NCBI GenBank assembly: GCA_900469965.1
Contig: UBZP01000006.1
Coordinates: 62,001-126,000, forward strand
DNA length: 64,000 nt
From: Hyphomicrobiales bacterium
Lineage (GTDB): Bacteria > Pseudomonadota > Alphaproteobacteria > Rhizobiales > Rhizobiaceae
Reading direction: 5' to 3'
The notes under the pieces were generated by a model. It had not been told where the DNA came from. It saw only the letters and a list, made by a program, of their open reading frames with translations, and searched no databases. This document shows positions 1 through 64,000 of the stretch, piece after piece; positions within the stretch are counted from its first letter, which is position 1; the number at the start of each line of letters is the position of its first letter. The translations under genes and the position numbers were made by a program.

Positions 1-1004
1 CGCGGATCGGCGGGGATCTCGCCGTCTTCCGGGACGACGATCGCGATCGGCCGGCCGGCGAATTCGGCGCGGACGATCTTCTGCCGGCCGATGTCCTCGA
101 CCTTGTTGACGCGGACATGCATGCCCTCGCGGCCGAGGCGGATGAACTCAGGTCGGATGCCGAGCTCGGTCTTGGCGCCGGCGGCGACCTTCGGGCTGTA
201 GTCCAGCGCGATCGTGTCCGTGCCGAGCGACACCCGGCTGCCGTCGATCTGCGCCGGCAGCAGGTTCATGCCCGGGGAGCCGATGAAGTAGCCGACGAAG
301 GTGTGGCTCGGCCGCTCGAACAGCTCTGCCGGCGTGCCGATCTGGACGATCTGGCCGTCATACATGACGACGACCTTGTCGGCGAAGGTCAGCGCCTCGG
401 TCTGGTCGTGGGTGACGTAGACCATGGTGAAGCCGAACTGGCGGTGCAGCTTCTTCAGCTGCGAGCGCAGGATCCACTTCATGTGCGGATCGATGACCGT
501 CAGGGGCTCGTCGAAGAGGATGGCGTTGACGTCGTTGCGCACCAGGCCGCGACCGAGCGAGATCTTCTGCTTCTGGTCGGCGGTCAGCCCGCGCGCCGTC
601 TTTTTCGCCCAGCCGGAAAGACCGATCATTTCGATGATCTCGGTGACGCGCCGGTCGACCTCCGGTTCAGGGACGCGCCGGTTGCGTAAGGGGAAGGCCA
701 GGTTGTCGTAGACGGTCATCGTGTCGTAGATCACCGGGAACTGGAACACTTGGGCGATGTTGCGCTGCTGGGTCGACAGCCGGGTCACGTCCCTGCCGTC
801 GAACAGGATCTTGCCCTCGGAGGGCTGCAGCAGGCCGGAGATGATGTTCAGCAGCGTGGTCTTGCCGCAGCCGGAGGGGCCGAGCAGCGCATAGGCGCCG
901 CCATCGTTCCATTCGTGATGGACCTCCTTCAGGGCGTAGTCGGCTTCCGACTTCGGCTTCTCGCCGTAGGCGTGGCGGATATGTTCGAGATTGATGCGTG
1001 CCAT
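1..1004 (-). CDS. glpT: Glycerol ABC transporter ATP-binding protein GlpT (partial, runs off left edge)
   Basis: This is one of two ATPase subunits of the rhizobial glycerol importer; about 334 residues are visible and the C-terminus lies outside the window. Walker A is GPSGCGKTT (residues 42-50), Walker B AILFDEP (161-167) and the H-loop histidine is in YVTHD (H199). The ABC signature is degenerate: LTADQ at 140-144 where LSGGQ is usual. A C-terminal TOBE-like region follows. The start at 1004 is chosen because a GAGGAGAAA ribosome site precedes it and glpS ends only 10 nt upstream. It is the fourth gene of a glpR-D-S-T operon whose permease and binding-protein genes should lie beyond the edge. 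Family and role are firm; the GlpT name rests on gene order. Confidence 0.88.
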   Translation of the reverse strand, partial: MARINLEHIRHAYGEKPKSEADYALKEVHHEWNDGGAYALLGPSGCGKTTLLNIISGLLQPSEGKILFDGRDVTRLSTQQRNIAQVFQFPVIYDTMTVYDNLAFPLRNRRVPEPEVDRRVTEIIEMIGLSGWAKKTARGLTADQKQKISLGRGLVRNDVNAILFDEPLTVIDPHMKWILRSQLKKLHRQFGFTMVYVTHDQTEALTFADKVVVMYDGQIVQIGTPAELFERPSHTFVGYFIGSPGMNLLPAQIDGSRVSLGTDTIALDYSPKVAAGAKTELGIRPEFIRLGREGMHVRVNKVEDIGRQKIVRAEFAGRPIAIVVPEDGEIPADP

Positions 1005-1014
1005 GGCTTTCTCC

Positions 1015-2091
1015 TCAGGCCGCCGCCGGGCCGGCGATCGCCCTGCCGTCCGGTGCGAACGCCATCAGGTGGCGCGTGTCGACATAGACGGTGATCGCGG
1101 CGTCCGGCTCGATGTCGTGGATGCCGGGCGCGAGCATGACCCAGCGCGTATCGGCGAACTCGACATGGACGAAGCTTTCGGATCCGGCGATCTCCGAGAT
1201 CGCCGTGCGGACCGTCACCGGGGCGGCGGACGCCGATTGCGGGCTCAGCGCCAGGTGATGCGGCTGGAACGCAACCGTGCAGGGGCCGTCCGGAATGCCG
1301 TGCAGATGGGCCGGGACCGACAGGACGCGCTCGCCTTCCAGCACGAAGTGCCCGTTCGCCTTGGTCAGCGCGAAGGTGTTCAGCGGCGGATCGGCGAAGG
1401 TCTCCGCCGTGATCAGGTCGACGGGGCGGCGATAGACGTCGATGGTGGGGGCGAACTGGGTGATGCGCCCCTCCGACAGCGTCGCGGTATTGCCGCCGAG
1501 CAACAGCGCCTCGGACGGCTCGGTCGTCGCGTAGACGAAGATCGCGCCGGAGGCGGCGAAGATCTTCGGCAGTTCCTCGCGCAACTCCTCGCGCAGCTTG
1601 TAGTCGAGGTTCGCCAGCGGCTCGTCGAGGAGGACGAGGCTGGCATTCTTGACGATGGCGCGCGCCAGTGCCGTGCGCTGCTGCTGGCCGCCGGACAGGT
1701 TCAGCGGCGTGCGGTCGAGATAGGGCGTGAGCTTGAGGAGGTCGGCGGCCTTGCGCACCTCGCGGTCGATCGTCGCCTGGTCGGCGCCCTTGATGCGCAT
1801 CGGCGAGGCGATGTTCTCGTAGACCGTCATCGCCGGATAGTTGATGAACTGCTGGTAGACCATGGCGACGCTGCGGTCCTGCACGCGCAGGCCGGTGACG
1901 TCCTTGCCGTCGAACCAGACCGAGCCGAAGGTCGGCTTGTCGAGGCCGGCCATCAGCCGCATCAGCGAGGTCTTGCCGGATAGCGTCGGGCCGAGCAGCA
2001 CGTTCAGCGACCCGCGCTCGAGCACGAGGTTGGTCGGGTGGATATGCGTCTCCCCTCCCACAACCTTCGCGGTGTCTTTCAGTTCAAGCAT
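1015..2091 (-). CDS. glpS: Glycerol ABC transporter ATP-binding protein GlpS
   Basis: This 358-aa MalK-type ATPase would pair with GlpT to drive glycerol import across the inner membrane. Walker A is GPTLSGKT (34-41), which is unusual after the first proline; the signature LSGGQ is intact (132-136) and Walker B is LVLLDEP (152-158). At the H-loop the usual histidine is replaced: the stretch reads VYATTEP, with Thr190 in the histidine position. A TOBE-like regulatory region makes up the C-terminal third. GGAG lies 6 nt before the ATG. It follows glpD by 39 nt and precedes glpT by 10 nt, so co-transcription is expected. Confidence 0.9.
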   Translation of the reverse strand: MLELKDTAKVVGGETHIHPTNLVLERGSLNVLLGPTLSGKTSLMRLMAGLDKPTFGSVWFDGKDVTGLRVQDRSVAMVYQQFINYPAMTVYENIASPMRIKGADQATIDREVRKAADLLKLTPYLDRTPLNLSGGQQQRTALARAIVKNASLVLLDEPLANLDYKLREELREELPKIFAASGAIFVYATTEPSEALLLGGNTATLSEGRITQFAPTIDVYRRPVDLITAETFADPPLNTFALTKANGHFVLEGERVLSVPAHLHGIPDGPCTVAFQPHHLALSPQSASAAPVTVRTAISEIAGSESFVHVEFADTRWVMLAPGIHDIEPDAAITVYVDTRHLMAFAPDGRAIAGPAAA

Positions 2092-2130
2092 TCATGTCTC
2101 CAATGCTCCTCCCAGCCATTGGAAGCCCCG

Positions 2131-3648
2131 TCAGTTCGGGGGTCGCAACGCCTTCGTCATGTAGTCTTCAAGTGCGTCCGCCTCGGCGGCCGTCAGGTGC
2201 AGCCCGCGCTTGGTGCGGCGCCACAGCACGTCCTCGGCATGGTGTGCCCATTCCTCCGCCATCAGCCAGCGGACCTCGACTTCGTAGAGATCGCTGCCGA
2301 AATGGCGGCCCATGTCTTCGATCGTCCTCGCCTGGCCCAGAAGCTGCGATGCCCGCGTGCCGTAGAGACGGACCAGCCGGCGTGCGTGGGCGGGCGCGAG
2401 AAAGGGATAGCGCTTCGCCAGCCGGGCGACCTCCGCGTCGAATTCGCCGACGCCGAAGTCGCCGCCCGGCAGGCGCGATCCGGCCGTCCACTTGCGCCCC
2501 TTTTCGCCGATCGCTTCGCCGATCTTCTCCAGCGCCGATTCCGCCAGCCGGCGGTATGTCGTGAGCTTGCCGCCGAAGACGTTGAGCAACGGCGCCTGGT
2601 GGCTGTTGCCGTCCGTCTTCAGGACATAGTCGCGGGTCGCTTCCTGCGCCTTGCTGGCGCCGTCGTCGAACAGCGGGCGGACGCCGGAATAGGTCCAGAC
2701 GATGTCGTCGCGTTTGACCGGCTCGACGAAATACTCGCTCGCCGAGCGGCAGAGATAGTCGATTTCCTCGTCGCTGATCCTAGCATCGCGCGGATCGCCC
2801 TCATAGTCGCGGTCCGTCGTGCCGATCAGGGTGAAATCGTCCTGATAGGGAATGGCGAAGATGATGCGGCCGTCGGGGTTCTGGAAGAAATAGGCGCGCG
2901 GGTCGGAGAACTTCTTGCGCACGACGATGTGGCTGCCCTGCACGAGGCGGACATTGTGCACGTCGTTCTGGCCGAAGGCGCCGGCAAGCACCTTGTCGAC
3001 CCAGGGGCCGCTGGCATTGACCAGCATGCGCGCCTTGACGACGTCGCGCTTGCCGGAGGCGACGTTCTCGGTCTCGACGTCCCAATGGGCGTTCTCGCGG
3101 CGGGCGGAGACGACGCGGGTGCCGACGCGGATGTCGGCGCCGCGGTCGGCCGCGTCGCGCGCGTTGAGCACGACGAGGCGGGCATCGTCGACCCAGCCGT
3201 CGGAATATTCGAAGGCCTTGTCGAACAGTTTCTTCAGCGGCTTGCCGGACGGGTCGCTGCGCATGTCGAGGGTGCGCGTCGCCGGCAGAAGCTTGCGGCC
3301 GCCGATGTGGTCATAGAGGAAGAGGCCGAGGCGGATCAGCCAGGCGGGGCGGATGCCGGCCTTGTGGAAGGGCAGTACGAAGCGCATCGGCCAGATCACG
3401 TGCGGCGCCATGGCCCACAGGATCTCGCGCTCCATCAGCGCCTCGCGCACCAGCCGGAACTCATAGTGCTCGAGGTAGCGCAGGCCGCCGTGAATGAGCT
3501 TGGTGGAGGCGGACGAGGTGCCGGAGGCGAAGTCCTTCATCTCGGCCAGGACGACGGAATAGCCGCGGCCGGCCGCGTCACGGGCGATGCCGCATCCGTT
3601 GATGCCGCCGCCGATTACGAAAATGTCCCTGACCGCGTCGTCCGTCAC
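2131..3648 (-). CDS. glpD: Glycerol-3-phosphate dehydrogenase (FAD-dependent)
   Basis: GlpD oxidises glycerol 3-phosphate to dihydroxyacetone phosphate at the inner membrane and passes electrons to the quinone pool. The N-terminus carries the FAD Rossmann motif GGGINGCG, followed by the family stretches SSASTKLIHGG and LRYLEHYEF; the DAO fold fills the middle and a C-terminal GlpD domain closes the protein. I place the start at the GTG at 3648 (505 aa) because AAGGGG lies 5 nt upstream and the fold begins at once. An in-frame ATG at 3687 would add 13 residues. It lies between glpR and glpS, as expected for glycerol catabolism feeding from the adjacent importer. Confidence 0.93.
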   Translation of the reverse strand: MTDDAVRDIFVIGGGINGCGIARDAAGRGYSVVLAEMKDFASGTSSASTKLIHGGLRYLEHYEFRLVREALMEREILWAMAPHVIWPMRFVLPFHKAGIRPAWLIRLGLFLYDHIGGRKLLPATRTLDMRSDPSGKPLKKLFDKAFEYSDGWVDDARLVVLNARDAADRGADIRVGTRVVSARRENAHWDVETENVASGKRDVVKARMLVNASGPWVDKVLAGAFGQNDVHNVRLVQGSHIVVRKKFSDPRAYFFQNPDGRIIFAIPYQDDFTLIGTTDRDYEGDPRDARISDEEIDYLCRSASEYFVEPVKRDDIVWTYSGVRPLFDDGASKAQEATRDYVLKTDGNSHQAPLLNVFGGKLTTYRRLAESALEKIGEAIGEKGRKWTAGSRLPGGDFGVGEFDAEVARLAKRYPFLAPAHARRLVRLYGTRASQLLGQARTIEDMGRHFGSDLYEVEVRWLMAEEWAHHAEDVLWRRTKRGLHLTAAEADALEDYMTKALRPPN

Positions 3649-3707
3649 GTTTTCCCCTTCGATTTCGCAGCGCACAATTTTGCGCAATTGCGAAAGCTCG
3701 GAAAGTT

Positions 3708-3737
3708 AAAACGAAAATTTTCCGAATGTCAAACGAA
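3708..3737 (-). promoter_or_regulatory. Candidate GlpR operator upstream of glpD
   Basis: The glpR-glpD gap holds AAAACGAAA at 3708-3716 and a second AAACGAA at 3731-3737, about 22 nt (two helical turns) apart. The same core flanks the glpR promoter region. DeoR-type repressors commonly bind such repeats, so glpD is likely under GlpR control even though it follows glpR on the same strand. This is inference from motif recurrence only. Confidence 0.45.
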
Positions 3738-3754
3738 TGTGGAGGGAAAGTCGA

Positions 3755-4522
3755 TCAGCCGCCGGAGGTTTCCACCAGGCGCACGTCCTGGTCGAGGCAG
3801 ATGGCGCGGATATTGTCGAGGGGACAGCGGTCGGTGATGAAGGTGTGGACCTGGGAGAGGTGGCCGATGCGCACCGGCGCGGTCCGCTCGAACTTGGTGG
3901 AATCGGAAACCAGGATCACGTGGCGGGCATTGGCGATGATCGCCTGGGCGACCTTCACTTCGCGGTAGTCGAAGTCCAGAAGCGCGCCGTCATGGTCGAT
4001 CGCCGAGACGCCGATCACGGCATAGTCGACCTTGAACTGGCGGATGAAATCGACGGCGGCCTCGCCGACGATGCCCCCGTCCGTGCCGCGGACCACGCCG
4101 CCGGTGATCACCACCTCGATCGACGGGAAGCCGCGCAACCTGTTGGCAACATTGATGTTGTTGGTGATGACCATCAGTTCTTTGTGGTCGAGCAGCGCTT
4201 CGCCGACGGCCTCGGTGGTCGTGCCGATATTGATGAAGAGCGAGGAATTGTGCGGGATCATGGCGGCGGCGGCCTGGCCGATCGCCTGCTTTTCCGCCGC
4301 CGCGATCGACCGGCGCGCCTCGTACTTGACGTTTTCGTTGCCGCTCGGAAAGAGCGCGCCGCCATGGATGCGCGTCAGCGCCTTGTTGTCGCAGAGATCG
4401 TTGAGGTCCTTGCGGATCGTCTGCGGGGTGACCGAGAACCGCGTCGCCAGATCCTCGACGAGCACGCGGCCCTCCGTCTTGGCAAGCTCCAGGATCTCCG
4501 CTTGCCGGCCTGTCAGAAACAT
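3755..4522 (-). CDS. glpR: DeoR-family transcriptional regulator, probable glycerol repressor
   Basis: A 255-aa DeoR/GlpR regulator. Residues 5-60 form the winged helix (TGRQAEILELAK, then the SVTPQTIRKDLNDL recognition segment). The rest is the sugar-phosphate-sensing domain with the family stretch GTTTEAV and a late SDSTKF motif. Glycerol 3-phosphate is the usual inducer of GlpR. The start at 4522 has GGGGAGGAA just upstream and begins at the fold; an upstream in-frame ATG at 4615 lacks a comparable ribosome site and would extend into the operator region. It is first in the glpR-D-S-T operon and divergent from an SDR gene. Confidence 0.9.
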   Translation of the reverse strand: MFLTGRQAEILELAKTEGRVLVEDLATRFSVTPQTIRKDLNDLCDNKALTRIHGGALFPSGNENVKYEARRSIAAAEKQAIGQAAAAMIPHNSSLFINIGTTTEAVGEALLDHKELMVITNNINVANRLRGFPSIEVVITGGVVRGTDGGIVGEAAVDFIRQFKVDYAVIGVSAIDHDGALLDFDYREVKVAQAIIANARHVILVSDSTKFERTAPVRIGHLSQVHTFITDRCPLDNIRAICLDQDVRLVETSGG

Positions 4523-4538
4523 CGGTTCCTCCCCGCAC

Positions 4539-4571
4539 TTTCGTTTTGGTTCATCATATGCAAAAACGAAA
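4539..4571. promoter_or_regulatory. Inverted repeat in glpR/SDR divergent promoter, candidate GlpR operator
   Basis: TTTCGTTTT at 4539-4547 and AAAACGAAA at 4563-4571 form a perfect 9-bp inverted repeat with a 15-bp spacer, 17 nt upstream of the glpR start. The same AAAACGAAA core occurs before glpD. The position suits autoregulation and possible joint control of the divergent SDR gene. Inference from position and recurrence. Confidence 0.5.
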
Positions 4572-4662
4572 GCATCGCAATTCTCCTTCCGCGGTCTGTT
4601 GGTGGGCGCGGGCATTTTTGTGATATTTCGTGTTGGCTGCGTATCAATTGGGGGAGATCGCC

Positions 4663-5433
4663 ATGTTCCATCCGGCCTTGTTCAAGGGCGCCAATGTCGT
4701 CGTCACCGGCGCCGGCCGCGGGATCGGCCTGGAGGTCGCACGGCAGTTCCTGGATTGCGGGGCGCACGTGCTCCTGCATGGCGGCCGCACGCCGCTCGAT
4801 CCCCTGCCGGACTTCCTGGAGGAAGCGATCGAGGAGGCCCGCGCCCACGTCGTTTACGCCGATTTCCTCGCGCCGGAAGGCGTCGCCGCGGTGGTCCGCC
4901 ACGCCGACAGCGTGTTCGAGGCCGTGCACGTTCTGGTCAACAATGCCGGCACGATGGTCGGCCGGTTTCCGGCCGGGTCGCTGACGGACGAGCAGTACGA
5001 GACCGTCGTGCGCCTCAACCAGACCTCGGTGATGGAGGTGACGCGCGGGCTGCTGCCGGCGTTGCGGCGGGCCGGAACGGCTGCGATCGTCAACACCGTG
5101 TCGATCTCGGCGCTGACGGGCGGCAGCCCCGGCTCGGCGATCTATTCGGCGACCAAGGCGTTCGTGTCGACCTATTCCAAGGCGCTGGCGCGCGAACTGG
5201 CGCCCGAGGGCATCCGCGTCAACTGCGTCTCCCCCGGAACAATCACCACCGATTTCCACGAGCGCTACTCGACGCCGGAGAAGCTGGAGGCGACGCGCAA
5301 GTCGATCCCGCTGCAGCGGCTCGGCACCGCGCAGGATTGCGCCCCCGCCTATCTGTTCCTCGCCTCCAATGCGCTGTCGGGCTACGTTACCGGCCAGGTG
5401 CTGGAAGTGAACGGCGGTCAGCTCATCTGCTGA
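4663..5433 (+). CDS. Short-chain dehydrogenase/reductase (SDR)
   Basis: A 256-aa classical SDR oxidoreductase using NAD(P)H. The cofactor motif TGAGRGIG is at residues 15-22, NNAG lies near residue 88, and the catalytic Tyr161 and Lys165 form YSATK. The C-terminal NGG motif and the length are normal for FabG-like enzymes. The start at 4663 has GGGGGAG 7 nt upstream; 11 more codons are open upstream without a better site. It is divergent from glpR with a shared operator-like repeat, so a role in polyol or glycerol metabolism is possible, but the substrate cannot be read from sequence. Confidence 0.85.
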   Translation: MFHPALFKGANVVVTGAGRGIGLEVARQFLDCGAHVLLHGGRTPLDPLPDFLEEAIEEARAHVVYADFLAPEGVAAVVRHADSVFEAVHVLVNNAGTMVGRFPAGSLTDEQYETVVRLNQTSVMEVTRGLLPALRRAGTAAIVNTVSISALTGGSPGSAIYSATKAFVSTYSKALARELAPEGIRVNCVSPGTITTDFHERYSTPEKLEATRKSIPLQRLGTAQDCAPAYLFLASNALSGYVTGQVLEVNGGQLIC

Positions 5434-5501
5434 ACGGCTGATGCGGATCGGCAACGCTGCGGCGGAAATGTGGCTGCCGGCCCGGGCCTCCACCGTTGTG
5501 C

Positions 5502-5520
5502 CTTGTTTTTGACGAACAAG
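5502..5520. promoter_or_regulatory. Inverted repeat upstream of arsR-family gene
   Basis: CTTGTT (5502-5507) and AACAAG (5515-5520) form a perfect inverted repeat with a 7-bp spacer, about 58 bp before the regulator start. ArsR-family proteins are dimers that often bind such sites in their own promoters, so this is a candidate autoregulatory operator. No further evidence. Confidence 0.35.
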
Positions 5521-5577
5521 AACACTCTGCGATTCGGTTTGATCCGATCGGGGCTGCATCTGGCGTCGGGAGTTTAA

Positions 5578-5934
5578 ATGAGGCAGTTCAGCGAGCCGGG
5601 TGCGGAGCCAGGCGCAAGTTTCGACCTGTTCGTCAATCAGGCCAGGAAGGCGAGCCGCTTCCTGAAGGCGCTGTCGCACGAGACGCGGCTTCTGATCCTC
5701 TGCCTGCTGACCGACGGCGAGAAGACGGTTGGCGAGATCGAGGAGATCCTCGACCTGCCGCAGGCGGTGGTGTCGCAGCAGCTGGCGCGCCTGCGCCAGG
5801 ACCAGCTCGTCGTCACGCGCCGCGATGGCCGGCAGGTCTACTACCGGCTCGCCAACGAGCAGGTCATCGCGGTCATGGGGACGCTCTACGACGTCTTCTG
5901 CCGGCCGCTGATGGCGCGCGAGCAGGGTGTGTGA
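5578..5934 (+). CDS. ArsR-family winged-helix transcriptional regulator
   Basis: A 118-aa single-domain regulator. Residues about 25-100 form the winged helix: LKALSHETRLLIL leads into the recognition helix around AVVSQQLARL and a wing with RRDGRQVYYRL. It lacks the metal-binding ELCVCDL cysteine signature of arsenic sensors, so it is probably a metal-independent or redox/persulfide-type member; the single Cys in LCLLTDG is not diagnostic. The start follows GGGAG by 6 nt. It stands alone, convergent with the AcuI-like gene, and its target is unknown. Confidence 0.85.
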   Translation: MRQFSEPGAEPGASFDLFVNQARKASRFLKALSHETRLLILCLLTDGEKTVGEIEEILDLPQAVVSQQLARLRQDQLVVTRRDGRQVYYRLANEQVIAVMGTLYDVFCRPLMAREQGV

Positions 5935-5973
5935 GCCCCGTCGGCACGGCAGCCACGCCGCCTGTATCCAGGC

Positions 5974-6969
5974 CTATCGGCGGACATCGATGACCACGCG
6001 ACCCCGGACCTTGCCATCCAGCACGGCGGGCGCCAGCTGCGGCAGGTCGGCGAGGCCGTGCTCGCTCACCATGTCGTCCAGCTTGTCCAGCGGCAGGTCG
6101 GTGGCGATGCGGCTCCAGGCGTCGCGGCGCTCATCGCGCGGCCGCATCACCGAATCGATGCCGAGCAGGCTCACCCCGCGCAGGATGAACGGGATCACGG
6201 TGAAGGAGGGGATGGCGGCGCCGCCGGCCAGGCCGATCGCGGCGACCGCGCCGTCATACTTCACCTGCTTGAGGATCCGCATCAGCATGTCGCCGCCGAC
6301 GGAATCGATCGCGCCGGCCCAGCGTTCGGATTCCAGCGGCTTGGTCGAGGCCTCGGCAAACTCGGCGCGGTCGACGATCGTGTCGGCGCCCAGTTCGCGC
6401 AGGTAGGCTGCCGCTTCCGGCCGGCCGGTGACGGCTGCGACGCGATAGCCGAGGCGGGCGAGAATGGCGACCGCGACGGAGCCGACGCCGCCGGCCGCGC
6501 CCGTCACCAGCACCTCGCCGCGGGGCGGCGAAACGCCAGCCTTCTCCAGCGCGATGACCGCGAGCATCGCCGTCAGCCCGGCGGTGCCGATCGCCATCGC
6601 CTCGCGGGGCGTGAGCGCCTTGGGCAGCGGCACGAGCCAGTCGCCCTTGACCCTGGCGCGGGTGGCGTAGCCGCCCCACCAGGTCTCGCCCACCCGCCAG
6701 CCGGTCAGCACGACCTGGTCGCCGGGGCGGAACCTGGGATCGGCGGAGGCCTCGACCGTTCCGGCGAAATCGATGCCGGGCACGTGCGGGAAGCTGCGCA
6801 CCAGGCCGCCCTTGCCGGTGATGCACAGCCCGTCCTTGTAGTTCAGCGTGGAATATTCGACGGCGACCGTCACCTCGCCATCCGGCAGGCGGTCGTCGGC
6901 AAGCTCCTGCACCGTGGCCGAGATCGTGCCGTCTTCACCCTTCTCCACGAGGAGTGCCCTGAATGTCAT
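5974..6969 (-). CDS. acuI: AcuI/YhdH-family acrylyl-CoA reductase-like zinc-free alcohol dehydrogenase
   Basis: A 331-aa medium-chain dehydrogenase/reductase of the YhdH/AcuI group, which reduces acryloyl-CoA to propionyl-CoA with NADPH. Diagnostic stretches are NYKDGLC near residue 55, PGIDFAGTV, and the cofactor loop GAAGGVGSVA. The structural-zinc cysteine cluster of classical alcohol dehydrogenases is missing. Start 6969 is supported by GGGAGG 6 nt upstream; a longer frame to 7002 has none. It is divergent from a LysR gene. The family is clear; the substrate is inferred from the family, not from the neighbourhood. Confidence 0.8.
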   Translation of the reverse strand: MTFRALLVEKGEDGTISATVQELADDRLPDGEVTVAVEYSTLNYKDGLCITGKGGLVRSFPHVPGIDFAGTVEASADPRFRPGDQVVLTGWRVGETWWGGYATRARVKGDWLVPLPKALTPREAMAIGTAGLTAMLAVIALEKAGVSPPRGEVLVTGAAGGVGSVAVAILARLGYRVAAVTGRPEAAAYLRELGADTIVDRAEFAEASTKPLESERWAGAIDSVGGDMLMRILKQVKYDGAVAAIGLAGGAAIPSFTVIPFILRGVSLLGIDSVMRPRDERRDAWSRIATDLPLDKLDDMVSEHGLADLPQLAPAVLDGKVRGRVVIDVRR

Positions 6970-7069
6970 GCCGTGCCTCCCTTCCCGCTCTTCCTTCTTC
7001 ATCTATAGGACCTGCCCGGTTTGTCGCGCCACCGTTCTTTTGTATGAAGGGAGCGGGGAGTGGCTGCGA

Positions 7070-7963
7070 ATGATCGACAAGCTGGAATATTTCATCGCGC
7101 TGGCGCGCGAGCGGCATTTCGCCAGGGCCGCGGAGGAGCTCGGCATATCGCAACCGACGCTGTCGGCGGCGATCCGCCAGCTGGAGGAGCAGCTCGGCGT
7201 CGTGCTCGTCAATCGCGGCTCGCGCTTCCAGGGGCTCACGCCGGAAGGGCAGCGGGTGCTGGAATGGGCCCGGCGGATCGTCGGCGATGCGCGCACGATG
7301 CGCGAGGAGATGCGCGCGGCGCGCAAGGGGCTTTCCGGCCATATCCGCCTGGCCGCCATCCCGACGGCGCTCGCGATGGTGCCGCGGATCATCGCGCCCT
7401 TCCGGGAAAAGCACCCGGACGTCACCTTCTCGGTGCTGTCCGCCAATTCGCTGCAGATCCTCAGCCTTCTGGAAAACCTGGAGATCGATGCCGGGCTCAC
7501 CTATCTCGAGAACGAGCCGCTCGGCCGCGTCACCAGCGTCCCCCTGCATCTGGAGCACTATCACCTGATCACGGCGAAGCACGGTCCGCTCGCCGATCGA
7601 GAAAGCGTGACCTGGCGGGAGGTCGCCGATCTTAGTCTTTGTCTATTGACCGCGGACATGCAGAACCGGCGGATCATCAACAGCCACTTCGCCGAGGCGG
7701 GTGTCGGCGTGACGCCGACGCTCGAATCGAACTCGATGATCGTGCTTTTCTCCCACGTCCGGACGGGCCGCTGGTGCAGTATCATGCCGCGGAACGTGGC
7801 GCTTTCCTTCGGATTTCACGACGAGATCAACATCATCCCGATCGTCGACCCGGCGCCCCATCACGTCGTCGGACTGGTGGCGACCCACCGTGAGCCGTTC
7901 ACGCCGCTGGTGTCGGCGCTGCTGCACGAGGCACGTCTGCTGGCCGAGCAGGAGATGAATTGA
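7070..7963 (+). CDS. LysR-family transcriptional regulator, probable activator of the formate dehydrogenase operon
   Basis: A 297-aa LysR-type regulator. The N-terminal helix-turn-helix covers residues about 2-60 (YFIALARERHFARAAEELGIS); the remainder is the periplasmic-binding-like effector domain. It lies directly upstream of, and in the same direction as, fdsG, and a typical LysR box overlaps its stop codon. LysR genes accompany fds operons in other proteobacteria, so control of formate dehydrogenase is likely. Divergence from the acuI-like gene makes that gene a second possible target. The start is chosen where the HTH fold begins. Confidence 0.85.
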   Translation: MIDKLEYFIALARERHFARAAEELGISQPTLSAAIRQLEEQLGVVLVNRGSRFQGLTPEGQRVLEWARRIVGDARTMREEMRAARKGLSGHIRLAAIPTALAMVPRIIAPFREKHPDVTFSVLSANSLQILSLLENLEIDAGLTYLENEPLGRVTSVPLHLEHYHLITAKHGPLADRESVTWREVADLSLCLLTADMQNRRIINSHFAEAGVGVTPTLESNSMIVLFSHVRTGRWCSIMPRNVALSFGFHDEINIIPIVDPAPHHVVGLVATHREPFTPLVSALLHEARLLAEQEMN

Positions 7964-7982
7964 TAGGAATTTTCTATCAATT
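7958..7982. promoter_or_regulatory. LysR-type operator upstream of fdsG
   Basis: AATTGATAG (7958-7966) and CTATCAATT (7974-7982) form a perfect 9-bp inverted repeat with a 7-bp spacer. Its core ATAG-N7-CTAT fits the T-N11-A rule of LysR boxes. It overlaps the stop codon of the LysR gene and lies 150 bp before the fdsG start. There is no T-tract, so a terminator is less likely. Confidence 0.6.
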
Positions 7983-8131
7983 GACGGAACAGCCTTATTG
8001 ACCCCCCGTGACTTCCCTGAGAAGCTTGAAATATCAGGCATAAACGCGGGCGGGCGTGATTGCCGGGTACTGAGGATTGCGGCAGGCGTCCGCCTCGGGC
8101 GATGTGCCGGTGCCGTTCGGGAGGAATGTGC

Positions 8132-8608
8132 ATGAACCTGCCTGTTTCCGGCGAGGTCGCGTCGAGAACCCTTTCCATCGTCACGGCGATGAAGGGAGCC
8201 GAAGGACCGCTGCTGCCGATCCTGCACGAGATCCAGGCCGAGTTCGGCTATGTGCCGCAGGACAGCGTGCCGGTAATCGCACGGGAATTGAACCTGTCGC
8301 GGGCCGAGGTGCACGGCGTCGTCACCTTCTATCACGATTTCCGCGACCACCCGACCGGCCGCCATGTGCTGAAGCTCTGTCGCGCGGAGGCCTGTCAGTC
8401 GATGGGCGCCGATGCCGTCGCAGCCCGCGTCAAGGCCCTGCTCGGCATCGATTTCCACCAGACGACGCTCGACGGCGCGGTGACGCTGGAGCCGGTCTAC
8501 TGTCTCGGGCTCTGTTCCTGCGCGCCGAGCGCGATGCTGGACGGGGAGGTCCATGGTCGTCTCGACGCGACGGCTGCGGCGGAACTCGTGCGGGAGGCAC
8601 GCCGATGA
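8132..8608 (+). CDS. fdsG: NAD-dependent formate dehydrogenase gamma subunit FdsG
   Basis: A 158-aa NuoE-like thioredoxin-fold [2Fe-2S] subunit of soluble NAD-dependent formate dehydrogenase. The helical N-terminus carries LPILHEIQAEFGYVP; the cluster cysteines lie in LCRAEACQ and YCLGLCSC, the four-Cys pattern of NuoE/FdsG. The start at 8132 has GGGAGGAA about 5 nt upstream. Its stop overlaps the fdsB start (ATGA), so the two are translationally coupled. It passes electrons between the FdsB flavin and the FdsA clusters. Confidence 0.93.
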   Translation: MNLPVSGEVASRTLSIVTAMKGAEGPLLPILHEIQAEFGYVPQDSVPVIARELNLSRAEVHGVVTFYHDFRDHPTGRHVLKLCRAEACQSMGADAVAARVKALLGIDFHQTTLDGAVTLEPVYCLGLCSCAPSAMLDGEVHGRLDATAAAELVREARR

Positions 8609-10161
8609 CGGTGAAGCTCTACGTTCCGAAGGATGCGGCCGCGCTTGCGCTCGGCGCCGACCGGGTGGCGGCCGCAATCGAGCGGGAGGCCATCGCACGC
8701 GGCGTGGCGGTCTCGATCGTCCGCAACGGCTCGCGCGGCATGCACTGGCTCGAGCCCTTGGTCGAGGTGGTCGTGGGTCACGAGCGCATCGCCTATGGTC
8801 CGGTCCGGCCGGACGACGTGGCCTCGCTGTTCGACGCCGGCTTCCTCGAGGGCGGCGCGCATCCGCTCTGTCGCGGTGCGACGAAGGACATTCCGTTCCT
8901 GAAGCAGCAGACGCGGCTGACCTTTGCCCGCTGCGGCATCGTCGATCCGCTCTCGCTCGACGACTATCGGCGCTTCCGCGGCCTGACGGGGCTGGAGAAG
9001 GCGATCGAAATGGCGCCGGGCGACATCGTCAGGGAAGTCACCGACAGCGGCCTGCGCGGCCGCGGCGGCGCGGGCTTTCCGACGGGCATCAAGTGGAAGA
9101 CGGTGCTGGAGGCGGCCGGCGAGCGGAAATACATCGTCTGCAACGCCGACGAGGGCGATTCGGGCACCTTCGCCGACCGGATGATCATGGAGGGCGATCC
9201 CTTCGTGCTGATCGAGGGCATGGCGATCGCGGGGCTCGCGACCGGGGCCACGAAGGGCTTCATCTACACCCGTTCCGAATATCCGCATGCGATCGCCGCC
9301 ATGAGCGCGGCCATCGAGGTCGCGCGGCGCGAGGGCGTGCTCGGACCGTCGGTGCTGGGCTCGGGACGGGCGTTCGACATGGAGGTGCGCGTCGGCGCCG
9401 GCGCCTATGTCTGCGGCGAGGAGACGGCGCTGCTCAACAGCCTCGAGGGCAAGCGCGGCGTCGTCCGCGCCAAGCCGCCGCTGCCGGCGCACAAGGGGCT
9501 GTTCGACTGTCCGACCGTCATCAACAACGTCATCTCGCTCGCTTCCGTGCCGGTCATCCTCGACCGCGGCGCGGCGTTCTACCGGGACTTCGGCATGGGC
9601 CGCTCGCGCGGCACGATCCCGATCCAGATCGCCGGCAACGTCAAGCATGGCGGGCTCTACGAGACCGCGTTCGGCCTGTCGCTCGGCGAGATCGTCGACC
9701 ATATCGGCGGCGGCACGGCATCGGGCCGGCCGCTGAAGGCGGTGCAGGTCGGCGGTCCGCTCGGGGCCTATTTCCCGCGCGCCCTGTTCGACACGCCGTT
9801 CGACTATGAGGCCTTCGCGGCCAAGGACGGGCTGATCGGCCATGCCGGCATCGTCGTCTTCGACGATACGGTGGACATGCTGCACCAGGCGCGCTTCGCC
9901 ATGGAGTTCTGCGCGATCGAGAGCTGCGGCAAGTGCACGCCCTGCCGCATCGGCTCCACGCGCGGCGTCGAGGTGGCGGACAACATCGCCCATGGCGTCG
10001 AGCCTGAGAAGAACCGCGAACTTCTGGCCGACCTCTGCAACACGATGAAGTTCGGCTCACTCTGCGCGCTCGGCGGCTTCACGCCCTATCCGGTGATGAG
10101 CGCGATGACGCATTTCCCGGAGGATTTTGCGCCGGCGCCGAGAGTGGAGGCCGCGGAATGA
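8605..10161 (+). CDS. fdsB: NAD-dependent formate dehydrogenase beta subunit FdsB
   Basis: A 518-aa NuoF-like flavoprotein with an N-terminal thioredoxin-like extension. It binds FMN and NAD: the glycine-rich stretch GRGGAGFPTG and the NADEGDSGTFADR segment are typical. A C-terminal [4Fe-4S] site lies in ESCGKCTPCR with a later cysteine near SLCALGG. It hands electrons from formate to NAD+. The start overlaps the fdsG stop, and its own stop overlaps the start of the DUF4287 gene (ATGA at 10158-10161), an arrangement not seen in the standard fdsGBACD order. Confidence 0.93.
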   Translation: MTVKLYVPKDAAALALGADRVAAAIEREAIARGVAVSIVRNGSRGMHWLEPLVEVVVGHERIAYGPVRPDDVASLFDAGFLEGGAHPLCRGATKDIPFLKQQTRLTFARCGIVDPLSLDDYRRFRGLTGLEKAIEMAPGDIVREVTDSGLRGRGGAGFPTGIKWKTVLEAAGERKYIVCNADEGDSGTFADRMIMEGDPFVLIEGMAIAGLATGATKGFIYTRSEYPHAIAAMSAAIEVARREGVLGPSVLGSGRAFDMEVRVGAGAYVCGEETALLNSLEGKRGVVRAKPPLPAHKGLFDCPTVINNVISLASVPVILDRGAAFYRDFGMGRSRGTIPIQIAGNVKHGGLYETAFGLSLGEIVDHIGGGTASGRPLKAVQVGGPLGAYFPRALFDTPFDYEAFAAKDGLIGHAGIVVFDDTVDMLHQARFAMEFCAIESCGKCTPCRIGSTRGVEVADNIAHGVEPEKNRELLADLCNTMKFGSLCALGGFTPYPVMSAMTHFPEDFAPAPRVEAAE

Positions 10162-10370
10162 GCGAGATGGAGAAGCTGAAAGGCCCGGCGTCCTACTTCC
10201 CTTCGATCGAGAAGACGTATGGCCAGCCGATCGAGCATTGGAAGGCGATCATCCGCGCGCAGGACGGCAAGACGCACATGCAGATCGTGGCGTTCCTGAA
10301 GGAGACGCACGGTCTCGGCCACGGCCATGCCAATGCGCTCGTCGCGGCCACGCTGGCCGAGAAGTCGTAG
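10158..10370 (+). CDS. DUF4287-type small protein inserted in the formate dehydrogenase operon
   Basis: A 70-aa protein resembling DUF4287 domains: an N-terminal YFPSIEKTYGQPIEHW segment, then KTHMQIVAFLKETHGLGHGHAN, a compact helical unit with a HGLGHGHAN motif. It has no signal peptide or membrane helix and no known enzyme motif. Its ATG overlaps the fdsB stop by 4 nt, so it is translated together with fdsB; fdsA follows 60 nt later. Position suggests an accessory role for the enzyme or its cofactor, but function is unknown. Family assignment is from recalled motif similarity. Confidence 0.8.
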   Translation: MSEMEKLKGPASYFPSIEKTYGQPIEHWKAIIRAQDGKTHMQIVAFLKETHGLGHGHANALVAATLAEKS

Positions 10371-10430
10371 AACTTGAACCCAGTCGTCCGGGCCCGCCCG
10401 TGGCGCATCTGACTTGATCCGGAGGTTTTC

Positions 10431-13310
10431 ATGCCCCTCGTTCCCGAAATCGACTACGGCACGCCGGCCTCCAGGTCGGACAAGCTGGTGACGCTGACGA
10501 TCGACGGGCGCGAAGTCACCGTGCCGGAAGGCACCTCGATCATGCGCGCCTCGATGGAAGCGGGCATCGAGATCCCGAAGCTCTGCGCCACCGACATGGT
10601 CGACGCCTTCGGCTCCTGCCGGCTCTGTCTCGTCGAGATCCAGGGGCGCGCCGGGATGCCGGCCTCGTGCACGACGCCGGTCGCCCCCGGGCTCGTCGTT
10701 TCCACCCAGACGTCGCGGCTGAAGGACGTGCGCCGCGGGGTGATGGAGCTCTACATCTCCGACCACCCGCTCGACTGCCTCACCTGTGCGGCCAACGGCG
10801 ACTGCGAGCTGCAGGACATGGCGGGTGCCGTCGGCCTGCGCGACGTGCGTTACGGCTATGACGGCGAGAACCACGTGCGCGCCCGCAACGACGGCGCGAT
10901 CAACATCAAGTGGCAGCCGAAGGACGAATCCAACCCCTATTTCACCTTCGACGCCTCCAAGTGCATCGTCTGCTCGCGCTGCGTGCGCGCCTGCGAGGAG
11001 GTGCAGGGCACGTTTGCGCTGACGATCGAGGGCCGCGGTTTCGACAGCCGCGTCTCGGCCGGCCAGCACGAAGCCTTCGTCGCCTCCGAATGCGTCTCCT
11101 GCGGCGCCTGCGTGCAGGCCTGCCCGACGGCGACGCTGACGGAGAAGTCGGTGATCGAAATCGGCCAGCCGGAGCATTCGGTCGTCACCACCTGTGCCTA
11201 TTGCGGCGTCGGCTGCTCGTTCAAGGCGGAGATGCGCGGCGAAGAACTGGTGCGGATGGTGCCGTGGAAGGACGGGCAGGCCAACCGCGGCCATTCCTGC
11301 GTGAAGGGCCGCTTCGCCTACGGCTACTCGACCCATCGCGACCGCATCCTCAACCCGATGATCCGCGAGAAGATTTCCGATCCCTGGCGGGAGGTCACCT
11401 GGGAGGAGGCATACGCACATGTGGCGAGCGAGTTCCGCCGCATCCAGTACCAGTACGGCCGCGATTCGATCGGCGGCATCACCTCGTCGCGCTGCACCAA
11501 CGAGGAGACCTACCTGGTGCAGAAGCTGGTGCGCGCCGGCTTCGGCAACAACAACGTCGACACCTGCGCCCGCGTCTGCCATTCGCCGACGGGCTACGGC
11601 CTCGGCCAGACCTTCGGAACGTCCGCGGGAACGCAGAACTTCGATTCGGTCGAGCAGACCGACGTCGTCATCGTCATCGGCGCCAATCCGACCGACGGGC
11701 ACCCGGTGTTCGCCTCGCGGCTGAAGAAGCGGCTGCGGCAGGGCGCGAAGCTGATCGTCATCGATCCGCGCCGGATCGATCTCGTCAAGGGGCCGCATGT
11801 CCAGGCGAGCTATCACCTGCCGCTCCGACCCGGCACCAACGTCGCCGTCGTCACCGCGCTGGCGCACGTGATCGTGACCGAAGGGCTCTACGACGAAAAG
11901 TTCATCCGCGAGCGCTGCGACTGGTCGGAATTCGAAGACTGGGCCGGCTTTGTATCCGAGGAGCGGCATAGCCCGGAGGCGGTCGAAACGCTTACCGGCG
12001 TTCCGGCCGAGCTCGTCCGCGGCGCGGCGCGGCTGTTCGCCAAGGGCGGCAACGGCTCGATCTACTACGGTCTCGGCGTGACCGAGCACAGCCAGGGCTC
12101 GACGACGGTGATGGCGATCGCCAACCTCGCGATGGCGACCGGCAATATCGGCCGTCCGGGCGTCGGCGTGAACCCGCTGCGCGGGCAGAACAACGTCCAG
12201 GGCTCCTGCGACATGGGCTCGTTCCCGCACGAGCTTCCCGGCTACCGCCACATCTCCGACGACGCGACGCGCGAGACCTTCGAGAAGCTCTGGGGCGTGA
12301 AGCTGAACAACGAGCCGGGCCTGCGCATTCCCAACATGCTGGACGCGGCCGTCGAGGGCACGTTCAAGGGCATCTACATCCAGGGCGAGGACATCCTGCA
12401 GTCCGATCCGGACACGAAGCACGTCTCCGCAGGTCTCGCGGCGATGGAGTGCGTGGTCGTGCAGGACCTGTTCCTGAACGAGACGGCGAACTACGCCCAT
12501 GTCTTCCTGCCGGGCTCCACCTTCCTGGAGAAGGATGGCACCTTCACCAATGCCGAGCGCCGCATCAACCGCGTGCGGCGGGTGATGACGCCGCGCAACG
12601 GATTTGCCGACTGGGAGGTGACGCAGAAGCTGGCGCAGGCCATGGGGCTCGCCTGGAACTACAGCCATCCGTCCGAGATCATGGACGAGATCGCCGCGAC
12701 CACGCCGAGCTTCGCGCTTGTCTCCTACGACTATCTGGAGAAGATGGGCTCGGTGCAGTGGCCCTGCAACGAGAAGCATCCGGAAGGCTCGCCGATCATG
12801 CATGTCGACGGCTTCGTGCGCGGCAAGGGCAAGTTCATCCGCACCGAATACGTGGCGACCGACGAGAAGACCGGCCCGCGCTTCCCGCTGCTGCTGACGA
12901 CCGGCCGCATCCTCAGCCAGTACAATGTCGGCGCGCAGACGCGGCGGACCGACAACGTCGTCTGGCACGACGAGGACCGGCTGGAGATCCATCCGCACGA
13001 CGCCGAGGACCGCGGCATCCGCGACGGCGACTGGGTGCGGCTCGCCAGCCGCTCCGGCGAGACGACGCTGCATGCGCTGATCACCGATCGGGTGTCGCCG
13101 GGCGTGGTCTATACCACCTTCCACCACCCGGACACGCAGGCGAACGTGATCACCACGGACTTTTCCGACTGGGCGACCAACTGCCCGGAATACAAGGTCA
13201 CCGCCGTTCAGGTCTCGCCCTCCAACGGACCGTCCGACTGGCAGGTCGAGTATGACGAGCAGGCGCGCCGCTCGCGTCGCATTGCCGGCAAGCTGGAGGC
13301 GGCGGAGTAG
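10431..13310 (+). CDS. fdsA: NAD-dependent formate dehydrogenase catalytic alpha subunit FdsA
   Basis: The 959-aa molybdenum (bis-MGD) subunit oxidising formate to CO2. Domains in order: N-terminal [2Fe-2S] ferredoxin (FGSCRLCLVEIQG); NuoG-like CxxCxxxxxC cluster region (DCLTCAANGDC); two [4Fe-4S] ferredoxin motifs (CIVCSRCVRAC and CVSCGACVQAC); a further [4Fe-4S] site (CAYCGVGCSF); and the molybdopterin oxidoreductase core with a C-terminal dinucleotide-binding domain. The Mo ligand is Cys383 followed by His384 in RVCHSPTGYG, so this is a cysteine, not selenocysteine, enzyme. Length is normal for FdsA. Confidence 0.95.
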   Translation: MPLVPEIDYGTPASRSDKLVTLTIDGREVTVPEGTSIMRASMEAGIEIPKLCATDMVDAFGSCRLCLVEIQGRAGMPASCTTPVAPGLVVSTQTSRLKDVRRGVMELYISDHPLDCLTCAANGDCELQDMAGAVGLRDVRYGYDGENHVRARNDGAINIKWQPKDESNPYFTFDASKCIVCSRCVRACEEVQGTFALTIEGRGFDSRVSAGQHEAFVASECVSCGACVQACPTATLTEKSVIEIGQPEHSVVTTCAYCGVGCSFKAEMRGEELVRMVPWKDGQANRGHSCVKGRFAYGYSTHRDRILNPMIREKISDPWREVTWEEAYAHVASEFRRIQYQYGRDSIGGITSSRCTNEETYLVQKLVRAGFGNNNVDTCARVCHSPTGYGLGQTFGTSAGTQNFDSVEQTDVVIVIGANPTDGHPVFASRLKKRLRQGAKLIVIDPRRIDLVKGPHVQASYHLPLRPGTNVAVVTALAHVIVTEGLYDEKFIRERCDWSEFEDWAGFVSEERHSPEAVETLTGVPAELVRGAARLFAKGGNGSIYYGLGVTEHSQGSTTVMAIANLAMATGNIGRPGVGVNPLRGQNNVQGSCDMGSFPHELPGYRHISDDATRETFEKLWGVKLNNEPGLRIPNMLDAAVEGTFKGIYIQGEDILQSDPDTKHVSAGLAAMECVVVQDLFLNETANYAHVFLPGSTFLEKDGTFTNAERRINRVRRVMTPRNGFADWEVTQKLAQAMGLAWNYSHPSEIMDEIAATTPSFALVSYDYLEKMGSVQWPCNEKHPEGSPIMHVDGFVRGKGKFIRTEYVATDEKTGPRFPLLLTTGRILSQYNVGAQTRRTDNVVWHDEDRLEIHPHDAEDRGIRDGDWVRLASRSGETTLHALITDRVSPGVVYTTFHHPDTQANVITTDFSDWATNCPEYKVTAVQVSPSNGPSDWQVEYDEQARRSRRIAGKLEAAE

Positions 13311-13319
13311 GAGTTGGCG

Positions 13320-13379
13320 ATGACAGCCCATGCGGTGATGTTCCTGCCGGATCCCTTACCGGATCCCGTCGAGCCATGA
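13320..13379 (+). CDS. Possible 19-codon leader ORF coupled to fdhD
   Basis: A 19-codon frame fills the fdsA-fdhD gap. It has a strong AGGAG site at 13309-13313 six nt before its ATG, while fdhD has little ribosome site of its own. Its TGA (13377-13379) overlaps the fdhD ATG (13376-13378). It encodes a PDP-rich peptide from a 9-nt direct repeat (13347-13355 and 13359-13367). This is either a translational-coupling leader or chance; no homology is claimed. Confidence 0.4.
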   Translation: MTAHAVMFLPDPLPDPVEP

Positions 13380-14218
13380 GCAGCTTCGACACAACGCGAA
13401 AGGTTCCGGAACTGGCGCGCCGCGCCGGCCGGCTTGCGGCGGGCGAGCGGATCGTGCCCGAGGAGGTGCCGGTCGCCTTCACCTATCACGGTTCGACCCA
13501 TGCGGTGATGATGGCGACGCCCGCCGACCTTCAGGATTTCGCCGTCGGCTTCAGCCTGACCGAGGGGATCGTCGGCGATGCCGCCGAGATCGAGCAGGTC
13601 GAGATCGTCGAAGAGGACAAGGGCATCGACCTGCAGATCCGTCTCGCCGAGGCGCAGAGCGAGGCGTTGACGACACGCCGCCGCCATATGGCGGGGCCGG
13701 TCGGATGCGGGCTCTGCGGCATCGAATCGATCGAGCAGGCCGTTCGGATCACGCCGTCGGTGCGGGGATCGGCCCTGCGCCTGACCGAGGACCAGGTGGC
13801 CGAGGCGGCGCGGCTGCTGGGCGGCCTGCAGACGCTGCACATCGAGACGCGCGCCGTGCACGGCGCGGGCTTCTTCGTGCCCGGTACGGGGATGATCGCG
13901 GCGCGCGAGGACGTGGGGCGGCACAATGCGCTGGACAAGCTCGCCGGAGCCGCCGCGAGAGCCGGCTATCGCGGGAAAGAGGGCGCCGTCGTCGTCACGA
14001 GCCGGGTATCGGTGGAGATGGTGCAGAAGACGGCCGTGATCGGCAGCCCGTTCATCATCGCCATTTCCGCGCCGACCGCGCTTGCGATCCGCACCGCCGA
14101 GGAGGCCGGGATGACGCTGATCGCACTCGTGCGGGGCGACGAATTCGAGATTTTCACAGGGTCAGAGCGGGTCGTGCCGGCTTCGGACGATGCCGTGCGC
14201 CGCGCCGGAAACGGGTAG
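13376..14218 (+). CDS. fdhD: Formate dehydrogenase accessory sulfurtransferase FdhD
   Basis: A 280-aa FdhD (FdsC) protein that transfers sulfur from a cysteine desulfurase to the molybdenum cofactor before insertion in FdsA. The functional CxxC loop is present as GCGLCG (Cys111 and Cys114), together with the FdhD stretches EDVGRHNALDK and VVTSRVSVEMVQK. Length is normal. It sits between fdsA and fdsD and its start overlaps the stop of a 19-codon leader. Confidence 0.93.
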   Translation: MSSFDTTRKVPELARRAGRLAAGERIVPEEVPVAFTYHGSTHAVMMATPADLQDFAVGFSLTEGIVGDAAEIEQVEIVEEDKGIDLQIRLAEAQSEALTTRRRHMAGPVGCGLCGIESIEQAVRITPSVRGSALRLTEDQVAEAARLLGGLQTLHIETRAVHGAGFFVPGTGMIAAREDVGRHNALDKLAGAAARAGYRGKEGAVVVTSRVSVEMVQKTAVIGSPFIIAISAPTALAIRTAEEAGMTLIALVRGDEFEIFTGSERVVPASDDAVRRAGNG

Positions 14219-14230
14219 GGAAACACACCG

Positions 14231-14485
14231 ATGTCGAACGATGCCAAGCTGGTCCGGATGGCCAACCAGATCGCCACCTTCTTCCATTCGCAGCCGGGGG
14301 AGGACGGGCCGATGGGGGTTGCCACCCACATCAACAAGTTCTGGGAGCCGCGCATGCGCCGGCAGTTCTTCGACATCGTCGACAATCACGGCGGCGCGGG
14401 ACTGGATCCGCTGGTGCTGGAGGCTGCCGCGCTGGTCAGGCGCCCGCCGGCGGAAGGGTCCGCTCGGCAGGCGCCGGACGCGTAG
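14231..14485 (+). CDS. fdsD: Formate dehydrogenase delta subunit FdsD
   Basis: An 84-aa small subunit closing the fds operon, 12 nt after fdhD. The family pattern is visible: KLVRMANQIATFF, then THINKFWEPRMR and ELDPLV-like GLDPLVLEAA. FdsD is required for assembly or stability of the FdsABG complex. No metal site or membrane segment is seen. A start internal to this frame is unlikely because the conserved block begins near residue 6. Confidence 0.9.
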   Translation: MSNDAKLVRMANQIATFFHSQPGEDGPMGVATHINKFWEPRMRRQFFDIVDNHGGAGLDPLVLEAAALVRRPPAEGSARQAPDA

Positions 14486-14502
14486 GACCGGGCTGCGTCC
14501 GC

Positions 14503-15057
14503 TCAGGCGGCCAGCAGTTTCGGAATGAGAAAGCCGGTGCGCCGGCGGTAGGCGTCATACTCCGCCGCCAGCGGCGTGGAGGCGAACTTCTTCTCTTCGC
14601 CCTTTGCCGCGATCACGTAGATCACCACGAAGGCGATCACCGGCAGCACCGACCAGATGGTCCAGGTGGCGATGCCCCAGCCGGCCCAGAAGATGATGTA
14701 GGACGTGTAGAACGGGTGGCGCACATAGCGATAGGGGCCCGTGGTCACGAGGCTGTCGGGATTGTCGGGGTCGAAGGCGAAGCGAAGCCGCGCCTTGCGC
14801 GAGGCCGCGATCGCCCACCAGAACATGACGGCCGCCGCGATTTCAAGGCCGAGGCCGACGATCTGCGCCGGGAGCGGCTGGGTGACGCTCCAGACCAGGT
14901 AGAGGAAATAGAGCGTCGTCAGGGTCACGACGGCGGAAATGACCTTGAAGCCGGAGGGCACCTGCGGCGAGGAGAAGTGTGCCCGTAGCGACCAGCTGTA
15001 GAAACCGACGACAGCGACGCTCATACAGGTGACGGCAATATCCAGTGCTGTTTCCAT
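14503..15057 (-). CDS. Isoprenylcysteine carboxyl methyltransferase-like membrane methyltransferase
   Basis: A roughly 184-aa integral membrane protein with four to five hydrophobic helices. The C-terminal half has the ICMT/PEMT signature: YRYVRHPFYTSY near the SAM site, followed by a KGEEKKF segment. Such bacterial proteins methylate lipids or small acceptors using SAM; the substrate is unknown. The start at 15057 is tentative, since AGGGGA abuts the ATG too closely and a longer frame to 15090 exists. It converges with fdsD. Confidence 0.75.
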   Translation of the reverse strand: METALDIAVTCMSVAVVGFYSWSLRAHFSSPQVPSGFKVISAVVTLTTLYFLYLVWSVTQPLPAQIVGLGLEIAAAVMFWWAIAASRKARLRFAFDPDNPDSLVTTGPYRYVRHPFYTSYIIFWAGWGIATWTIWSVLPVIAFVVIYVIAAKGEEKKFASTPLAAEYDAYRRRTGFLIPKLLAA

Positions 15058-15367
15058 TCCCCTGCCGGCTCCGCACCGGCTCCCCCTCAATGTAGGTCGT
15101 CCGAGACTGCCACGCGGTATCGGAACGGACGCAAGACCAACTCATCCCGAGCACGCCTGCCGGCTCCCCTGACACGGTGCTCTGGTACGGAGCCAAACCA
15201 TACCGAGAGCTGCGAAATGTCGCAATGCGACTTTGAACGTTTCCGCACCTTGTGATTGCGAACCGCGCCGTCTGCGGCTCTTCAGATTTCGTAAACCATC
15301 TGGGCGTATCCTGCCGGCGGCGATTGCTGCGAACATGCGGATCAATCCCCTGCGGAAGTGGAAGACG
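15058..15367. other. Gene-free divergent promoter region
   Basis: About 310 bp between the minus-strand methyltransferase and the plus-strand hydrolase. I see no convincing small ORF. Weak dyads are present (GTCGC/GCGAC around 15216-15230), and base composition is slightly lower in GC than neighbours around 15200-15310. It most likely carries both promoters. If the hydrolase starts at the in-frame ATG at 15335, the gap is 277 bp. Confidence 0.5.
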
Positions 15368-16243
15368 ATGTTCGACAGTCAGACGATCGTGACGCGTCAC
15401 GGCGCCGTACGCTACAGCGATACGGGCGGCTCGGGCTTCCCCGTCCTGTTGATCCATGGCTCCAGCTTTTCGCGGCGCGTCTTCGCGCGCCAGTTCGACA
15501 GCGGGCTGGCGAAGCGCTGGCGCCTGATCGCGCTCGACCTGCCCGGGCACGGCGAGTCGGACGATGCGCCGGTGCCGAACGTCAGCTACACCGCGCCGGG
15601 TTTTGCCGATTGCCTGGAAGAGTTCGCCGAGCAGCTCGACCTGAAGCGGCTTGCCGTATTCGGCTGGTCGCTCGGAGGGCACGCGGCGATCGAGTGGATG
15701 AGCCGCAGCACGCGCATCCGCGGCCTCATGCTGACGGGCGCGCCGCCGATCTCCCGCGGCATCATCGGCATGCTGCGCGCGTTCCACCCGTCGTTCGACC
15801 TGCTGCTGACGACGAAGCACACCTTCAGCGCCCGCGATGCGGCGCGCTTCTCCTCCCTCTGCTTCGGCGCGCAGGAGCCCGCACCCTTCCAGGACCTCGT
15901 GCTGCGCACGGATGGTCAGGTGCGGACGCATTTCGCCCAGAGTCTGGCGCGCGGCGACGGCGCCGACCAGCGGCGAACGGTCGAGACGGCGACGGTCCCC
16001 ATCGCGCTCGTGAACGGGGCGGACGACCCGTTCGTGCGTCTCGGCTATCTCGCGGGCATCCACGTTGCGGCGCAGTACGGCGACGAGCCGACCGTCGTCA
16101 TCGGCGCCGGCCATGCGCCGTTCTGGGAGAGGCCGGAGATCTTCAACCCGGTGCTCGACGGTTTCGTCGAGACGGTGGCGGCCGAGAGCGCCTCGGCCTG
16201 GCAGGCGCATGTGCGCCGCGTCACTGCACGCGCCCGGGCCTGA
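15368..16243 (+). CDS. Alpha/beta hydrolase
   Basis: A 291-aa alpha/beta-hydrolase fold enzyme, cytoplasmic (no signal peptide). The oxyanion stretch LLIHGSSFSRRVF is near residue 30, the nucleophile elbow is GWSLGGHA (Ser near residue 101), the acid is in NGADDPF and the catalytic His in GAGHAPFWE. These support a serine esterase, lipase or hydrolase; the substrate is not evident. The start at 15368 follows GGAAGTGGAAG; an in-frame ATG at 15335 would add 11 residues. Confidence 0.82.
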   Translation: MFDSQTIVTRHGAVRYSDTGGSGFPVLLIHGSSFSRRVFARQFDSGLAKRWRLIALDLPGHGESDDAPVPNVSYTAPGFADCLEEFAEQLDLKRLAVFGWSLGGHAAIEWMSRSTRIRGLMLTGAPPISRGIIGMLRAFHPSFDLLLTTKHTFSARDAARFSSLCFGAQEPAPFQDLVLRTDGQVRTHFAQSLARGDGADQRRTVETATVPIALVNGADDPFVRLGYLAGIHVAAQYGDEPTVVIGAGHAPFWERPEIFNPVLDGFVETVAAESASAWQAHVRRVTARARA

Positions 16244-16282
16244 GAGGCTCGCATCTCCAACCGGTGCAACGTCATTCAAACG

Positions 16283-16308
16283 AAAACGGCCGGTCTTTCG
16301 ACCGGCCG
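16283..16308 (-). terminator. Rho-independent terminator of cheW
   Basis: A 9-bp GC-rich stem (16287-16295 with 16300-16308) closes on a 4-nt loop. Read on the minus strand it is followed at once by TTTT (16286-16283), then CGTTTG. It lies 31 bp past the cheW stop, so it ends the cheW transcript; the plus strand has no T-tract. Confidence 0.8.
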
Positions 16309-16339
16309 AATGAACAGACGCTGCAGCTGAGCGCGGCGA

Positions 16340-16816
16340 TCAGGCCGCGATGTCCTCGATCTCGCGTTCCTTGAACATGCGCGACAGGTTGAGGAAGCAG
16401 ATCATGCCGTTCTCGTGGGCGATGATGCCTTCCGCATAGACCTTGTCGAACGAGGTCGTGACTTCCGGCACCGGCTGGATCTGGTCGCCGCGGATCGTCA
16501 GGATGTCGGAGACGCGGTCGACGACCAGGCCGACGACCATGCTGTGGACCTCGGCGACGACGATTGCGCTGCGCTCGTTGGCTTCCGTGCTGCGCATGCC
16601 GAGCTTGTGGGCGAGGTCGATGATCGGGATCACGGTGCCGCGCAGGTTCATCACGCCGATCACTTCGGGCGGCGAATGCGGGATCGGCGTCGACGGCGCC
16701 CAGCCGCGGATCTCGCGGATCGTCGTCGTCTTCACGCAGAATTCCTGATCGTGCAGCCGGAAGGCAATGATCTCCAGTGTTTCGCCGTCAAAGCCGGCCG
16801 TCTTGAAAGTCGTCAT
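16340..16816 (-). CDS. cheW: Chemotaxis coupling protein CheW (orphan)
   Basis: A 158-aa CheW, the adaptor joining methyl-accepting receptors to CheA at the cytoplasmic membrane. The single CheW beta-barrel domain covers residues about 12-150: FRLHDQEFCV, IREI, the conserved NLRGTVIPIIDL motif, and the late GIIAHENGMI block. No cheA, cheY or receptor gene is adjacent, so it is an orphan copy, monocistronic with its own terminator. It may serve a receptor array encoded elsewhere. Confidence 0.93.
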   Translation of the reverse strand: MTTFKTAGFDGETLEIIAFRLHDQEFCVKTTTIREIRGWAPSTPIPHSPPEVIGVMNLRGTVIPIIDLAHKLGMRSTEANERSAIVVAEVHSMVVGLVVDRVSDILTIRGDQIQPVPEVTTSFDKVYAEGIIAHENGMICFLNLSRMFKEREIEDIAA

Positions 16817-16942
16817 CGGTTGTCGCCCCAGTTCCTTGGCAGTCCAAATTCCTGGAGGCGAGGATAGCCGGGACGAGGTTAAGGATTGCTCAACCCGCCG
16901 CGGCGACCTCCGACAAGGATCGGCCGGAAGACCGGCGCCCCG

Positions 16943-18148
16943 CTAGTCGCGCAGCACCGCCTCGAAATGCTCGAGCGCCCAGTCGACCTGGTCGGCGGTG
17001 ATCACCAGCGGCGGGGCGATGCGGATCGTGTGGCCGTGGGTATCCTTGGCCAGGATGCCGCGCTCCTTCAGCGCCTCGCAATACTTGCGCGCGCCGCCGG
17101 CTGCCGGATCCAGCTCCACCGCCAGCATCAGGCCGCGGCCGCGCACCTCCTTGACGATGTTGGAGCGGATCTCGCCGAGTCCCTTCTGGAACCGCTCGCC
17201 CATGCGCGCGGAGTTGGCGATCATGTCCTCTTCGGTCAGCACGCGCAGTGCGGCGCGGGCGATCGCGCAGGCGAGCGGATTGCCGCCGAAGGTCGAACCG
17301 TGCTGGCCCGGCTTCAGGACGCCGAGGACCTCGCTGTTGGAGAGAACGGCGGAGACCGGGTAGAAGCCCCCCGACAGCGCCTTGCCGACGAGCGTGACGT
17401 CCGCCTCGATGCCCTCGTGCTCTTCCGCCAGCAGCCTGCCGGTGCGGCCGAGACCGGTCTGGATCTCGTCGAGGATCAGCGTGATGCCGTGGCTCGTGCA
17501 CAGCTCGCGGACGCTCGCAAAATAGCCGGCCGGCGGAATGAGGACGCCGGCCTCGCCCTGGATCGGCTCGACGAGGAAGGCCACCGTGTTCTCGTTGATC
17601 GCCGCACGGAAGGCGTCGATGTCGCCGAAGGGAACGTGCCTGAAGCCCGGTGCGAACGGCCCGAAACCCTCGCGGGCGTCGGGATCGGTCGAGAAGCCGA
17701 CGATGCCCATGGTGCGGCCGTGGAAGTTGTCGTTGCAGACGATGATCTCGGCCTTGTCGCGCTCGACGCCCTTGACCTCGTAGCCCCATTTGCGCACGGC
17801 CTTGATCGCCGTCTCCACCGCCTCGGCGCCGGAGTTCATCGGCAGCACCTTGTGCGAGCCGGTCAGGGCGGCGATCTCTTCGTAGAAATGCGCCAGCTGG
17901 TCGTTGCGGAAGGCGCGCGAGGTGAGCGTCAGCTTCTGCGCCTGCTCCACCATGGCCGCAAGGATCTTCGGATGGCAATGACCCTGGTTGACGGCGGAGT
18001 AGGCCGAGAGGCAATCGAGGTAGCGGTTGCCGTCCACGTCCCAGACATGCACGCCTTCGCCGCGGGAGAGCACGACGTCGAGCGGCTTGTAGTTGTGGGC
18101 GCCGAGGCGGTGTTCCATCTCGATCAGGCGTTCGGTGGTCGAAGTCAT
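16943..18148 (-). CDS. rocD: Ornithine aminotransferase
   Basis: A 401-aa class III PLP aminotransferase converting ornithine and 2-oxoglutarate to glutamate semialdehyde and glutamate. Family marks are [13 protein letters not shown] near residue 50, [10 protein letters not shown], the DEIQTG pocket motif, and PLP lysine Lys256 in [10 protein letters not shown]. It follows rocF by 16 nt in the same operon, so ornithine released by arginase is its natural substrate. Length is normal. Confidence 0.93.
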
Positions 18149-18164
18149 GGTCTTCTCCGGATGA

Positions 18165-19100
18165 TCAGGCGCTGCGGGTCGGGCGGTCGAGGATGCGGCG
18201 GCCGAACAGGCTCGCGGTCAGTTCGACCAGGATGCGGGCGCTCTTGCCGCGATCGTCGAGGAACGGATTGAGCTCGACGAGGTCGAGCGAGGCGACGAGG
18301 CCGCTGTCGCAGAGCATCTCCATGATCAGGTGCGCCTCGCGGAACGTGCCGCCGCCGGGAACCGTGGTGCCGACGCCCGGGGCGATTTCGGGGTCGAGGA
18401 AGTCCACGTCGAAACTCACATGCAGCAGGCCGTCGGCGTGACGCACCGTATCGATGATCTCGTGCATGATCCGCGCCATGCCGGTCTCGTCGACGGCGCG
18501 CATGTCGTAGACGTTGACGCCGTGCTCGGCGATCTCCACGCGCTCGCGCTCGTCGACCGAGCGGATGCCGACCTGGAAGACGTTCTTCGGATCGACCAGC
18601 GGCCGGTCGGCGGGCAGGATCGGCGCGAACTCGGCCTCGCCGCAGAAGAAGGCGACCGGCATGCCGTGCATGTTGCCGGAGGGCGAGGTCTCGGGCGAGT
18701 TGAAGTCGGCGTGCGCGTCCAGCCACAGGACGAACAGCGGCTTGCCGATCTCGGCGGCATACCGGGCCATGCCGGAGACGCTGCCCATCGACAGCGCATG
18801 ATCGCCGCCGAGGATGAGCGGCACCCGGCCGGCGCGGGCCGCCTCGTGGACCGAGGCCTCGAGCGCGCGGGCGAAGGCGCCGACCGTCTGGAGGTTGTTG
18901 GCGCGCGGATGGTTGGCGAGGTCGCGCGCCGGCAGCGGCCGCAGGTCGCCCTCGTCGATCACCGTGTAGCCGAGTTCGGACAGCGTCGTGTCGATGCCCG
19001 CGATCCGCAGGGCCGCCGGCCCCATGGCGGCGCCGCGGCGCCCCGAGCCTTCCTCGATCGGTGCGCCGATCAGCGCGATGGGTTTCTTTGCATTGGCCAT
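18165..19100 (-). CDS. rocF: Arginase
   Basis: A 311-aa Mn-dependent arginase hydrolysing arginine to ornithine and urea. The binuclear manganese motifs are intact: [16 protein letters not shown] and SFDVDFLDP, with EGSGRRGA and GPAALR near the N-terminus typical of arginase rather than agmatinase. It is first in a two-gene catabolic operon with rocD and is divergent from an Lrp-type regulator that probably controls it. Confidence 0.93.
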
Positions 19101-19236
19101 CAGTCTTCCCCGCAGAGCGTGTTTGCTTGCATTCCGGTCGCGCCGGATTTTGCGCGATTATTGTCTCTCAGCGTGTTGGCAAAAAGATGAAAAACTGACA
19201 GATAGATAGCTTAAATCAGCATTATGATAAGGCGGA

Positions 19237-19686
19237 ATGCGCAAGATGATAACGCTCGACGATCTCGACCACAGCCTCATCAGCGCGCTTCGCCACAACG
19301 CCCGCACGCCGGTGTCCTCGCTCGCGGCCCTGACGGGCGCTTCGCGCGCGACGGTGTCGGCCCGCATCGACCGGCTGGTGAAATCCGGGACGATCGCGGC
19401 CTTCACCATCCGCACCGGCACCGAACTCAGCGGCAGCGGCGTGCGCGCCATCGTCCTGATCGAGGTGCTGGGGAAGATGGCCGACCGGGTGGCGGCGCAG
19501 TTGCGCGGGCTGCCGCAGGTCCGCGCCCTCCATTCCACCAACGGCCGATGGGATCTCATCGCCGAGCTGGAGGACCGGGATCTCGGCACCTTCGACGAGA
19601 CCCTGCACAAGATCCGCCTGATCGACGGGATCAATTCGACGGAGACGAACATTCTCCTGAAGACGACGAAGAGCGCGCTGAGCTAG
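19237..19686 (+). CDS. Lrp/AsnC-family transcriptional regulator of arginine catabolism
   Basis: A 149-aa Lrp/AsnC protein. An N-terminal HTH spans residues about 6-55 (LDHSLISALRHNARTPVSSLA, then ATVSARIDRLV), followed by the RAM effector domain. It is divergent from rocF-rocD across 136 bp, the usual arrangement for an arginine- or ornithine-responsive activator. Alternative starts are few, since the HTH begins at residue 6. Effector identity is inferred from context. Confidence 0.85.
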   Translation: MRKMITLDDLDHSLISALRHNARTPVSSLAALTGASRATVSARIDRLVKSGTIAAFTIRTGTELSGSGVRAIVLIEVLGKMADRVAAQLRGLPQVRALHSTNGRWDLIAELEDRDLGTFDETLHKIRLIDGINSTETNILLKTTKSALS

Positions 19687-19687
19687 A

Positions 19688-19703
19688 GCCCGCATCCGCG
19701 GGC
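19688..19703. terminator. Short GC hairpin between convergent lrp-type gene and tamB
   Basis: GCCCGC (19688-19693) pairs with GCGGGC (19698-19703) around a 4-nt loop in the 24-bp gap between convergent genes. No T-tract follows on either strand, so it may only assist termination. Confidence 0.3.
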
Positions 19704-19710
19704 GGGCGGC

Positions 19711-22700
19711 TCAGTATTCCTTCTCGTAGAAGATGCCGGCGGCGCCGGCGCCGTTGCTGCCGGCCTCGCCGCGCAGCCGCACGCCGCGGCCGATGTCGAG
19801 ATTGATCGCCGCCTTGCCGCCGCCGCTCTCCGGATCCTGCTTCAGTTCCAGATAGGTCCGCTCGTTGAGGTACTTGCCGGCCGAGACCTGGGCGCGCCCC
19901 TGCGCATCGGTGGTGATGTCGAGGTCGTCGATGCCGAGCTTGCTGCGCAGGCTGTTGAGCAGCGATCCGCCGCCACCGCCGGCAAGATCGGCCGCGGCCG
20001 CCGCCAGCTGGGCGATCTGGAAGGCCGACAGGTTGTTCATGGAGCGGCCGAAGATCAGGCGCGCCAGGATCTCGTCCTGCGGCAGGGCCGGCGAGGAGGT
20101 GAAGGTCACCGCCGGATTGTTGGCGGGGCCGACGATGTTGATGTTGATCGTCGTCGCATTCGCGCTCGAGGTGGCGACGAAATTGATGGTCGGTATGAGC
20201 CCGCCGGTGAAGCCGATATGGCCGCTGGTGAAGTCGAGCCGCTTGGCGAGGATCTCGATGCGGCCGCGGCGGAGGTCGAAGCCGCCGGAGACCGCCGGCG
20301 CGAGCGAGGTGCCGCGCAGCGTCAGGCTGCCGCCGAGTTCGGCGTTGATGCCGCGGCCGCGCACGAAGATGCGGTTCGGCGCATGGATCGCAAGGTCGAG
20401 CCCGATGCCGCGCGCATCGGCCCCGTCGCCGCCGGCGCCCTGGTCGGCGCGCAGCGCCGCGGCCATCGCCTTGACGTCCGGCGGGGCGTTGCGGTGTTCG
20501 ATGTCGATCTCGGCGAGCGAGGCCGGCAGCTTCTGCGGGATGGTGATGTTGGCGCTGTTGATGTCGATCCGGCCGCCGATGACCGGTCCCGCCAGGAGCG
20601 GCCCCCTGATCGTGACGTTGCCGTCGACATTGGCCGTGACCAGCCGGCCGTCGACATAGGTGACGTCTTCGAGGCGGATCGCAATATCGGCGGGGAAGTT
20701 CGATCCCGGCACGGTCCCGATCGACCCCGTCGCGGTGATGCGGCCGCCCGTCGCCACGTTGCCGCTGAACTGCTGGATGACCGCCTGGCGCCCGTCGAGG
20801 GCGATGCGCGCGGTCAGGTTCTCGACGGAGACGTTGCGGCGGACATCGACGAGGCGGCCGCCGGAGGTGGCGATGGTGCCGGTGATGGCGGGGCTTCTCG
20901 CTGCGCCTCTCACCCTCAGGTCGATATTGGCGTTGCCGGTCAGCGTGAAGCCCTGCTGGGCGAGCTGGCTCTGCACGAGGGCGAAGGGAACGGTGCCGTT
21001 GAAGCTCAGGTCGAGCTGCATGTTGCCGGTGACGCCGGCGGTGCCGCCGCCGCGGAAGGCCAGCCCGCTCGGGCCGGAAAGGCGCGTCTGCACCTGCACC
21101 ACGTTGTTGGCGAACTGGCCGTCGGCCGCGATCGTCAGCGCGCCGACGCCGGCTGCGCGGGTGTGGCTGGTGGCCGCATTGTTCCAGGTCAGGTTGTAGG
21201 CGACCTGCGGCGCTGCCGCCGTGCCGCGGACGTTCACCGTGCCGCCGATCGCCCCCTCCGCGCCGAGGCCGGCGGAGAAGACGTTGGCGAGGCTCGCCGG
21301 CACCGCGTTCACGCGGATGGCGAGACCGAGGTTGTCGCCGGCGGTGCCGCTGACGGCGATGTTGCCGCTGCCGGTCTGGATGGTGAAGTCGTTCATGGCC
21401 ACGGCGCCGCCCTGCAGCGTCAGCCGTGCGGGACGGGCAAGGCGGATCGCCACGCCGCGCGGCGTGCCCTGGAAGGTGTCGAGCGCGATCGCCATGCCGG
21501 CCTGCTGCTGCTCCACAGAGCCCTTGACCGTCAGCGGCGCTCCGTCGAAGCGGCCGGCGAGATCGAACAGGGTGCGCGGACCCTGCTGGTCGAAGTTCAG
21601 CGCCAGCGCATCGAGCCGGTTGGTGCCGGAGGCGAAGGCCTCGGCCCGGACGCTGCCGGTGATCGCAAGCGAGCGCAGGTCGGCCGTCTTCAGGTCGATG
21701 TTCGGCCGGACGATCCGCAGCTGGTCGCGGGTGATGCCGGAGCCGGTGGCCTGAAGGCTGATCGCGGTCTTGCCGTTTTCGGTGTTGATGCTGGCCGAGC
21801 CCTTGAGGTCGCCCTTCGCCTGCTGCCCGGCCATCGCCGCGAGCAGGCCGATATCGGGAAGGTCGAATTCGACGTTGCCGTCGGGCAGGAAGCCGTCGTC
21901 GAGCGTCAACGCGCCGGTCAGGACGTTCTCGCCGATGCGGGCGTCGATCGCGGGGATCGAAATGCGGCCATCCTGCGAGGCGACGCTGGTCTTGACGTTG
22001 ATCGCCTGCCCGCCGATCGCCCCCGTCGCCGTCAGGTTGCCGGAGGGCGAACTGCGGTCGGCCGTGCCGTCGACGGTGACGACGAGGTCGCTCAGCGTGC
22101 GGCCGGCGAGTTCGGCGCCGCTGGACTGCAGCTCGGCCTTGATGCCGAGCGCTGCGAGGGGACCGGTGGCGGATGCGGTGAACGTCGCCCGGCCGCGGGC
22201 GTCGGCCAAAAGCTTGCCGAGCTCCGGCAGCGTGCCGGACAGGCTGGCCTCGAGGTTGTCGCCGGAAAGCCGGGCCGTCCCTTGCGCGTTGATCGTCGTC
22301 GATGCGACGTCGAAGGCCTGGACGGTGATGCCGCCGTCGGCGCCGCGGACGACATCGGCGCTCAGGCGGACCGGCGCGTCGAAGCGGCCGGCCGCGGCGG
22401 CCGGAAGCGTGGCCGGCGCGACCGTGGCCTCGACCTTGACGGCGGCGGAGGCATCCGCCGTGACGAAATGGCCGTCGGCGCGCGCATCAAGGCCAGTGCC
22501 CGCGAGCGTGACGTCGCTGAAGCTGATGCGCTCCGGCGTCACGGCAAGGTCGGCGGCCACGTTCAACGGCGCCTGCAGCAGGCGGTTGACGTCGGCGTTG
22601 CGCAGGTCGATGGCGGCAGCCGAAATTGCCGCCTTCAGGTTGCCGCGGCGGCCGATGATGTCGAACGCCTCGCTGCCGACCTTGATGTCGGCGTTCGACA

Positions 22701-25461
22701 CCGAGCCCTGCGGCGTCTCGGCCGAGGCGACGGTTGCTGCGAGCGACAGGGCCGCAGCGCTCAGTTCGCCCGAGAGCGTCAGCTGCGCCGCCTGGATGCG
22801 GGCGGTGGCGGTGCCGCCATCCTGCAGCGGAATGCGGTACTCGGCCGGGCCGTTCTTCGTGGCGAGGTTCAGGGCGAGGCTGCTCTTGCCGGCGGGATTG
22901 GCCGAGCCGGAAATCGTGATCACGCCCTCGCCGGCGCCGATGGCGAGGTTGTCGAAGGTGATGTTGCCGTCGAGGATGGAGATCGAGGTCGCTTCCTCGA
23001 GCCGCAGCGGAAAGCCTGCGACCACCGCGTCCAGCGCCCTGAGCGCGACCACGGTCGTCGCGTCGTGCCGGGCGACGTCGCCTTCGATGACCAGCGGCGC
23101 ATTCTCGTAGCGGCCGGAGACGTCGAAGCCGGTGAGACTGCCGGAATGGTTGAAATTGACGACCGGGGTCTCGAGATCGTTCTCGCCGACGCGGGCGACG
23201 TTGGCGCGCAGCCTGCCGGTCACGGCGATGGCGGAAAGGTCCTCGATCGTCGCCTCGAGCACGGGGCCGAGGATCGCCGCGGTGTCGCGGCGGATCTCGC
23301 TGCCCTCGGCGGCCACGACCAGCGAGCCCTTGCCGCCTGTGTTGGTGAAGGTCAGCGTGCCGGCGAGGTCGCCGGTGGCATTCTCGCCGGCAAGCGTTGC
23401 GAGCGTGGCAAGCTCGGAGAACGCGAAGCGGAGCGTGCCGTCCGGCATGAAGTTCTCGCCGAGCGTGAGCGCGCCCTGCAGCCGGTTGTTGCCGACCGTC
23501 GCCTCGATCGTCGGCACCGATATGGCGCCGGCCGAGGAGGTGACGCTGGAGCGCAGCGCGATCGGCTGGCCGTTCATCGTGGCGGCGAGCGTGACTTCGC
23601 CGGCAGGGGCCGTGGCGGAGGCGCGGCCGGTGAGGTCGATCGCGACATCGTCGAGCGTGCGGCCGGCGAGTGCGAGCTGCGGCGAGGTCACCTTCGCCTG
23701 GACATTGGCCGCATCGAGCGGGCCGCTGGCGGTCGCCTCGAAGGCGATCGCGCCGCTGCCGCCGGCGAGGAAGGCGCCGGCATCCGTGAGGCGGCCTTCG
23801 AGGCTGGCTTGCAGTTCGCCGGCGGAGAGATCGACATTGCCCGATGCCTCGGCGATGTTCGAGCGCAGCTGGAGCTGCGACAGCGAGACGGCGCCGCCGG
23901 GACCGACCGAGGCCTGGCCGTCGAGCGCGATCGTGCCCTCGACCTTGGCCGCCATCGCCTCGGGCAGCACCGCGGGGAGCGCGAACAGGCGGAATGCGGC
24001 CGTCCCGGTGCCGGCCGCCAGCTGGTAGCTGCCGGTGATCTCGCCGCCGATGCTGGTGCTTTCGATGGTGGCGGGCTCGAAAGTGAGCTGATCGGGCGCG
24101 ATCGCGAGCGCGGCCGTCACCTTCATCGGCGTGCCGACGAGACGGTCGATGTTGGGATCGGTCATCTCCGAGCGTTCGGCCGTCAGCGTGACGCTCGCGT
24201 GTCCGGTGCGCGTCTGGACGTTGAAATCGGCGCTGCTCGCCGTCAGGAGAACGTTTTCGATCCGCCCCTGCGGCAGGCCGATCCCGGCGGCGTTGACGTT
24301 GATGTTGAGCCGGGTCCCTTCGGCCGGGCCGGACGCGACGAGCTGCAGGCCGTGCAGGTCGAGGGCGAGTTCGCCCGCCGCCAGCGGCCACCGGACCGGG
24401 ATCGGGGTGCTGCCGCCGGTCGCTTCGAGCAGGATCGACAGGTCGTTCTCGCCGGTCGTCTGCAAGGCGCCGGAGGCGGTCATCGTCATCGCGCCGGTCG
24501 CGACCTGCCCGCGCTCGATCCTGAGCAGGCTGGAGCCGTCGGTCGCCGCGGCCACGTCGATCGCCGTGGTGCCGGCAAAGAGTGGGCGCAGATGCGGCGG
24601 CAGCAGGTTTTCGAAGGTGCCGCCGCCCTTCAGGGCGATCGTGTGCAGGCCGGCGGTCGACAGATCGTGGCGGGCATCCAGTTCGAGAACCCGATGGCCG
24701 TCGAGGGCTGCGGTCAGCCGGCCGGCCCAGGCCGACAGCGGCCCTTCGCCGGTGAGGTTCAGCGCCACGGCCGGCTCGCCGGGGATGGCGAGCGCGCGGG
24801 CCAGCATGCCGCCCGCCGGCTCGGCAATATCGGCCTTCAGCCGCAGCTCGTTGGCATTCGGCTTGAAGACGAGATCGGCCACCGCGGAGGCGCCGACGCG
24901 GTCCTTCTCGGTCAGCGCCAGGTTCAGTGCCACGCCCTGCCGGTCGAAGCCGCCGCTGCCGGAAAGGCGCAGCCGCTGTTCCTGCCCGGCGACGGCCTCT
25001 GCCAGGAGAATGTCCGGGATGTCGAGCTTTTCCACCCAGACCGTCACCGGCAGCGAGAAGGAGCCGCCGGGAGCGGGCTCCTCCCGCGTGACCGGAACCG
25101 GGCGGCGCTGGACGGTGACCGCTTCGGCCGCGACGCGTTCGGCGTTGAACTGCAGGGCGAAGAGGTCGAGCGGCGACCAGTCGACGGCGAGGTTGCGGAT
25201 TTCCGCATAGACGCCCTCGCGGTCGCTGAGCGTCAGGGTACCGGCGCGCAGGCTGCCGGTGAGCAGGCCGGAGGGCTCGGAGATCGAGACGCGCGTGTCC
25301 GATTGCGCGGTCGCGTCCTCGATGAAGGCGGCGACGAGTCGGGCGCCGGGATCGGTGAAGCCGACGAAGCCGATCGCTGCGAGAAGGACGACGAGGAGCA
25401 GGGCGACGACGTAGCCCAGATAGCGAAGCCCCTGCAGCAGGATGTTGACGAACCGGCTCAT
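19711..25461 (-). CDS. tamB: Translocation and assembly module protein TamB
   Basis: A 1916-aa AsmA-like giant. A single N-terminal membrane anchor (residues about 15-37, rich in L, V and A) is followed by a very long repetitive beta-rich domain of the kind that forms a periplasm-spanning lipid groove, and by the C-terminal TamB/DUF490 domain (about residues 1550-1916). With TamA it acts in outer-membrane protein insertion and phospholipid transport. Repeats such as RVGENDLETP versus RIGENVLTG and LAGRTLDDV versus LAGRTLSDL show internal duplication. It lies 72 nt after tamA in one operon and is long even for the family. Confidence 0.93.
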   Translation of the reverse strand: MSRFVNILLQGLRYLGYVVALLLVVLLAAIGFVGFTDPGARLVAAFIEDATAQSDTRVSISEPSGLLTGSLRAGTLTLSDREGVYAEIRNLAVDWSPLDLFALQFNAERVAAEAVTVQRRPVPVTREEPAPGGSFSLPVTVWVEKLDIPDILLAEAVAGQEQRLRLSGSGGFDRQGVALNLALTEKDRVGASAVADLVFKPNANELRLKADIAEPAGGMLARALAIPGEPAVALNLTGEGPLSAWAGRLTAALDGHRVLELDARHDLSTAGLHTIALKGGGTFENLLPPHLRPLFAGTTAIDVAAATDGSSLLRIERGQVATGAMTMTASGALQTTGENDLSILLEATGGSTPIPVRWPLAAGELALDLHGLQLVASGPAEGTRLNINVNAAGIGLPQGRIENVLLTASSADFNVQTRTGHASVTLTAERSEMTDPNIDRLVGTPMKVTAALAIAPDQLTFEPATIESTSIGGEITGSYQLAAGTGTAAFRLFALPAVLPEAMAAKVEGTIALDGQASVGPGGAVSLSQLQLRSNIAEASGNVDLSAGELQASLEGRLTDAGAFLAGGSGAIAFEATASGPLDAANVQAKVTSPQLALAGRTLDDVAIDLTGRASATAPAGEVTLAATMNGQPIALRSSVTSSAGAISVPTIEATVGNNRLQGALTLGENFMPDGTLRFAFSELATLATLAGENATGDLAGTLTFTNTGGKGSLVVAAEGSEIRRDTAAILGPVLEATIEDLSAIAVTGRLRANVARVGENDLETPVVNFNHSGSLTGFDVSGRYENAPLVIEGDVARHDATTVVALRALDAVVAGFPLRLEEATSISILDGNITFDNLAIGAGEGVITISGSANPAGKSSLALNLATKNGPAEYRIPLQDGGTATARIQAAQLTLSGELSAAALSLAATVASAETPQGSVSNADIKVGSEAFDIIGRRGNLKAAISAAAIDLRNADVNRLLQAPLNVAADLAVTPERISFSDVTLAGTGLDARADGHFVTADASAAVKVEATVAPATLPAAAAGRFDAPVRLSADVVRGADGGITVQAFDVASTTINAQGTARLSGDNLEASLSGTLPELGKLLADARGRATFTASATGPLAALGIKAELQSSGAELAGRTLSDLVVTVDGTADRSSPSGNLTATGAIGGQAINVKTSVASQDGRISIPAIDARIGENVLTGALTLDDGFLPDGNVEFDLPDIGLLAAMAGQQAKGDLKGSASINTENGKTAISLQATGSGITRDQLRIVRPNIDLKTADLRSLAITGSVRAEAFASGTNRLDALALNFDQQGPRTLFDLAGRFDGAPLTVKGSVEQQQAGMAIALDTFQGTPRGVAIRLARPARLTLQGGAVAMNDFTIQTGSGNIAVSGTAGDNLGLAIRVNAVPASLANVFSAGLGAEGAIGGTVNVRGTAAAPQVAYNLTWNNAATSHTRAAGVGALTIAADGQFANNVVQVQTRLSGPSGLAFRGGGTAGVTGNMQLDLSFNGTVPFALVQSQLAQQGFTLTGNANIDLRVRGAARSPAITGTIATSGGRLVDVRRNVSVENLTARIALDGRQAVIQQFSGNVATGGRITATGSIGTVPGSNFPADIAIRLEDVTYVDGRLVTANVDGNVTIRGPLLAGPVIGGRIDINSANITIPQKLPASLAEIDIEHRNAPPDVKAMAAALRADQGAGGDGADARGIGLDLAIHAPNRIFVRGRGINAELGGSLTLRGTSLAPAVSGGFDLRRGRIEILAKRLDFTSGHIGFTGGLIPTINFVATSSANATTININIVGPANNPAVTFTSSPALPQDEILARLIFGRSMNNLSAFQIAQLAAAAADLAGGGGGSLLNSLRSKLGIDDLDITTDAQGRAQVSAGKYLNERTYLELKQDPESGGGKAAINLDIGRGVRLRGEAGSNGAGAAGIFYEKEY

Positions 25462-25533
25462 GATGTCAGTCCTAGAGCAAAACGAAAGCGAGGGGAATCC
25501 GTCGCGCCTCCAGGCGCGCCGGAGCCCTCCTGT

Positions 25534-27456
25534 TCAGAAGGCCTGGCCGATGCCGGCATAGATGCCGAACGAATCGCCGCCCTCGTAGGGGTTCAGCGGC
25601 ACGGCGACATCCAGGCGGATCGGCCCGAATGGCGTGCCGTAGCGCAGCCCGACGCCCGCGCCGGCGCGGATGTCGCTGAAATCCGGCAGTTCGTCGCGCG
25701 AGACCGTGCCGACGTCGATGAACGGGACGATGCCGATCGTCTCCGTCACGTTGACGCGCACCTCGGCCGAGGCGACGACATAGGAGCGGCCGCCGAGCAG
25801 TTCGTTGTCGTCGTTGCGCGGCGAGATGTCCTGGTACCCGTAGCCGCGCACCGTGCCGCCGCCGCCGAGATAGAAGCGGCGCGGGGCGGGGATGTCGGAC
25901 AGCGTCGGCGCGCCGACGATGGTGCCCGCGCCGAGCCGGCCGGCCAGGACCACGCGTTCCTCCGCGCCGAGCGCGCGATAGATCGAACCGGAGGTCTCGA
26001 AACTGGAGAAGAAGGTGCTGCGCTCGAATTCGTAGGTCGGCTTGGCATTGATCATCGCCCGGTAGCCGGTGGTCGGGTTGAGCTTGTTGTCGCGCGTGTC
26101 GCGGACATATTCGAGCGGGATGGCGGTCGTCAGGTAGAAGTTGTCGCCGAAGGGGTCGTCCACCTGCATGGCGGCAACCTCGGCGCCGCCCGATACCGTG
26201 TCGTGGTCGCTGAGCTCGAACGTCGCTCCGACGGCGACCGTCCCGGTGGTCGCATAGTAGGCGTCGGTGTCGTCGATCGCCGCCTTGATGCTGGCGGTAA
26301 AGGTCGAGGCGGGGCCGAAGGCGCCGGGCTTGGCGAAGAGCAGGCCGAGCGAATAGCCGATGTCGTCGACGCCGTTGCCTTCGCCGATGCCGTTGATGGA
26401 ACCCTCGATCCGCAGCGATTCCGCCCGGCCGAACAGGTTGCGATGGCCCCAGTAGCCCTGGAGCCCGAATCCGTCGAGGGTCGAGAACTGGGCGCCGGCG
26501 CCGAAATAGCGCATCTTGCCCTCGGAGACCTCGATCGTCATCGGCAGCGAACCGTCGGGGGCGAGCTTCTCGGCCTCCTTGATCGTCACGCTGGAGAAGA
26601 CGCCGAGCTGCCGCAGCCGGTCGGCCGCCTTGGTCAGGCGCTCCGGTGAATAGGGCTGGCCGGCATTGATGCGTGAATAGTATTTGACGAAGCCGGCATC
26701 GACGTCCTTCGTCCCGGTGACGCCGACCGTGCCGATGTCGGCGACCGGACCGCCTTCGGCGGCGATGATCACATCCACCGTGTTCGTCTTGTGGTCGGCG
26801 ATCGCCTGGCGATCGGTCAGCTTCGCCAGCGGGCGGCTCTCGGCCTTCAGGTCCGCCACCACCCGTTCGCCGGCGGCGATGATGATCGTCGAATCGGCGC
26901 GGGCGCCGCGGACCAGGCCGTAGTCGGCCGGCGTGCGGCCGGCGGCGTCGCCCTTCAGCGTCACCGTGTCGAAGGTGAAGGCGGGGCCGGGCTGGACGGT
27001 CACGCTGACCGGGACCGCGCCGGAGGGAAAGCTGGGGTCCGGCGGGAGCGAATCGATCGGGGTCCCGTTGATGCGGATCTCCACCACGCCGCCATAGCGG
27101 GCCTTCTCGTAGAGTGCGGCGAGGATGCGGTCGCGGTCGTCGCGCGCCTTGATCACCAGGCCGAGGTCGCCGGATACGGGCTCGCCCTCGTCCTGCTTGA
27201 GCAGCGCCGCCGCCTCGATCACGCCCTTCAGTTCGTCGTCGTCGGTGCCGGCATCGAAGGTGAGGGCATAGTTGACCGGGTCGATGACCTCCGGCTCTTC
27301 CTCGTCGCTTTCGAAGAAGCGCATGCCGAAGATCTTGAAGGCGAAGGCGGGTTCGGCTGCGAGCGGCAGGATGGCAAGCGTCGAGGCGAGCGCAAGACTT
27401 GTTCCAGCCCGCAAGAACGCAATACCCAATCTCGGCCGGTCGATACGCTGCCGCAT
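25534..27456 (-). CDS. tamA: Outer-membrane assembly factor TamA (BamA/Omp85 family)
   Basis: A roughly 640-aa Omp85 protein. A signal peptide (residues 1-39, ending AEPAFA) precedes POTRA domains (about 60-330) and the C-terminal beta-barrel with GGGGTVRGYGYQ, the conserved RGY lid-lock motif, and terminal aromatic residue. It folds in the outer membrane and partners TamB, encoded just downstream. I chose the ATG at 27456 because the signal peptide begins there; a GTG at 27528 extends the frame by 24 residues without a ribosome site. Confidence 0.92.
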   Translation of the reverse strand: MRQRIDRPRLGIAFLRAGTSLALASTLAILPLAAEPAFAFKIFGMRFFESDEEEPEVIDPVNYALTFDAGTDDDELKGVIEAAALLKQDEGEPVSGDLGLVIKARDDRDRILAALYEKARYGGVVEIRINGTPIDSLPPDPSFPSGAVPVSVTVQPGPAFTFDTVTLKGDAAGRTPADYGLVRGARADSTIIIAAGERVVADLKAESRPLAKLTDRQAIADHKTNTVDVIIAAEGGPVADIGTVGVTGTKDVDAGFVKYYSRINAGQPYSPERLTKAADRLRQLGVFSSVTIKEAEKLAPDGSLPMTIEVSEGKMRYFGAGAQFSTLDGFGLQGYWGHRNLFGRAESLRIEGSINGIGEGNGVDDIGYSLGLLFAKPGAFGPASTFTASIKAAIDDTDAYYATTGTVAVGATFELSDHDTVSGGAEVAAMQVDDPFGDNFYLTTAIPLEYVRDTRDNKLNPTTGYRAMINAKPTYEFERSTFFSSFETSGSIYRALGAEERVVLAGRLGAGTIVGAPTLSDIPAPRRFYLGGGGTVRGYGYQDISPRNDDNELLGGRSYVVASAEVRVNVTETIGIVPFIDVGTVSRDELPDFSDIRAGAGVGLRYGTPFGPIRLDVAVPLNPYEGGDSFGIYAGIGQAF

Positions 27457-27680
27457 CCGCTGTTGCTGCCTCTTCCCTTTCCGGGTTCGGTCCGTCCGAC
27501 GACGGTCGTCCCCCGGATTGTGCGGCACTTGCAGTCCGAAACACGGTCTGACAGGCCGCCCAGGCTCGAATTGACTCTAGCCCGTTAGCATTTCCCTAAG
27601 ATTAACGACCGTTCTAGACCGGGACCGGGAAAATTTGAAGCGTCTTGCGGATTTCTGTCGCGACCGTTGCATCGATGCAA

Positions 27681-27706
27681 AAAACCCCGGACGGGGCCGG
27701 GGTTTT
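27681..27706 (-). terminator. Rho-independent terminator of the glycine-zipper lipoprotein gene
   Basis: A perfect 10-bp stem (27681-27690 with 27697-27706) with a 6-nt loop. On the minus strand the stem ends in TTTT and runs into two further T, giving a six-T tail, about 33 bp past the lipoprotein stop. The stem also ends in TTTT on the plus strand. Confidence 0.85.
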
Positions 27707-27738
27707 CGTGAAGATGCGGTGCTGCGTTCCGGTGCGGA

Positions 27739-27990
27739 TCAGCAATCGTCGATGTAGCGGCGGCCGTAGCGATCGCGGTAGTAGCACTGGCCGGGCTGGT
27801 CTGCGACGTGGCCGATCAGGGCGCCGCTGACGCCGCCGATGGCTGCGCCGACGGCGGCACCACGAACGTTGCCGGTGACCGCGCCGCCGATGATGGCGCC
27901 GGTCGCCGCGCCGATGCCGGCGCCTTTCTCGGTCTGCGTGCAACTGGCGACCGACAGGCCGACCAGCACGAGCGCAATGGCTTTCTTCAT
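27739..27990 (-). CDS. Glycine-zipper lipoprotein
   Basis: An 83-aa small lipoprotein. The signal ends in the lipobox VASC (Cys at residue 17), followed by a glycine-zipper stretch with repeated GAAxGAxxGG units (residues about 25-60) and a tyrosine/arginine-rich tail ending in Cys. It resembles osmotically inducible YMGG/SlyB-like lipoproteins that sit in the outer membrane or span the envelope. Start 27990 has GGAGAG upstream. It is monocistronic with its own terminator; function is unknown. Confidence 0.82.
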   Translation of the reverse strand: MKKAIALVLVGLSVASCTQTEKGAGIGAATGAIIGGAVTGNVRGAAVGAAIGGVSGALIGHVADQPGQCYYRDRYGRRYIDDC

Positions 27991-28420
27991 CAAAATCTCT
28001 CCAGGTTCTAGCAGGACGGGCATGCCGCCGCTGTCGGACGTCTTTCGAAACCGGCCGCGCCGGTTTTTCGCATAAGCAATGTCACAATTGCGAACAATAA
28101 GGCGGAAAATGGGGAAGTCTATGGGTTTAAAGTATTTTTTTGGATCGCGAATAAAGCCGGCCGATTTTTCGTCGTGATTCAATTTTGAGACACATTTTTC
28201 GCGCCGGGGGAAAGAAGCGGTTGATTGCAAATTGAAAACGTCGAATGATGCTTCCGCTGCAGGGCTGTGACGCCGAGGGTCGTCGCATGCCGCCGCCGTT
28301 CGAAGGTCCGGCGCGCAGCGGGAGGAAATCTGCAGGTGTTTCGGGTACTCGAAATCGCCTCAAAAGCCGCTTTCGGATCCGGAGTGCCTCACGCGTGCCA
28401 AGTCACGAGGGAGGAAGCGC
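27991..28420. other. Gene-free region, AT-rich core, divergent promoters
   Basis: A 430-bp gap between the minus-strand lipoprotein and plus-strand coxS. It holds an isolated hairpin (28048-28068) and a markedly AT-rich stretch (about 28075-28250) with many A and T runs, unlike the surrounding DNA. I see no convincing coding frame; the one long open frame here is a read-through of the lipoprotein frame. It should hold promoters for both sides, and a small RNA is possible. Confidence 0.5.
28048..28068 (+). terminator. Isolated hairpin with T-tract and no annotated upstream gene
   Basis: AAACCGG (28048-28054) pairs with CCGGTTT (28060-28066) around a 5-nt loop, and the plus strand continues as T-T-C, giving a five-T run. 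It has the form of an intrinsic terminator, but no plus-strand gene precedes it; on the minus strand it would sit in the 5' leader of the lipoprotein mRNA. Confidence 0.4.
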
Positions 28421-28909
<489 letters not shown>

Positions 28910-28913
28910 TATG

Positions 28914-29013
28914 CGGCGGATAGGCAATAGCGAGTAGCGCGGCGTTGGAAATGCGCTTCCTGGTGCGATCTGCCGCCTGCTCGATTCTATTCGCCATTCG
29001 CTATTCGCTGTTC
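28914..29013. repeat. Palindromic intergenic element between coxS and coxL
   Basis: Two imperfect inverted pairs occupy the 123-bp gap inside the operon: 28914-28922 with 28969-28977 (8 of 9 bases) and 28926-28940 with 29000-29013 (12 of 14). The second arm carries two successive ATTCGC-type units. This resembles short dispersed palindromes common in rhizobial genomes, but dispersal cannot be tested here. Confidence 0.5.
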
Positions 29014-29032
29014 TCTCGGGAGGAGATGACTG

Positions 29033-31384
29033 ATGGGCGTTGAAGGCATCGGCGCACGCGTGGCGCGCAAGGAAGACAAGCGGTTTCTGACCGGCAAGGG
29101 CCGGTACACGGACGACATGGTCGTCCCGGGCATGAAGTATGCGGCATTCGTGCGCTCCCCGCATGCGCATGCGCGGATCAGGGGCATCGACAGTTCGGCT
29201 GCGGAAGGGATGCCGGGCGTGATCGGCGTGCTCAACGGCAAGCAGATGCTCGACGACGGGATCGGCAACCTGATCTGCGGCTGGATGATCCATTCCAAGG
29301 ACGGCAGCCCGATGAAGATGGGCGCCTGGCGGCCGATCGCGCACGACACGGTGCGCTATGTCGGCGATGCCGTGGCGGTCGTGGTCGCCGACAGCGTCGG
29401 CGAGGCACGCGACGCCGCCGAGGCCGTGGTGGTCGACTACGAGGAGCTTCCGGCCGTGACCGATGCGGTGATGGCACTGGAGCCCGCACGGCCGCAGCTC
29501 CATCCCGAGGCCGCCGGCAATCTCATCTACGACTGGGCGCTGGGAACCGGCGAGGCCGAGACCGACGCGGCGATCGCCGCCGCCGCCCACGTCACCGAGA
29601 TGACGATCGTCAACAACCGCCTGGCGCCGAACGCGATGGAGCCGCGCGCGGCGCTCGGTGTCTACGACGCCGCCGATGACCACTACACCTGCTACACGAC
29701 GAGCCAGAACCCGCACGTCGCACGGCTGGTAATGAGCGCCTTCTACAATGTCGCGCCGGAGAACAAGCTCAGGGTGATCGCGCCGGATGTCGGCGGCGGC
29801 TTCGGCTCGAAGATCTTCATCTATCCGGAGGAGATCGTCTGCCTGTGGGCTTCGAAGCGCACCGGCGTGCCGGTGAAGTGGACGTCCGACCGCACCGAGG
29901 CGTTCCTGACGGACGCCCACGGCCGCGACCACCACTCGACCGTGAAGATGGCCTTCGACGCCGACAACCGCATCACCGCGCTGAAGGTCGACACCATCGC
30001 CAATTTCGGCGCCTACATGTCGCTGTTCTCCTCGGCCGTGCCGACCTACCTCTACGCGACGCTGCTCTCCGGCCAGTACGACATTCCGGCCATCCATGCC
30101 AATGTCCGGGCGGTCTACACGAACACCGCGCCGGTGGACGCCTATCGCGGCGCCGGGCGGCCGGAGGCGACCTTCCTGCTGGAGCGGACGATGGAAACGG
30201 CGGCCCGCGAGCTCGGCATCTCGCCGGCGGAACTGCGGCGCAAGAACTTCATCCGCTCCTTCCCCCACCAGACACCGGTGATCATGAACTACGACGCCGG
30301 GGACTACGAGGCGTCGCTGGAGGCGGCGATGCGGGAGGCCGACTGGGCCGGATTCGGCGCGCGCAAGGCGGAGGCGGAAAGGCGCGGCAAGAAGCGCGGC
30401 ATCGGCATGAGCTGCTACATCGAGGCCTGCGGCATCGCGCCGTCGGCGGCGGTCGGTTCGCTCGGCGCCGGCGTCGGGCTGTGGGAATCGGCGGAAGTGC
30501 GGGTGAACGCGGTCGGCACGATCGAGGTGCTGACCGGCTCGCACAGCCATGGCCAGGGGCACGAGACCACCTTCGCCCAGCTCGTCGCCGACCGGTTCGG
30601 CGTGCCGATCGACAGTGTCTCGATCGTCCACGGCGATACCGACAAGGTGCAGATGGGCATGGGCACCTACGGCTCGCGCTCGGGCGCCGTCGGCATGTCG
30701 GCGATCGTCAAGGCGCTCGACAAGGTCGAGGCCAAGGCGAAGAAGATCGCGGCACACCTGATGGAGGCCGACGAGGGCGACATCGTCATCGAGAACGGCG
30801 AGGCGAAGGTGGCCGGCACCGACAAGACCGTGCCGTGGTTCCAGGTGGCGCTGGCGGCCTACACCGCCCACAACCTGCCCGCCGGCATGGAGCCGGGGCT
30901 GAAGGAGGGGGCGTTCTACGACCCGTCCAACTTCACCTTCCCGGCCGGTTGCTACATCTGCGAGGTCGAGGTCGACCCGGAAACGGGGAAGACCGGCATC
31001 GTCCAGTTTGTCGCGGCCGACGACTTCGGCAACATCATCAATCCGATGATCGTCGAGGGCCAGGTTCACGGCGGCATCGCCCAGGGCATCGGCCAGGCGC
31101 TGCTGGAGGGCGTGCACTACGATCCGCAGACGGGCCAGCTCTTGACCGCCAGCTACATGGACTATGCGATGCCGCGCGCCCACGACCTGCCGTCGTTCAA
31201 GGTCTCGCACCAGAACACGCCGTGCCCCAACAACCCGCTCGGCATCAAGGGCTGCGGGGAGGCTGGGGCGATCGGTTCGCCGCCGGCGCTGATCAACGCG
31301 ATCACCGATGCGATCGGCAACAACGACCTGACCATGCCGGCCACGCCCCAGAAGGTGTGGGCGGCCGTCAACGCGGCGCAGTGA
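29033..31384 (+). CDS. coxL: CO dehydrogenase form II-like molybdenum hydroxylase large subunit
   Basis: A 783-aa catalytic subunit binding molybdopterin cytosine dinucleotide. The active-site loop reads AYRGAGR (residues 370-376), the form II signature, not the AYxCSFR of proven form I CO dehydrogenases. The GGGFGSK motif near residue 260 and the catalytic Glu in GCGEAGAIG near the C-terminus are intact. The true substrate may not be CO. GGGAGGAG precedes the start. It lies between coxS and coxM. Confidence 0.9.
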
Positions 31385-31397
31385 GGGGGAAACGGAG

Positions 31398-32192
31398 ATG
31401 TATGCAACCAACTACCATCGGGCGTCCTCGGTCGCGGATGCGCTCCGCCTCAAGGGCGCGTCGGACGAGGCCAAATATGTCTCGGGCGGGATGACGCTGA
31501 TCCCGACGATGAAGCAGCGGCTGGCGGCGCCGTCGGACCTGGTCGACCTCCGGCACATTGCCGAGATGAAGGGGATCACGGTCTCGGGCGGCCGCGTGCG
31601 GATCGGCGCGGGGACGACCCATGCCGAGGTCGCGCAATCCGCCGAGATCAAGGCCGCCTGCCCGGCGCTCGCCCATCTCGCCTCGCTGATTGGCGATCCG
31701 CAGGTGCGGCACATGGGCACGATCGGCGGCTCGATCGCCAACAACGACCCGGCCGCCGACTATCCGTCGGCCATGCTGGCGCTCGCAGCCACGATCGTGA
31801 CCGACCGGCGCGAGATCGCCGCCGACGATTTCTTCACCGGCCTCTTCGAGACCGCGCTCCAGGACGACGAGATCGTGGTGGCGGTGACGTTCGCCCCGCC
31901 CGAGCGGGCCGGATATTCCAAGTTCCCGAATCCGGCGTCGCGCTATGCCATGACCGGGGTCTTCGTCGCCAAGGGGCCCGGCGGCGTGCGGGTCGGCGTG
32001 ACCGGCGCGGGCGCCAACGGCGTGTTCCGCCATGCGGCGATGGAGGCGGCCCTTACCGGCAATTTTTCGGCGCAGGCGCTCAGCGGTGTCACCACCGATC
32101 CGTCCGAGCTGCTGTCGGACATCCACGGAAGCGCGGAGTACCGGGCCAATCTGGTCAACGTGATGGCCAGGCGGGCGGTTGCGGCCGCCTGA
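31398..32192 (+). CDS. coxM: CO dehydrogenase-type medium subunit (FAD)
   Basis: A 264-aa FAD-binding subunit of the xanthine oxidase family. The two FAD motifs are present: GGMTLIPTMK (residues about 33-42) and the TIGGSIANNDPAADYP block (about 110-125), followed by the CODH flavoprotein C-terminal domain. It passes electrons from CoxS to an acceptor. It starts 13 nt after coxL and ends the operon. Maturation genes (coxD, E, F) are not seen nearby. Confidence 0.9.
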   Translation: MYATNYHRASSVADALRLKGASDEAKYVSGGMTLIPTMKQRLAAPSDLVDLRHIAEMKGITVSGGRVRIGAGTTHAEVAQSAEIKAACPALAHLASLIGDPQVRHMGTIGGSIANNDPAADYPSAMLALAATIVTDRREIAADDFFTGLFETALQDDEIVVAVTFAPPERAGYSKFPNPASRYAMTGVFVAKGPGGVRVGVTGAGANGVFRHAAMEAALTGNFSAQALSGVTTDPSELLSDIHGSAEYRANLVNVMARRAVAAA

Positions 32193-32220
32193 GAGCCATC
32201 GGCCTCGGCCAACGACACAT

Positions 32221-32244
32221 CGAGGACGGCTTCGGCCGTCCTCG
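32221..32244 (+). terminator. Hairpin after coxM (UUCG tetraloop)
   Basis: A perfect 10-bp stem, CGAGGACGGC at 32221-32230 with its complement at 32235-32244, closed by a TTCG tetraloop, 29 bp past the coxM stop. No T-run follows, so it may end the cox transcript inefficiently or shield the mRNA 3' end from exonucleases. Confidence 0.55.
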
Positions 32245-32256
32245 GCTTGCATATAC

Positions 32257-32298
32257 TTGACATGCATCAAGCAAGAGTGGTTTCTGCCGTTGTAACCT
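32257..32298 (+). promoter_or_regulatory. FNR/FixK-type box and candidate -10 upstream of hemA
   Basis: TTGACATGCATCAA (32257-32270) matches the FnrN/FixK consensus TTGAT-N4-ATCAA except for C at position 5. A -10-like TAACCT lies at 32293-32298. If transcription starts near 32305 the box is centred at about -41.5, the class II activator position. It is 166 bp before the hemA start. Oxygen-responsive control of heme synthesis in rhizobia makes this plausible. Confidence 0.6.
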
Positions 32299-32436
32299 AT
32301 CTTGGAATGTTTCAAAGGTAGGCGCGGTTTTGCCGCAGTGCCTTTGCATTGCGGCAGCAGCCTTCGGGGTGTACGTCGAAGGGGAAGCGGGCGAGATCGC
32401 GCCCGGGCATGCCGGGGAACCGGTCTGGAGACAATG

Positions 32437-33651
32437 ATGGACTTTGAGGCTTTCTTCAAAAACGAGTTGGACGGGCTGCATCAGGAAGGCCGCTATCGCG
32501 TCTTCGCCGATCTGGAGCGCCACAGCGGCGGCTTCCCGAAGGCGACGCGCCACACCGATTCGGGCACGCAGGAAGTCACCGTCTGGTGCTCCAACGACTA
32601 TCTCGGCATGGGGCAGCATCCCACCGTCACCGGGGCGATGAAGCTCGCCATCGACCAGTGTGGCGCGGGTGCTGGCGGCACCCGCAACATCTCGGGTACG
32701 AACCACTACCACGTGCTTCTCGAGCGCGAACTCGCCGACCTGCACGGCAAGGAGGCGGCGCTGCTGTTCACCTCCGGTTACGTCTCCAACTGGGCCGCGC
32801 TCGGCACGCTCTGTTCGAAGATCCCCGGCATCATCATGTTCTCCGATGCCGGCAACCACGCCTCGATGATCGAAGGCATCCGCCATTCCAAGTGCGAGCG
32901 GGTGATCTGGAAGCACAACGACCTGAAGGATCTGGAAGCGAAGCTCGCGGCCGCCGATCCGCGGGCGCCGAAGATCATCGCCTTCGAGTCGGTCTATTCG
33001 ATGGACGGCGACATCGCGCCGATCAAGGAGATCTGCGACCTTGCCGACCGTTACGGCGCCATGACCTATCTCGACGAAGTGCATGCGGTCGGCATGTACG
33101 GCCCGCGCGGCGGCGGCATCGCCGAGCGCGAAGGGCTGATGCACCGGCTGACGGTGATCGAGGGCACGCTCGGCAAGGCCTTCGGCGTCATGGGCGGCTA
33201 CATCGCCGCTTCCACCGCGCTTTGCGACTTCATCCGTTCGTTCGCGTCCGGCTTCATCTTCACCACGGCGCTGCCGCCGACGCTGGCCGCCGGCGCGCTC
33301 GCCTCGATCCGCCACCTGAAGGAAAGCCAGCAGGAACGCTTCGCCCATCAGGAGCGCGTGCGCCGGCTGCGCTCGCTGCTCGACCGCAACGGCATTCCGC
33401 ACATGCACAACCCGAGCCACATCGTGCCGGTGGTGGTCGGCGATGCCGCCAAGTGCAAGTGGATCTCCGACCTGCTGCTCGACAATTTCGGCATCTACGT
33501 CCAGCCGATCAACTATCCGACCGTGCCGAAGAAGACCGAGCGCCTGCGGATCACGCCGACGCCGCTGCATTCGGATGCCGATATCGACCATCTGGTCGGT
33601 GCGCTGCATTCGCTGTGGTCGCGCTGTGCGCTGGCCCGCGCGGTGGCCTGA
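32437..33651 (+). CDS. hemA: 5-aminolevulinate synthase
   Basis: A 404-aa ALAS condensing glycine and succinyl-CoA to 5-aminolevulinate, the alphaproteobacterial entry to heme and B12. Family marks are [22 protein letters not shown], and the PLP lysine Lys247 in GTLGKAFG, at the same place as known ALAS. The second of two adjacent ATGs (32434, 32437) is chosen because GGAG lies 6 nt before it. It stands alone between the cox operon and dxr, with an FNR-type box and its own terminator. Confidence 0.95.
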
Positions 33652-33682
33652 GCCCGCGTCTCTTCGACCCCGGACCCTTGCG

Positions 33683-33713
33683 ATGGCCGCGGCTTACGCG
33701 GCCATTTCCTTTT
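33683..33713 (+). terminator. Rho-independent terminator of hemA, inside the dxr 3' end
   Basis: A 9-bp stem (33683-33691 with 33697-33705) around a 5-nt loop is followed on the plus strand by TTCCTTTT (33706-33713). The loop contains the dxr stop codon, so the terminator of one gene is written within the last codons of the convergent gene. Confidence 0.75.
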
Positions 33714-34887
33714 GGGCGATGATCGCTTCGGCGCGGCGGCGGGCTTCCGTGTCCGCCGCGAAGACCTCGTCCATGCTCCGGGCGGCGCCGAAATCCTGCA
33801 TGTCGTCCATCACCTCTTCGGCGATGTCGGCCATGTGGAGGAAGCCGATGCGGCCGTCGCAGAAGGCGTGGAAGGCCGTCTCTTCGGCCGCGTTCATCAC
33901 CGCGCTCTGCATGCCGCCGCGCTCAAGCGCGGTGCGGGCGAGCCGCAGCGCCGGGAAGCGCTGCTCGTCCGGCGCCTCGAAGTCCAAGCGGGCGAGCTTG
34001 GCGAAATCCAGCCGCTCGACGTTCAGGGCCGGCCGGTCGGGATAGGTCAGCGCATAGCCGATCGCCGTGCGCATGTCCGGGCAGCCGAGCTGGGCGAGCA
34101 CCGAGCCGTCCCGGTAGCCGACCATCGAATGGACGATCGACTGGGGATGGACGATGACCTCGATCTGGTCGGGGCGGACGTCGAAGAGATGCTTGGCCTC
34201 GATCATCTCCAGCGCCTTGTTGAACATCGAGGCGCTGCCGATCGAGACCTTCAGGCCCATCGACCAGTTGGGGTGGGCGCGGGCGACGGCGGCGGTGACG
34301 CCGGCCATCTGCTCGCGCGTCCAGGTGCGGAACGGCCCGCCGGAGGCCGTCAGCACGATCCGCTCCACCGCGTGGCGCTGGTCGTCCTCCAGCGCCTGGA
34401 AGATGGCGCTGTGCTCGCTGTCGACCGGGATCAGCCGGCCGCCGCCGGCCGCTACGGCCTGCACGAAGAGGTCGCCGGCGGTGACGAGGCATTCCTTGTT
34501 GGCGAGCGCGATGTCGGCGCCGCGTTCGGCCGCGGCCAGCGTCGGCGCCAGGCCGGCCGTGCCGACGATCGCCGCCATCGCCCAGTCGGACGGCATCGCC
34601 GCCGCCTCCATCAGCGCGTTGCGCCCGGCGCCGACGGCGACGCCGGTGCCGGCGAGAGCCTGCTTCAGGTCGTCGTAGCGGGTCTCGTCGGCGGTCACCG
34701 CCATCGCGGCGCCGAAGGCCTTCGCCTGCTCGGCCAGGAGCGCGACATTGCCGTTGCCGGTCACGGCGACGACCTCGAAGGCCGCGCGGCCGCCGAGCTG
34801 TGCGATCACGTCGAGCGTGCTGGTGCCGATCGAACCGGTGGAGCCAAGGATCGTGACGCGGCGTCGCTTTGCCTCGCTGGGTGCCAT
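33694..34887 (-). CDS. dxr: 1-deoxy-D-xylulose 5-phosphate reductoisomerase
   Basis: A 397-aa DXR (IspC), second step of the MEP isoprenoid pathway, using NADPH and a divalent metal. The N-terminal cofactor motif is GSTGSIG (near residue 15); the metal and substrate region carries PVDSEHSA and TASGGPF. Length is typical. It is not in the usual uppS-cdsA cluster but convergent with hemA. The start carries a short basic extension before the Rossmann fold. Confidence 0.95.
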   Translation of the reverse strand: MAPSEAKRRRVTILGSTGSIGTSTLDVIAQLGGRAAFEVVAVTGNGNVALLAEQAKAFGAAMAVTADETRYDDLKQALAGTGVAVGAGRNALMEAAAMPSDWAMAAIVGTAGLAPTLAAAERGADIALANKECLVTAGDLFVQAVAAGGGRLIPVDSEHSAIFQALEDDQRHAVERIVLTASGGPFRTWTREQMAGVTAAVARAHPNWSMGLKVSIGSASMFNKALEMIEAKHLFDVRPDQIEVIVHPQSIVHSMVGYRDGSVLAQLGCPDMRTAIGYALTYPDRPALNVERLDFAKLARLDFEAPDEQRFPALRLARTALERGGMQSAVMNAAEETAFHAFCDGRIGFLHMADIAEEVMDDMQDFGAARSMDEVFAADTEARRRAEAIIAQKEMAA

Positions 34888-35070
34888 GATTTGTTCCGCG
34901 ATCTTTTTATTGTCTTGATGAGGCTCTACAGCCGATTGACGCGCGCAACAAGGTGTTGATGCGCGTGCCGGCGATTGCGCTGTCGCGCACGGCGCTTGAC
35001 GTTTTCATCGGAGCGGCCATAACGTCGCCGCTGGCGATCCATTCGCCCTAGACAGATTTGGAGGATGCCC

Positions 35071-35787
35071 GTGCGGTTATCGTTGAATGCGCTGGCAGCT
35101 TTGCTGCTGCCCCTTGGCTTCGCGTCGGCCGGCCATGCTGCCGACGCCCTGCCGCAGGGGCTGAGCGCGACCTGGGTCGTGGAGGACCTCAACGGCAAGG
35201 GTGTCATCGATAACCTGCAGACGACGCTGGAAATCCGCACCGACGGCTCCTATGGCGGCAATGGCGGCTGCAACACCTATCGCGGAAACCTGAAATTCGA
35301 GGCGGACGGCACGGTGAGCTTCGCGCCGGCGGCGGCGACCCGCAAGATGTGCGCGCCGGCCGTCATGGACCAGGAGCAGAAGTTCTTCGACGCGCTCGGC
35401 ACGGTGCGCTCGTGGCGACTCGAGAACGGCCTCTTGCATCTTGCCGACAAGGACGGCGGGCATGCGATGCGGCTGGCCCAGCTGAAGAATACCACCGACA
35501 TCGTCCTGCAGGTGCCGAACACGATCTCGGTCGACCGGCAGACCGTTTCCTACAATTGCGATGGCGACCTGAAGCTCAAGGCCGATTACATCAATGCCGA
35601 ATCCGTCGCGCTCGCCATCCTCAGCTTCGGTGAAAACTTCGTGATCGCCAGCAGCGTCCTGTCCGGCTCCGGCGCGCGCTATGCCGGGGCCCAGTTCGAA
35701 TGGTGGACGAAGGGCGACGAGGGCACGCTGAAGGACCTGACCCAGGGCGACAACGCCGCCGGCATCACCTGCCGCAGGGCGCCCTGA
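35071..35787 (+). CDS. META-domain (HslJ/DUF306) secreted protein
   Basis: A 238-aa exported protein. A signal peptide (residues 1-24, ending in GHA-A) precedes a META domain with WVVEDLNGKG, GGCNTYRG and TRKMC landmarks, the usual HslJ-like fold linked to envelope stress; the C-terminal half is a lysozyme-inhibitor-like region with few clear motifs. GGAGG sits 7 nt before the GTG at 35071, so I prefer it to the ATG at 35065, which abuts the site. Function is unknown. Confidence 0.78.
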   Translation: MRLSLNALAALLLPLGFASAGHAADALPQGLSATWVVEDLNGKGVIDNLQTTLEIRTDGSYGGNGGCNTYRGNLKFEADGTVSFAPAAATRKMCAPAVMDQEQKFFDALGTVRSWRLENGLLHLADKDGGHAMRLAQLKNTTDIVLQVPNTISVDRQTVSYNCDGDLKLKADYINAESVALAILSFGENFVIASSVLSGSGARYAGAQFEWWTKGDEGTLKDLTQGDNAAGITCRRAP

Positions 35788-35828
35788 CGCCGGCGCCGAG
35801 CCCGCGGCCCACCCATCCGGAGAGAGCC

Positions 35829-36215
35829 ATGCCTACATTCCACGTCGGTCAGAAGGTCGTCTGCATCAACGATCGCTTCAAGCACGTCTCGATCGATCAG
35901 GGCATCCGCAAGGGCCGGATCTACACGGTGCGCTGGGCCGGTCACTACCGCCACTACGTGGACGGCGACTTCTACGGTATCAAGCTGATGGAACTCTACC
36001 GCGGCAACGACGACGGCCCGGAGGGTTATGGCGCCGTCGACATGCCCTTCCGCGCCAGCCGCTTCCGCCCGCTCGTCTCCGACCGCATCAAGGCGATGCT
36101 CGGCATCAAGGCGCCGGCGCCGAAGGTCGAGGCACGGCCGTCCGGCCTCCCGTCGATCAGGCCGAAGCCGAAGGTGACGACGCCGGAGAAGGAGCGCGAG
36201 GAGGAGAAGGTTTGA
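35829..36215 (+). CDS. Conserved hypothetical protein with small beta-barrel-like N-terminus
   Basis: A 128-aa protein I do not recognise as a named family. The N-terminal half (VGQKVVCINDRF, then KGRIYTVRWAGHY) resembles short SH3/KOW-like beta units common in phage and rhizobial hypothetical proteins; the C-terminal 35 residues are lysine-, proline- and glutamate-rich and probably disordered. There is no signal peptide. The start follows GGAGAGAG. It sits between the META protein and the GreA-like gene, 41 and 76 nt from them. Confidence 0.65.
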   Translation: MPTFHVGQKVVCINDRFKHVSIDQGIRKGRIYTVRWAGHYRHYVDGDFYGIKLMELYRGNDDGPEGYGAVDMPFRASRFRPLVSDRIKAMLGIKAPAPKVEARPSGLPSIRPKPKVTTPEKEREEEKV

Positions 36216-36291
36216 GCGGGAACGTCCGTAAGCCGAGCCCTCGTGCCATCGCCTTCTCCCCGCGCACGGCGCGCCGGAAAGGGACCGTGTC

Positions 36292-36774
36292 ATGAGCGTC
36301 GCCTTCGTCAAGGAAGAGAGCGCGGAAACCGCGTCCGAAACCCTTCTGCCCGACCGCCCGATCTCGCCGCACCCGAACTTCGTCACCGAAGCCGGGCTGA
36401 AGGCGCTCGACGTTCAATTGCAGGACGCGCGCACCGCCTTCGAGGCGGCGAACGCCATCGAGGACGTCAACGAGCGGCGCCGGCAGGCGGCCGGCCCGTT
36501 GCGGGACCTGCGCTATCTTCGCGAGCGGGTGCGCACGGCCCAGCTGATCGCCCCTCCAAGCTCGAACGAGACCGTCGCCTTCGGCAGCACGGTCACCTTC
36601 GTCCGCGACAGCGGGCGCGAACAGACCTATCGCATCGTCGGCGAGGACGAGGCCGATCCGAAGGCCGGATCGATCTCCCATGTCTCCCCGGTGGCCCGCA
36701 GCCTCCTCGGCAAGCGCGTCGGCGACGTCGCCACCGTCGGTGGGCAGGAGCTCGAGGTCGTTGCCATCGGCTGA
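36292..36774 (+). CDS. GreA/GreB-family transcription elongation factor-like protein
   Basis: A 160-aa Gre-like protein with a 28-residue N-terminal extension, a helical hairpin (about 32-85) and a C-terminal FKBP-like domain (about 95-160, with FGSTVTFV and SPVARSLLGKRVGD). The hairpin tip keeps two acids in the DxxE arrangement of GreA (Asp58, Glu61), so RNA cleavage stimulation is possible. It is not the housekeeping GreA by sequence (short arms, divergent tip); it is a paralogue or Rnk/Gfh-like variant. Confidence 0.72.
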   Translation: MSVAFVKEESAETASETLLPDRPISPHPNFVTEAGLKALDVQLQDARTAFEAANAIEDVNERRRQAAGPLRDLRYLRERVRTAQLIAPPSSNETVAFGSTVTFVRDSGREQTYRIVGEDEADPKAGSISHVSPVARSLLGKRVGDVATVGGQELEVVAIG

Positions 36775-36905
36775 GCGGGATAGGGGGCGATGAAGTGAGG
36801 TGCGTTGAGACTGCTGCCGTGAAGTCAGCCATGTCACGAGTATGCCTTAACGGCCCGGATTGGGCATCACGCGGCGGCCAAACGTATCACTGACGGCGGT
36901 ACTGT

Positions 36906-37470
36906 CTAAGAAGCCAGTCCAAGGTTTTTATTGACGACCTTGGAAGGGCGCACTCGGACATTGACAATTGCCAAGGTCTGGCGACTTCCGGGGGGGGGCT
37001 GCAAGAAGCCTGTCAGTCGTTACGTTGAGACTGGTTACGAGACCATCGTCCTCTAACAAGCAATGGAATAGGTCGTCTCCGAGAAGCCCTTGCTCCTCTA
37101 GCTTTTGCGTGTCGGAAAGTGTGGGAACACGCAGTGCGTCCAACAGGGTCTTTACTCGATTGTCAATGTCGCCGCTTGTTGCGATAATTGATCCCGGTAC
37201 TTCCGGCCTCATCACCAGAATGTCGAGTTCTGCCCTCAGAAAGGCCCCGGTGCTAACGACGGCAGCAAATGATCGACCGCCGCGATCGCACCGAGCACTC
37301 AAATCGTTTGGGTTGCTTCCGTCGAGCCACGCCCTGTGCTCGTTCAACGGTATGTGATTCCAGAGATCTCGGAGTTGTGGTTCTAGCGATTTGCGAATCT
37401 CATGAATGGGCGCCAGACCTAACTGTTGTTTAGGTCTCAGTTCGCCCTGATAGTAGAGGCGAAATCTCAC
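36906..37470 (-). pseudogene. RusA-like family gene, frameshifted at a C9 tract (or phase-variable)
   Basis: Read as is, the frame runs from the GTG at 37470 (GAGG 6 nt upstream) to the stop at 36928, 180 aa. The core resembles RusA Holliday-junction resolvases: DIDN (101-104), Lys107, Asp111 and LEDD (139-142), like the acidic cluster and lysine of RusA. At 36990-36998 a run of nine G on the plus strand (C on the coding strand) follows TDRLL. With eight, the frame continues to a stop at 36906 with a C-terminus containing VRVRPSKV and NLGLAS. GC is near 47-50%, far below neighbours. No integrase or partner gene is seen. Confidence 0.6.
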
Positions 37471-37587
37471 CTGCAACCTCTTGCTTGAATGGTATGCCTA
37501 CTAGTTGGATTGCAATGTATCCGTCCCCGGAGCTCTTCCGAGGGGCGGGGCCACTGCTCCACAGGTTCAATATGGGCCGGCCTTAGA

Positions 37588-37664
37588 TGGTGATCCCGCC
37601 GCGATTCGAACGCGGGACCCCCAGATTAGGAATCTGGTGCTCTATCCTGCTGAGCTACGGGACC
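37588..37664 (-). tRNA. tRNA-Arg(CCT)
   Basis: A 77-nt cloverleaf on the minus strand. The acceptor stem GGTCCCG pairs with CGGGATC (one G-U), CCA is encoded, the D-arm carries AGCTCAG, the anticodon loop TTCCTAA has CCT flanked by 5-bp stems (CCAGA/TCTGG), and the T-loop is GTTCGAATC. It lies downstream of the amidohydrolase gene and its 3' end faces the low-GC RusA-like gene. Confidence 0.95.
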
Positions 37665-37674
37665 ACTGCCAGAA

Positions 37675-37703
37675 CCCATACAAAAGCCCGAGCTTGAAGC
37701 CAA
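37675..37703 (-). promoter_or_regulatory. Candidate promoter of tRNA-Arg
   Basis: TTGGCT (37703-37698) and TATGGG (37680-37675) are separated by 17 nt and lie 11 nt before the tRNA 5' end, an acceptable -35/-10 pair for a short leader transcript. Confidence 0.45.
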
Positions 37704-37858
37704 GTGCTTTTCGGCACGCGGCGGGGCGCAATTTCGGGCGGGCCGCAAGCCGTCGTTGCGATGCCGTCCCCCTCCAAGCGAGCGCACGCCGGCAGCGCGA
37801 GGAGGCGACGACCGGTTCCCTGCCGCCTGGCTCGCCCCGCGCAGCCCGGCTCTCCGCA

Positions 37859-39019
37859 TCAGGCCGGGAGCCTCGTCTCCACCAGCTTCACCCAGTAGCT
37901 GACACCGTGGGGGATGGCGTCGTCGTTGAAGTCGTAGGCCGGGTGGTGGAGGCCCGCGGTGTCGCCGTTGCCCATGAAGACGAAGGCGCCGGGGCGGGCT
38001 TCGAGCATGTAGGCGAAGTCCTCGCCGCCCATCATCGGGTCGATCCCCGCATCGACCTTGCCGCGGCCGGCGATCTCCTCCGCGACGGCGACCGCATGGC
38101 CGGTCTCGGCCGCATGGTTGACGACGACGGGGTAGTTGCGCTGGTAGCGCACGGTGATCTCGGCGCCGTGGGCGGCGGCGAGGCCGGCGCAGAGCTGGCG
38201 GATGCGGGCCTCGGCCTCGTCGCGCACGGCCGTGCTCAGCGTCCGCACGGTTCCCGACAGCGTCGCCGTCTCGGGAATGACGTTATAGGCGAAGCCGGCG
38301 TTGAACTTCGTCACCGAGACGACGAGCGAGGCGATCGGGTCGGTGTTGCGCGAGGCGATCGTCTGCAGGGCGCCGACGATCTGCGAGCCGAGCACGATCG
38401 TGTCCGTCGTGCGGTGCGGCTGGGCGGCGTGGCCGCCGCGGCCCTTGATGTGGATGTCGAACTCGTCGGTCGCCGCCATGATCGCGCCGGTGCGGGTGCC
38501 GAACTGGCCGACCGGCATGCCCGGCATGTTGTGCATGCCGTAGACCTCGGTGATGGCGAAGCGGTCCATCATCCCGTCCTTCACCATCTCCCGGCCGCCG
38601 CCGCCGCCTTCCTCGGCGGGCTGGAAGATGACGGCGACCTGGCCTGCGAAGTTGCGCGTCTCGGCCAGGTACTTCGCAGCCCCCAGCAGCATGGCGGTGT
38701 GGCCGTCGTGGCCGCAGGCGTGCATCTTGCCGGGGACGGTCGAGGCCCAGGGCTTGCCGCTCTCCTCGTTGATCGGCAGCGCGTCCATGTCGGCCCGCAG
38801 TCCGATGGTGCGGCCGGGCGCGTTGCCCCTGATCACGCCGACGACGCCGGTGCGGCCGATGCCGGTCACGATTTCGTCAACGCCGAATTCCTTCAGCCGT
38901 TCGGCGACGAAGGCTGCGGTCTTCTCCACGGCGAACATCGTCTCGGGATGCTGGTGGATCTGACGGCGCCAGCCGGCGATCTCGTCCTGGAGTTCTGCAG
39001 CGCGGTTCAAAACGGGCAT
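37859..39019 (-). CDS. M20-family amidohydrolase (hippurate hydrolase-like)
   Basis: A 386-aa M20D metallopeptidase-family enzyme that cleaves N-acyl amino acids. The dizinc-site motifs are present: CGHDGHT near residue 103, QPAEEGGGGG with the catalytic Glu, and the late GGEDF motif. A dimerisation (lid) domain with GRGGHAAQPH lies in the middle. No signal peptide. The exact acyl substrate (hippurate, N-acetyl or IAA conjugates) cannot be told. It is divergent from the D,D-carboxypeptidase gene. Confidence 0.88.
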   Translation of the reverse strand: MPVLNRAAELQDEIAGWRRQIHQHPETMFAVEKTAAFVAERLKEFGVDEIVTGIGRTGVVGVIRGNAPGRTIGLRADMDALPINEESGKPWASTVPGKMHACGHDGHTAMLLGAAKYLAETRNFAGQVAVIFQPAEEGGGGGREMVKDGMMDRFAITEVYGMHNMPGMPVGQFGTRTGAIMAATDEFDIHIKGRGGHAAQPHRTTDTIVLGSQIVGALQTIASRNTDPIASLVVSVTKFNAGFAYNVIPETATLSGTVRTLSTAVRDEAEARIRQLCAGLAAAHGAEITVRYQRNYPVVVNHAAETGHAVAVAEEIAGRGKVDAGIDPMMGGEDFAYMLEARPGAFVFMGNGDTAGLHHPAYDFNDDAIPHGVSYWVKLVETRLPA

Positions 39020-39165
39020 GCGACGTTCCTGTTCCTGTCTGGGCGAGGGGCGGGCGAAAAATCGACGCCGATTCGCCGTGGGGCTTTGCCATCAGCATGC
39101 CATATAGGCTAAATAGGCGGAGCAAACGAGACAACTCCCGAATTTCCGAGGACAGGCCCTTGCAG

Positions 39166-40275
39166 ATGACTGGACGGTTCATGCGCCGCGCGACGGCCCG
39201 CATTGGAGCAGCGACCGTACTCGCCGCCACCTTTCTGGCAAATGCGGCGCTCGCCGACAGCGGACCGCGCATGCTCGTCGACGTCAACACGCTGAAGGTG
39301 ATCGAGCACCGGGATGCCTTCCGCAAGTGGTATCCCGCCTCGCTGACCAAGCTGATGACGGCCTACACGGTGTTCCGTGCGATCAAGGCCGGCGAGGTGA
39401 CGCTCGAGACGCCGGTGGTGATGACCAAGAACGCCGCCGCCGAGCCGCCGAGCAAGATGTATTTCAAGCCGGGCCAGGCGATGACGCTCGACAGCGCGCT
39501 GAAGATCATGCTGGTCAAGTCGGCGAACGACGTGGCGGTCGCCGTCGGCGAGACCGTCGGCGGCTCCGAGCAGGCCTTCGTCGCGCGGATGAACGCGGAA
39601 GCCGCCCGCATCGGCATGAGCTCGTCGCACTTCATCAATCCGCACGGGCTGCCCGGCAAGGGGCAGTACACGACGGCGCGCGACCTCGCCGTGCTGGCGG
39701 TGATGCTCAAGCGCGAGTTTCCGCAATACGCCTCCTATTTCGCCCTGGAAGGGTTCACCACCGGCAAGAAGCAGTATTCGAACTACAACATGCTGATCGG
39801 CCGCTTCGACGGCGCCGACGGCATGAAGACAGGCTTCATCTGCGCCTCCGGCTTCAACCAGGTCTCCTCGGCCACCCGCGGCGGCCGCAGCGTCGTCTCG
39901 GTCGTCCTCGGCGAGGAGAGCCTCGGCGCGCGTGCGGACCAGTCCGCGCAGATGCTGCAGAAGGGCCTGACGGAACGCGGCGGCGGGCCGACCCTCGGCA
40001 GTCTCGCGCCCTATGGCGACACGACCACCGTTGCGGACATCTCCAAGGAGATCTGCAGCCAGCATGCCGCCAAGGTGCGCAGCGAGGGCCGCGATGAGGC
40101 GGGCCGCCAGAAGCTGCTCTCCCCCTATATTCACGAGATGAACCGGCCGCCGCGCTATGTCTTCGCCGGCCTGATCGCGGGCGGGGCGGCCAAGGCCGGC
40201 GCCACGGAGACGGCGACGGTGGACATCGGCGACGGCGGCAACATCCCGATCCCGGTCCCGCGCCCGACCTTCTAA
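39166..40275 (+). CDS. D-alanyl-D-alanine carboxypeptidase (PBP5/6 type)
   Basis: A roughly 369-aa peptidase S11 protein that trims the terminal D-Ala of peptidoglycan stem peptides in the periplasm. A signal peptide (about residues 1-30, ending ANAALA) precedes the catalytic domain with SxxK as Ser59-Leu-Thr-Lys62, SAN (SANDVA) and KTG (MKTGF). The C-terminal region is shorter than in E. coli PBP5. The start may be 39166 or 39181. A cobW-type gene follows 15 nt later, so they probably form an operon. Confidence 0.9.
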   Translation: MTGRFMRRATARIGAATVLAATFLANAALADSGPRMLVDVNTLKVIEHRDAFRKWYPASLTKLMTAYTVFRAIKAGEVTLETPVVMTKNAAAEPPSKMYFKPGQAMTLDSALKIMLVKSANDVAVAVGETVGGSEQAFVARMNAEAARIGMSSSHFINPHGLPGKGQYTTARDLAVLAVMLKREFPQYASYFALEGFTTGKKQYSNYNMLIGRFDGADGMKTGFICASGFNQVSSATRGGRSVVSVVLGEESLGARADQSAQMLQKGLTERGGGPTLGSLAPYGDTTTVADISKEICSQHAAKVRSEGRDEAGRQKLLSPYIHEMNRPPRYVFAGLIAGGAAKAGATETATVDIGDGGNIPIPVPRPTF

Positions 40276-40290
40276 CAGCAGGAACAAGCC

Positions 40291-41532
40291 ATGTCCGCAG
40301 CCGATCGTACCGTGCCGGTCTCGATCCTGACCGGCTTTCTCGGCGCGGGAAAGACGACGCTGCTGAACCGGCTTTTGAAGCATCCCGAGCTGACGGACAC
40401 CGCCGTCATCATTAACGAGTTCGGCGAGGTGGGGATCGATCACCTGCTGGTCGAGCAATCGGGCGACGGGGTCATCGAGCTTGCCGACGGCTGCCTCTGC
40501 TGCACCGTCCGCGGCGAGCTGGTGGATACGCTCGCCGACCTGATGGACCGCATGCAGACCGGGAAGATCAGGCCGCTGCAGCGCGTGGTGATCGAGACGA
40601 CCGGTCTCGCCGATCCCGCGCCGGTGATCCAGGCGGTGATCGGCAACCCGGTGCTTGCGCATTCCTTCCGGCTCGACGGCGTCATCACGCTCGTCGATGC
40701 GGTCAACGGGCTCGCAACGCTCGCGGCCCATCCCGAATCCGTCAAGCAGGTCGCCGTCGCCGACCGTCTCGTGCTGACCAAGACGGCGATGACGGATGGC
40801 GTGGCGCTGTCGGCGCTGACGCAGGCGATGTCCGATCTCAATCCGCGCGCCGCCGTGATCGATGCGGACGACCAGGACCGGACCGGGCCGTCCCTGCTCG
40901 CCTGCGGGCTCTATGATCCGAAAACGAAGATCGCCGATGTCGGCCGCTGGCTGAACGACGAGGCGCGGCACGATCCGCATGGTCATCACCATCACGATCA
41001 TGGCCACGGCCATCACGGCGACCATCACGATGAGCACCATGGCCACGATCACGATCACGATCACGAGCACGAGCACGATCACGGGCACGGGCATGAGGGC
41101 CACGGCGGCGAGGGCCGTTTCCACCAGCACGCCCATGACGTCAACCGCCACAGCGCCTCGATCCGGTCCTATTCCATCGTCCACGACGCGCCGATCGATC
41201 CGATGGCGCTCGACATGTTCGTCGACCTGCTGCGTTCAGCCCATGGCGACAAGCTGTTGCGGATGAAGGCGATCGTGGCGCTGTCGGACAATCCCGACCG
41301 CCCGGTCATCCTGCACGGCGTGCAGGCCGTCTTCCATCCGCCGGAGCGGCTTGCGGCCTGGCCGGATCCCGACGACCGGCGCACGCGCATGGTGCTGATC
41401 ACGGACGGGTTGCCGGAGGCCTTCGTGCGCGACCTGTTCGATGCCTTCGTCGGCAAGCCGCGGATCGACCGCCCCGACCGCGCAGCACTCGAGGACAACC
41501 CGCTGGCGGTTCCCGGGCTCAGGATGCGCTGA
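40291..41532 (+). CDS. CobW/COG0523-family GTPase metallochaperone with His-rich loop
   Basis: A 413-aa COG0523 protein. Walker A is GFLGAGKTT (15-23), the metal-binding CxCC motif is Cys68, Cys70, Cys71, and a CobW C-terminal domain ends the chain. Residues about 229-283 form an insert rich in His, Asp, Glu and Gly, suited to metal buffering. The family delivers zinc or cobalt to client enzymes using GTP. The partner 15 nt upstream is a D,D-carboxypeptidase. Zinc or cobalt identity is not decided by sequence; no cob genes are adjacent here. Confidence 0.88.
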   Translation: MSAADRTVPVSILTGFLGAGKTTLLNRLLKHPELTDTAVIINEFGEVGIDHLLVEQSGDGVIELADGCLCCTVRGELVDTLADLMDRMQTGKIRPLQRVVIETTGLADPAPVIQAVIGNPVLAHSFRLDGVITLVDAVNGLATLAAHPESVKQVAVADRLVLTKTAMTDGVALSALTQAMSDLNPRAAVIDADDQDRTGPSLLACGLYDPKTKIADVGRWLNDEARHDPHGHHHHDHGHGHHGDHHDEHHGHDHDHDHEHEHDHGHGHEGHGGEGRFHQHAHDVNRHSASIRSYSIVHDAPIDPMALDMFVDLLRSAHGDKLLRMKAIVALSDNPDRPVILHGVQAVFHPPERLAAWPDPDDRRTRMVLITDGLPEAFVRDLFDAFVGKPRIDRPDRAALEDNPLAVPGLRMR

Positions 41533-41564
41533 GGCGCCCCTTCGGGCTTTGGAAGAAGCGGAAA

Positions 41565-42605
41565 CTACGCCTTCCAGATCACCGCGACATAGGTGCCTGT
41601 GGTCTTGCCGTCGCGCTCGTCGACGACGGTGGCGCCGAGGTTCATCGCCATGGCGTTGATCAGCCGCGTGCCGAGGCCGGTGCCCTTGGGGCCCTGCGCG
41701 CGGTCATGGCCGACGCCATCGTCCTCGACGGAGAGCATCAGCTCGTCCTGGCCGTTTGCCTGCAGCCGGATCCGGACCTCGCCGCGGCCGTCGGGATAGG
41801 CGTATTTCGCGGCATTGGTCAGAAGCTCGATCAGGATGACGCCGAGCGACACCGCCTTGTCGGCGGAGGTCGGCGCGCTGGCCAGGTCGCAGCGGACGAT
41901 GACGCCGGACGAAAAGCCGCCGGAACTCTGGAACTCGGCGATGATGGCGCTCAGATAGTCGTTGAGGTCGATCGCGTCGACCTTGTCGGAGGTATAGAGG
42001 CTCCGGTGGACGCCGGCGATCGCCGAGATGCGGCTCTGGGTCTCGGCCAGCGCCGTCTTCGTCTCCTCGCTGCTCGAAATCTGCATCTGCATGCGGATCA
42101 TGGCGGAGACGAGCGAGAGGCTGTTGGCGATGCGGTGGTTCATTTCCGACAGCAGCAGTTCGGCGCGCTCCTTGGCGATGACGAGCTGGCGGTCGGTCTC
42201 CTCCTTCTGCTGGCGCAGGCGCGCGTTCTCCAGCGCCTGTTCGAGCGCGCTGACGAGGAGGGGGAAGAAGTCGTCGGTGGCCGACTTCATCACATAGTCC
42301 GCAGCGCCGCCCTTCAGCGCGCTGATCGCCACCTCCGCATCGCTGGAGCCGGTCACGTAGAGGATCGGTGCCTTTCGCGGCATGTCCGCCACGGCCTCCA
42401 GGAAGGTCAGTCCCGTCTGGTTCTCGAAATGATGGTCGAGGACGACGGCTGCGAACTCCTGGGTGCCGAACAGCTCCAGCCCGACCGGGATCGACGGCGC
42501 ATGCACGACCTCGAAGTCGTTGCGCGCCAGCACCTTGCCTGCCAGGCGCGCCAGCACGGGATCGTCATCGATATAGAGGACGCGGATCTTCGGGTCGGGC
42601 GTCAT
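41565..42605 (-). CDS. Receiver-histidine kinase hybrid (HisKA_2 type)
   Basis: A 346-aa soluble signalling protein. Residues 7-125 form a receiver domain (IDDDP acid pocket, phospho-Asp in VVLDHHF, Lys in YVMKSA). A coiled coil leads to a HisKA_2 domain with the motif SEMNHRIANSL (phospho-His) and a HATPase region ending in GTGLGTRLI. There is no transmembrane segment. Its start overlaps the stop of the response regulator upstream by 4 nt. It is the last gene of a three-gene relay. Confidence 0.85.
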   Translation of the reverse strand: MTPDPKIRVLYIDDDPVLARLAGKVLARNDFEVVHAPSIPVGLELFGTQEFAAVVLDHHFENQTGLTFLEAVADMPRKAPILYVTGSSDAEVAISALKGGAADYVMKSATDDFFPLLVSALEQALENARLRQQKEETDRQLVIAKERAELLLSEMNHRIANSLSLVSAMIRMQMQISSSEETKTALAETQSRISAIAGVHRSLYTSDKVDAIDLNDYLSAIIAEFQSSGGFSSGVIVRCDLASAPTSADKAVSLGVILIELLTNAAKYAYPDGRGEVRIRLQANGQDELMLSVEDDGVGHDRAQGPKGTGLGTRLINAMAMNLGATVVDERDGKTTGTYVAVIWKA

Positions 42606-43039
42606 GGAACCTGTATCACCGAGAAGAAGAGCCCAAGGTTGCGGATGGCGGTGGCAAAGCCCTCATAGTCCACGGGCTTGGTGATGTAGACATTGGCGCC
42701 GAGGTCGTAGCATTTCTGGATCTCGCGCTCGTCGTCGGTGGTGGTCAGCACCACGACCGGGATGCTGCGCGAGTGCTCGTTGCTCTTGATCTGCTGGAGA
42801 ATGTCGATGCCGGACATGTCGGGCAGGTTCAGGTCGAGCAGCACGAGCAGGTAGCGGTCTTGGTTGACCAGGCCGTCCCGGTTCTCGCCCAGAACGTAGT
42901 CGAGCGCCTTGCTGCCGAGCGTGAAGGGGACGATCTCGTTGTGGACGCCGGCCCGCCGGACGTTCTTCTCGATGAGGCGCGCATGGCCTTCATCGTCCTC
43001 GATCATGACGATGGTGACTTCCCGTCCGCTGGCCTTCAT
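42602..43039 (-). CDS. Single-domain response regulator (Rcp1-like)
   Basis: A 145-aa stand-alone receiver without an output domain. Landmarks: IEDDEGHARL (acid pocket), phospho-Asp in LLDLNLPDMSG, TTTDDE loop and Lys in ITKPVD. The LVNQDRYLLVLLDL spacing and loop insert resemble cyanobacterial Rcp1-type regulators. It overlaps the genes on both sides by 4 nt (ATGA), consistent with a phosphotransfer intermediate between the two kinases. Confidence 0.87.
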   Translation of the reverse strand: MKASGREVTIVMIEDDEGHARLIEKNVRRAGVHNEIVPFTLGSKALDYVLGENRDGLVNQDRYLLVLLDLNLPDMSGIDILQQIKSNEHSRSIPVVVLTTTDDEREIQKCYDLGANVYITKPVDYEGFATAIRNLGLFFSVIQVP

Positions 43040-44532
43040 GGGTCCATACTCCTGAACACTTTGGTGAGATCCGTCGGCAGGGACAGGATGAACGTGCTGC
43101 CTTTGCCCAGTTCGGATTCGACAGTAACGTCGCCGCCCAAATTCCGTATTAACGACCGCACATGGGCAAGGCCAATGCCTTCGCCCTGCTGGTCCTGTTC
43201 GCCGGCACGGCGAAAGAGCTCGAAAATGCGCTCGAGATCCTGCTGGCCGATGCCGCGGCCGTTGTCGCGGACGTCGATCCTGATCCGGCGCGGTCCGTCG
43301 GGGCGGATGTCGACGTTCAGCTTCAGCGGCCTGCCCGGCATCCGGTACTTCACCGCATTGTCGAAGAGGTTACCGAAAATCTGTTCCAGCGAAAACCGGT
43401 CTGAGACGATGCCGGTGATGTAGCCGGCGGCGATGCTGGCCTCGCCGCCCTGCTCGGCCAGCTGGTGCTGGACCGTGGCGGCGCTGGCCTCGAGCAGCGC
43501 CTTGAGGTCGATCCGCTCCGGCTGCAGCTTGCGGCGGCCGTCGCGGGAAATCTTCAGTATCGCGTTGATCAGCGCATCCATCTTCTTCGTCGAGGAGCGG
43601 ATGAAGCTCATGGCCTCGGGCAGGTCTTCGGTAACCGCAAGGCGCGCCTCGCGGATCTCGTCCTCGCTCGGCGTGCGCTCGTCCGCCATCACATAGGCCG
43701 AGACCGCCTTGATGGCGGTGTCGAGTTCGCTGAGGAAACCCATGATGTTGACCAGCGGCGCCCGCAGGTCGTGGGTGACGATGTAGGCGAAGCGCTGGAT
43801 CTCCTGGTTGGCGCGGATCAGGTCCTGGGTGCGCTCGTTGACCCGCTCCTCCAGCCCGAAATTCAGCGCCATGACCTCCTCGCGGGCGCGGGAGAGATCG
43901 CGGACATGCTGGAAGATCACCAGGATGGCGCCGCCGACGACGACCAGGATCGCGACGGCGCCGCCGATCGTCACCCATTGCAGGGTATCGGCGGCCGACA
44001 GCTGTTTCGCGACAAGCTCGCGCAGATTGTCGTCGGTCTTCTCGAGGTATCCGCTGAGGATCTCGCGGATGCGATCCATCAGCCGCAGGCCGGCATCGGT
44101 CGAAAGCAGCGCGAAGGCCTCGTCGTAGCGGCCCTGCCTGGTCAGGCCGACGCTGTTTTCCAGTTCCGCCATCTTGCCGTCGATGGCAATCTTGAGTTCG
44201 GCCAGCCCGGCGGCATAGTCCGGGCGTGGTCCGAGATTGTCCTGAAGCGCCTTCCAGCGGGCCGGCAGATCCGCGGTCGCCTTGTTGTAGGGGTCGAGAT
44301 AGGACGCCTCCCTGGCGAGCAGGTAGCCGCGCTGGCCGGTTTCGGCATCCTGCAGCGTCGTCAAAAGGCCGACGATGGAGCTTCTGACGCGGCGAAGGGA
44401 GGCGGTCTCGTCCGAATAGGCGCGGTTCGCCTGGACGAGCCAGAGCGAGTAGCCGACGATGCCGATCAGCAGGAGGGTGCCCAGCCCAAGCATCAATAGG
44501 CTCGAGCGCAGGAAGGCCGCAGTTGAGGTCAT
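43036..44532 (-). CDS. CHASE3 sensor histidine kinase
   Basis: A 498-aa membrane kinase. Two transmembrane helices (about 10-32 and 178-200) flank a periplasmic CHASE3 domain with the DAETGQRGYLL motif. A coiled-coil linker leads to HisKA (IVTHDLRAPLVNI) and HATPase_c (NLFDNAVKYR, DNGRGIG, GEGIGLAHVR). It resembles bacteriophytochrome-type kinases in the output half. The ATG at 44532 follows GGAAAG; a GTG at 44550 adds six residues. Stop overlaps the next gene's start. Confidence 0.88.
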   Translation of the reverse strand: MTSTAAFLRSSLLMLGLGTLLLIGIVGYSLWLVQANRAYSDETASLRRVRSSIVGLLTTLQDAETGQRGYLLAREASYLDPYNKATADLPARWKALQDNLGPRPDYAAGLAELKIAIDGKMAELENSVGLTRQGRYDEAFALLSTDAGLRLMDRIREILSGYLEKTDDNLRELVAKQLSAADTLQWVTIGGAVAILVVVGGAILVIFQHVRDLSRAREEVMALNFGLEERVNERTQDLIRANQEIQRFAYIVTHDLRAPLVNIMGFLSELDTAIKAVSAYVMADERTPSEDEIREARLAVTEDLPEAMSFIRSSTKKMDALINAILKISRDGRRKLQPERIDLKALLEASAATVQHQLAEQGGEASIAAGYITGIVSDRFSLEQIFGNLFDNAVKYRMPGRPLKLNVDIRPDGPRRIRIDVRDNGRGIGQQDLERIFELFRRAGEQDQQGEGIGLAHVRSLIRNLGGDVTVESELGKGSTFILSLPTDLTKVFRSMDP

Positions 44533-44636
44533 GCTCTTTCCGGGGTGCACGTGTCGCCCGGATTAGTACACACCTGCGGCCGCTTGCGATAGTGCCGGCG
44601 GCCGAAGACTTTCGAGCAGGGCGCGATCGCCGGGGC

Positions 44637-44873
44637 TCAGCCCTTGCGGATCAGGAAGCGGTGGCCGTCGCCGAGGCTTTCGCTGCGTTCCAGCGTGTGG
44701 CCGTTCTCGCTGCAGAAATGCGGAATGTCGATCACGGCGAGCGGATCGGTCGTCTCGATCAGGAGGAAGGCCCCGGAGGGCAGCTGTGCCAGGCGCTTGC
44801 GCGTCCGCAGCACCGGCAGCGGGCATTTCAGCCCCCGCAGGTCGTAGACCGCGCCCGGGTCGGCCGCCGTCAT
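44637..44873 (-). CDS. tusA: Sulfurtransferase TusA family protein
   Basis: A 78-aa TusA-like protein. The signature Cys-Pro motif is LKCPLPVL with catalytic Cys17. These proteins carry persulfide sulfur for thiouridine, molybdopterin or other pathways. The start (44873) overlaps the stop of the L,D-transpeptidase (ATGA), and the protein is too short to need a partner fold. A second Cys near residue 54 is not part of the motif. Family certain; pathway not. Confidence 0.9.
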   Translation of the reverse strand: MTAADPGAVYDLRGLKCPLPVLRTRKRLAQLPSGAFLLIETTDPLAVIDIPHFCSENGHTLERSESLGDGHRFLIRKG

Positions 44874-46462
44874 TGCTTCTTCCAGAATTTCCAGAACGGC
44901 TGCTTCTGGGATGCGCTCGCATCGGCGGTGGCGGCCGGGGCGGGCGCTGCCTGGGGAGCTGTCTGAGGACCTGTCTGGGACGCTGCCTGGGAAGCTCCCT
45001 GGGAAGCCGCCTCGCCGGCGGGCTGGGCGGAAGGTGCCGCCGCTTCCGCGGCTGCCGGCTCCGCCGACCCGTCGGCGCTGGGTGTTGCGATCGAAGCGGT
45101 GTTGCCGCCGTCGGGGGCGCCTGCGGCCGGTTGCGGTTGTGCCGCCGGGGCGGCAGACGCGGTCGTCGGAGCGGCGCCGGCCGCACCGGCTGCGGCCGTG
45201 CCCTTGCTGGACCAGAGCTTCCAGAACGGCTTCTTCGCCGCCTGCTGCTCCTCCTGGGCCGATGCGACGCCCGGGTTGGCGGCGGGGACCGCGACGCCGG
45301 TACCGGCGGTCGCCTGCTGTTCGGCCTTCTGCGCCGCAACGTCGTCGGCGAGCTTCTTCAATTCCGCGGCCTTGCGGTCTTCCTCTTCCTGCCTGGCCTT
45401 TTCGGCCATCTCGACCTTGCGCCGCTCGGCCTCTTCCGCCCGCTTCTTCTCCGCCTCGATCTCGCGCAGCGACATCAGCTTGCCGGCGTCGATCGAGTTT
45501 CCGGTCGGCGCATAGGCGAGTTCGCGGCCCTTGCGCTTGTCGGCGACGATCGCCTTGCGCTGGGCCTCGGAGGGCTCCAGCCAGACGGTGCCCTCGTATT
45601 TCTTCATCGCCTTGGCGTATGCGGCGGCATAGGTCTTGTCGTAGGCGTTCATCGCCACCTGCAACTGCGACGGCGTCGAGATCGCCGGGCACTGGGCGGC
45701 GACGCCCGCAAACGCCTTTCCGTCCGCCGTCTGCTGGTTGAAGACGTATTTCTGGTCGCAGACGCCCACTTCCGGCGGACGCTTGGTGACCTGGAACTGG
45801 TCGTAGCCGACCTTCAGCATCTTCCAGAATTCGATGTTCGGGTTGTCGCGATGGCGGGCCATGTTCTCCGCCGTCATGCGGAACGGATAGGCCTGGAGCT
45901 GGATCGTCTTCTGTCCGCCCTTGAAGGCATCGCGGGCAAAGGCGAAGATCTCGACCATCTGCTCGTCGGTCATCGAGTAGCAGCCCGACGACGAGCAGGC
46001 GCCGTGGATCATCAGGTTGCTGCCCGAGCGGGCGTTGGCCCGGTCATAGGAATTGGGAAAGCCCGTGTTGATCGCCAGGTAGTACTGGGAGTTCGGGTTC
46101 ATGTGCTGGGGGCCGAGCGGATAGAAGCCCTCCGGCGCCTGGCGGTCGCCTTCCTTCACCTTCGGGCCGAGCTTTCCCGACCATGCGCAGATCTGGTAGC
46201 TCTTTATCATCTGGAAACGGTTCGACCGGTCGGCCTTCCAGATTTCCAGGATGCCCTCTTCCTTGAAGATGCGCAGGGTGACCGGCGAATTGCGGTCGAT
46301 GTTCAGCGAGGCCATCTTGGAGACGACCTGGCCGGAAAGCTGGTACTGCGTCTTGTTGGAGACCTTCTTGACGTCGACGCCGACAGTGTCGAGCGTCTCA
46401 TTCGTGCAGCCGGCGGCGGCCACGGCAAGCAACGAAACAGCGGCGAGTACCTTAAGGCGCAT
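44870..46462 (-). CDS. L,D-transpeptidase lipoprotein with W-rich C-terminal motifs
   Basis: A 530-aa YkuD-family protein. The lipobox AAGC puts the lipid anchor on Cys19. The YkuD domain (about 60-170) has HGACSSSGC with His153 and catalytic Cys161, so it likely cross-links peptidoglycan or attaches proteins to it. The rest is a coiled-coil K/E-rich stretch (about 315-370) and a low-complexity A/P/Q/S linker bearing PFWKLW near residue 414 and PFWKFWKK at the end. It overlaps tusA downstream by 4 nt. Confidence 0.87.
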   Translation of the reverse strand: MRLKVLAAVSLLAVAAAGCTNETLDTVGVDVKKVSNKTQYQLSGQVVSKMASLNIDRNSPVTLRIFKEEGILEIWKADRSNRFQMIKSYQICAWSGKLGPKVKEGDRQAPEGFYPLGPQHMNPNSQYYLAINTGFPNSYDRANARSGSNLMIHGACSSSGCYSMTDEQMVEIFAFARDAFKGGQKTIQLQAYPFRMTAENMARHRDNPNIEFWKMLKVGYDQFQVTKRPPEVGVCDQKYVFNQQTADGKAFAGVAAQCPAISTPSQLQVAMNAYDKTYAAAYAKAMKKYEGTVWLEPSEAQRKAIVADKRKGRELAYAPTGNSIDAGKLMSLREIEAEKKRAEEAERRKVEMAEKARQEEEDRKAAELKKLADDVAAQKAEQQATAGTGVAVPAANPGVASAQEEQQAAKKPFWKLWSSKGTAAAGAAGAAPTTASAAPAAQPQPAAGAPDGGNTASIATPSADGSAEPAAAEAAAPSAQPAGEAASQGASQAASQTGPQTAPQAAPAPAATADASASQKQPFWKFWKKQ

Positions 46463-46671
46463 GCGTCAGGTCCAATATAACTGGTAGGCAGTCCATCCAC
46501 ATCGGCACGGCGGACGCGGAATCATGCCCGTTTATACTTAACCAACCGTAAACGGAAAATCGCCGCGTGATATTCGATCTGTGGATACGCTCAAAACCAT
46601 CAGAATATGTCCAAGGTTTGGCCGTATTCGCCGGCCCCGTGCAAAAGGCCGGCGATCTGCACCCTTTGCGT

Positions 46672-47625
46672 TCAGAGCTGCCGGCCGATGTCGAGGTAGC
46701 GCTGGCGACGATCGCGCCGCAGCTGCTCGCCCGGCTTGGCCGAAAGCTCGCGCAGCGCATCCGCCACGACGTTGCCCGCCGCCGCAATCACGGTGTCCGG
46801 ATCGCGATGGGCGCCGCCGATCGGCTCGGGGATGATGCCGTCGATCACGCCGAGCGCCTTCAGGTCTTCGGCGGTGATCTTCATGTTGCTGGCCGCTTCC
46901 TTGGCCCGCGTCGAATCGCGCCAGAGGATCGAGGCCGCACCTTCCGGCGAGATCACGCTGTAGATCGCGTGCTGCAGCATGTAGACGCGGTCGCCGGTCG
47001 CAATCGCGATCGCGCCGCCGGACCCGCCCTCGCCGAGGATGACGGAGACGATCGGAACGCGGACGTTGAGACACATCTCGGTGGAGCGGGCGATCGCCTC
47101 CGCCTGGCCGCGCTCCTCGGCGCCGATGCCGGGATAGGCGCCGGCGGTATCGACGAGGGTGATGATCGGCAGTCCGAAGCGGTCCGCCAGTTCCATCACG
47201 CGGATCGCCTTGCGATAGCCTTCCGGGCGGGCGCTGCCGAAATTGTGCTTCAGGCGCGATTTCGTGTCGTTGCCCTTTTCTTGGCCGATGATCGCGACGG
47301 ACTGGCCGCGAAAGCGCCCGAGGCCCGCCTGGATCGCTTCGTCCTCGGCGAACTTGCGGTCGCCGGACAAGGGCGCGAATTCCTCGAACAGCTTCGCCGC
47401 GTAGTCGACGAAATGCGGCCGCTGCGGATGGCGCGCGACCTGCGTCTTCTGCCAGGGGGTCAGCTTGGAGTAGATGTCGACCATCGCCTCGCGCGAGCGC
47501 GCCTCGAGCCGCCCAACCTCGTCCGACGTGTCGATGCTCTCGTCCTCTTCGGCGAGCTTGCGCAGTTCGTGGATCTTGCCTTCGAGGTCCGAGATAGGCT
47601 TTTCGAAGTCGAGGTAATTGTGCAT
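46672..47625 (-). CDS. accA: Acetyl-CoA carboxylase carboxyltransferase subunit alpha
   Basis: A 317-aa AccA. With AccD it transfers carboxyl from carboxybiotin to acetyl-CoA to give malonyl-CoA for fatty acid synthesis. Family landmarks are LDFEKPISDLEGKI at the N-terminus, NFGSARPEGYRKA, the DTAGAYPGIGAEERGQAEA block and GEGGSGGA. Length is normal. It lies alone between xerD and the L,D-transpeptidase gene, on the same strand as both. Confidence 0.95.
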   Translation of the reverse strand: MHNYLDFEKPISDLEGKIHELRKLAEEDESIDTSDEVGRLEARSREAMVDIYSKLTPWQKTQVARHPQRPHFVDYAAKLFEEFAPLSGDRKFAEDEAIQAGLGRFRGQSVAIIGQEKGNDTKSRLKHNFGSARPEGYRKAIRVMELADRFGLPIITLVDTAGAYPGIGAEERGQAEAIARSTEMCLNVRVPIVSVILGEGGSGGAIAIATGDRVYMLQHAIYSVISPEGAASILWRDSTRAKEAASNMKITAEDLKALGVIDGIIPEPIGGAHRDPDTVIAAAGNVVADALRELSAKPGEQLRRDRRQRYLDIGRQL

Positions 47626-47699
47626 GAGATGCGTTTCCGATCGTTTGCTCCAACTGTCCGCCGCGCAAGCTAGAGAGCGACGACGGCGGAATGGCGGCT

Positions 47700-48653
47700 C
47701 TAATCCGGCTTTTTTGCCTGTTTGGCAAGGGGGTGGTGATCCTGCACCAGCCGATGAAGGCGCTCTTCTAGCACATGCGTGTAGATCTGCGTCGTCGAAA
47801 TGTCGGAGTGGCCGAGCAGTTCCTGCACGGCGCGCAGGTCCGCCCCGTTCTGCAGCAGGTGGCTGGCGAAGGCATGGCGGATGACGTGCGGCGACAGCGC
47901 CGCGGCCCGGATGCCGGCGCGTGCGGCCAGCGCCTTGAGATCGCGGGCAAAGACCTGCCGCGGCAGGTATCCTTCCTTCCCCGCGGACGGAAACAGGAAG
48001 GGGCTCTCCTTGGCGTCCTCCTGCCGCTCGCGCTCCTCGGCGAGCGCCGTGCCATAGGACTGCAGGGCCGCCATCGCCGAGCGGGAGAGGGGCACCAGCC
48101 GCTCCTTGCTGCCCTTGCCCTTGACGACGAGAAAGCGGCCGTTCTGCGCCAGCACCGTCGCCGGCAGCGAGACGAGCTCGCTGACGCGCATGCCGGTCGC
48201 ATAGAGAAGCTCGACGAGGGCGTGCATGCGCAGGCGCTGGAGGCGGCCTTCGCCCGGTGCCTGCGCCTCCTGCTCGGCAAGCCCGATCAGGCGGGTGACG
48301 TCGTCGGTCGACAGCGTCTTCGGCAGCGACCGCTCCTTGCGCGGTGCGTCCAGGATGCCGGTGGGATCGGTGTCGCGCACGCCCTCGGCATAGAGGAACT
48401 TGTAGAACTGCCGGAGTGCGGAGAGCCGGCGCGCCTGGGACGAGGCCTTGAAGCCCTGCCGCGCCAGATGGCCGAGATAGGCGCGCAGGTCGTCGGGCTG
48501 CGCCTCGACGATCCGCACCTGCCGCTGCAACAGGAAGGAGCGGGCATCCTCGAGGTCGCGCTCGTAGGATGCGAGCGTATTGGCGGCGGCGCCGCGCTCG
48601 GCGCTCATCATCTCCAGAAAGGCCTCGATCTGGATCGCCGCGCTGTCCCTCAT
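47700..48653 (-). CDS. xerD: Tyrosine recombinase XerD
   Basis: A 317-aa site-specific recombinase for chromosome dimer resolution at dif. The N-terminal core-binding domain (residues 5-95) is followed by the catalytic domain with Arg in TGMRVSEL, Lys in [10 protein letters not shown], HxxR in [10 protein letters not shown], His in LGHSDISTT and Tyr291. The start overlaps the stop of a small upstream gene by ATGA, so I choose 48653. The upstream open frame is longer but has no conserved content. It is chromosomal, not a mobile-element integrase. Confidence 0.93.
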
Positions 48654-48799
48654 GGCTGGGGGTTCACCCGTTCCGACGGGATGCGGATCGTCACGTCCCG
48701 CGGGCGCGGCTCCACGAAGGTGACGAGGGCAATCATGATCCCGTAGACGATGCCGGCAATGACGGCGCAGAAGAACAGGAAACGGAAGAGGGTGGGCAT
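48650..48799 (-). CDS. Small single-pass membrane protein coupled to xerD
   Basis: A 49-codon gene. The peptide starts with an aromatic-rich helix (residues 4-28, [16 protein letters not shown]) forming one membrane span, then a short charged tail with [13 protein letters not shown] lies about 7 nt before the ATG, and its TGA overlaps the xerD ATG by 4 nt. It is divergent from aroK. I do not recognise a named family, and function is unknown. Confidence 0.65.
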
Positions 48800-48922
48800 T
48801 GCGTGCTCCGTGGAACCGGCCTCCTATATCGCCCTGCGGAAGAGCGAGCGCAAGCCGTGCAAGCACTTGACGCTTTCGGTGCTTTTGCAGATACGGAAGG
48901 AAGCAGCAATCGGAATTGCCTG

Positions 48923-49531
48923 ATGATCGGCCTTGTGGAAACCGCCCCTGCGGAGCTTGTGCAGAAAGCGCGTGCGGCGCTCGGCAAGCGCAATCTCGTT
49001 CTGGTCGGCCTGATGGGCGCGGGGAAATCGGCCATCGGCCGGCTGGTGGCGCAACAGCTGTCGGTGCCGTTCATCGATTCCGATCACGAAATCGAGCGGG
49101 TCTCGCGCATGTCGATCTCCGATCTCTTCGCCGCCTACGGCGAGGAGGAGTTTCGGGCGCTGGAGAGCCGGGTGATGAAGCGGCTCCTGAAGAGCGGCCC
49201 GCGCGTCGTTTCGACCGGCGGCGGCGCCTTCATCAACGAGCGCACCCGCAAGCACATCAAGCGCGGCGGCCTGACGATCTGGCTGAAGGCGGATCTCGAT
49301 GTCCTGTGGGAGCGGGTCAGCAAGCGCGACACGCGGCCGCTTCTGAAGACCGAAAACCCCAGACAGACACTGGAAAACCTGATGAACGCCCGCTACCCGA
49401 TCTATGCGGAGGCGGACCTCACCGTCCAGTCGCGCGACGTGCGCAAGGAAATCATCGCCGACGAGGTTCTCGCCGCCGTCGCCGCCAGCGCCGATACCAG
49501 CGCCGATACCAGCCATGAAGTGATGCCATGA
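48923..49531 (+). CDS. aroK: Shikimate kinase
   Basis: A 202-aa AroK phosphorylating shikimate with ATP. The P-loop is GLMGAGKS (29-36), the shikimate-binding D/R pair lies in FIDSDHEIE, and the GGGAF lid-side motif and the R-K-R region follow. The ATG at 48923 has no strong ribosome site, so the start may be slightly different. Its stop overlaps the aroB start (ATGA). A 12-bp tandem repeat extends the C-terminus with [10 protein letters not shown]. Confidence 0.92.
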
Positions 49532-50655
49532 CAGATACCTCTTCGACCCGCCGCACCGTTCGCGTGGAGCTTGGCGACCGCTCCTACGACATCCTGATCG
49601 GGCCCGGCCTCATCGCCGCCGCCGGGTCGGAAATCGCGGCCCGACTGAAGGGACGCCGCATCGCTATCGTCACCGACGCGCATGTCGGCCCGGTCTATCT
49701 CGATCCCTTCATGCGCTCGCTCGCCGACAAGGGGATCGAGGCGGTCTCGCTCGTGCTGCCGGCCGGCGAGAAGACGAAGAGCTTCGAGCACCTGATGACG
49801 GTCTGCGACAGCGTGCTCGGCGCCCGCATCGAGCGCAACGACGCGGTGGTGGCGCTCGGCGGCGGCGTCATCGGCGACCTCACCGGATTTGCCGCCGGCA
49901 TCGTGCGGCGCGGCTCGCGCTTCATCCAGGTGCCCACCTCGCTGCTCGCCCAGGTGGATTCGTCCGTCGGCGGCAAGACCGGCATCAATTCGCGCCACGG
50001 CAAGAACCTGATCGGCGTCTTCCATCAGCCCGACCTCGTGCTCGCTGATACCGACGTGCTCGACACGCTGTCGCCGCGCGAGTTCCGCGCCGGCTATGCG
50101 GAGGTGGCGAAATACGGGCTGATCGACAAGCCGGATTTCTTCGCCTGGCTGGAAAAGAACTGGAAGGACATCTTCTCCGGCGGCGCCGCCCGCATCGAGG
50201 CGATCGCGACAAGCTGCCAGGCCAAGGCCGACGTGGTCGCGGCCGACGAGCGCGAAAACGGCCTGCGCGCGCTGCTGAACCTCGGCCACACCTTCGGCCA
50301 TGCCCTGGAGGCGGCCACCGAATATGACAGCCGCCGCCTCGTCCACGGCGAGGGCGTAGCGATCGGCATGGTGCTGGCGCACCAGTTCTCGGCGCGGATG
50401 AACCTTGCGAGCCCGGATGCCGCCCGCCGCGTCGAGGCGCATCTGAAGGACGTCGGACTGCCGGTGTCGATGCGCGAGATCCCGGGCGAGCTGCCGCCGG
50501 CGGAGCGGCTGATGGATGCGATCGCCCAGGACAAGAAGGTGAAGAGCGGCAAGCTGACCTTCATCCTGACGCGCGGCATCGGCCAGTCCTTCGTGGCCGA
50601 CGACGTGCCGGCGTCGGAAGTCCTCTCCTTCCTGAAGGACAAGTATTTGCGATGA
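49528..50655 (+). CDS. aroB: 3-dehydroquinate synthase
   Basis: A 375-aa AroB that converts DAHP to 3-dehydroquinate using NAD and a divalent metal. Landmarks are GGGVIGDLTGFAA with the NAD loop, PTSLLAQVDSSVGGKT, and the metal-binding region HTFGHALE and HGEGVAIGM. It overlaps aroK at the start and the tlyC-like gene at its end (ATGA at 50652-50655), so aroK-aroB-tlyC are one coupled unit. Length is normal. Confidence 0.95.
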   Translation: MTDTSSTRRTVRVELGDRSYDILIGPGLIAAAGSEIAARLKGRRIAIVTDAHVGPVYLDPFMRSLADKGIEAVSLVLPAGEKTKSFEHLMTVCDSVLGARIERNDAVVALGGGVIGDLTGFAAGIVRRGSRFIQVPTSLLAQVDSSVGGKTGINSRHGKNLIGVFHQPDLVLADTDVLDTLSPREFRAGYAEVAKYGLIDKPDFFAWLEKNWKDIFSGGAARIEAIATSCQAKADVVAADERENGLRALLNLGHTFGHALEAATEYDSRRLVHGEGVAIGMVLAHQFSARMNLASPDAARRVEAHLKDVGLPVSMREIPGELPPAERLMDAIAQDKKVKSGKLTFILTRGIGQSFVADDVPASEVLSFLKDKYLR

Positions 50656-51518
50656 CGCGACCGAACGGTGTCCTGCGGTGGCTTTTCGGGTGTCTCGGCC
50701 TGGCGGCCTCCGGGGAGGCCGTGCCTGCGCCCGGGCCGGCAGAGGTCCGCGGCATTGCCGCGCCGGCCGGTCGCGAGCCGGTGTTACGGGACAGGGAGCG
50801 GGACCGGGAGCGCAGCACTTCGCTGTCCGACCTCGACGAGCTCGAGGTTTCCGACGTCATGGTGCACCGGACCGCCATGCGCGGCATCAATGCCGACGAG
50901 GCGCCCGAGGCGATCGTCCGCACGGTCCTCGACAGCCCCTTTTCCCGCATGCCGCTCTGGCGCGGCTCGACCGACAACATCATCGGCGTGATCCACCAGG
51001 CGGCGATGCTGCGCGCGCTCGTCGAGGCGGGTTCGGAGGCGAGCGCCATCGATCTTTCCAGGGTGGCGGAAAAGCCCTGGTTCGTTCCCGACACCACCGG
51101 GCTGAAGGAGCAGCTGGGCGCCTTCCTGCGGCGGGGACGGCACTTCGCCATCGTCGTCGACGAATACGGCGAGGTGCAGGGGCTCGTCACCATCAGCGAC
51201 ATCCTGGAGGAGATCGCGGGCGAGGCCTCCAACGAGCGGGAGTTCGGCCTTCAGGGCGTGCGGCAGGAGCCGGACGGCTCGATCGTCGTCGACGGCAGCG
51301 TGGCGATCCGCGACCTCAACCGTGCGCTCGACTGGTCGTTGCCGGACGAGGAGGCGACGACGATCGCCGGCCTCGTCATCCACGAATCGAAGCTGATCCC
51401 GGAAGAGCGGCAGGCCTTCACCTTCCACGGCAAGCGCTTCATCGTCATGAAGCGGGTCAAGAACCGGATCACCCGGCTGCGCATCCGTCCGGTCGAGGGG
51501 ACGGCAAGCAGGGGCTGA
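50652..51518 (+). CDS. CBS-domain CorC/TlyC-like protein
   Basis: A 288-aa protein of the CorC/HlyC type. After a 55-residue N-terminal segment there are two CBS domains (about 65-190; LEVSDVMVHRTAM and DEYGEVQGLVTISDILEE) and a C-terminal CorC_HlyC transporter-associated domain. The N-terminal DUF21 membrane region of full CNNM-like proteins is missing; only one hydrophobic segment (about 10-18) is visible. Such proteins take part in magnesium/cobalt efflux or membrane integrity. It is coupled to aroB and abuts bolA end to end. Confidence 0.85.
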   Translation: MTRPNGVLRWLFGCLGLAASGEAVPAPGPAEVRGIAAPAGREPVLRDRERDRERSTSLSDLDELEVSDVMVHRTAMRGINADEAPEAIVRTVLDSPFSRMPLWRGSTDNIIGVIHQAAMLRALVEAGSEASAIDLSRVAEKPWFVPDTTGLKEQLGAFLRRGRHFAIVVDEYGEVQGLVTISDILEEIAGEASNEREFGLQGVRQEPDGSIVVDGSVAIRDLNRALDWSLPDEEATTIAGLVIHESKLIPEERQAFTFHGKRFIVMKRVKNRITRLRIRPVEGTASRG

Positions 51519-51800
51519 CTACCAGGCGACGGGTTCGCCGGGTGCGGCCGTCTCGATCGCCAGCGCATGCAGGCCGGCGTCGAACTCCTCGCGGACGAGC
51601 TCGTTGACCATCCGGTGGCGGGCGATGCGGGTCTTGCCGGCGAACTGCGCGGCAACGATGCGGATGCGCATGTGCGTCTCGCCCCCGCCGTCGAACCCGG
51701 GCTGGTGGCCGGCGTGGAGATGGCTCTCGTTCAACACTTCCAGCCGCTCTGGCGAAAGCGCCTCGGTCAACCTATATTCTATCCGGGATTTGACTGTCAT
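51519..51800 (-). CDS. bolA: BolA-family protein
   Basis: A 93-aa BolA. The class II KH-like fold carries HLHAGH, SFDGGGETHMRIRIV and the conserved RHRMVN with its histidine used for [2Fe-2S] binding with a monothiol glutaredoxin. It has no Cys of its own near that site. The start 51800 begins the fold; an upstream frame to 51866 is not conserved. It ends one base after the tlyC-like stop on the other strand, so both genes share no spacer. Confidence 0.9.
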   Translation of the reverse strand: MTVKSRIEYRLTEALSPERLEVLNESHLHAGHQPGFDGGGETHMRIRIVAAQFAGKTRIARHRMVNELVREEFDAGLHALAIETAAPGEPVAW

Positions 51801-51921
51801 CGACCCGCCCTGGGATGCCGCGCAACCGTGCGGTCCTGCGCGAAAATGATCCCACAAAGCCAGCAAGAAACCGCTTTGTCAATTCTTGTCGTGCTCCGTC
51901 GCGAGCCCCATAATCGGACCC

Positions 51922-52545
51922 ATGAAACTCGATTCAAAATACTTCGACCGGATACGGACACGCCGGCGCGTGGAGCGTCCGGAACCCGTCGCGCCGACCT
52001 GCCAATGGGACGGCTGCGAGCAGGCGGGCGTGCACCGCGCGCCGGTCGGGCGCAATGCCGAAGGCCAGTTCTTCCTCTTCTGCTTCGAGCACGTGAAGGA
52101 ATACAACAAGGGCTACAACTACTTTTCCGGCCTGTCGGACTCAGAGATCGCCCGCTACCAGAAGGAGGCGATCACCGGCCATCGCCCGACCTGGACGATG
52201 GGCGTCAACAAGACCGCCAAGAACGGGCCGGTGCACGGCAACGTGCGTTCGGGCACGGCCGGCGCCCACCATCGCATCCGCGATCCGTTCGGCTTCGTCG
52301 CCGAGGGGCGGGGCGGCGGGCCGCGCATGCAGCCGCGGGCGCGCAAGCTGAAGACGCTCGAGGCCAAGGCCTTCGATACGCTGGGCCTGCAGGCGAGTGC
52401 GACGGCCGACGACATCAAGGCCGCCTACAAGGCGCTTGTCAAAAAGCACCATCCCGACGCAAATGGCGGAGACAGGGGATCGGAAGAGCGTTTTCGGGCG
52501 GTCATCCAAGCATATCAATTGTTAAAGCAGGCCGGCTTCTGCTAG
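51922..52545 (+). CDS. DnaJ-like protein with C-terminal J domain
   Basis: A 207-aa protein. The J domain is at the C-terminus (about 150-207) with HPD at 177-179 and helix-I stretch AFDTLGLQ. The N-terminal part holds Cys27, Cys32 and Cys54, which could bind metal, and basic segments; there is no G/F region. It should stimulate a DnaK-type chaperone for a specific client. It is divergent from bolA and upstream of cobS-cobT, a conserved rhizobial neighbourhood. Confidence 0.85.
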
Positions 52546-52606
52546 AGCAGGTCGGCAGCAACAGGACTTAAGGGCGGATGCGAGCGGCGTCTGCTGCGGA
52601 GACATT

Positions 52607-53605
52607 ATGAGCAAGATGGATCTCGACATTTCCAACCTCCCCGACACCACGGTTTCGGTGCGGGAGGTCTTCGGCATCGACACGGACATCCGCGTCCCGG
52701 CCTATTCCAAGGCCGACGCCTATGTGCCTGATCTCGATCCGGACTACCTCTTCGATCGTCAGACCACGCTCGCCATCCTCGCAGGCTTCGCCCACAACCG
52801 CCGCGTGATGGTCTCCGGCTATCACGGCACCGGCAAGTCCACCCATATCGAACAGGTCGCCGCGCGCCTCAACTGGCCCTGCGTGCGCGTCAACCTCGAC
52901 AGCCATGTCAGCCGTATCGATCTCGTCGGCAAGGATGCGATCGTGGTCAAGGACGGCATGCAGGTCACCGAGTTCAAGGACGGCATCCTGCCCTGGGCCT
53001 ACCAGCACAATGTCGCGCTCGTCTTCGACGAATACGACGCCGGCCGGCCGGACGTCATGTTCGTCATCCAGCGCGTGCTGGAATCCTCCGGCCGCCTGAC
53101 GCTGCTCGACCAGAGCCGCGTCATCCGCCCGCATCCGGCCTTCCGCCTGTTCGCCACGGCCAACACCGTCGGCCTCGGCGACACGACCGGCCTCTATCAC
53201 GGCACCCAGCAGATCAACCAGGCGCAGATGGACCGCTGGTCGATCGTCACCACGCTGAACTACCTGCCGCACGACAACGAGGTCGACATCGTCGCCGCCA
53301 AGGTGAAGTCGCTCTCCGGCCGCAAGGACGGGCGCGAGACGATCTCGCGCATGGTCCGCGTCGCCGACCTCACCCGCGCCGCCTTCATCAACGGCGACCT
53401 CTCCACCGTGATGAGCCCGCGCACCGTGATCACCTGGGCCGAGAACGCCGAGATCTTCGGCGACATCGCCTTTGCCTTCCGCGTGACCTTCCTCAACAAG
53501 TGCGACGAGCTGGAGCGGGCGCTGGTCGCCGAGCACTACCAGCGCGCCTTCGGGGTCGAGCTGAAGGAAAGTGCGGCCAACATCGTGCTGGAGGCCACGG
53601 CCTGA
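52607..53605 (+). CDS. cobS: Cobaltochelatase subunit CobS
   Basis: A 332-aa AAA+ MoxR-like ATPase. Walker A is GYHGTGKS (71-78), Walker B lies in LVFDEYD, and the Sensor-1 Asn is in ATANT. CobS and CobT form the ATPase ring that drives cobalt insertion by CobN into hydrogenobyrinic acid a,c-diamide in the aerobic B12 pathway. It is 18 nt before cobT. Length is normal. Confidence 0.95.
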
Positions 53606-53623
53606 CGGCCCGGCAGGTGAGAG

Positions 53624-55525
53624 ATGGCTGCTCGCGGTGACAATTCCAGACCCAGGCCCGGCGCGCCGGTCGACGTCGAGCCGTTCCGGCGGGCGCTGAC
53701 GGGCTGCATCCGCTCGGTCGCCGGCGATGCCGAGATCGAGGTGGTGTTCGCCAACGAGCGGCCGGGGCTGACCGGCGAGCGCATGCGCCTGCCGGAGATT
53801 TCCAAGCGGCCGACGCGCGAGGAGCTTGCCGTCACCCGCGGGCTCGGCGATTCCATGGCGCTGCGCAAGGCCTGCCACGATCCGCGCATCCATGCCACCA
53901 TGTCGCCGCAGGGGGCGGACGCCCGTTCCGTGTTCGATGCCGTCGAGCAGGCCCGCGTCGAGGCGATCGGCTCCAACCGCATGAGCGGCATGGCCGACAA
54001 CATCAATTCCATGCTGTCGGAGAAATACGCCCGCGCCAATTTCGGCGCGATCACCCGCCAGGCGGATGCGCCGCTGGAAGAGGCGGTGGCATTGCTCGTG
54101 CGCGAGAAGCTCACCGGGCAGAAGCCGCCGGAGACCGCCGGCAAGGTGCTCGACCTGTGGCGCTCCTTCATCGAGGAGAAGGCCGGCGGTGACTTTCCGG
54201 GCCTTGCCGGCGCGATCAACGACCAGCAGGCCTTCGCCAAGATCGTCCGCCACATGCTCGCCTCGATGAACGTCGCCGAGGACATCGGCGAGGAGGACAG
54301 CGAGCCGGACGACCAGGAGAGCCAGACCGACGAGGACCAGCCGCGCAGCAACGAGGAAGACGAGAGCGACAGCCAGGAGGAAGCCGGCGACGAGGCCGCA
54401 CCCGCCGACGAGAACGAGACGGCGCAGGAGCAGATGGAAGAAGGCGAGATGGACGGCGCGGAGATTTCCGACGACGAACTCGCCGACGAGGAGAACGAGG
54501 ACAGCGAGACGCCGGGCGAGGTGCGCCGGCCGAGCATCTTCGGCGACTTCAACGAGAAGGTCGACTATTCGGTGTTCACCGAGGCGTTCGACGAGACCAT
54601 CACCGCCGAGGAGCTCTGCGACGAAAGCGAACTGGAACGGCTGCGCGCCTTCCTCGACAAGCAGCTCGCGCACCTGCAGGGTGCGGTGGGCCGGCTCGCC
54701 AACCGGCTGCAGCGCCGGCTGATGGCGCAGCAGAACCGTTCCTGGGAGTTCGACCTGGAGGAGGGCTATCTCGATTCCGCCCGCCTGCAGCGCATCATCA
54801 TCGATCCGATGCAGCCGCTGTCCTTCAAGCGCGAAAAGGATACGAACTTCCGCGACACCGTCGTGACGCTTCTGATCGACAATTCCGGCTCGATGCGCGG
54901 GCGGCCGATCACGGTGGCCGCGACCTGCGCCGATATCCTCGCGCGCACGCTCGAGCGCTGCGGCGTCAAGGTCGAGATCCTCGGCTTCACCACCAAGGCC
55001 TGGAAGGGCGGGCAGGCGCGGGAGCAGTGGCTCGCCAGCGGCAAGCCGCAGTCACCCGGCCGCCTCAACGACCTGCGCCACATCATCTACAAGTCGGCGG
55101 ACGCGCCGTGGCGTCGGGCCCGGCGCAACCTGGGCCTGATGATGCGCGAGGGGCTCCTGAAGGAGAACATCGACGGCGAGGCGCTGATCTGGGCGCACAA
55201 CCGGCTGCTCGGCCGGCCCGAACAGCGGCGCATCCTGATGATGATCTCCGACGGCGCGCCGGTCGACGATTCCACGCTGTCGGTCAATCCGGGCAACTAT
55301 CTTGAGCGGCACCTGCGCGCGGTGATCGAGCAGATCGAGACGCGCTCGCCGGTCGAGCTGCTGGCGATCGGCATCGGCCACGACGTCACCCGCTACTATC
55401 GCCGCGCGGTGACGATCGTCGACGCCGACGAGCTCGCGGGTGCGATGACCGAGCAGCTCGCCTCGCTGTTTGCCGACGAGAGCACGAGCCGCAGGCGGCC
55501 GGGCAGCCTTCGCCGCGCCGGCTGA
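53624..55525 (+). CDS. cobT: Cobaltochelatase subunit CobT
   Basis: A 633-aa CobT. An N-terminal folded domain is followed by a strongly acidic linker (about 220-300, mostly D and E) and a C-terminal VWA domain with MIDAS motif DNSGS (Asp419, Ser421, Ser423) and DGAPVDD late. It pairs with CobS to chelate cobalt. The acidic linker is typical of the family. It is followed by an unrelated secreted esterase-like gene. Confidence 0.95.
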
Positions 55526-55577
55526 GGCCCAATCGAAACCCACTGCGCCACGCGCGATCGCCGGGCATGGAGAGCTG

Positions 55578-56579
55578 ATGACGCGACTGTCCGCCCTGTT
55601 TGCCACAGCGCTTGCCGTGACGGTCGTCGCCGCGCCCGGCGCCGCGACCGGCGTCGCCGTCGAAATCGACAGCCGGACGATCTCGCACTTCGGCGTCGGC
55701 TCCGCCGCCCGCGCCTTCGGCAAGCTCGAGTTCGTCGGCGGGCTGATGTATTCCTCGCCGAACGCGCTCGTCGGCGCCGTGTCCTCGATCCGCTTCCGCC
55801 CGGATCACAAGCATTTCGTCGCGGTCCTCGATACCGGCCACTGGATGACGGGCTCGATCGAGCGCGACGAGGAGGGCGCGCTTGCGGGGCTCGCCGACGT
55901 CAAGATCAGTTCGATGCTGAATGCGGACGGCAAGGACGAGAACTCCAAATACCTGATGGATGCGGAGGGGCTGGCGCTCGCGCCGGGGGCGGCGATCGTC
56001 AGCTACGAGCAGAACCATCGCGTCGACGTCTATCCCGACCCCGGCCTAGAGACGTCGGGGCCGAAGGCGCGCTACGACATCCCCTATCCGCGCTGGGAGA
56101 TCCGCATCAATCGCGGCTTCGAGACGATCGCGGTCTCGCCCGAGGACGGGCCGCTGGCGGGGGCGCCGGTGATCGTCGCCGAGCGCAGTCTCGATGCGCA
56201 GGGCAACATGATGGCTGCGATCCTCGACGGGCCGTTGAAAGGCACGTTTTCGGTCGTCCGCAACGACCCCTACGACGCCACCGACGGCGGCTTCCTGCCG
56301 AATGGCGACCTCTTGCTGCTCGAGCGCCGGTTCCGGCTGTCGGACGGCGTGGGCATGCGCATCCGGCGCATCAAGGCGGAGGACATCCGCCCCGGCGCCG
56401 TCGTCGACGGCGAGGTGCTGATCGATGCGGACATGAGCTACCAGATCGACAATATGGAAGGCCTGGACGTGATGCAGCTGCCGGACGGCGATATCCGCAT
56501 CGTCATCGTCTCCGACGACAACCACTCGATCCTGCAGCGCAACCTGATGCTGGAGTTCCGCCTGATCGGCGGCCTCTGA
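55578..56579 (+). CDS. Secreted esterase-like/phytase-type beta-propeller protein
   Basis: A 333-aa exported protein of the esterase-like activity of phytase family. A signal peptide (about 1-23) precedes a beta-propeller with LEFVGGLMYSS, RFRPDHKHFVAVLDTGHW, and the DGGFLPNGDLLLLERRF segment. True phytase activity is not proven by family. The start 55578 follows GGAGAGCTG. It is 52 nt after cobT but has no B12 link. Confidence 0.82.
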   Translation: MTRLSALFATALAVTVVAAPGAATGVAVEIDSRTISHFGVGSAARAFGKLEFVGGLMYSSPNALVGAVSSIRFRPDHKHFVAVLDTGHWMTGSIERDEEGALAGLADVKISSMLNADGKDENSKYLMDAEGLALAPGAAIVSYEQNHRVDVYPDPGLETSGPKARYDIPYPRWEIRINRGFETIAVSPEDGPLAGAPVIVAERSLDAQGNMMAAILDGPLKGTFSVVRNDPYDATDGGFLPNGDLLLLERRFRLSDGVGMRIRRIKAEDIRPGAVVDGEVLIDADMSYQIDNMEGLDVMQLPDGDIRIVIVSDDNHSILQRNLMLEFRLIGGL

Positions 56580-56589
56580 CAAAGAGAAA

Positions 56590-56617
56590 GGCCGCCTGCG
56601 GTCTCCCACAGGCGGCC
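56590..56617. terminator. Terminator between convergent genes
   Basis: A 9-bp GC stem (56590-56598 with 56609-56617) with a 10-nt loop. The minus strand continues with CTTTCTCTTT, so it should end the minus-strand transporter transcript; the plus strand lacks T and would terminate only weakly. Confidence 0.6.
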
Positions 56618-56713
56618 AGCCGATCCCCGCGACAGCTCTTGTTGTTCGCCGCCTGAGCGGCCTTCTCGGATGTCGTCAGGACGACGATCCGGCGGGGGAA
56701 ACGCGAAAGAGGT

Positions 56714-57355
56714 TCAGGCGGCGGCCTTCTCGACGCCCGGCATGGGCTTGAGCGTGCTCATCAGGGCGCCATAGGGCAGAAGCATCACCAGGCCCATCAG
56801 CATCTTCACGCCGAAATCGGTGATCGCCCAGGACACCCAGCGCTGCGCCTCCGCCGCAAAGAGGCCGAGGACCGGGGCGTTTTCGATCGCGAACGCGTCG
56901 TTCGGGCCGAAGACCGAGAAGACGGGCGAAAAGGCGACGGAGAAGAAGATGATCGTGTCCAGCGCCGAGCCGATCAGCGAGCCGACGAGCGGCGCCCGCC
57001 ACCAGCTCTGGCGGCGCAGCCTGTTGAACACCGAGATATCGAGCAACTGGCCGAGCAGGAAGGCGGAGCCGGAGGCGATCGCGATCCGCGGCGTGGCGAC
57101 GGCGAAGGAGAAAAGGACGGCAACGGCGAAGCCGGCGATCACGACCCTGCGCGCGATCTTCGGCCCGAACTGGCGGTTGGTCAGGTCGGTGACGAGGAAG
57201 GCGACCGGATAGCTGAAGGCGCCGAAGGTCAGGATGTCGCCGAGGCTGACGCCGAACAGCGTTCCCGGCAGCGGATACTGCACCAGGACGTTGGAGGCGA
57301 CGACGACGAGCGTCATCAGGAGGACATAGGTGAGGGTAATGCGGTTTGCCTGCAT
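56714..57355 (-). CDS. yhhQ: Queuosine-precursor transporter (YhhQ/VUT family)
   Basis: A 213-aa integral membrane protein with about six helices, of the DUF165/VUT family that imports preQ0/preQ1 or queuine for queuosine tRNA modification. Typical stretches are GDILTFGAFSYPVAFLVTDLTN and LLGQLLDISVFNRLR. AGGA lies 7 nt before the ATG, inside a preQ1-I-like pseudoknot that also covers the ATG. It follows rpmB by 118 bp. Confidence 0.88.
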   Translation of the reverse strand: MQANRITLTYVLLMTLVVVASNVLVQYPLPGTLFGVSLGDILTFGAFSYPVAFLVTDLTNRQFGPKIARRVVIAGFAVAVLFSFAVATPRIAIASGSAFLLGQLLDISVFNRLRRQSWWRAPLVGSLIGSALDTIIFFSVAFSPVFSVFGPNDAFAIENAPVLGLFAAEAQRWVSWAITDFGVKMLMGLVMLLPYGALMSTLKPMPGVEKAAA

Positions 57356-57381
57356 TTTTTTATCCTGGGTGATGCCACCAG
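57352..57381 (-). promoter_or_regulatory. Candidate preQ1-I riboswitch on the yhhQ start
   Basis: On the minus strand CTGG (57381-57378) pairs with CCAG (57368-57365) as P1. The loop contains GCAT (57375-57372), which pairs with ATGC (57355-57352) as pseudoknot P2. Between them runs an A-rich tail typical of preQ1-I. The start codon ATG (57355-57353) is thus inside P2 and the AGGA ribosome site (57366-57363) overlaps P1. A C at 57369, just before the 3' strand of P1, sits where preQ1 is read. Translation control of a queuosine transporter is the natural role. Confidence 0.7.
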
Positions 57382-57411
57382 TTGGAGTAACAGCGATGTC
57401 TGCAATGCAGA

Positions 57412-57441
57412 GAGGCCTGCCGGTGTTATCGGTCAGGCCTC
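57412..57441 (-). terminator. Hairpin between rpmB and yhhQ
   Basis: A stem of 8 bp (57412-57419 with 57434-57441) plus 3 inner pairs and a bulge. It lies 33 nt past the rpmB stop and only about 30 nt before the riboswitch. The minus strand then reads TCTGCATTG, so it is a weak terminator or an attenuator between the genes. Confidence 0.45.
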
Positions 57442-57473
57442 GAATGCGTGTCGTTGAGGGCCGCGGCCTGTGA

Positions 57474-57758
57474 TCAGGCGGCGGTCTTCTTGACGATCTG
57501 GCGACGCAGCAGGCGAGCGCGCATGGACAGCTCGTTCTCGTCGGCCTTCAGCAGGAAGGCGTCGAGGCCGCCGCGGTGCTCGACCGAGCGGAGCGCTGCT
57601 GCGGAAACGCGCAGGCGGAAGCGCTGGCCGAGCGCGTCGGAGATCAGCGTGACGTTGCACAGGTTCGGCAGGAACTTGCGCTTGGTCTTGTTGTTGGCGT
57701 GGCTGACATTGTGGCCCGACTGGACGCCCTTGCCGGTCAATTCGCAACTACGGGACAT
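57474..57758 (-). CDS. rpmB: 50S ribosomal protein L28
   Basis: A 94-aa L28 of the large ribosomal subunit. N-terminal [11 protein letters not shown] and the [13 protein letters not shown] stretch are diagnostic. The zinc-binding cysteines of some L28 are not complete here (CELT and NLCNV only). A strong promoter lies 92 nt upstream; the ATG follows AGGTG. It is monocistronic or read on into yhhQ through a weak hairpin. Confidence 0.95.
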
Positions 57759-57849
57759 GGATGCACCTATTCTTCTTTGGTTTCGGACAATACGATTCCG
57801 GCGCCGTGTCCGGCCGCAGTCCGTCTGGCCTTATTGGAAAAGTTGCGGT

Positions 57850-57878
57850 TCTATAGTCATCCGTGGTGGTGGCGTCAA
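57850..57878 (-). promoter_or_regulatory. Sigma70-type promoter of rpmB
   Basis: TTGACG (57878-57873) and TATAGA (57855-57850) are separated by exactly 17 nt on the minus strand, a close match to consensus. The expected start site near 57843 leaves an 85-nt leader before rpmB. Confidence 0.7.
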
Positions 57879-58039
57879 GCCAAACCTTGGCCCTTTCCGG
57901 GAAAACAGTTGCAATGCGCCCTGGATTGAGACCAATTGCCGGTTCCGGATCCTGCCGCTCGTGCGGGGCTGCGACGGATGGCGGCGCAGAATCGCCGCAA
58001 AGGGATCTATAGTCGATCGGACGAAGGAGCGTTTGGAAG

Positions 58040-58810
58040 ATGGGCTGGAGGACATGGGTCGCGGCGGTGATGTTGCCGGTGCTGGCCGCGGGCACGGCTT
58101 CTGCGCAGGAAGTCAGTCACGTCACCGACTACAGCATAAGGCTCGCCGGTTTTCCCGTTGCGACCGCGAGCTTCCGCTCGGCCTTCGACGGCCGCCGCTA
58201 CAGCATTGCGGGGCGGATGGACTCGGCCGGTCTCGCCGACATCCTGGCCAACACGCACGGCACGACGTCGGTCACGGGCGTCCTGTCGAACGGCACGCTG
58301 CGCACCTCCAGGTATTCCATGTCCTATCGCAGCGGCAAGCGCGCCCGCGCGATCGACGTGACCTTCCGCAACGGCAATGTCGCCAGCGCCTCGATCCGCC
58401 CCGAGCGCCGGCGCCCGCCGGAGAACTGGGTGCCCGTTCGCGAGCGGGACATGCGCGCGGTGGTCGATCCGATCTCCGGCCTGATCATCCCCGCCGGCAG
58501 CAACGTGTGCTCCAAGACGCTGCCGATCTTCGACGGCGAGTCGCGGATGGACATCAAGCTCGTCGACAAGGGCTCGCGACCGTTCTCGACCCGCGGCTTC
58601 GAGGGCGAGGTGAAGGTCTGCGGCGTTCGCTTCGTGCCGCGGTCCGGCTATCGCAAGGGCCGCCGCGACGTCGAGTACCTGCGGCAGCTGACGACGATGG
58701 AAATCTGGTTTGCCAAGGCCGATACGGTCGCGGTATATGCCCCGGTCTACGCCCGGATCCCGACGAAGCTCGGACCGGTCACGGTATCGGCCACCCGCTT
58801 CGGCGGCTGA
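58040..58810 (+). CDS. DUF3108 secreted protein
   Basis: A 256-aa exported protein with a signal peptide (1-22, ending ASA). The rest matches the DUF3108 fold: YSIRLAGFPVATASF, the RRYSIAGRMDSAGLAD segment and EIWFAKAD near the end. Two Cys lie in SNVCSK and KVCGV. It probably acts in the periplasm; function is unknown. The start follows GGAAG. It is divergent from rpmB and upstream of an exporter gene. Confidence 0.8.
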   Translation: MGWRTWVAAVMLPVLAAGTASAQEVSHVTDYSIRLAGFPVATASFRSAFDGRRYSIAGRMDSAGLADILANTHGTTSVTGVLSNGTLRTSRYSMSYRSGKRARAIDVTFRNGNVASASIRPERRRPPENWVPVRERDMRAVVDPISGLIIPAGSNVCSKTLPIFDGESRMDIKLVDKGSRPFSTRGFEGEVKVCGVRFVPRSGYRKGRRDVEYLRQLTTMEIWFAKADTVAVYAPVYARIPTKLGPVTVSATRFGG

Positions 58811-58835
58811 GCCGCAGCAGCGTCATGCGGGGGCA

Positions 58836-59738
58836 ATGGCTGTGAAATTGAAGGCGACGTTCATCGGCTTTTCGGCGATCCTGATGTGGTCGCTTCTGGC
58901 CCTCTTCACCACCGCCTCGGGCAAGATGCCGCCCTTCCAGCTTTCGGCGATCTGCTTCCTGATCGGCAGCCTGCCGGGGATCTGCGTGCTGATCGCCCGG
59001 CCGGAGCGGCTCAGGCTGCTGCGCCAGCCCGCCAGGGTCTGGATCGTCGGCATCGCCGGCCTGTTCGGCTATCACTTCCTCTATTTCACCGCACTGCGCA
59101 ACGCGCCGGCCGTCGAGGCCGGGCTGATCGCCTACCTGTGGCCGCTGCTGATCGTGGTCGGTTCGGCGATGCTGCCGGGCGAGAAGCTGCGCTGGTATCA
59201 CATCGCCGGCGCGCTCGCGGGGCTGGCGGGCACGGCGCTGATCGTCGCGCGCAACGGGCTGTCCTTCGACGGCGCCTACACGCTCGGCTACGGCGCCGCT
59301 TTCCTCTGCGCCTTCACCTGGTCGGGCTATTCGCTGCTGACGCGCCGTTTCGAGGCCGTTTCCACCGATGTCGTCACCGGCTTCTGCCTTGCGACCGCGG
59401 TCCTGTCCCTGGTCTGCCATCTGGCCCTGGAGACGACCGTCTGGCCGCAGACCGGCTTCGAATGGCTCGCCGTCGCCGGGCTGGGCCTGCTTCCCGTCGG
59501 CGCCGCCTTCTATGCCTGGGACTTCGGCGTCAAGAACGGCGACATCCAGATCCTCGGTGCGGCGAGCTATGCCGCACCGCTGCTGTCGACGCTCAACCTG
59601 GTGCTGACCGGCTTTGCCGAGCCGTCCTGGCGCATCGCGCTCGCCTGCGTGCTCGTGACCGGCGGCGCGGTCCTGGCGGCCAAGGACATGATCCTGCGGC
59701 GCAGGCCCGAGCCCTCGGCGGAGCGGGCCGCGGCCTAG
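58836..59738 (+). CDS. DMT-family exporter (YddG/EamA-like)
   Basis: A roughly 300-aa transporter with ten predicted transmembrane helices in two EamA repeats (about 8-130 and 150-285). The stretch YLWPLLIVVGSAMLPGEKL and a YddG-like layout suggest export of aromatic amino acids or other metabolites. The start may be the ATG at 58836 or the GTG 9 nt later. It lies 26 nt after the DUF3108 gene and converges with the cupin gene. Confidence 0.82.
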   Translation: MAVKLKATFIGFSAILMWSLLALFTTASGKMPPFQLSAICFLIGSLPGICVLIARPERLRLLRQPARVWIVGIAGLFGYHFLYFTALRNAPAVEAGLIAYLWPLLIVVGSAMLPGEKLRWYHIAGALAGLAGTALIVARNGLSFDGAYTLGYGAAFLCAFTWSGYSLLTRRFEAVSTDVVTGFCLATAVLSLVCHLALETTVWPQTGFEWLAVAGLGLLPVGAAFYAWDFGVKNGDIQILGAASYAAPLLSTLNLVLTGFAEPSWRIALACVLVTGGAVLAAKDMILRRRPEPSAERAAA

Positions 59739-59751
59739 GCTCCCGCGATCC

Positions 59752-60174
59752 TCAAAGCCCCGGCCGCCAGTCCGGCGGCGCCATCTCGAAGGCATCGAAG
59801 GAGAAGCCCGGCGCCACCGTGCAGCCGACGAGCGTCCAGTCGCCGAGCGGCTCGGCGCTCTGCCACCAGCCGGCGGGCACCAGCACCTGCGGCCGTTCGC
59901 CGGCGGCCAGGTCGCTGCCGAGAAGCTGGACGTTGATGACCTGGCCGTCGCCGGAAATGGAGAGGCTGAGCGGGCCGCCGGCATAGTGGTGCCAGATCTC
60001 GACGGCATCGCGGACACGGTGCCAGTGGGAGCGCTCGCCCTTTTCCAGGAGGTAGTAGATCGCCGTCGAATGGCCGCGGGCGCCGCCCTCGGTGTCGCGG
60101 AAGGTCTCGACGTACCACCCGCCCTCCGGATGGCGCTCCATGCAGAGCGTGGCGATGATCTCCTTCGGCGTCAT
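59752..60174 (-). CDS. DUF985 cupin-domain protein
   Basis: A 140-aa cupin. The double-stranded beta-helix carries RHPEGGWYVETFR, SHWHRV (metal-type histidines) and EIWHHYAGG, with a late GCTVAPGF. It is a small metal- or sugar-binding protein, role unknown. Its ATG shares the last base of the gloB stop (TGATG), so it is read directly after gloB. The long open frame beyond is only an antisense artefact. Confidence 0.82.
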   Translation of the reverse strand: MTPKEIIATLCMERHPEGGWYVETFRDTEGGARGHSTAIYYLLEKGERSHWHRVRDAVEIWHHYAGGPLSLSISGDGQVINVQLLGSDLAAGERPQVLVPAGWWQSAEPLGDWTLVGCTVAPGFSFDAFEMAPPDWRPGL

Positions 60175-60944
60175 CAGAAGCGATCCTTGCGGGCGCGGAT
60201 CTCGGCGAAGACCTCCGCATCGGTCGCATTCGGCAGGCCGAGCAGCTTGCGAATGGCGGGATCGGCGGCGCGCAGGAAGGGGTTCGTCCGCTTCTCGAGG
60301 CCGATCGTCGTCGGCGCGGTGAAGCGTCCGGCCGCCCGCGCCCGTTCGATCTCGCCGGCGCGCTCCTTCAGCGCCGCATTGTCGGGGTCGACCGTCAGCG
60401 CGAAGCGGGCATTGGACAGGGTGTATTCGTGGCCGAAATAGACGCGGGTGTCCTCCGGCAGGGCGGCGAGCTTCGACAGCGACTGCCACATCTGCGCCGG
60501 CGTTCCCTCGAACAGGCGGCCGCAGCCGAGCGCAAACAGCGTGTCGGCGGCAAAGAGCAGCCCGTCGCCCGGCAGGTGGTAGCAGACATGGCCGGCGGTG
60601 TGGCCCGGCGTCCAGAGGACGTCGACGGCATGGCCGGCCAGGTCGAAGCGCTCGCCGTCGTCGACGGCGCGGTCGATGCCCGGGATCCGGTCGCGCTCGC
60701 GGGCGGGGCCGATGATCTCGGCGCCGAACCGTGCCTTCAGGGCCTGGTTCGCCTCCACGTGGTCGGTGTGATGGTGGGTGGTGAGGATATGGGTCAGCGT
60801 CCATCCCCGCCGGGCAAGCGCGGCGAGGATCGGCTTTTCCTCCGGCGCATCGATGCTGGCGGTCGCGCCGGTCGCCGGATCGTGGAGCAGCACCCCGAAA
60901 TTGTCGCTCCGGCATCCGAAGAGTTCGAGGTCGAATGGTGTCAT
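60174..60944 (-). CDS. gloB: Hydroxyacylglutathione hydrolase (glyoxalase II)
   Basis: A 256-aa metallo-beta-lactamase-fold enzyme hydrolysing S-lactoylglutathione in methylglyoxal detoxification. The dinuclear site is HHHTDH (His57, His59, Asp61, His62), with GHTAGH, and a C-terminal HAGH domain with YFGHEYT and NPF(L)R. Length is normal. It is divergent from a SAM methyltransferase and precedes the cupin gene. Confidence 0.93.
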
Positions 60945-61036
60945 GACGCAATCCTTCCGGCGCGGGCAACGGGTGTTGGGTCGAATCTAGCGGCCCGGGC
61001 CTTGAAGTCCATCGTCCGGTCGCTAACATCTCGCCG

Positions 61037-61816
61037 ATGCACGCAGATATTGTCGATCTTCGCGAATTTTACCACTCACCCCTCGGCCATCTCGCAGAGC
61101 ACTCGATCACGATGGCCCTGGCGTCGATCTGGGCGCGGTTGCCCGAGGAGCGTCTCGTCGGGCTCGGCTACGCGGTGCCCTATCTCGACCGCTTCCGCGA
61201 GGATACGGAGCGCACCTTCGCCTTCATGCCGGCGGGGCAGGGGGCCGTGAACTGGCCGCTCGGCGAGGCCTCGGCGACCGCGCTCGTCTTCGACGAGGAG
61301 CTGCCGCTGCCCGATTCGTCGATCGACCGGATCCTGATGGTGCATTCGCTGGAATTCGCCGAGAACCCGCGCGAGACGATGAAGGAGCTCTGGCGGGTGC
61401 TCGCGCCCGGCGGCCGCCTGATCATCGTGGTGCCGAACCGGCGCGGCGTCTGGGCGCGCATGGAGCACACCCCCTTCGGCTCCGGCAGGCCCTATTCGCG
61501 CGGCCAGCTCACCCATCTCCTGCGCGAGACCAACTTCACCCCCGGGGCAAGCGCCGAGGCGCTGCTGTTTCCGCCGTCGAAGCACCGCGCCATGCAGAAG
61601 CTGCGCAGCGCCTTCGAACGGCTCGGGCGACGGCTCTGGCCGATGTTTTCCGGCGTGCTCGTGGTGGAGGCGCAGAAGCGGCTCTACCAGGGTCTGCCGG
61701 TCGCCGCCCGCGCATCGCGGCGCGTCTTCGTTCCGGTGCTGGCGCCGTCCGGCGTGCCCTCGACCCGGACGAGCCTGAACCGCCGGCCCCTCGACAATCC
61801 GCCGCAGCGCCGGTAA
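61037..61816 (+). CDS. SAM-dependent methyltransferase
   Basis: A 259-aa class I methyltransferase-like protein. The core (about 40-165) carries VGLGYAVPY at the SAM site, PLPDSSIDRILMVHSLEF, and the LWRVLAPGGRLIIVVPN motif. The C-terminal 90 residues are basic and lack clear family motifs. Substrate is unknown. It is divergent from gloB and 66 nt before tyrC. It belongs to the GloB-linked methyltransferase group seen in rhizobia. Confidence 0.8.
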   Translation: MHADIVDLREFYHSPLGHLAEHSITMALASIWARLPEERLVGLGYAVPYLDRFREDTERTFAFMPAGQGAVNWPLGEASATALVFDEELPLPDSSIDRILMVHSLEFAENPRETMKELWRVLAPGGRLIIVVPNRRGVWARMEHTPFGSGRPYSRGQLTHLLRETNFTPGASAEALLFPPSKHRAMQKLRSAFERLGRRLWPMFSGVLVVEAQKRLYQGLPVAARASRRVFVPVLAPSGVPSTRTSLNRRPLDNPPQRR

Positions 61817-61882
61817 TGGCTGGCGCAAGCCTCCCCGCCCTTTCCGGGGCGGGCACTCCATCTCGCACAAAGGGCGGCAGGC

Positions 61883-62818
61883 ATGTCGGTTCAACAGTTT
61901 GACAGGATCGCGCTGATCGGTATCGGCCTCATCGGCTCCTCCATCGCCCGCGCGGTGAAGGAGCAGGGGCTGGCGGGCTCGGTGGCGATCTCCAGCCGCA
62001 GCGAGGACACGCTGCGCCGGGCGGAGGAACTGGCGCTCGGAACCGACTACTACCTCGACGCCGCCGAGGCGGTGCGCGACGCCGATCTCGTCATCGTCTC
62101 CGTACCGGTCGGCGCCTCCGGCAGCGTCGCCCAGCAGATCGCGCCCAACCTGAAGCCCGGCGCGATCCTCACCGATGTCGGCTCGACAAAGGCGTCCGTC
62201 GTGGCGCAGATGCTGCCGCACGTGCCGAAGGGTGTCCACTTCATCCCCGGCCACCCGCTCGCCGGCACCGAGCATTCCGGTCCCGACGCCGGGTTTGCGG
62301 ATCTGTTCCGCGGGCGCTGGTGCATCCTCACGCCCGTGCACGGCACCGACAAGGCCGCCAAGAAGAAGCTTTCGACCTTCTGGGAAACGCTGGGCTCGAA
62401 GGTGGACGAGATGGACACCGAGCACCACGACAAGGTGCTGGCGATCGTCTCGCACCTGCCGCACATCATCGCCTACAACATCGTCGGCACCGCGGACGAT
62501 CTGGAGACGGTGACGGAATCGGAAGTCATCAAGTATTCGGCTTCCGGCTTTCGCGATTTCACCCGCCTGGCCGCCTCCGACCCGACGATGTGGCGCGACG
62601 TCTGCCTGCACAACAAGGACGCCATCCTCGAAATGCTGTCGCGCTTTTCGGAGGATCTCGCCTATCTGCAGCGGGCGATCCGCTGGGGCGATGGCGAGAA
62701 GCTGTTCGATCTCTTCACCCGCACCAGGGCCATCCGCCGGTCGATCATCGACGCCGGCCAGGACACGGCGGCTGCGAACTTCGGACGGCCCGTGGCCCCG
62801 CCGGACAAGCCGTCCTGA
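61883..62818 (+). CDS. tyrC: Cyclohexadienyl (prephenate/arogenate) dehydrogenase
   Basis: A 311-aa TyrA-family NAD(P)-dependent dehydrogenase forming tyrosine precursors from prephenate or arogenate. The N-terminal Rossmann motif is IGIGLIGSSIA (about 11-21), followed by the substrate region SHLPHIIAYN and the FRDFTRLAASDP block. There is no chorismate mutase domain. Usually a histidinol-phosphate-type aminotransferase gene is nearby; none lies in the 66-bp upstream gap. Confidence 0.92.
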   Translation: MSVQQFDRIALIGIGLIGSSIARAVKEQGLAGSVAISSRSEDTLRRAEELALGTDYYLDAAEAVRDADLVIVSVPVGASGSVAQQIAPNLKPGAILTDVGSTKASVVAQMLPHVPKGVHFIPGHPLAGTEHSGPDAGFADLFRGRWCILTPVHGTDKAAKKKLSTFWETLGSKVDEMDTEHHDKVLAIVSHLPHIIAYNIVGTADDLETVTESEVIKYSASGFRDFTRLAASDPTMWRDVCLHNKDAILEMLSRFSEDLAYLQRAIRWGDGEKLFDLFTRTRAIRRSIIDAGQDTAAANFGRPVAPPDKPS

Positions 62819-62824
62819 GCTGCC

Positions 62825-63820
62825 TCAGAGCGGCGGGATGGCCGCGATCGGGATGAAGCCCAGGTAGACGACGCCGTCGTCGACCTTCAGCCGCACGCGC
62901 GCATCGTCGGAGCCGCCCGACAGGCCGCGGATCGTCTGCGTGACGCTGTCGGCCGTGTCGGCCAATTCGGGGAACGCCCTCTTGACGAGGTCGCGGACGC
63001 TATCGATGCCGTTCACCCTGACCTCGAAGTGGCCGGAGAGCAGGCCATCCTCGTCGATCGCGTAGGGTCCGGATAGGACCGCTGTATTGCCGTTGCCGAA
63101 GTCGAGGCCGAAGCGGCGCAGTTCGCCTTTCGTGTCGCGGGGGACGTTCTCCGGCGGTCCGCTCGCAAGCCAGCCGGCGGCGCCTTCGATCGACAGGTCG
63201 ACCGCCGCGTCGAGGCTCGGCACCGCGGTGTCGGCGACCTTCAGCTCGAGCCCGGTCAGGGACAGGGCCGCGTCCAGCACAGCGCCGTTCTCCCGCGTGT
63301 GCATCTCCCCGTGGCGCACGGTGAATGTCAGGGGCGTGCGGCCCATCCCCGGGGTGAACGTGCCCCGCAGCGCGTCATAAGCGACCGAGACGCGCTCCAG
63401 TGCGGCCGTTCCCGCCACGACGCTCGCATGCAGCAGGTCCCAGTCGGCATCCAGCGACAGGTCGGGGGCGACGCGGACCTGCGCGGGGCCGTCGAGTTCG
63501 ACGACGGCGTGGCCGGGGCGGTAGACCTGTGCTGCCGAGCGCAGCGCGCCGAAGCTCGCAGACGTGCCGGTGCGGCTGTCGTCGAGGCCGAGCGAATCGC
63601 AGAACACGCCGATGCGGAAGGGGTATCCCCGGACGTCCAGCCCGGTGCATGCCACGGCAACGGAGGCGTCGGACAGCTGCCCCCGGACGACGGCCTTCAG
63701 CCTGTCGGCGCCATAGAACCAGGCGGCCGTGTAGACCGCAACGACGACCGCTACGCCCAGGCCGAGAAACCAAAATCTGCGGGCGATGCGGGATGGCGCC
63801 GCGCCGTTCGTCGAAGTCAT
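62825..63820 (-). CDS. DUF2125 membrane-anchored protein
   Basis: A 331-aa protein with an N-terminal membrane helix (about 15-35) and a large DUF2125 domain. Landmarks: AWFYGADRLKA, YPFRIGVFCDSLGL, and the DWDLLHASV region. It likely faces the periplasm and is common in rhizobia; function is unknown. It converges with tyrC (6-bp gap) and is divergent from the last gene of the window. Confidence 0.82.
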   Translation of the reverse strand: MTSTNGAAPSRIARRFWFLGLGVAVVVAVYTAAWFYGADRLKAVVRGQLSDASVAVACTGLDVRGYPFRIGVFCDSLGLDDSRTGTSASFGALRSAAQVYRPGHAVVELDGPAQVRVAPDLSLDADWDLLHASVVAGTAALERVSVAYDALRGTFTPGMGRTPLTFTVRHGEMHTRENGAVLDAALSLTGLELKVADTAVPSLDAAVDLSIEGAAGWLASGPPENVPRDTKGELRRFGLDFGNGNTAVLSGPYAIDEDGLLSGHFEVRVNGIDSVRDLVKRAFPELADTADSVTQTIRGLSGGSDDARVRLKVDDGVVYLGFIPIAAIPPL

Positions 63821-63923
63821 GCCGTTCTCCGTTCTGGCGGAAGGACCAGGAGTTGTCTAGATTGCCCTCGCCGGCAAGAAGCCGGCAATTGCGGCGGCAT
63901 TCAGGTAGGTACGGGCAGGCGCG

Positions 63924-64000
63924 GTGGACAGCAACGAATTTTGGGTCTTCGGTTACGGCTCCCTGATGTGGAATCCGGGGTTCGAGGTGGAGGAGAGCCG
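63924..64000 (+). CDS. Gamma-glutamylcyclotransferase (ChaC-like), 5' end only
   Basis: Only 25 codons are visible before the right edge. A GTG start is forced, because a stop (63906-63908) lies just upstream in frame; GGGCAGG precedes it. The peptide contains FGYGSLMWNP, the substrate-loop signature of the ChaC/GGCT fold that cleaves gamma-glutamyl groups of glutathione. It is divergent from DUF2125. Assignment rests on this short motif. Confidence 0.7.
   Translation, partial: MDSNEFWVFGYGSLMWNPGFEVEES

What the first reader, a model, noticed from the sequence alone, without database searches (positions are those of the whole stretch)
36906..37470. RusA-like gene with a C9 tract that may act as a frame switch
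With nine C the protein ends in an unrelated tail. With eight C the frame runs on through VRVRPSKV and NLGLAS, which looks like a native beta-strand C-terminus for this type of protein. The tract is either a slippage-prone on/off switch, a true pseudogene mutation or a homopolymer sequencing error. A single gene of this kind with no phage context is unusual.
Basis: partly seen in the sequence, partly recalled or inferred. Interest (0 to 1): 0.7.

Follow-up and report, generated by a model that had tools for sequence, protein, structure and literature searches.

The report
Frame-broken solitary RusA-like gene
A stray gene for a probable DNA-junction-cutting enzyme, sitting beside a tRNA gene of a bacterium, has lost the end of its reading frame at a run of nine identical bases; this looks like ordinary decay of a passenger gene (or a sequencing slip) rather than an evolved switch.

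Summary
A minus-strand ORF (GTG 37470, stop 36928-36930, 180 aa) holds one C9 tract (36990-36998). The predicted fold of an intact relative has a confident last strand; in the present form that tail is disordered. The tract lies in a variable loop and is not conserved. Of 36 members found, 6 are frame-broken; in the four others checked the gene has no run of six or more. A second gene of this genome is frame-broken at or beside another G9. Slippage decay, or a consensus error, fits better than an evolved switch; only reads can decide. The gene forms a 780-bp islet directly 3' of tRNA-Arg(CCT), absent at that site in two sister species. One relative sits in an insert that splits tRNA-Leu(UAA) and carries a phage-like replacement tRNA; two viral contigs hold the gene beside terminase. 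Probably a phage-derived passenger. RusA-superfamily membership rests on profile and catalytic residues, weakly on fold; activity is untested.

The parts
36807..37586 (.). 780-bp islet inserted directly 3' of tRNA-Arg(CCT); 54.9% G+C against 67.0% for the window
   Evidence: Empty site in same-genus genomes G004 and G006; composition. The left end is uncertain by a few bases because TTGA is shared at the junction.
36928..37470 (-). Present RusA-like ORF, 180 aa, start GTG
   Evidence: family profile match residues 1-162
36990..36998 (-). C9 tract (G9 on the plus strand) where the family frame is lost
36906..36989 (-). Family C-terminal strand in the other frame (GSRQTLAIVNVRVRPSKVVNKNLGLAS, stop 36906-36908)
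   Evidence: profile positions 172-194 of 195, 7.2 bits; random control
37150..37173 (-). Catalytic-type motif GDIDNRVK (residues 100-107); aligns with D70, D72, N73, K76 of E. coli RusA
37471..37482 (-). Likely ribosome-binding site AAGAGG and 6-base spacer before the GTG
   Evidence: Read directly
37588..37664 (-). tRNA-Arg(CCT), intact, same strand as and upstream of the gene
   Evidence: ARAGORN, Rfam
36292..36774 (+). GreA/GreB C-terminal domain gene flanking the islet
   Evidence: Pfam PF01272, E 2.7e-22

Best explanation
The gene is a horizontally acquired, probably phage-derived passenger encoding a RusA-superfamily nuclease of a divergent, uncatalogued branch. It entered as part of an element at the tRNA-Arg(CCT) site, of which only a 780-bp one-gene islet remains. 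The ORF then lost its frame by a length change in a C tract within a variable loop, so the present product keeps the catalytic residues but lacks the last beta strand and probably folds poorly. Shown: the islet, the empty sites, the family match on the two sides of the tract in different frames, the missing strand in the model. Inferred: that the change is a fixed slippage mutation, that the protein is inactive, that an integrase brought it in.
For: Family profile: upstream piece 157.6 bits over positions 1-161, downstream piece positions 172-194 in another frame, control. AlphaFold2: intact relative L011 mean pLDDT 86.7 with a C-terminal strand 168-179; present window form 78.6, residues 167-180 under 50 and the N-terminal strand no longer formed. 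Of 36 members found, 29 intact, 6 broken (window, L016, L017, L018, G352, G672), 1 undetermined because it lies on two contigs (G1174). Empty sites at the tRNA in G004 and G006. A second gene of this genome, RHE_PE00001 (DUF1612), lies in two frames around another G9. No match in the 6 same-genus genomes searched and rare beyond: 4 of 394 genomes in the family, 10 of 385 in the class, 3 of 398 in the phylum, 4 of 327 in the order, overlapping samples, each counting this genome.
Against: No reads, so a consensus error or a mixed population is not excluded; the second broken gene would also fit an assembly problem. No other lesion was seen in the gene, which a long-dead gene would be expected to show. 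No integrase lies in the islet and no repeat of the tRNA end was found there. Two of the other broken relatives (L016, L017) are from metagenome-assembled genomes and may be errors.
Confidence: 0.55

Rival explanations
1. Consensus error: the real tract has another length and the gene is intact.
For: No other lesion seen in the gene; a second gene is broken at or beside another G9 in the same assembly; contig C5 ends in an artefactual C and G run, which looks like a short-read assembly artefact (inference).
Against: If it is a short-read assembly, consensus errors in nine-base runs are uncommon (recalled). The sequencing platform is unknown to me, and I did not check the other genes of the window for breaks.
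Confidence: 0.25
2. Phase-variable on/off switch by slipped-strand mispairing at C9.
For: The tract is long enough to slip, is the only long run in the gene, and sits where the family frame is lost.
Against: No comparable tract in the 28 intact relatives examined: the longest run anywhere in their genes is 8 (T8 in L020, elsewhere in the gene); L013 has C5 and C6 at the same loop but is in frame. Only four internal tracts of nine or more in the genome. The tract is near the 3' end.
Confidence: 0.12
3. Leaky +1 ribosomal frameshifting on the run of CCC codons makes a share of full-length protein.
For: CCC-C is a known +1-prone sequence at proline tRNAs (PMC4519876, passages seen); the family frame after the tract is the +1 frame.
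Against: The 29 intact relatives read through this region in one frame, so it is not a conserved recoding site; no stimulating signal was sought.
Confidence: 0.08

Closest known systems
RusA Holliday-junction resolvase (E. coli K-12 DLP12 b0550; Pfam PF05866)
   Same: D-x-D-N-x-x-K and a later DD align with D70, D72, N73, K76 and D90/D91. Fold search of L011: three 2h8c (RusA) chains have the highest probabilities of the 50 rows shown, 0.85-0.90.
   Different: 181-224 aa in the 28 intact relatives against 120; below the Pfam gathering score (14.6 of 22.8 bits for the window protein; relatives best E 0.028); no more than weak matches to PHROGs, NCBIfam or PADLOC. Fold match weak: E 0.02-0.04, TM 0.51-0.52 by target but 0.34 by query, rmsd 7-9; IspF chains rank alongside by E-value.
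Prophage relics and islands at tRNA genes
   Same: One-gene islet exactly at a tRNA 3' end, absent at that site in G004 and G006.
   Different: No integrase and no repeat of the tRNA end found at the window islet.
Phase-variable genes with homopolymer tracts
   Same: Frame lost at a mononucleotide tract.
   Different: Tract not conserved; no evidence of more than one length.
Rhizobium phage Pasto (MT708545; annotated with tRNA-Leu and a tyrosine integrase)
   Same: Its tRNA-Leu is 90.6% identical over 85 nt to the one carried by the insert of the relative in G019.
   Different: No phage record, so not this one either, matched the window protein or L011; no DNA match between the window islet and the Pasto stretch held.

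Membership tests
RusA superfamily | Catalytic D-x-D-N-x-x-K and a second acidic pair (that these are the active site is recalled) | tested here: met
   Profile-profile 90.6% probability, E 1.3e-6, residues in register. D102, D104, D112, D146 invariant in 28 of 28, K108 and D145 in at least 90%; L058, L061 and L064 vary in the motif. In the nine yardstick RusA sequences D72 is kept in 6 of 9.
RusA superfamily | RusA fold | tested here: inconclusive
   2h8c probability 0.85-0.90 but E 0.02-0.04 and TM 0.34 by query; present window form probability 0.12-0.23.
RusA superfamily | Pfam PF05866 gathering score | tested here: not met
   14.6 bits against 22.8 for the window protein; 15 of 28 relatives match at E up to 1, best 0.028, 13.3 bits for L011.
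RusA superfamily | Holliday-junction cleavage as a dimer | not testable with these tools
   Needs an assay
Phase-variable gene | Two or more tract lengths in one population | not testable with these tools
   No reads held
Phase-variable gene | Tract conserved in relatives | tested here: not met
Integrase-type tRNA island | Direct repeat of the tRNA 3' end at the far side | tested here: not met
   Best match 10 of 12 bases, or 12 of 16

The most novel reading that the evidence does not exclude
Solitary members of this RusA-like branch may be a homing-like selfish gene: a junction-cutting nuclease that inserts itself as a one-gene islet at hairpin-forming DNA (tRNA-Arg 3' end in the window, tRNA-Leu anticodon arm in G019, next to a terminator-like hairpin in G352) and then decays, explaining the rare, scattered and often frame-broken copies.
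Probability: 0.06. Interest if true: 0.75.

Novelty: new variant of a known kind. Interest (0 to 1): 0.33.

Why it matters
The frame break itself is ordinary. Of more use: a RusA-like branch not covered by the family libraries searched, found as one-gene islets in bacteria and in the packaging region of two uncultivated viral contigs; and an example of an insert that splits tRNA-Leu(UAA) while bringing a phage-type replacement tRNA.

Tried and rejected
Group I intron or other RNA in the window islet: Rfam finds only the tRNA and one match far below its cut-off. Att repeats of the tRNA end at the islet: none found. Defence gene: PADLOC gives one weak match (E 0.047) among 28 members. Relatives in phage records: none in 50,697 for the window protein or L011, and no DNA match of the islet. 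A DNA pattern spanning the tract, in viral contigs: 0; a viral scan with L011 alone: none confirmed. Empty-site comparison for G253 and G556 was not resolved. PDB sequence search: no RusA chain. The G9 on C41: no Pfam match in the two frames tested; the twelve-base tract on C12 was only looked at.

Full report
What is there. The minus strand holds an ORF from a GTG at 37470 (AAGAGG six bases before it) to a stop at 36928-36930, 180 aa; one search lists it as 182 aa from an upstream TTG. It contains one C9 tract, 36990-36998. The frame with VRVRPSKV and NLGLAS runs on to 36906-36908. The tract is the longest run in the gene, the next is 5. The assembly (5,342,299 bases, 51 contigs) has few such tracts: exactly nine at C29 (this one), C31 and C41, one of twelve at C12, a long C run and G run at the end of contig C5, and six of exactly eight.

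The family. The first profile, A1, was built from 7 of them, the second, A4, from 28. G1321 was found afterwards and reads as intact but is not in A4; G1174 lies on two contigs and is counted neither as intact nor as broken. Thus 29 intact, 6 broken (window, L016, L017, L018, G352, G672), 1 undetermined. In four of the five other broken genes no run of six or more lies in the gene; L018, the most degraded, was not checked. L016 and L017 are from metagenome-assembled genomes, so some breaks may be errors.

The frame. With a profile of the 28: the part before the tract scores 157.6 bits over positions 1-161; the present whole protein 160.5 bits, its match ending at residue 162; the 27 residues after the tract in the other frame 7.2 bits at positions 172-194 of 195; the third frame -2.8 bits; the present tail no match. 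A score of 7.2 is low on its own. For 5000 random stop-free 27-aa stretches of this window, 9 hits reached it and none of them began at position 165 or later. In alignment the nearest relatives end as the other frame does: L011 TLAIIQVQLKASKLTMSNISVVG, L012 TLAIIRVAIKASTVTMDNLDLLT. The last few residues vary, and some members end earlier (L047, L050). The tract falls in a loop whose length varies among relatives.

Structure. AlphaFold2 for L011 (15-row alignment) gives pLDDT 86.7, with strands 2-10 and 168-179. For the present window form (16 rows) it gives 78.6, residues 167-180 below 50 and the first strand not formed. So the lost segment is a structural strand in the model. Whether the present product folds or acts was not tested.

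What it is. Pfam gives only RusA, below its cut-off (14.6 against 22.8 bits; 15 of 28 relatives at E up to 1, best 0.028). Against a profile of nine sequences (E. coli K-12 RusA and eight phage matches to it, one in an unannotated record), the family aligns at 90.6% probability, E 1.3e-6, with the D-x-D-N-x-x-K motif and the later DD in register. Against E. coli RusA alone only 19 residues around the motif align, at 9.6% probability. That these residues are RusA's active site is recalled; 2h8c is titled RusA D70N in complex with DNA. Foldseek puts 2h8c chains at ranks 5, 8 and 15 with the highest probabilities of the 50 rows shown, but at E 0.02 to 0.04, TM 0.34 by query and 0.51-0.52 by target, and IspF chains rank alongside. 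Sequence search of the PDB finds no RusA. NCBIfam, PHROGs and PADLOC give no match for the window protein where tried and only weak ones for the relatives (best E 0.0056, a PHROG without function, one member; two RusA PHROGs at E 0.085 and 0.25). I conclude: RusA superfamily, divergent branch, likely a junction nuclease; activity is inference.

The islet. Against same-genus G004 and G006 the window has an extra 780 bp, about 36807-37586, directly at the CCA end of tRNA-Arg(CCT). The eight lowest-G+C 780-bp windows, in 50-base steps, all overlap it (islet 0.549, window 0.670). The other four same-genus genomes differ at this place in other ways: G003, G005 and G001 have other sequence next to an identical tRNA, and G002 has a split tRNA. 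The host is near Shinella: 81.4% over 70% of a 10-kb stretch with Shinella sp. PSBB067; the genus name is inference.

Other islets. G352 has a 789-bp islet holding only the broken relative, in place of 80 bp in G108, beside a terminator-like hairpin read by eye. In G019 a 1.1-kb insert splits tRNA-Leu(UAA) at the anticodon, leaves a 10-bp direct repeat (GGACTTAAAA), and carries its own complete tRNA-Leu(UAA) 17 nt upstream of the relative, on the strand opposite to the split gene. All four matches of that query in G019 lie in this site, so the carried tRNA is probably the only one of its kind there. It is 90.6% identical over 85 nt to the tRNA-Leu of Rhizobium phage Pasto, which is annotated with a tyrosine integrase; the host-type tRNA of G161 is 72% identical to Pasto's. 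A nine-base word, TGTGCCAAA, stands upstream of the tRNA in the same orientation in both, at 71 nt in Pasto and 79 and 90 nt in G019; this is weak. So the G019 insert is most likely what remains of a Pasto-like integration, and by analogy the window islet a relic of an element at tRNA-Arg. Two more sites gave no resolved comparison. tRNA genes were seen near only the window and G019 copies among the family loci scanned, whose flanks are at most about 4 kb and in several cases cut by contig ends.

Phage link. In viral contig L055 the gene follows the terminase large subunit and precedes head genes; in L051 it lies between terminase and portal; L056 has an integrase nearby. Of ten neighbouring proteins given to that call, seven matched a PHROG and three did not; most viral loci were not annotated. 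No record among 50,697 phages matches the window protein or L011.

Switch, mutation or error. Against a switch: no conservation of the tract, few such tracts in the genome, late position. Against a gene-specific cause: the RHE_PE00001 gene on C31 matches its Agrobacterium relative in one frame up to base 983 and in another from 985, with an A6 run and the G9 (1001-1009) close by, so the break is at or beside the G9. Both breaks together fit slippage in passenger genes or an assembly fault. Papers: PMC4519876 (passages on CCC-C), PMC7717549 (passages on the tRNA-Arg(CCU) group I intron), PMC3711429 (abstract and outline); others only in listings. Searches for RusA with tRNA genes and homing gave 30 papers, of which the 20 listed are not about such elements by title, and RusA-like with selfish and endonuclease gave 0.

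Noticed in passing
L057 3589-4784 (G019): A 1.1-kb insert splits tRNA-Leu(UAA) at the anticodon with a 10-bp direct repeat and carries its own phage-like tRNA-Leu(UAA) and a RusA-like gene.
   Followed up: partly
L075 about 1820-2350, minus strand (G002): tRNA-Arg(CCT) carries a 220-bp insert just after the anticodon, the position of the alphaproteobacterial group I intron (PMC7717549, passages); with the two sides joined ARAGORN finds tRNA-Arg(CCT). A stray 29-nt piece of another tRNA-Arg 5' end lies upstream. Rfam at gathering score reports no intron.
   Followed up: partly
L085 558-1707 (G000:C31): RHE_PE00001 (DUF1612) gene lies in two frames around a second G9 tract.
   Followed up: partly
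L084 1001-1012 (G000:C12): A run of twelve G, the longest internal G tract found in the assembly.
   Followed up: no
G000:C5 end (L001): Contig ends in a long C run followed by a G run, probably an assembly artefact.
   Followed up: no
L065-L067 (G501, G621, G793): Three 0.9-Mb genomes of one genus keep an intact, very similar relative; in L065 it lies beside a gene that reads like gyrB (name recalled; neighbours of the other two not looked at), suggesting vertical retention.
   Followed up: no
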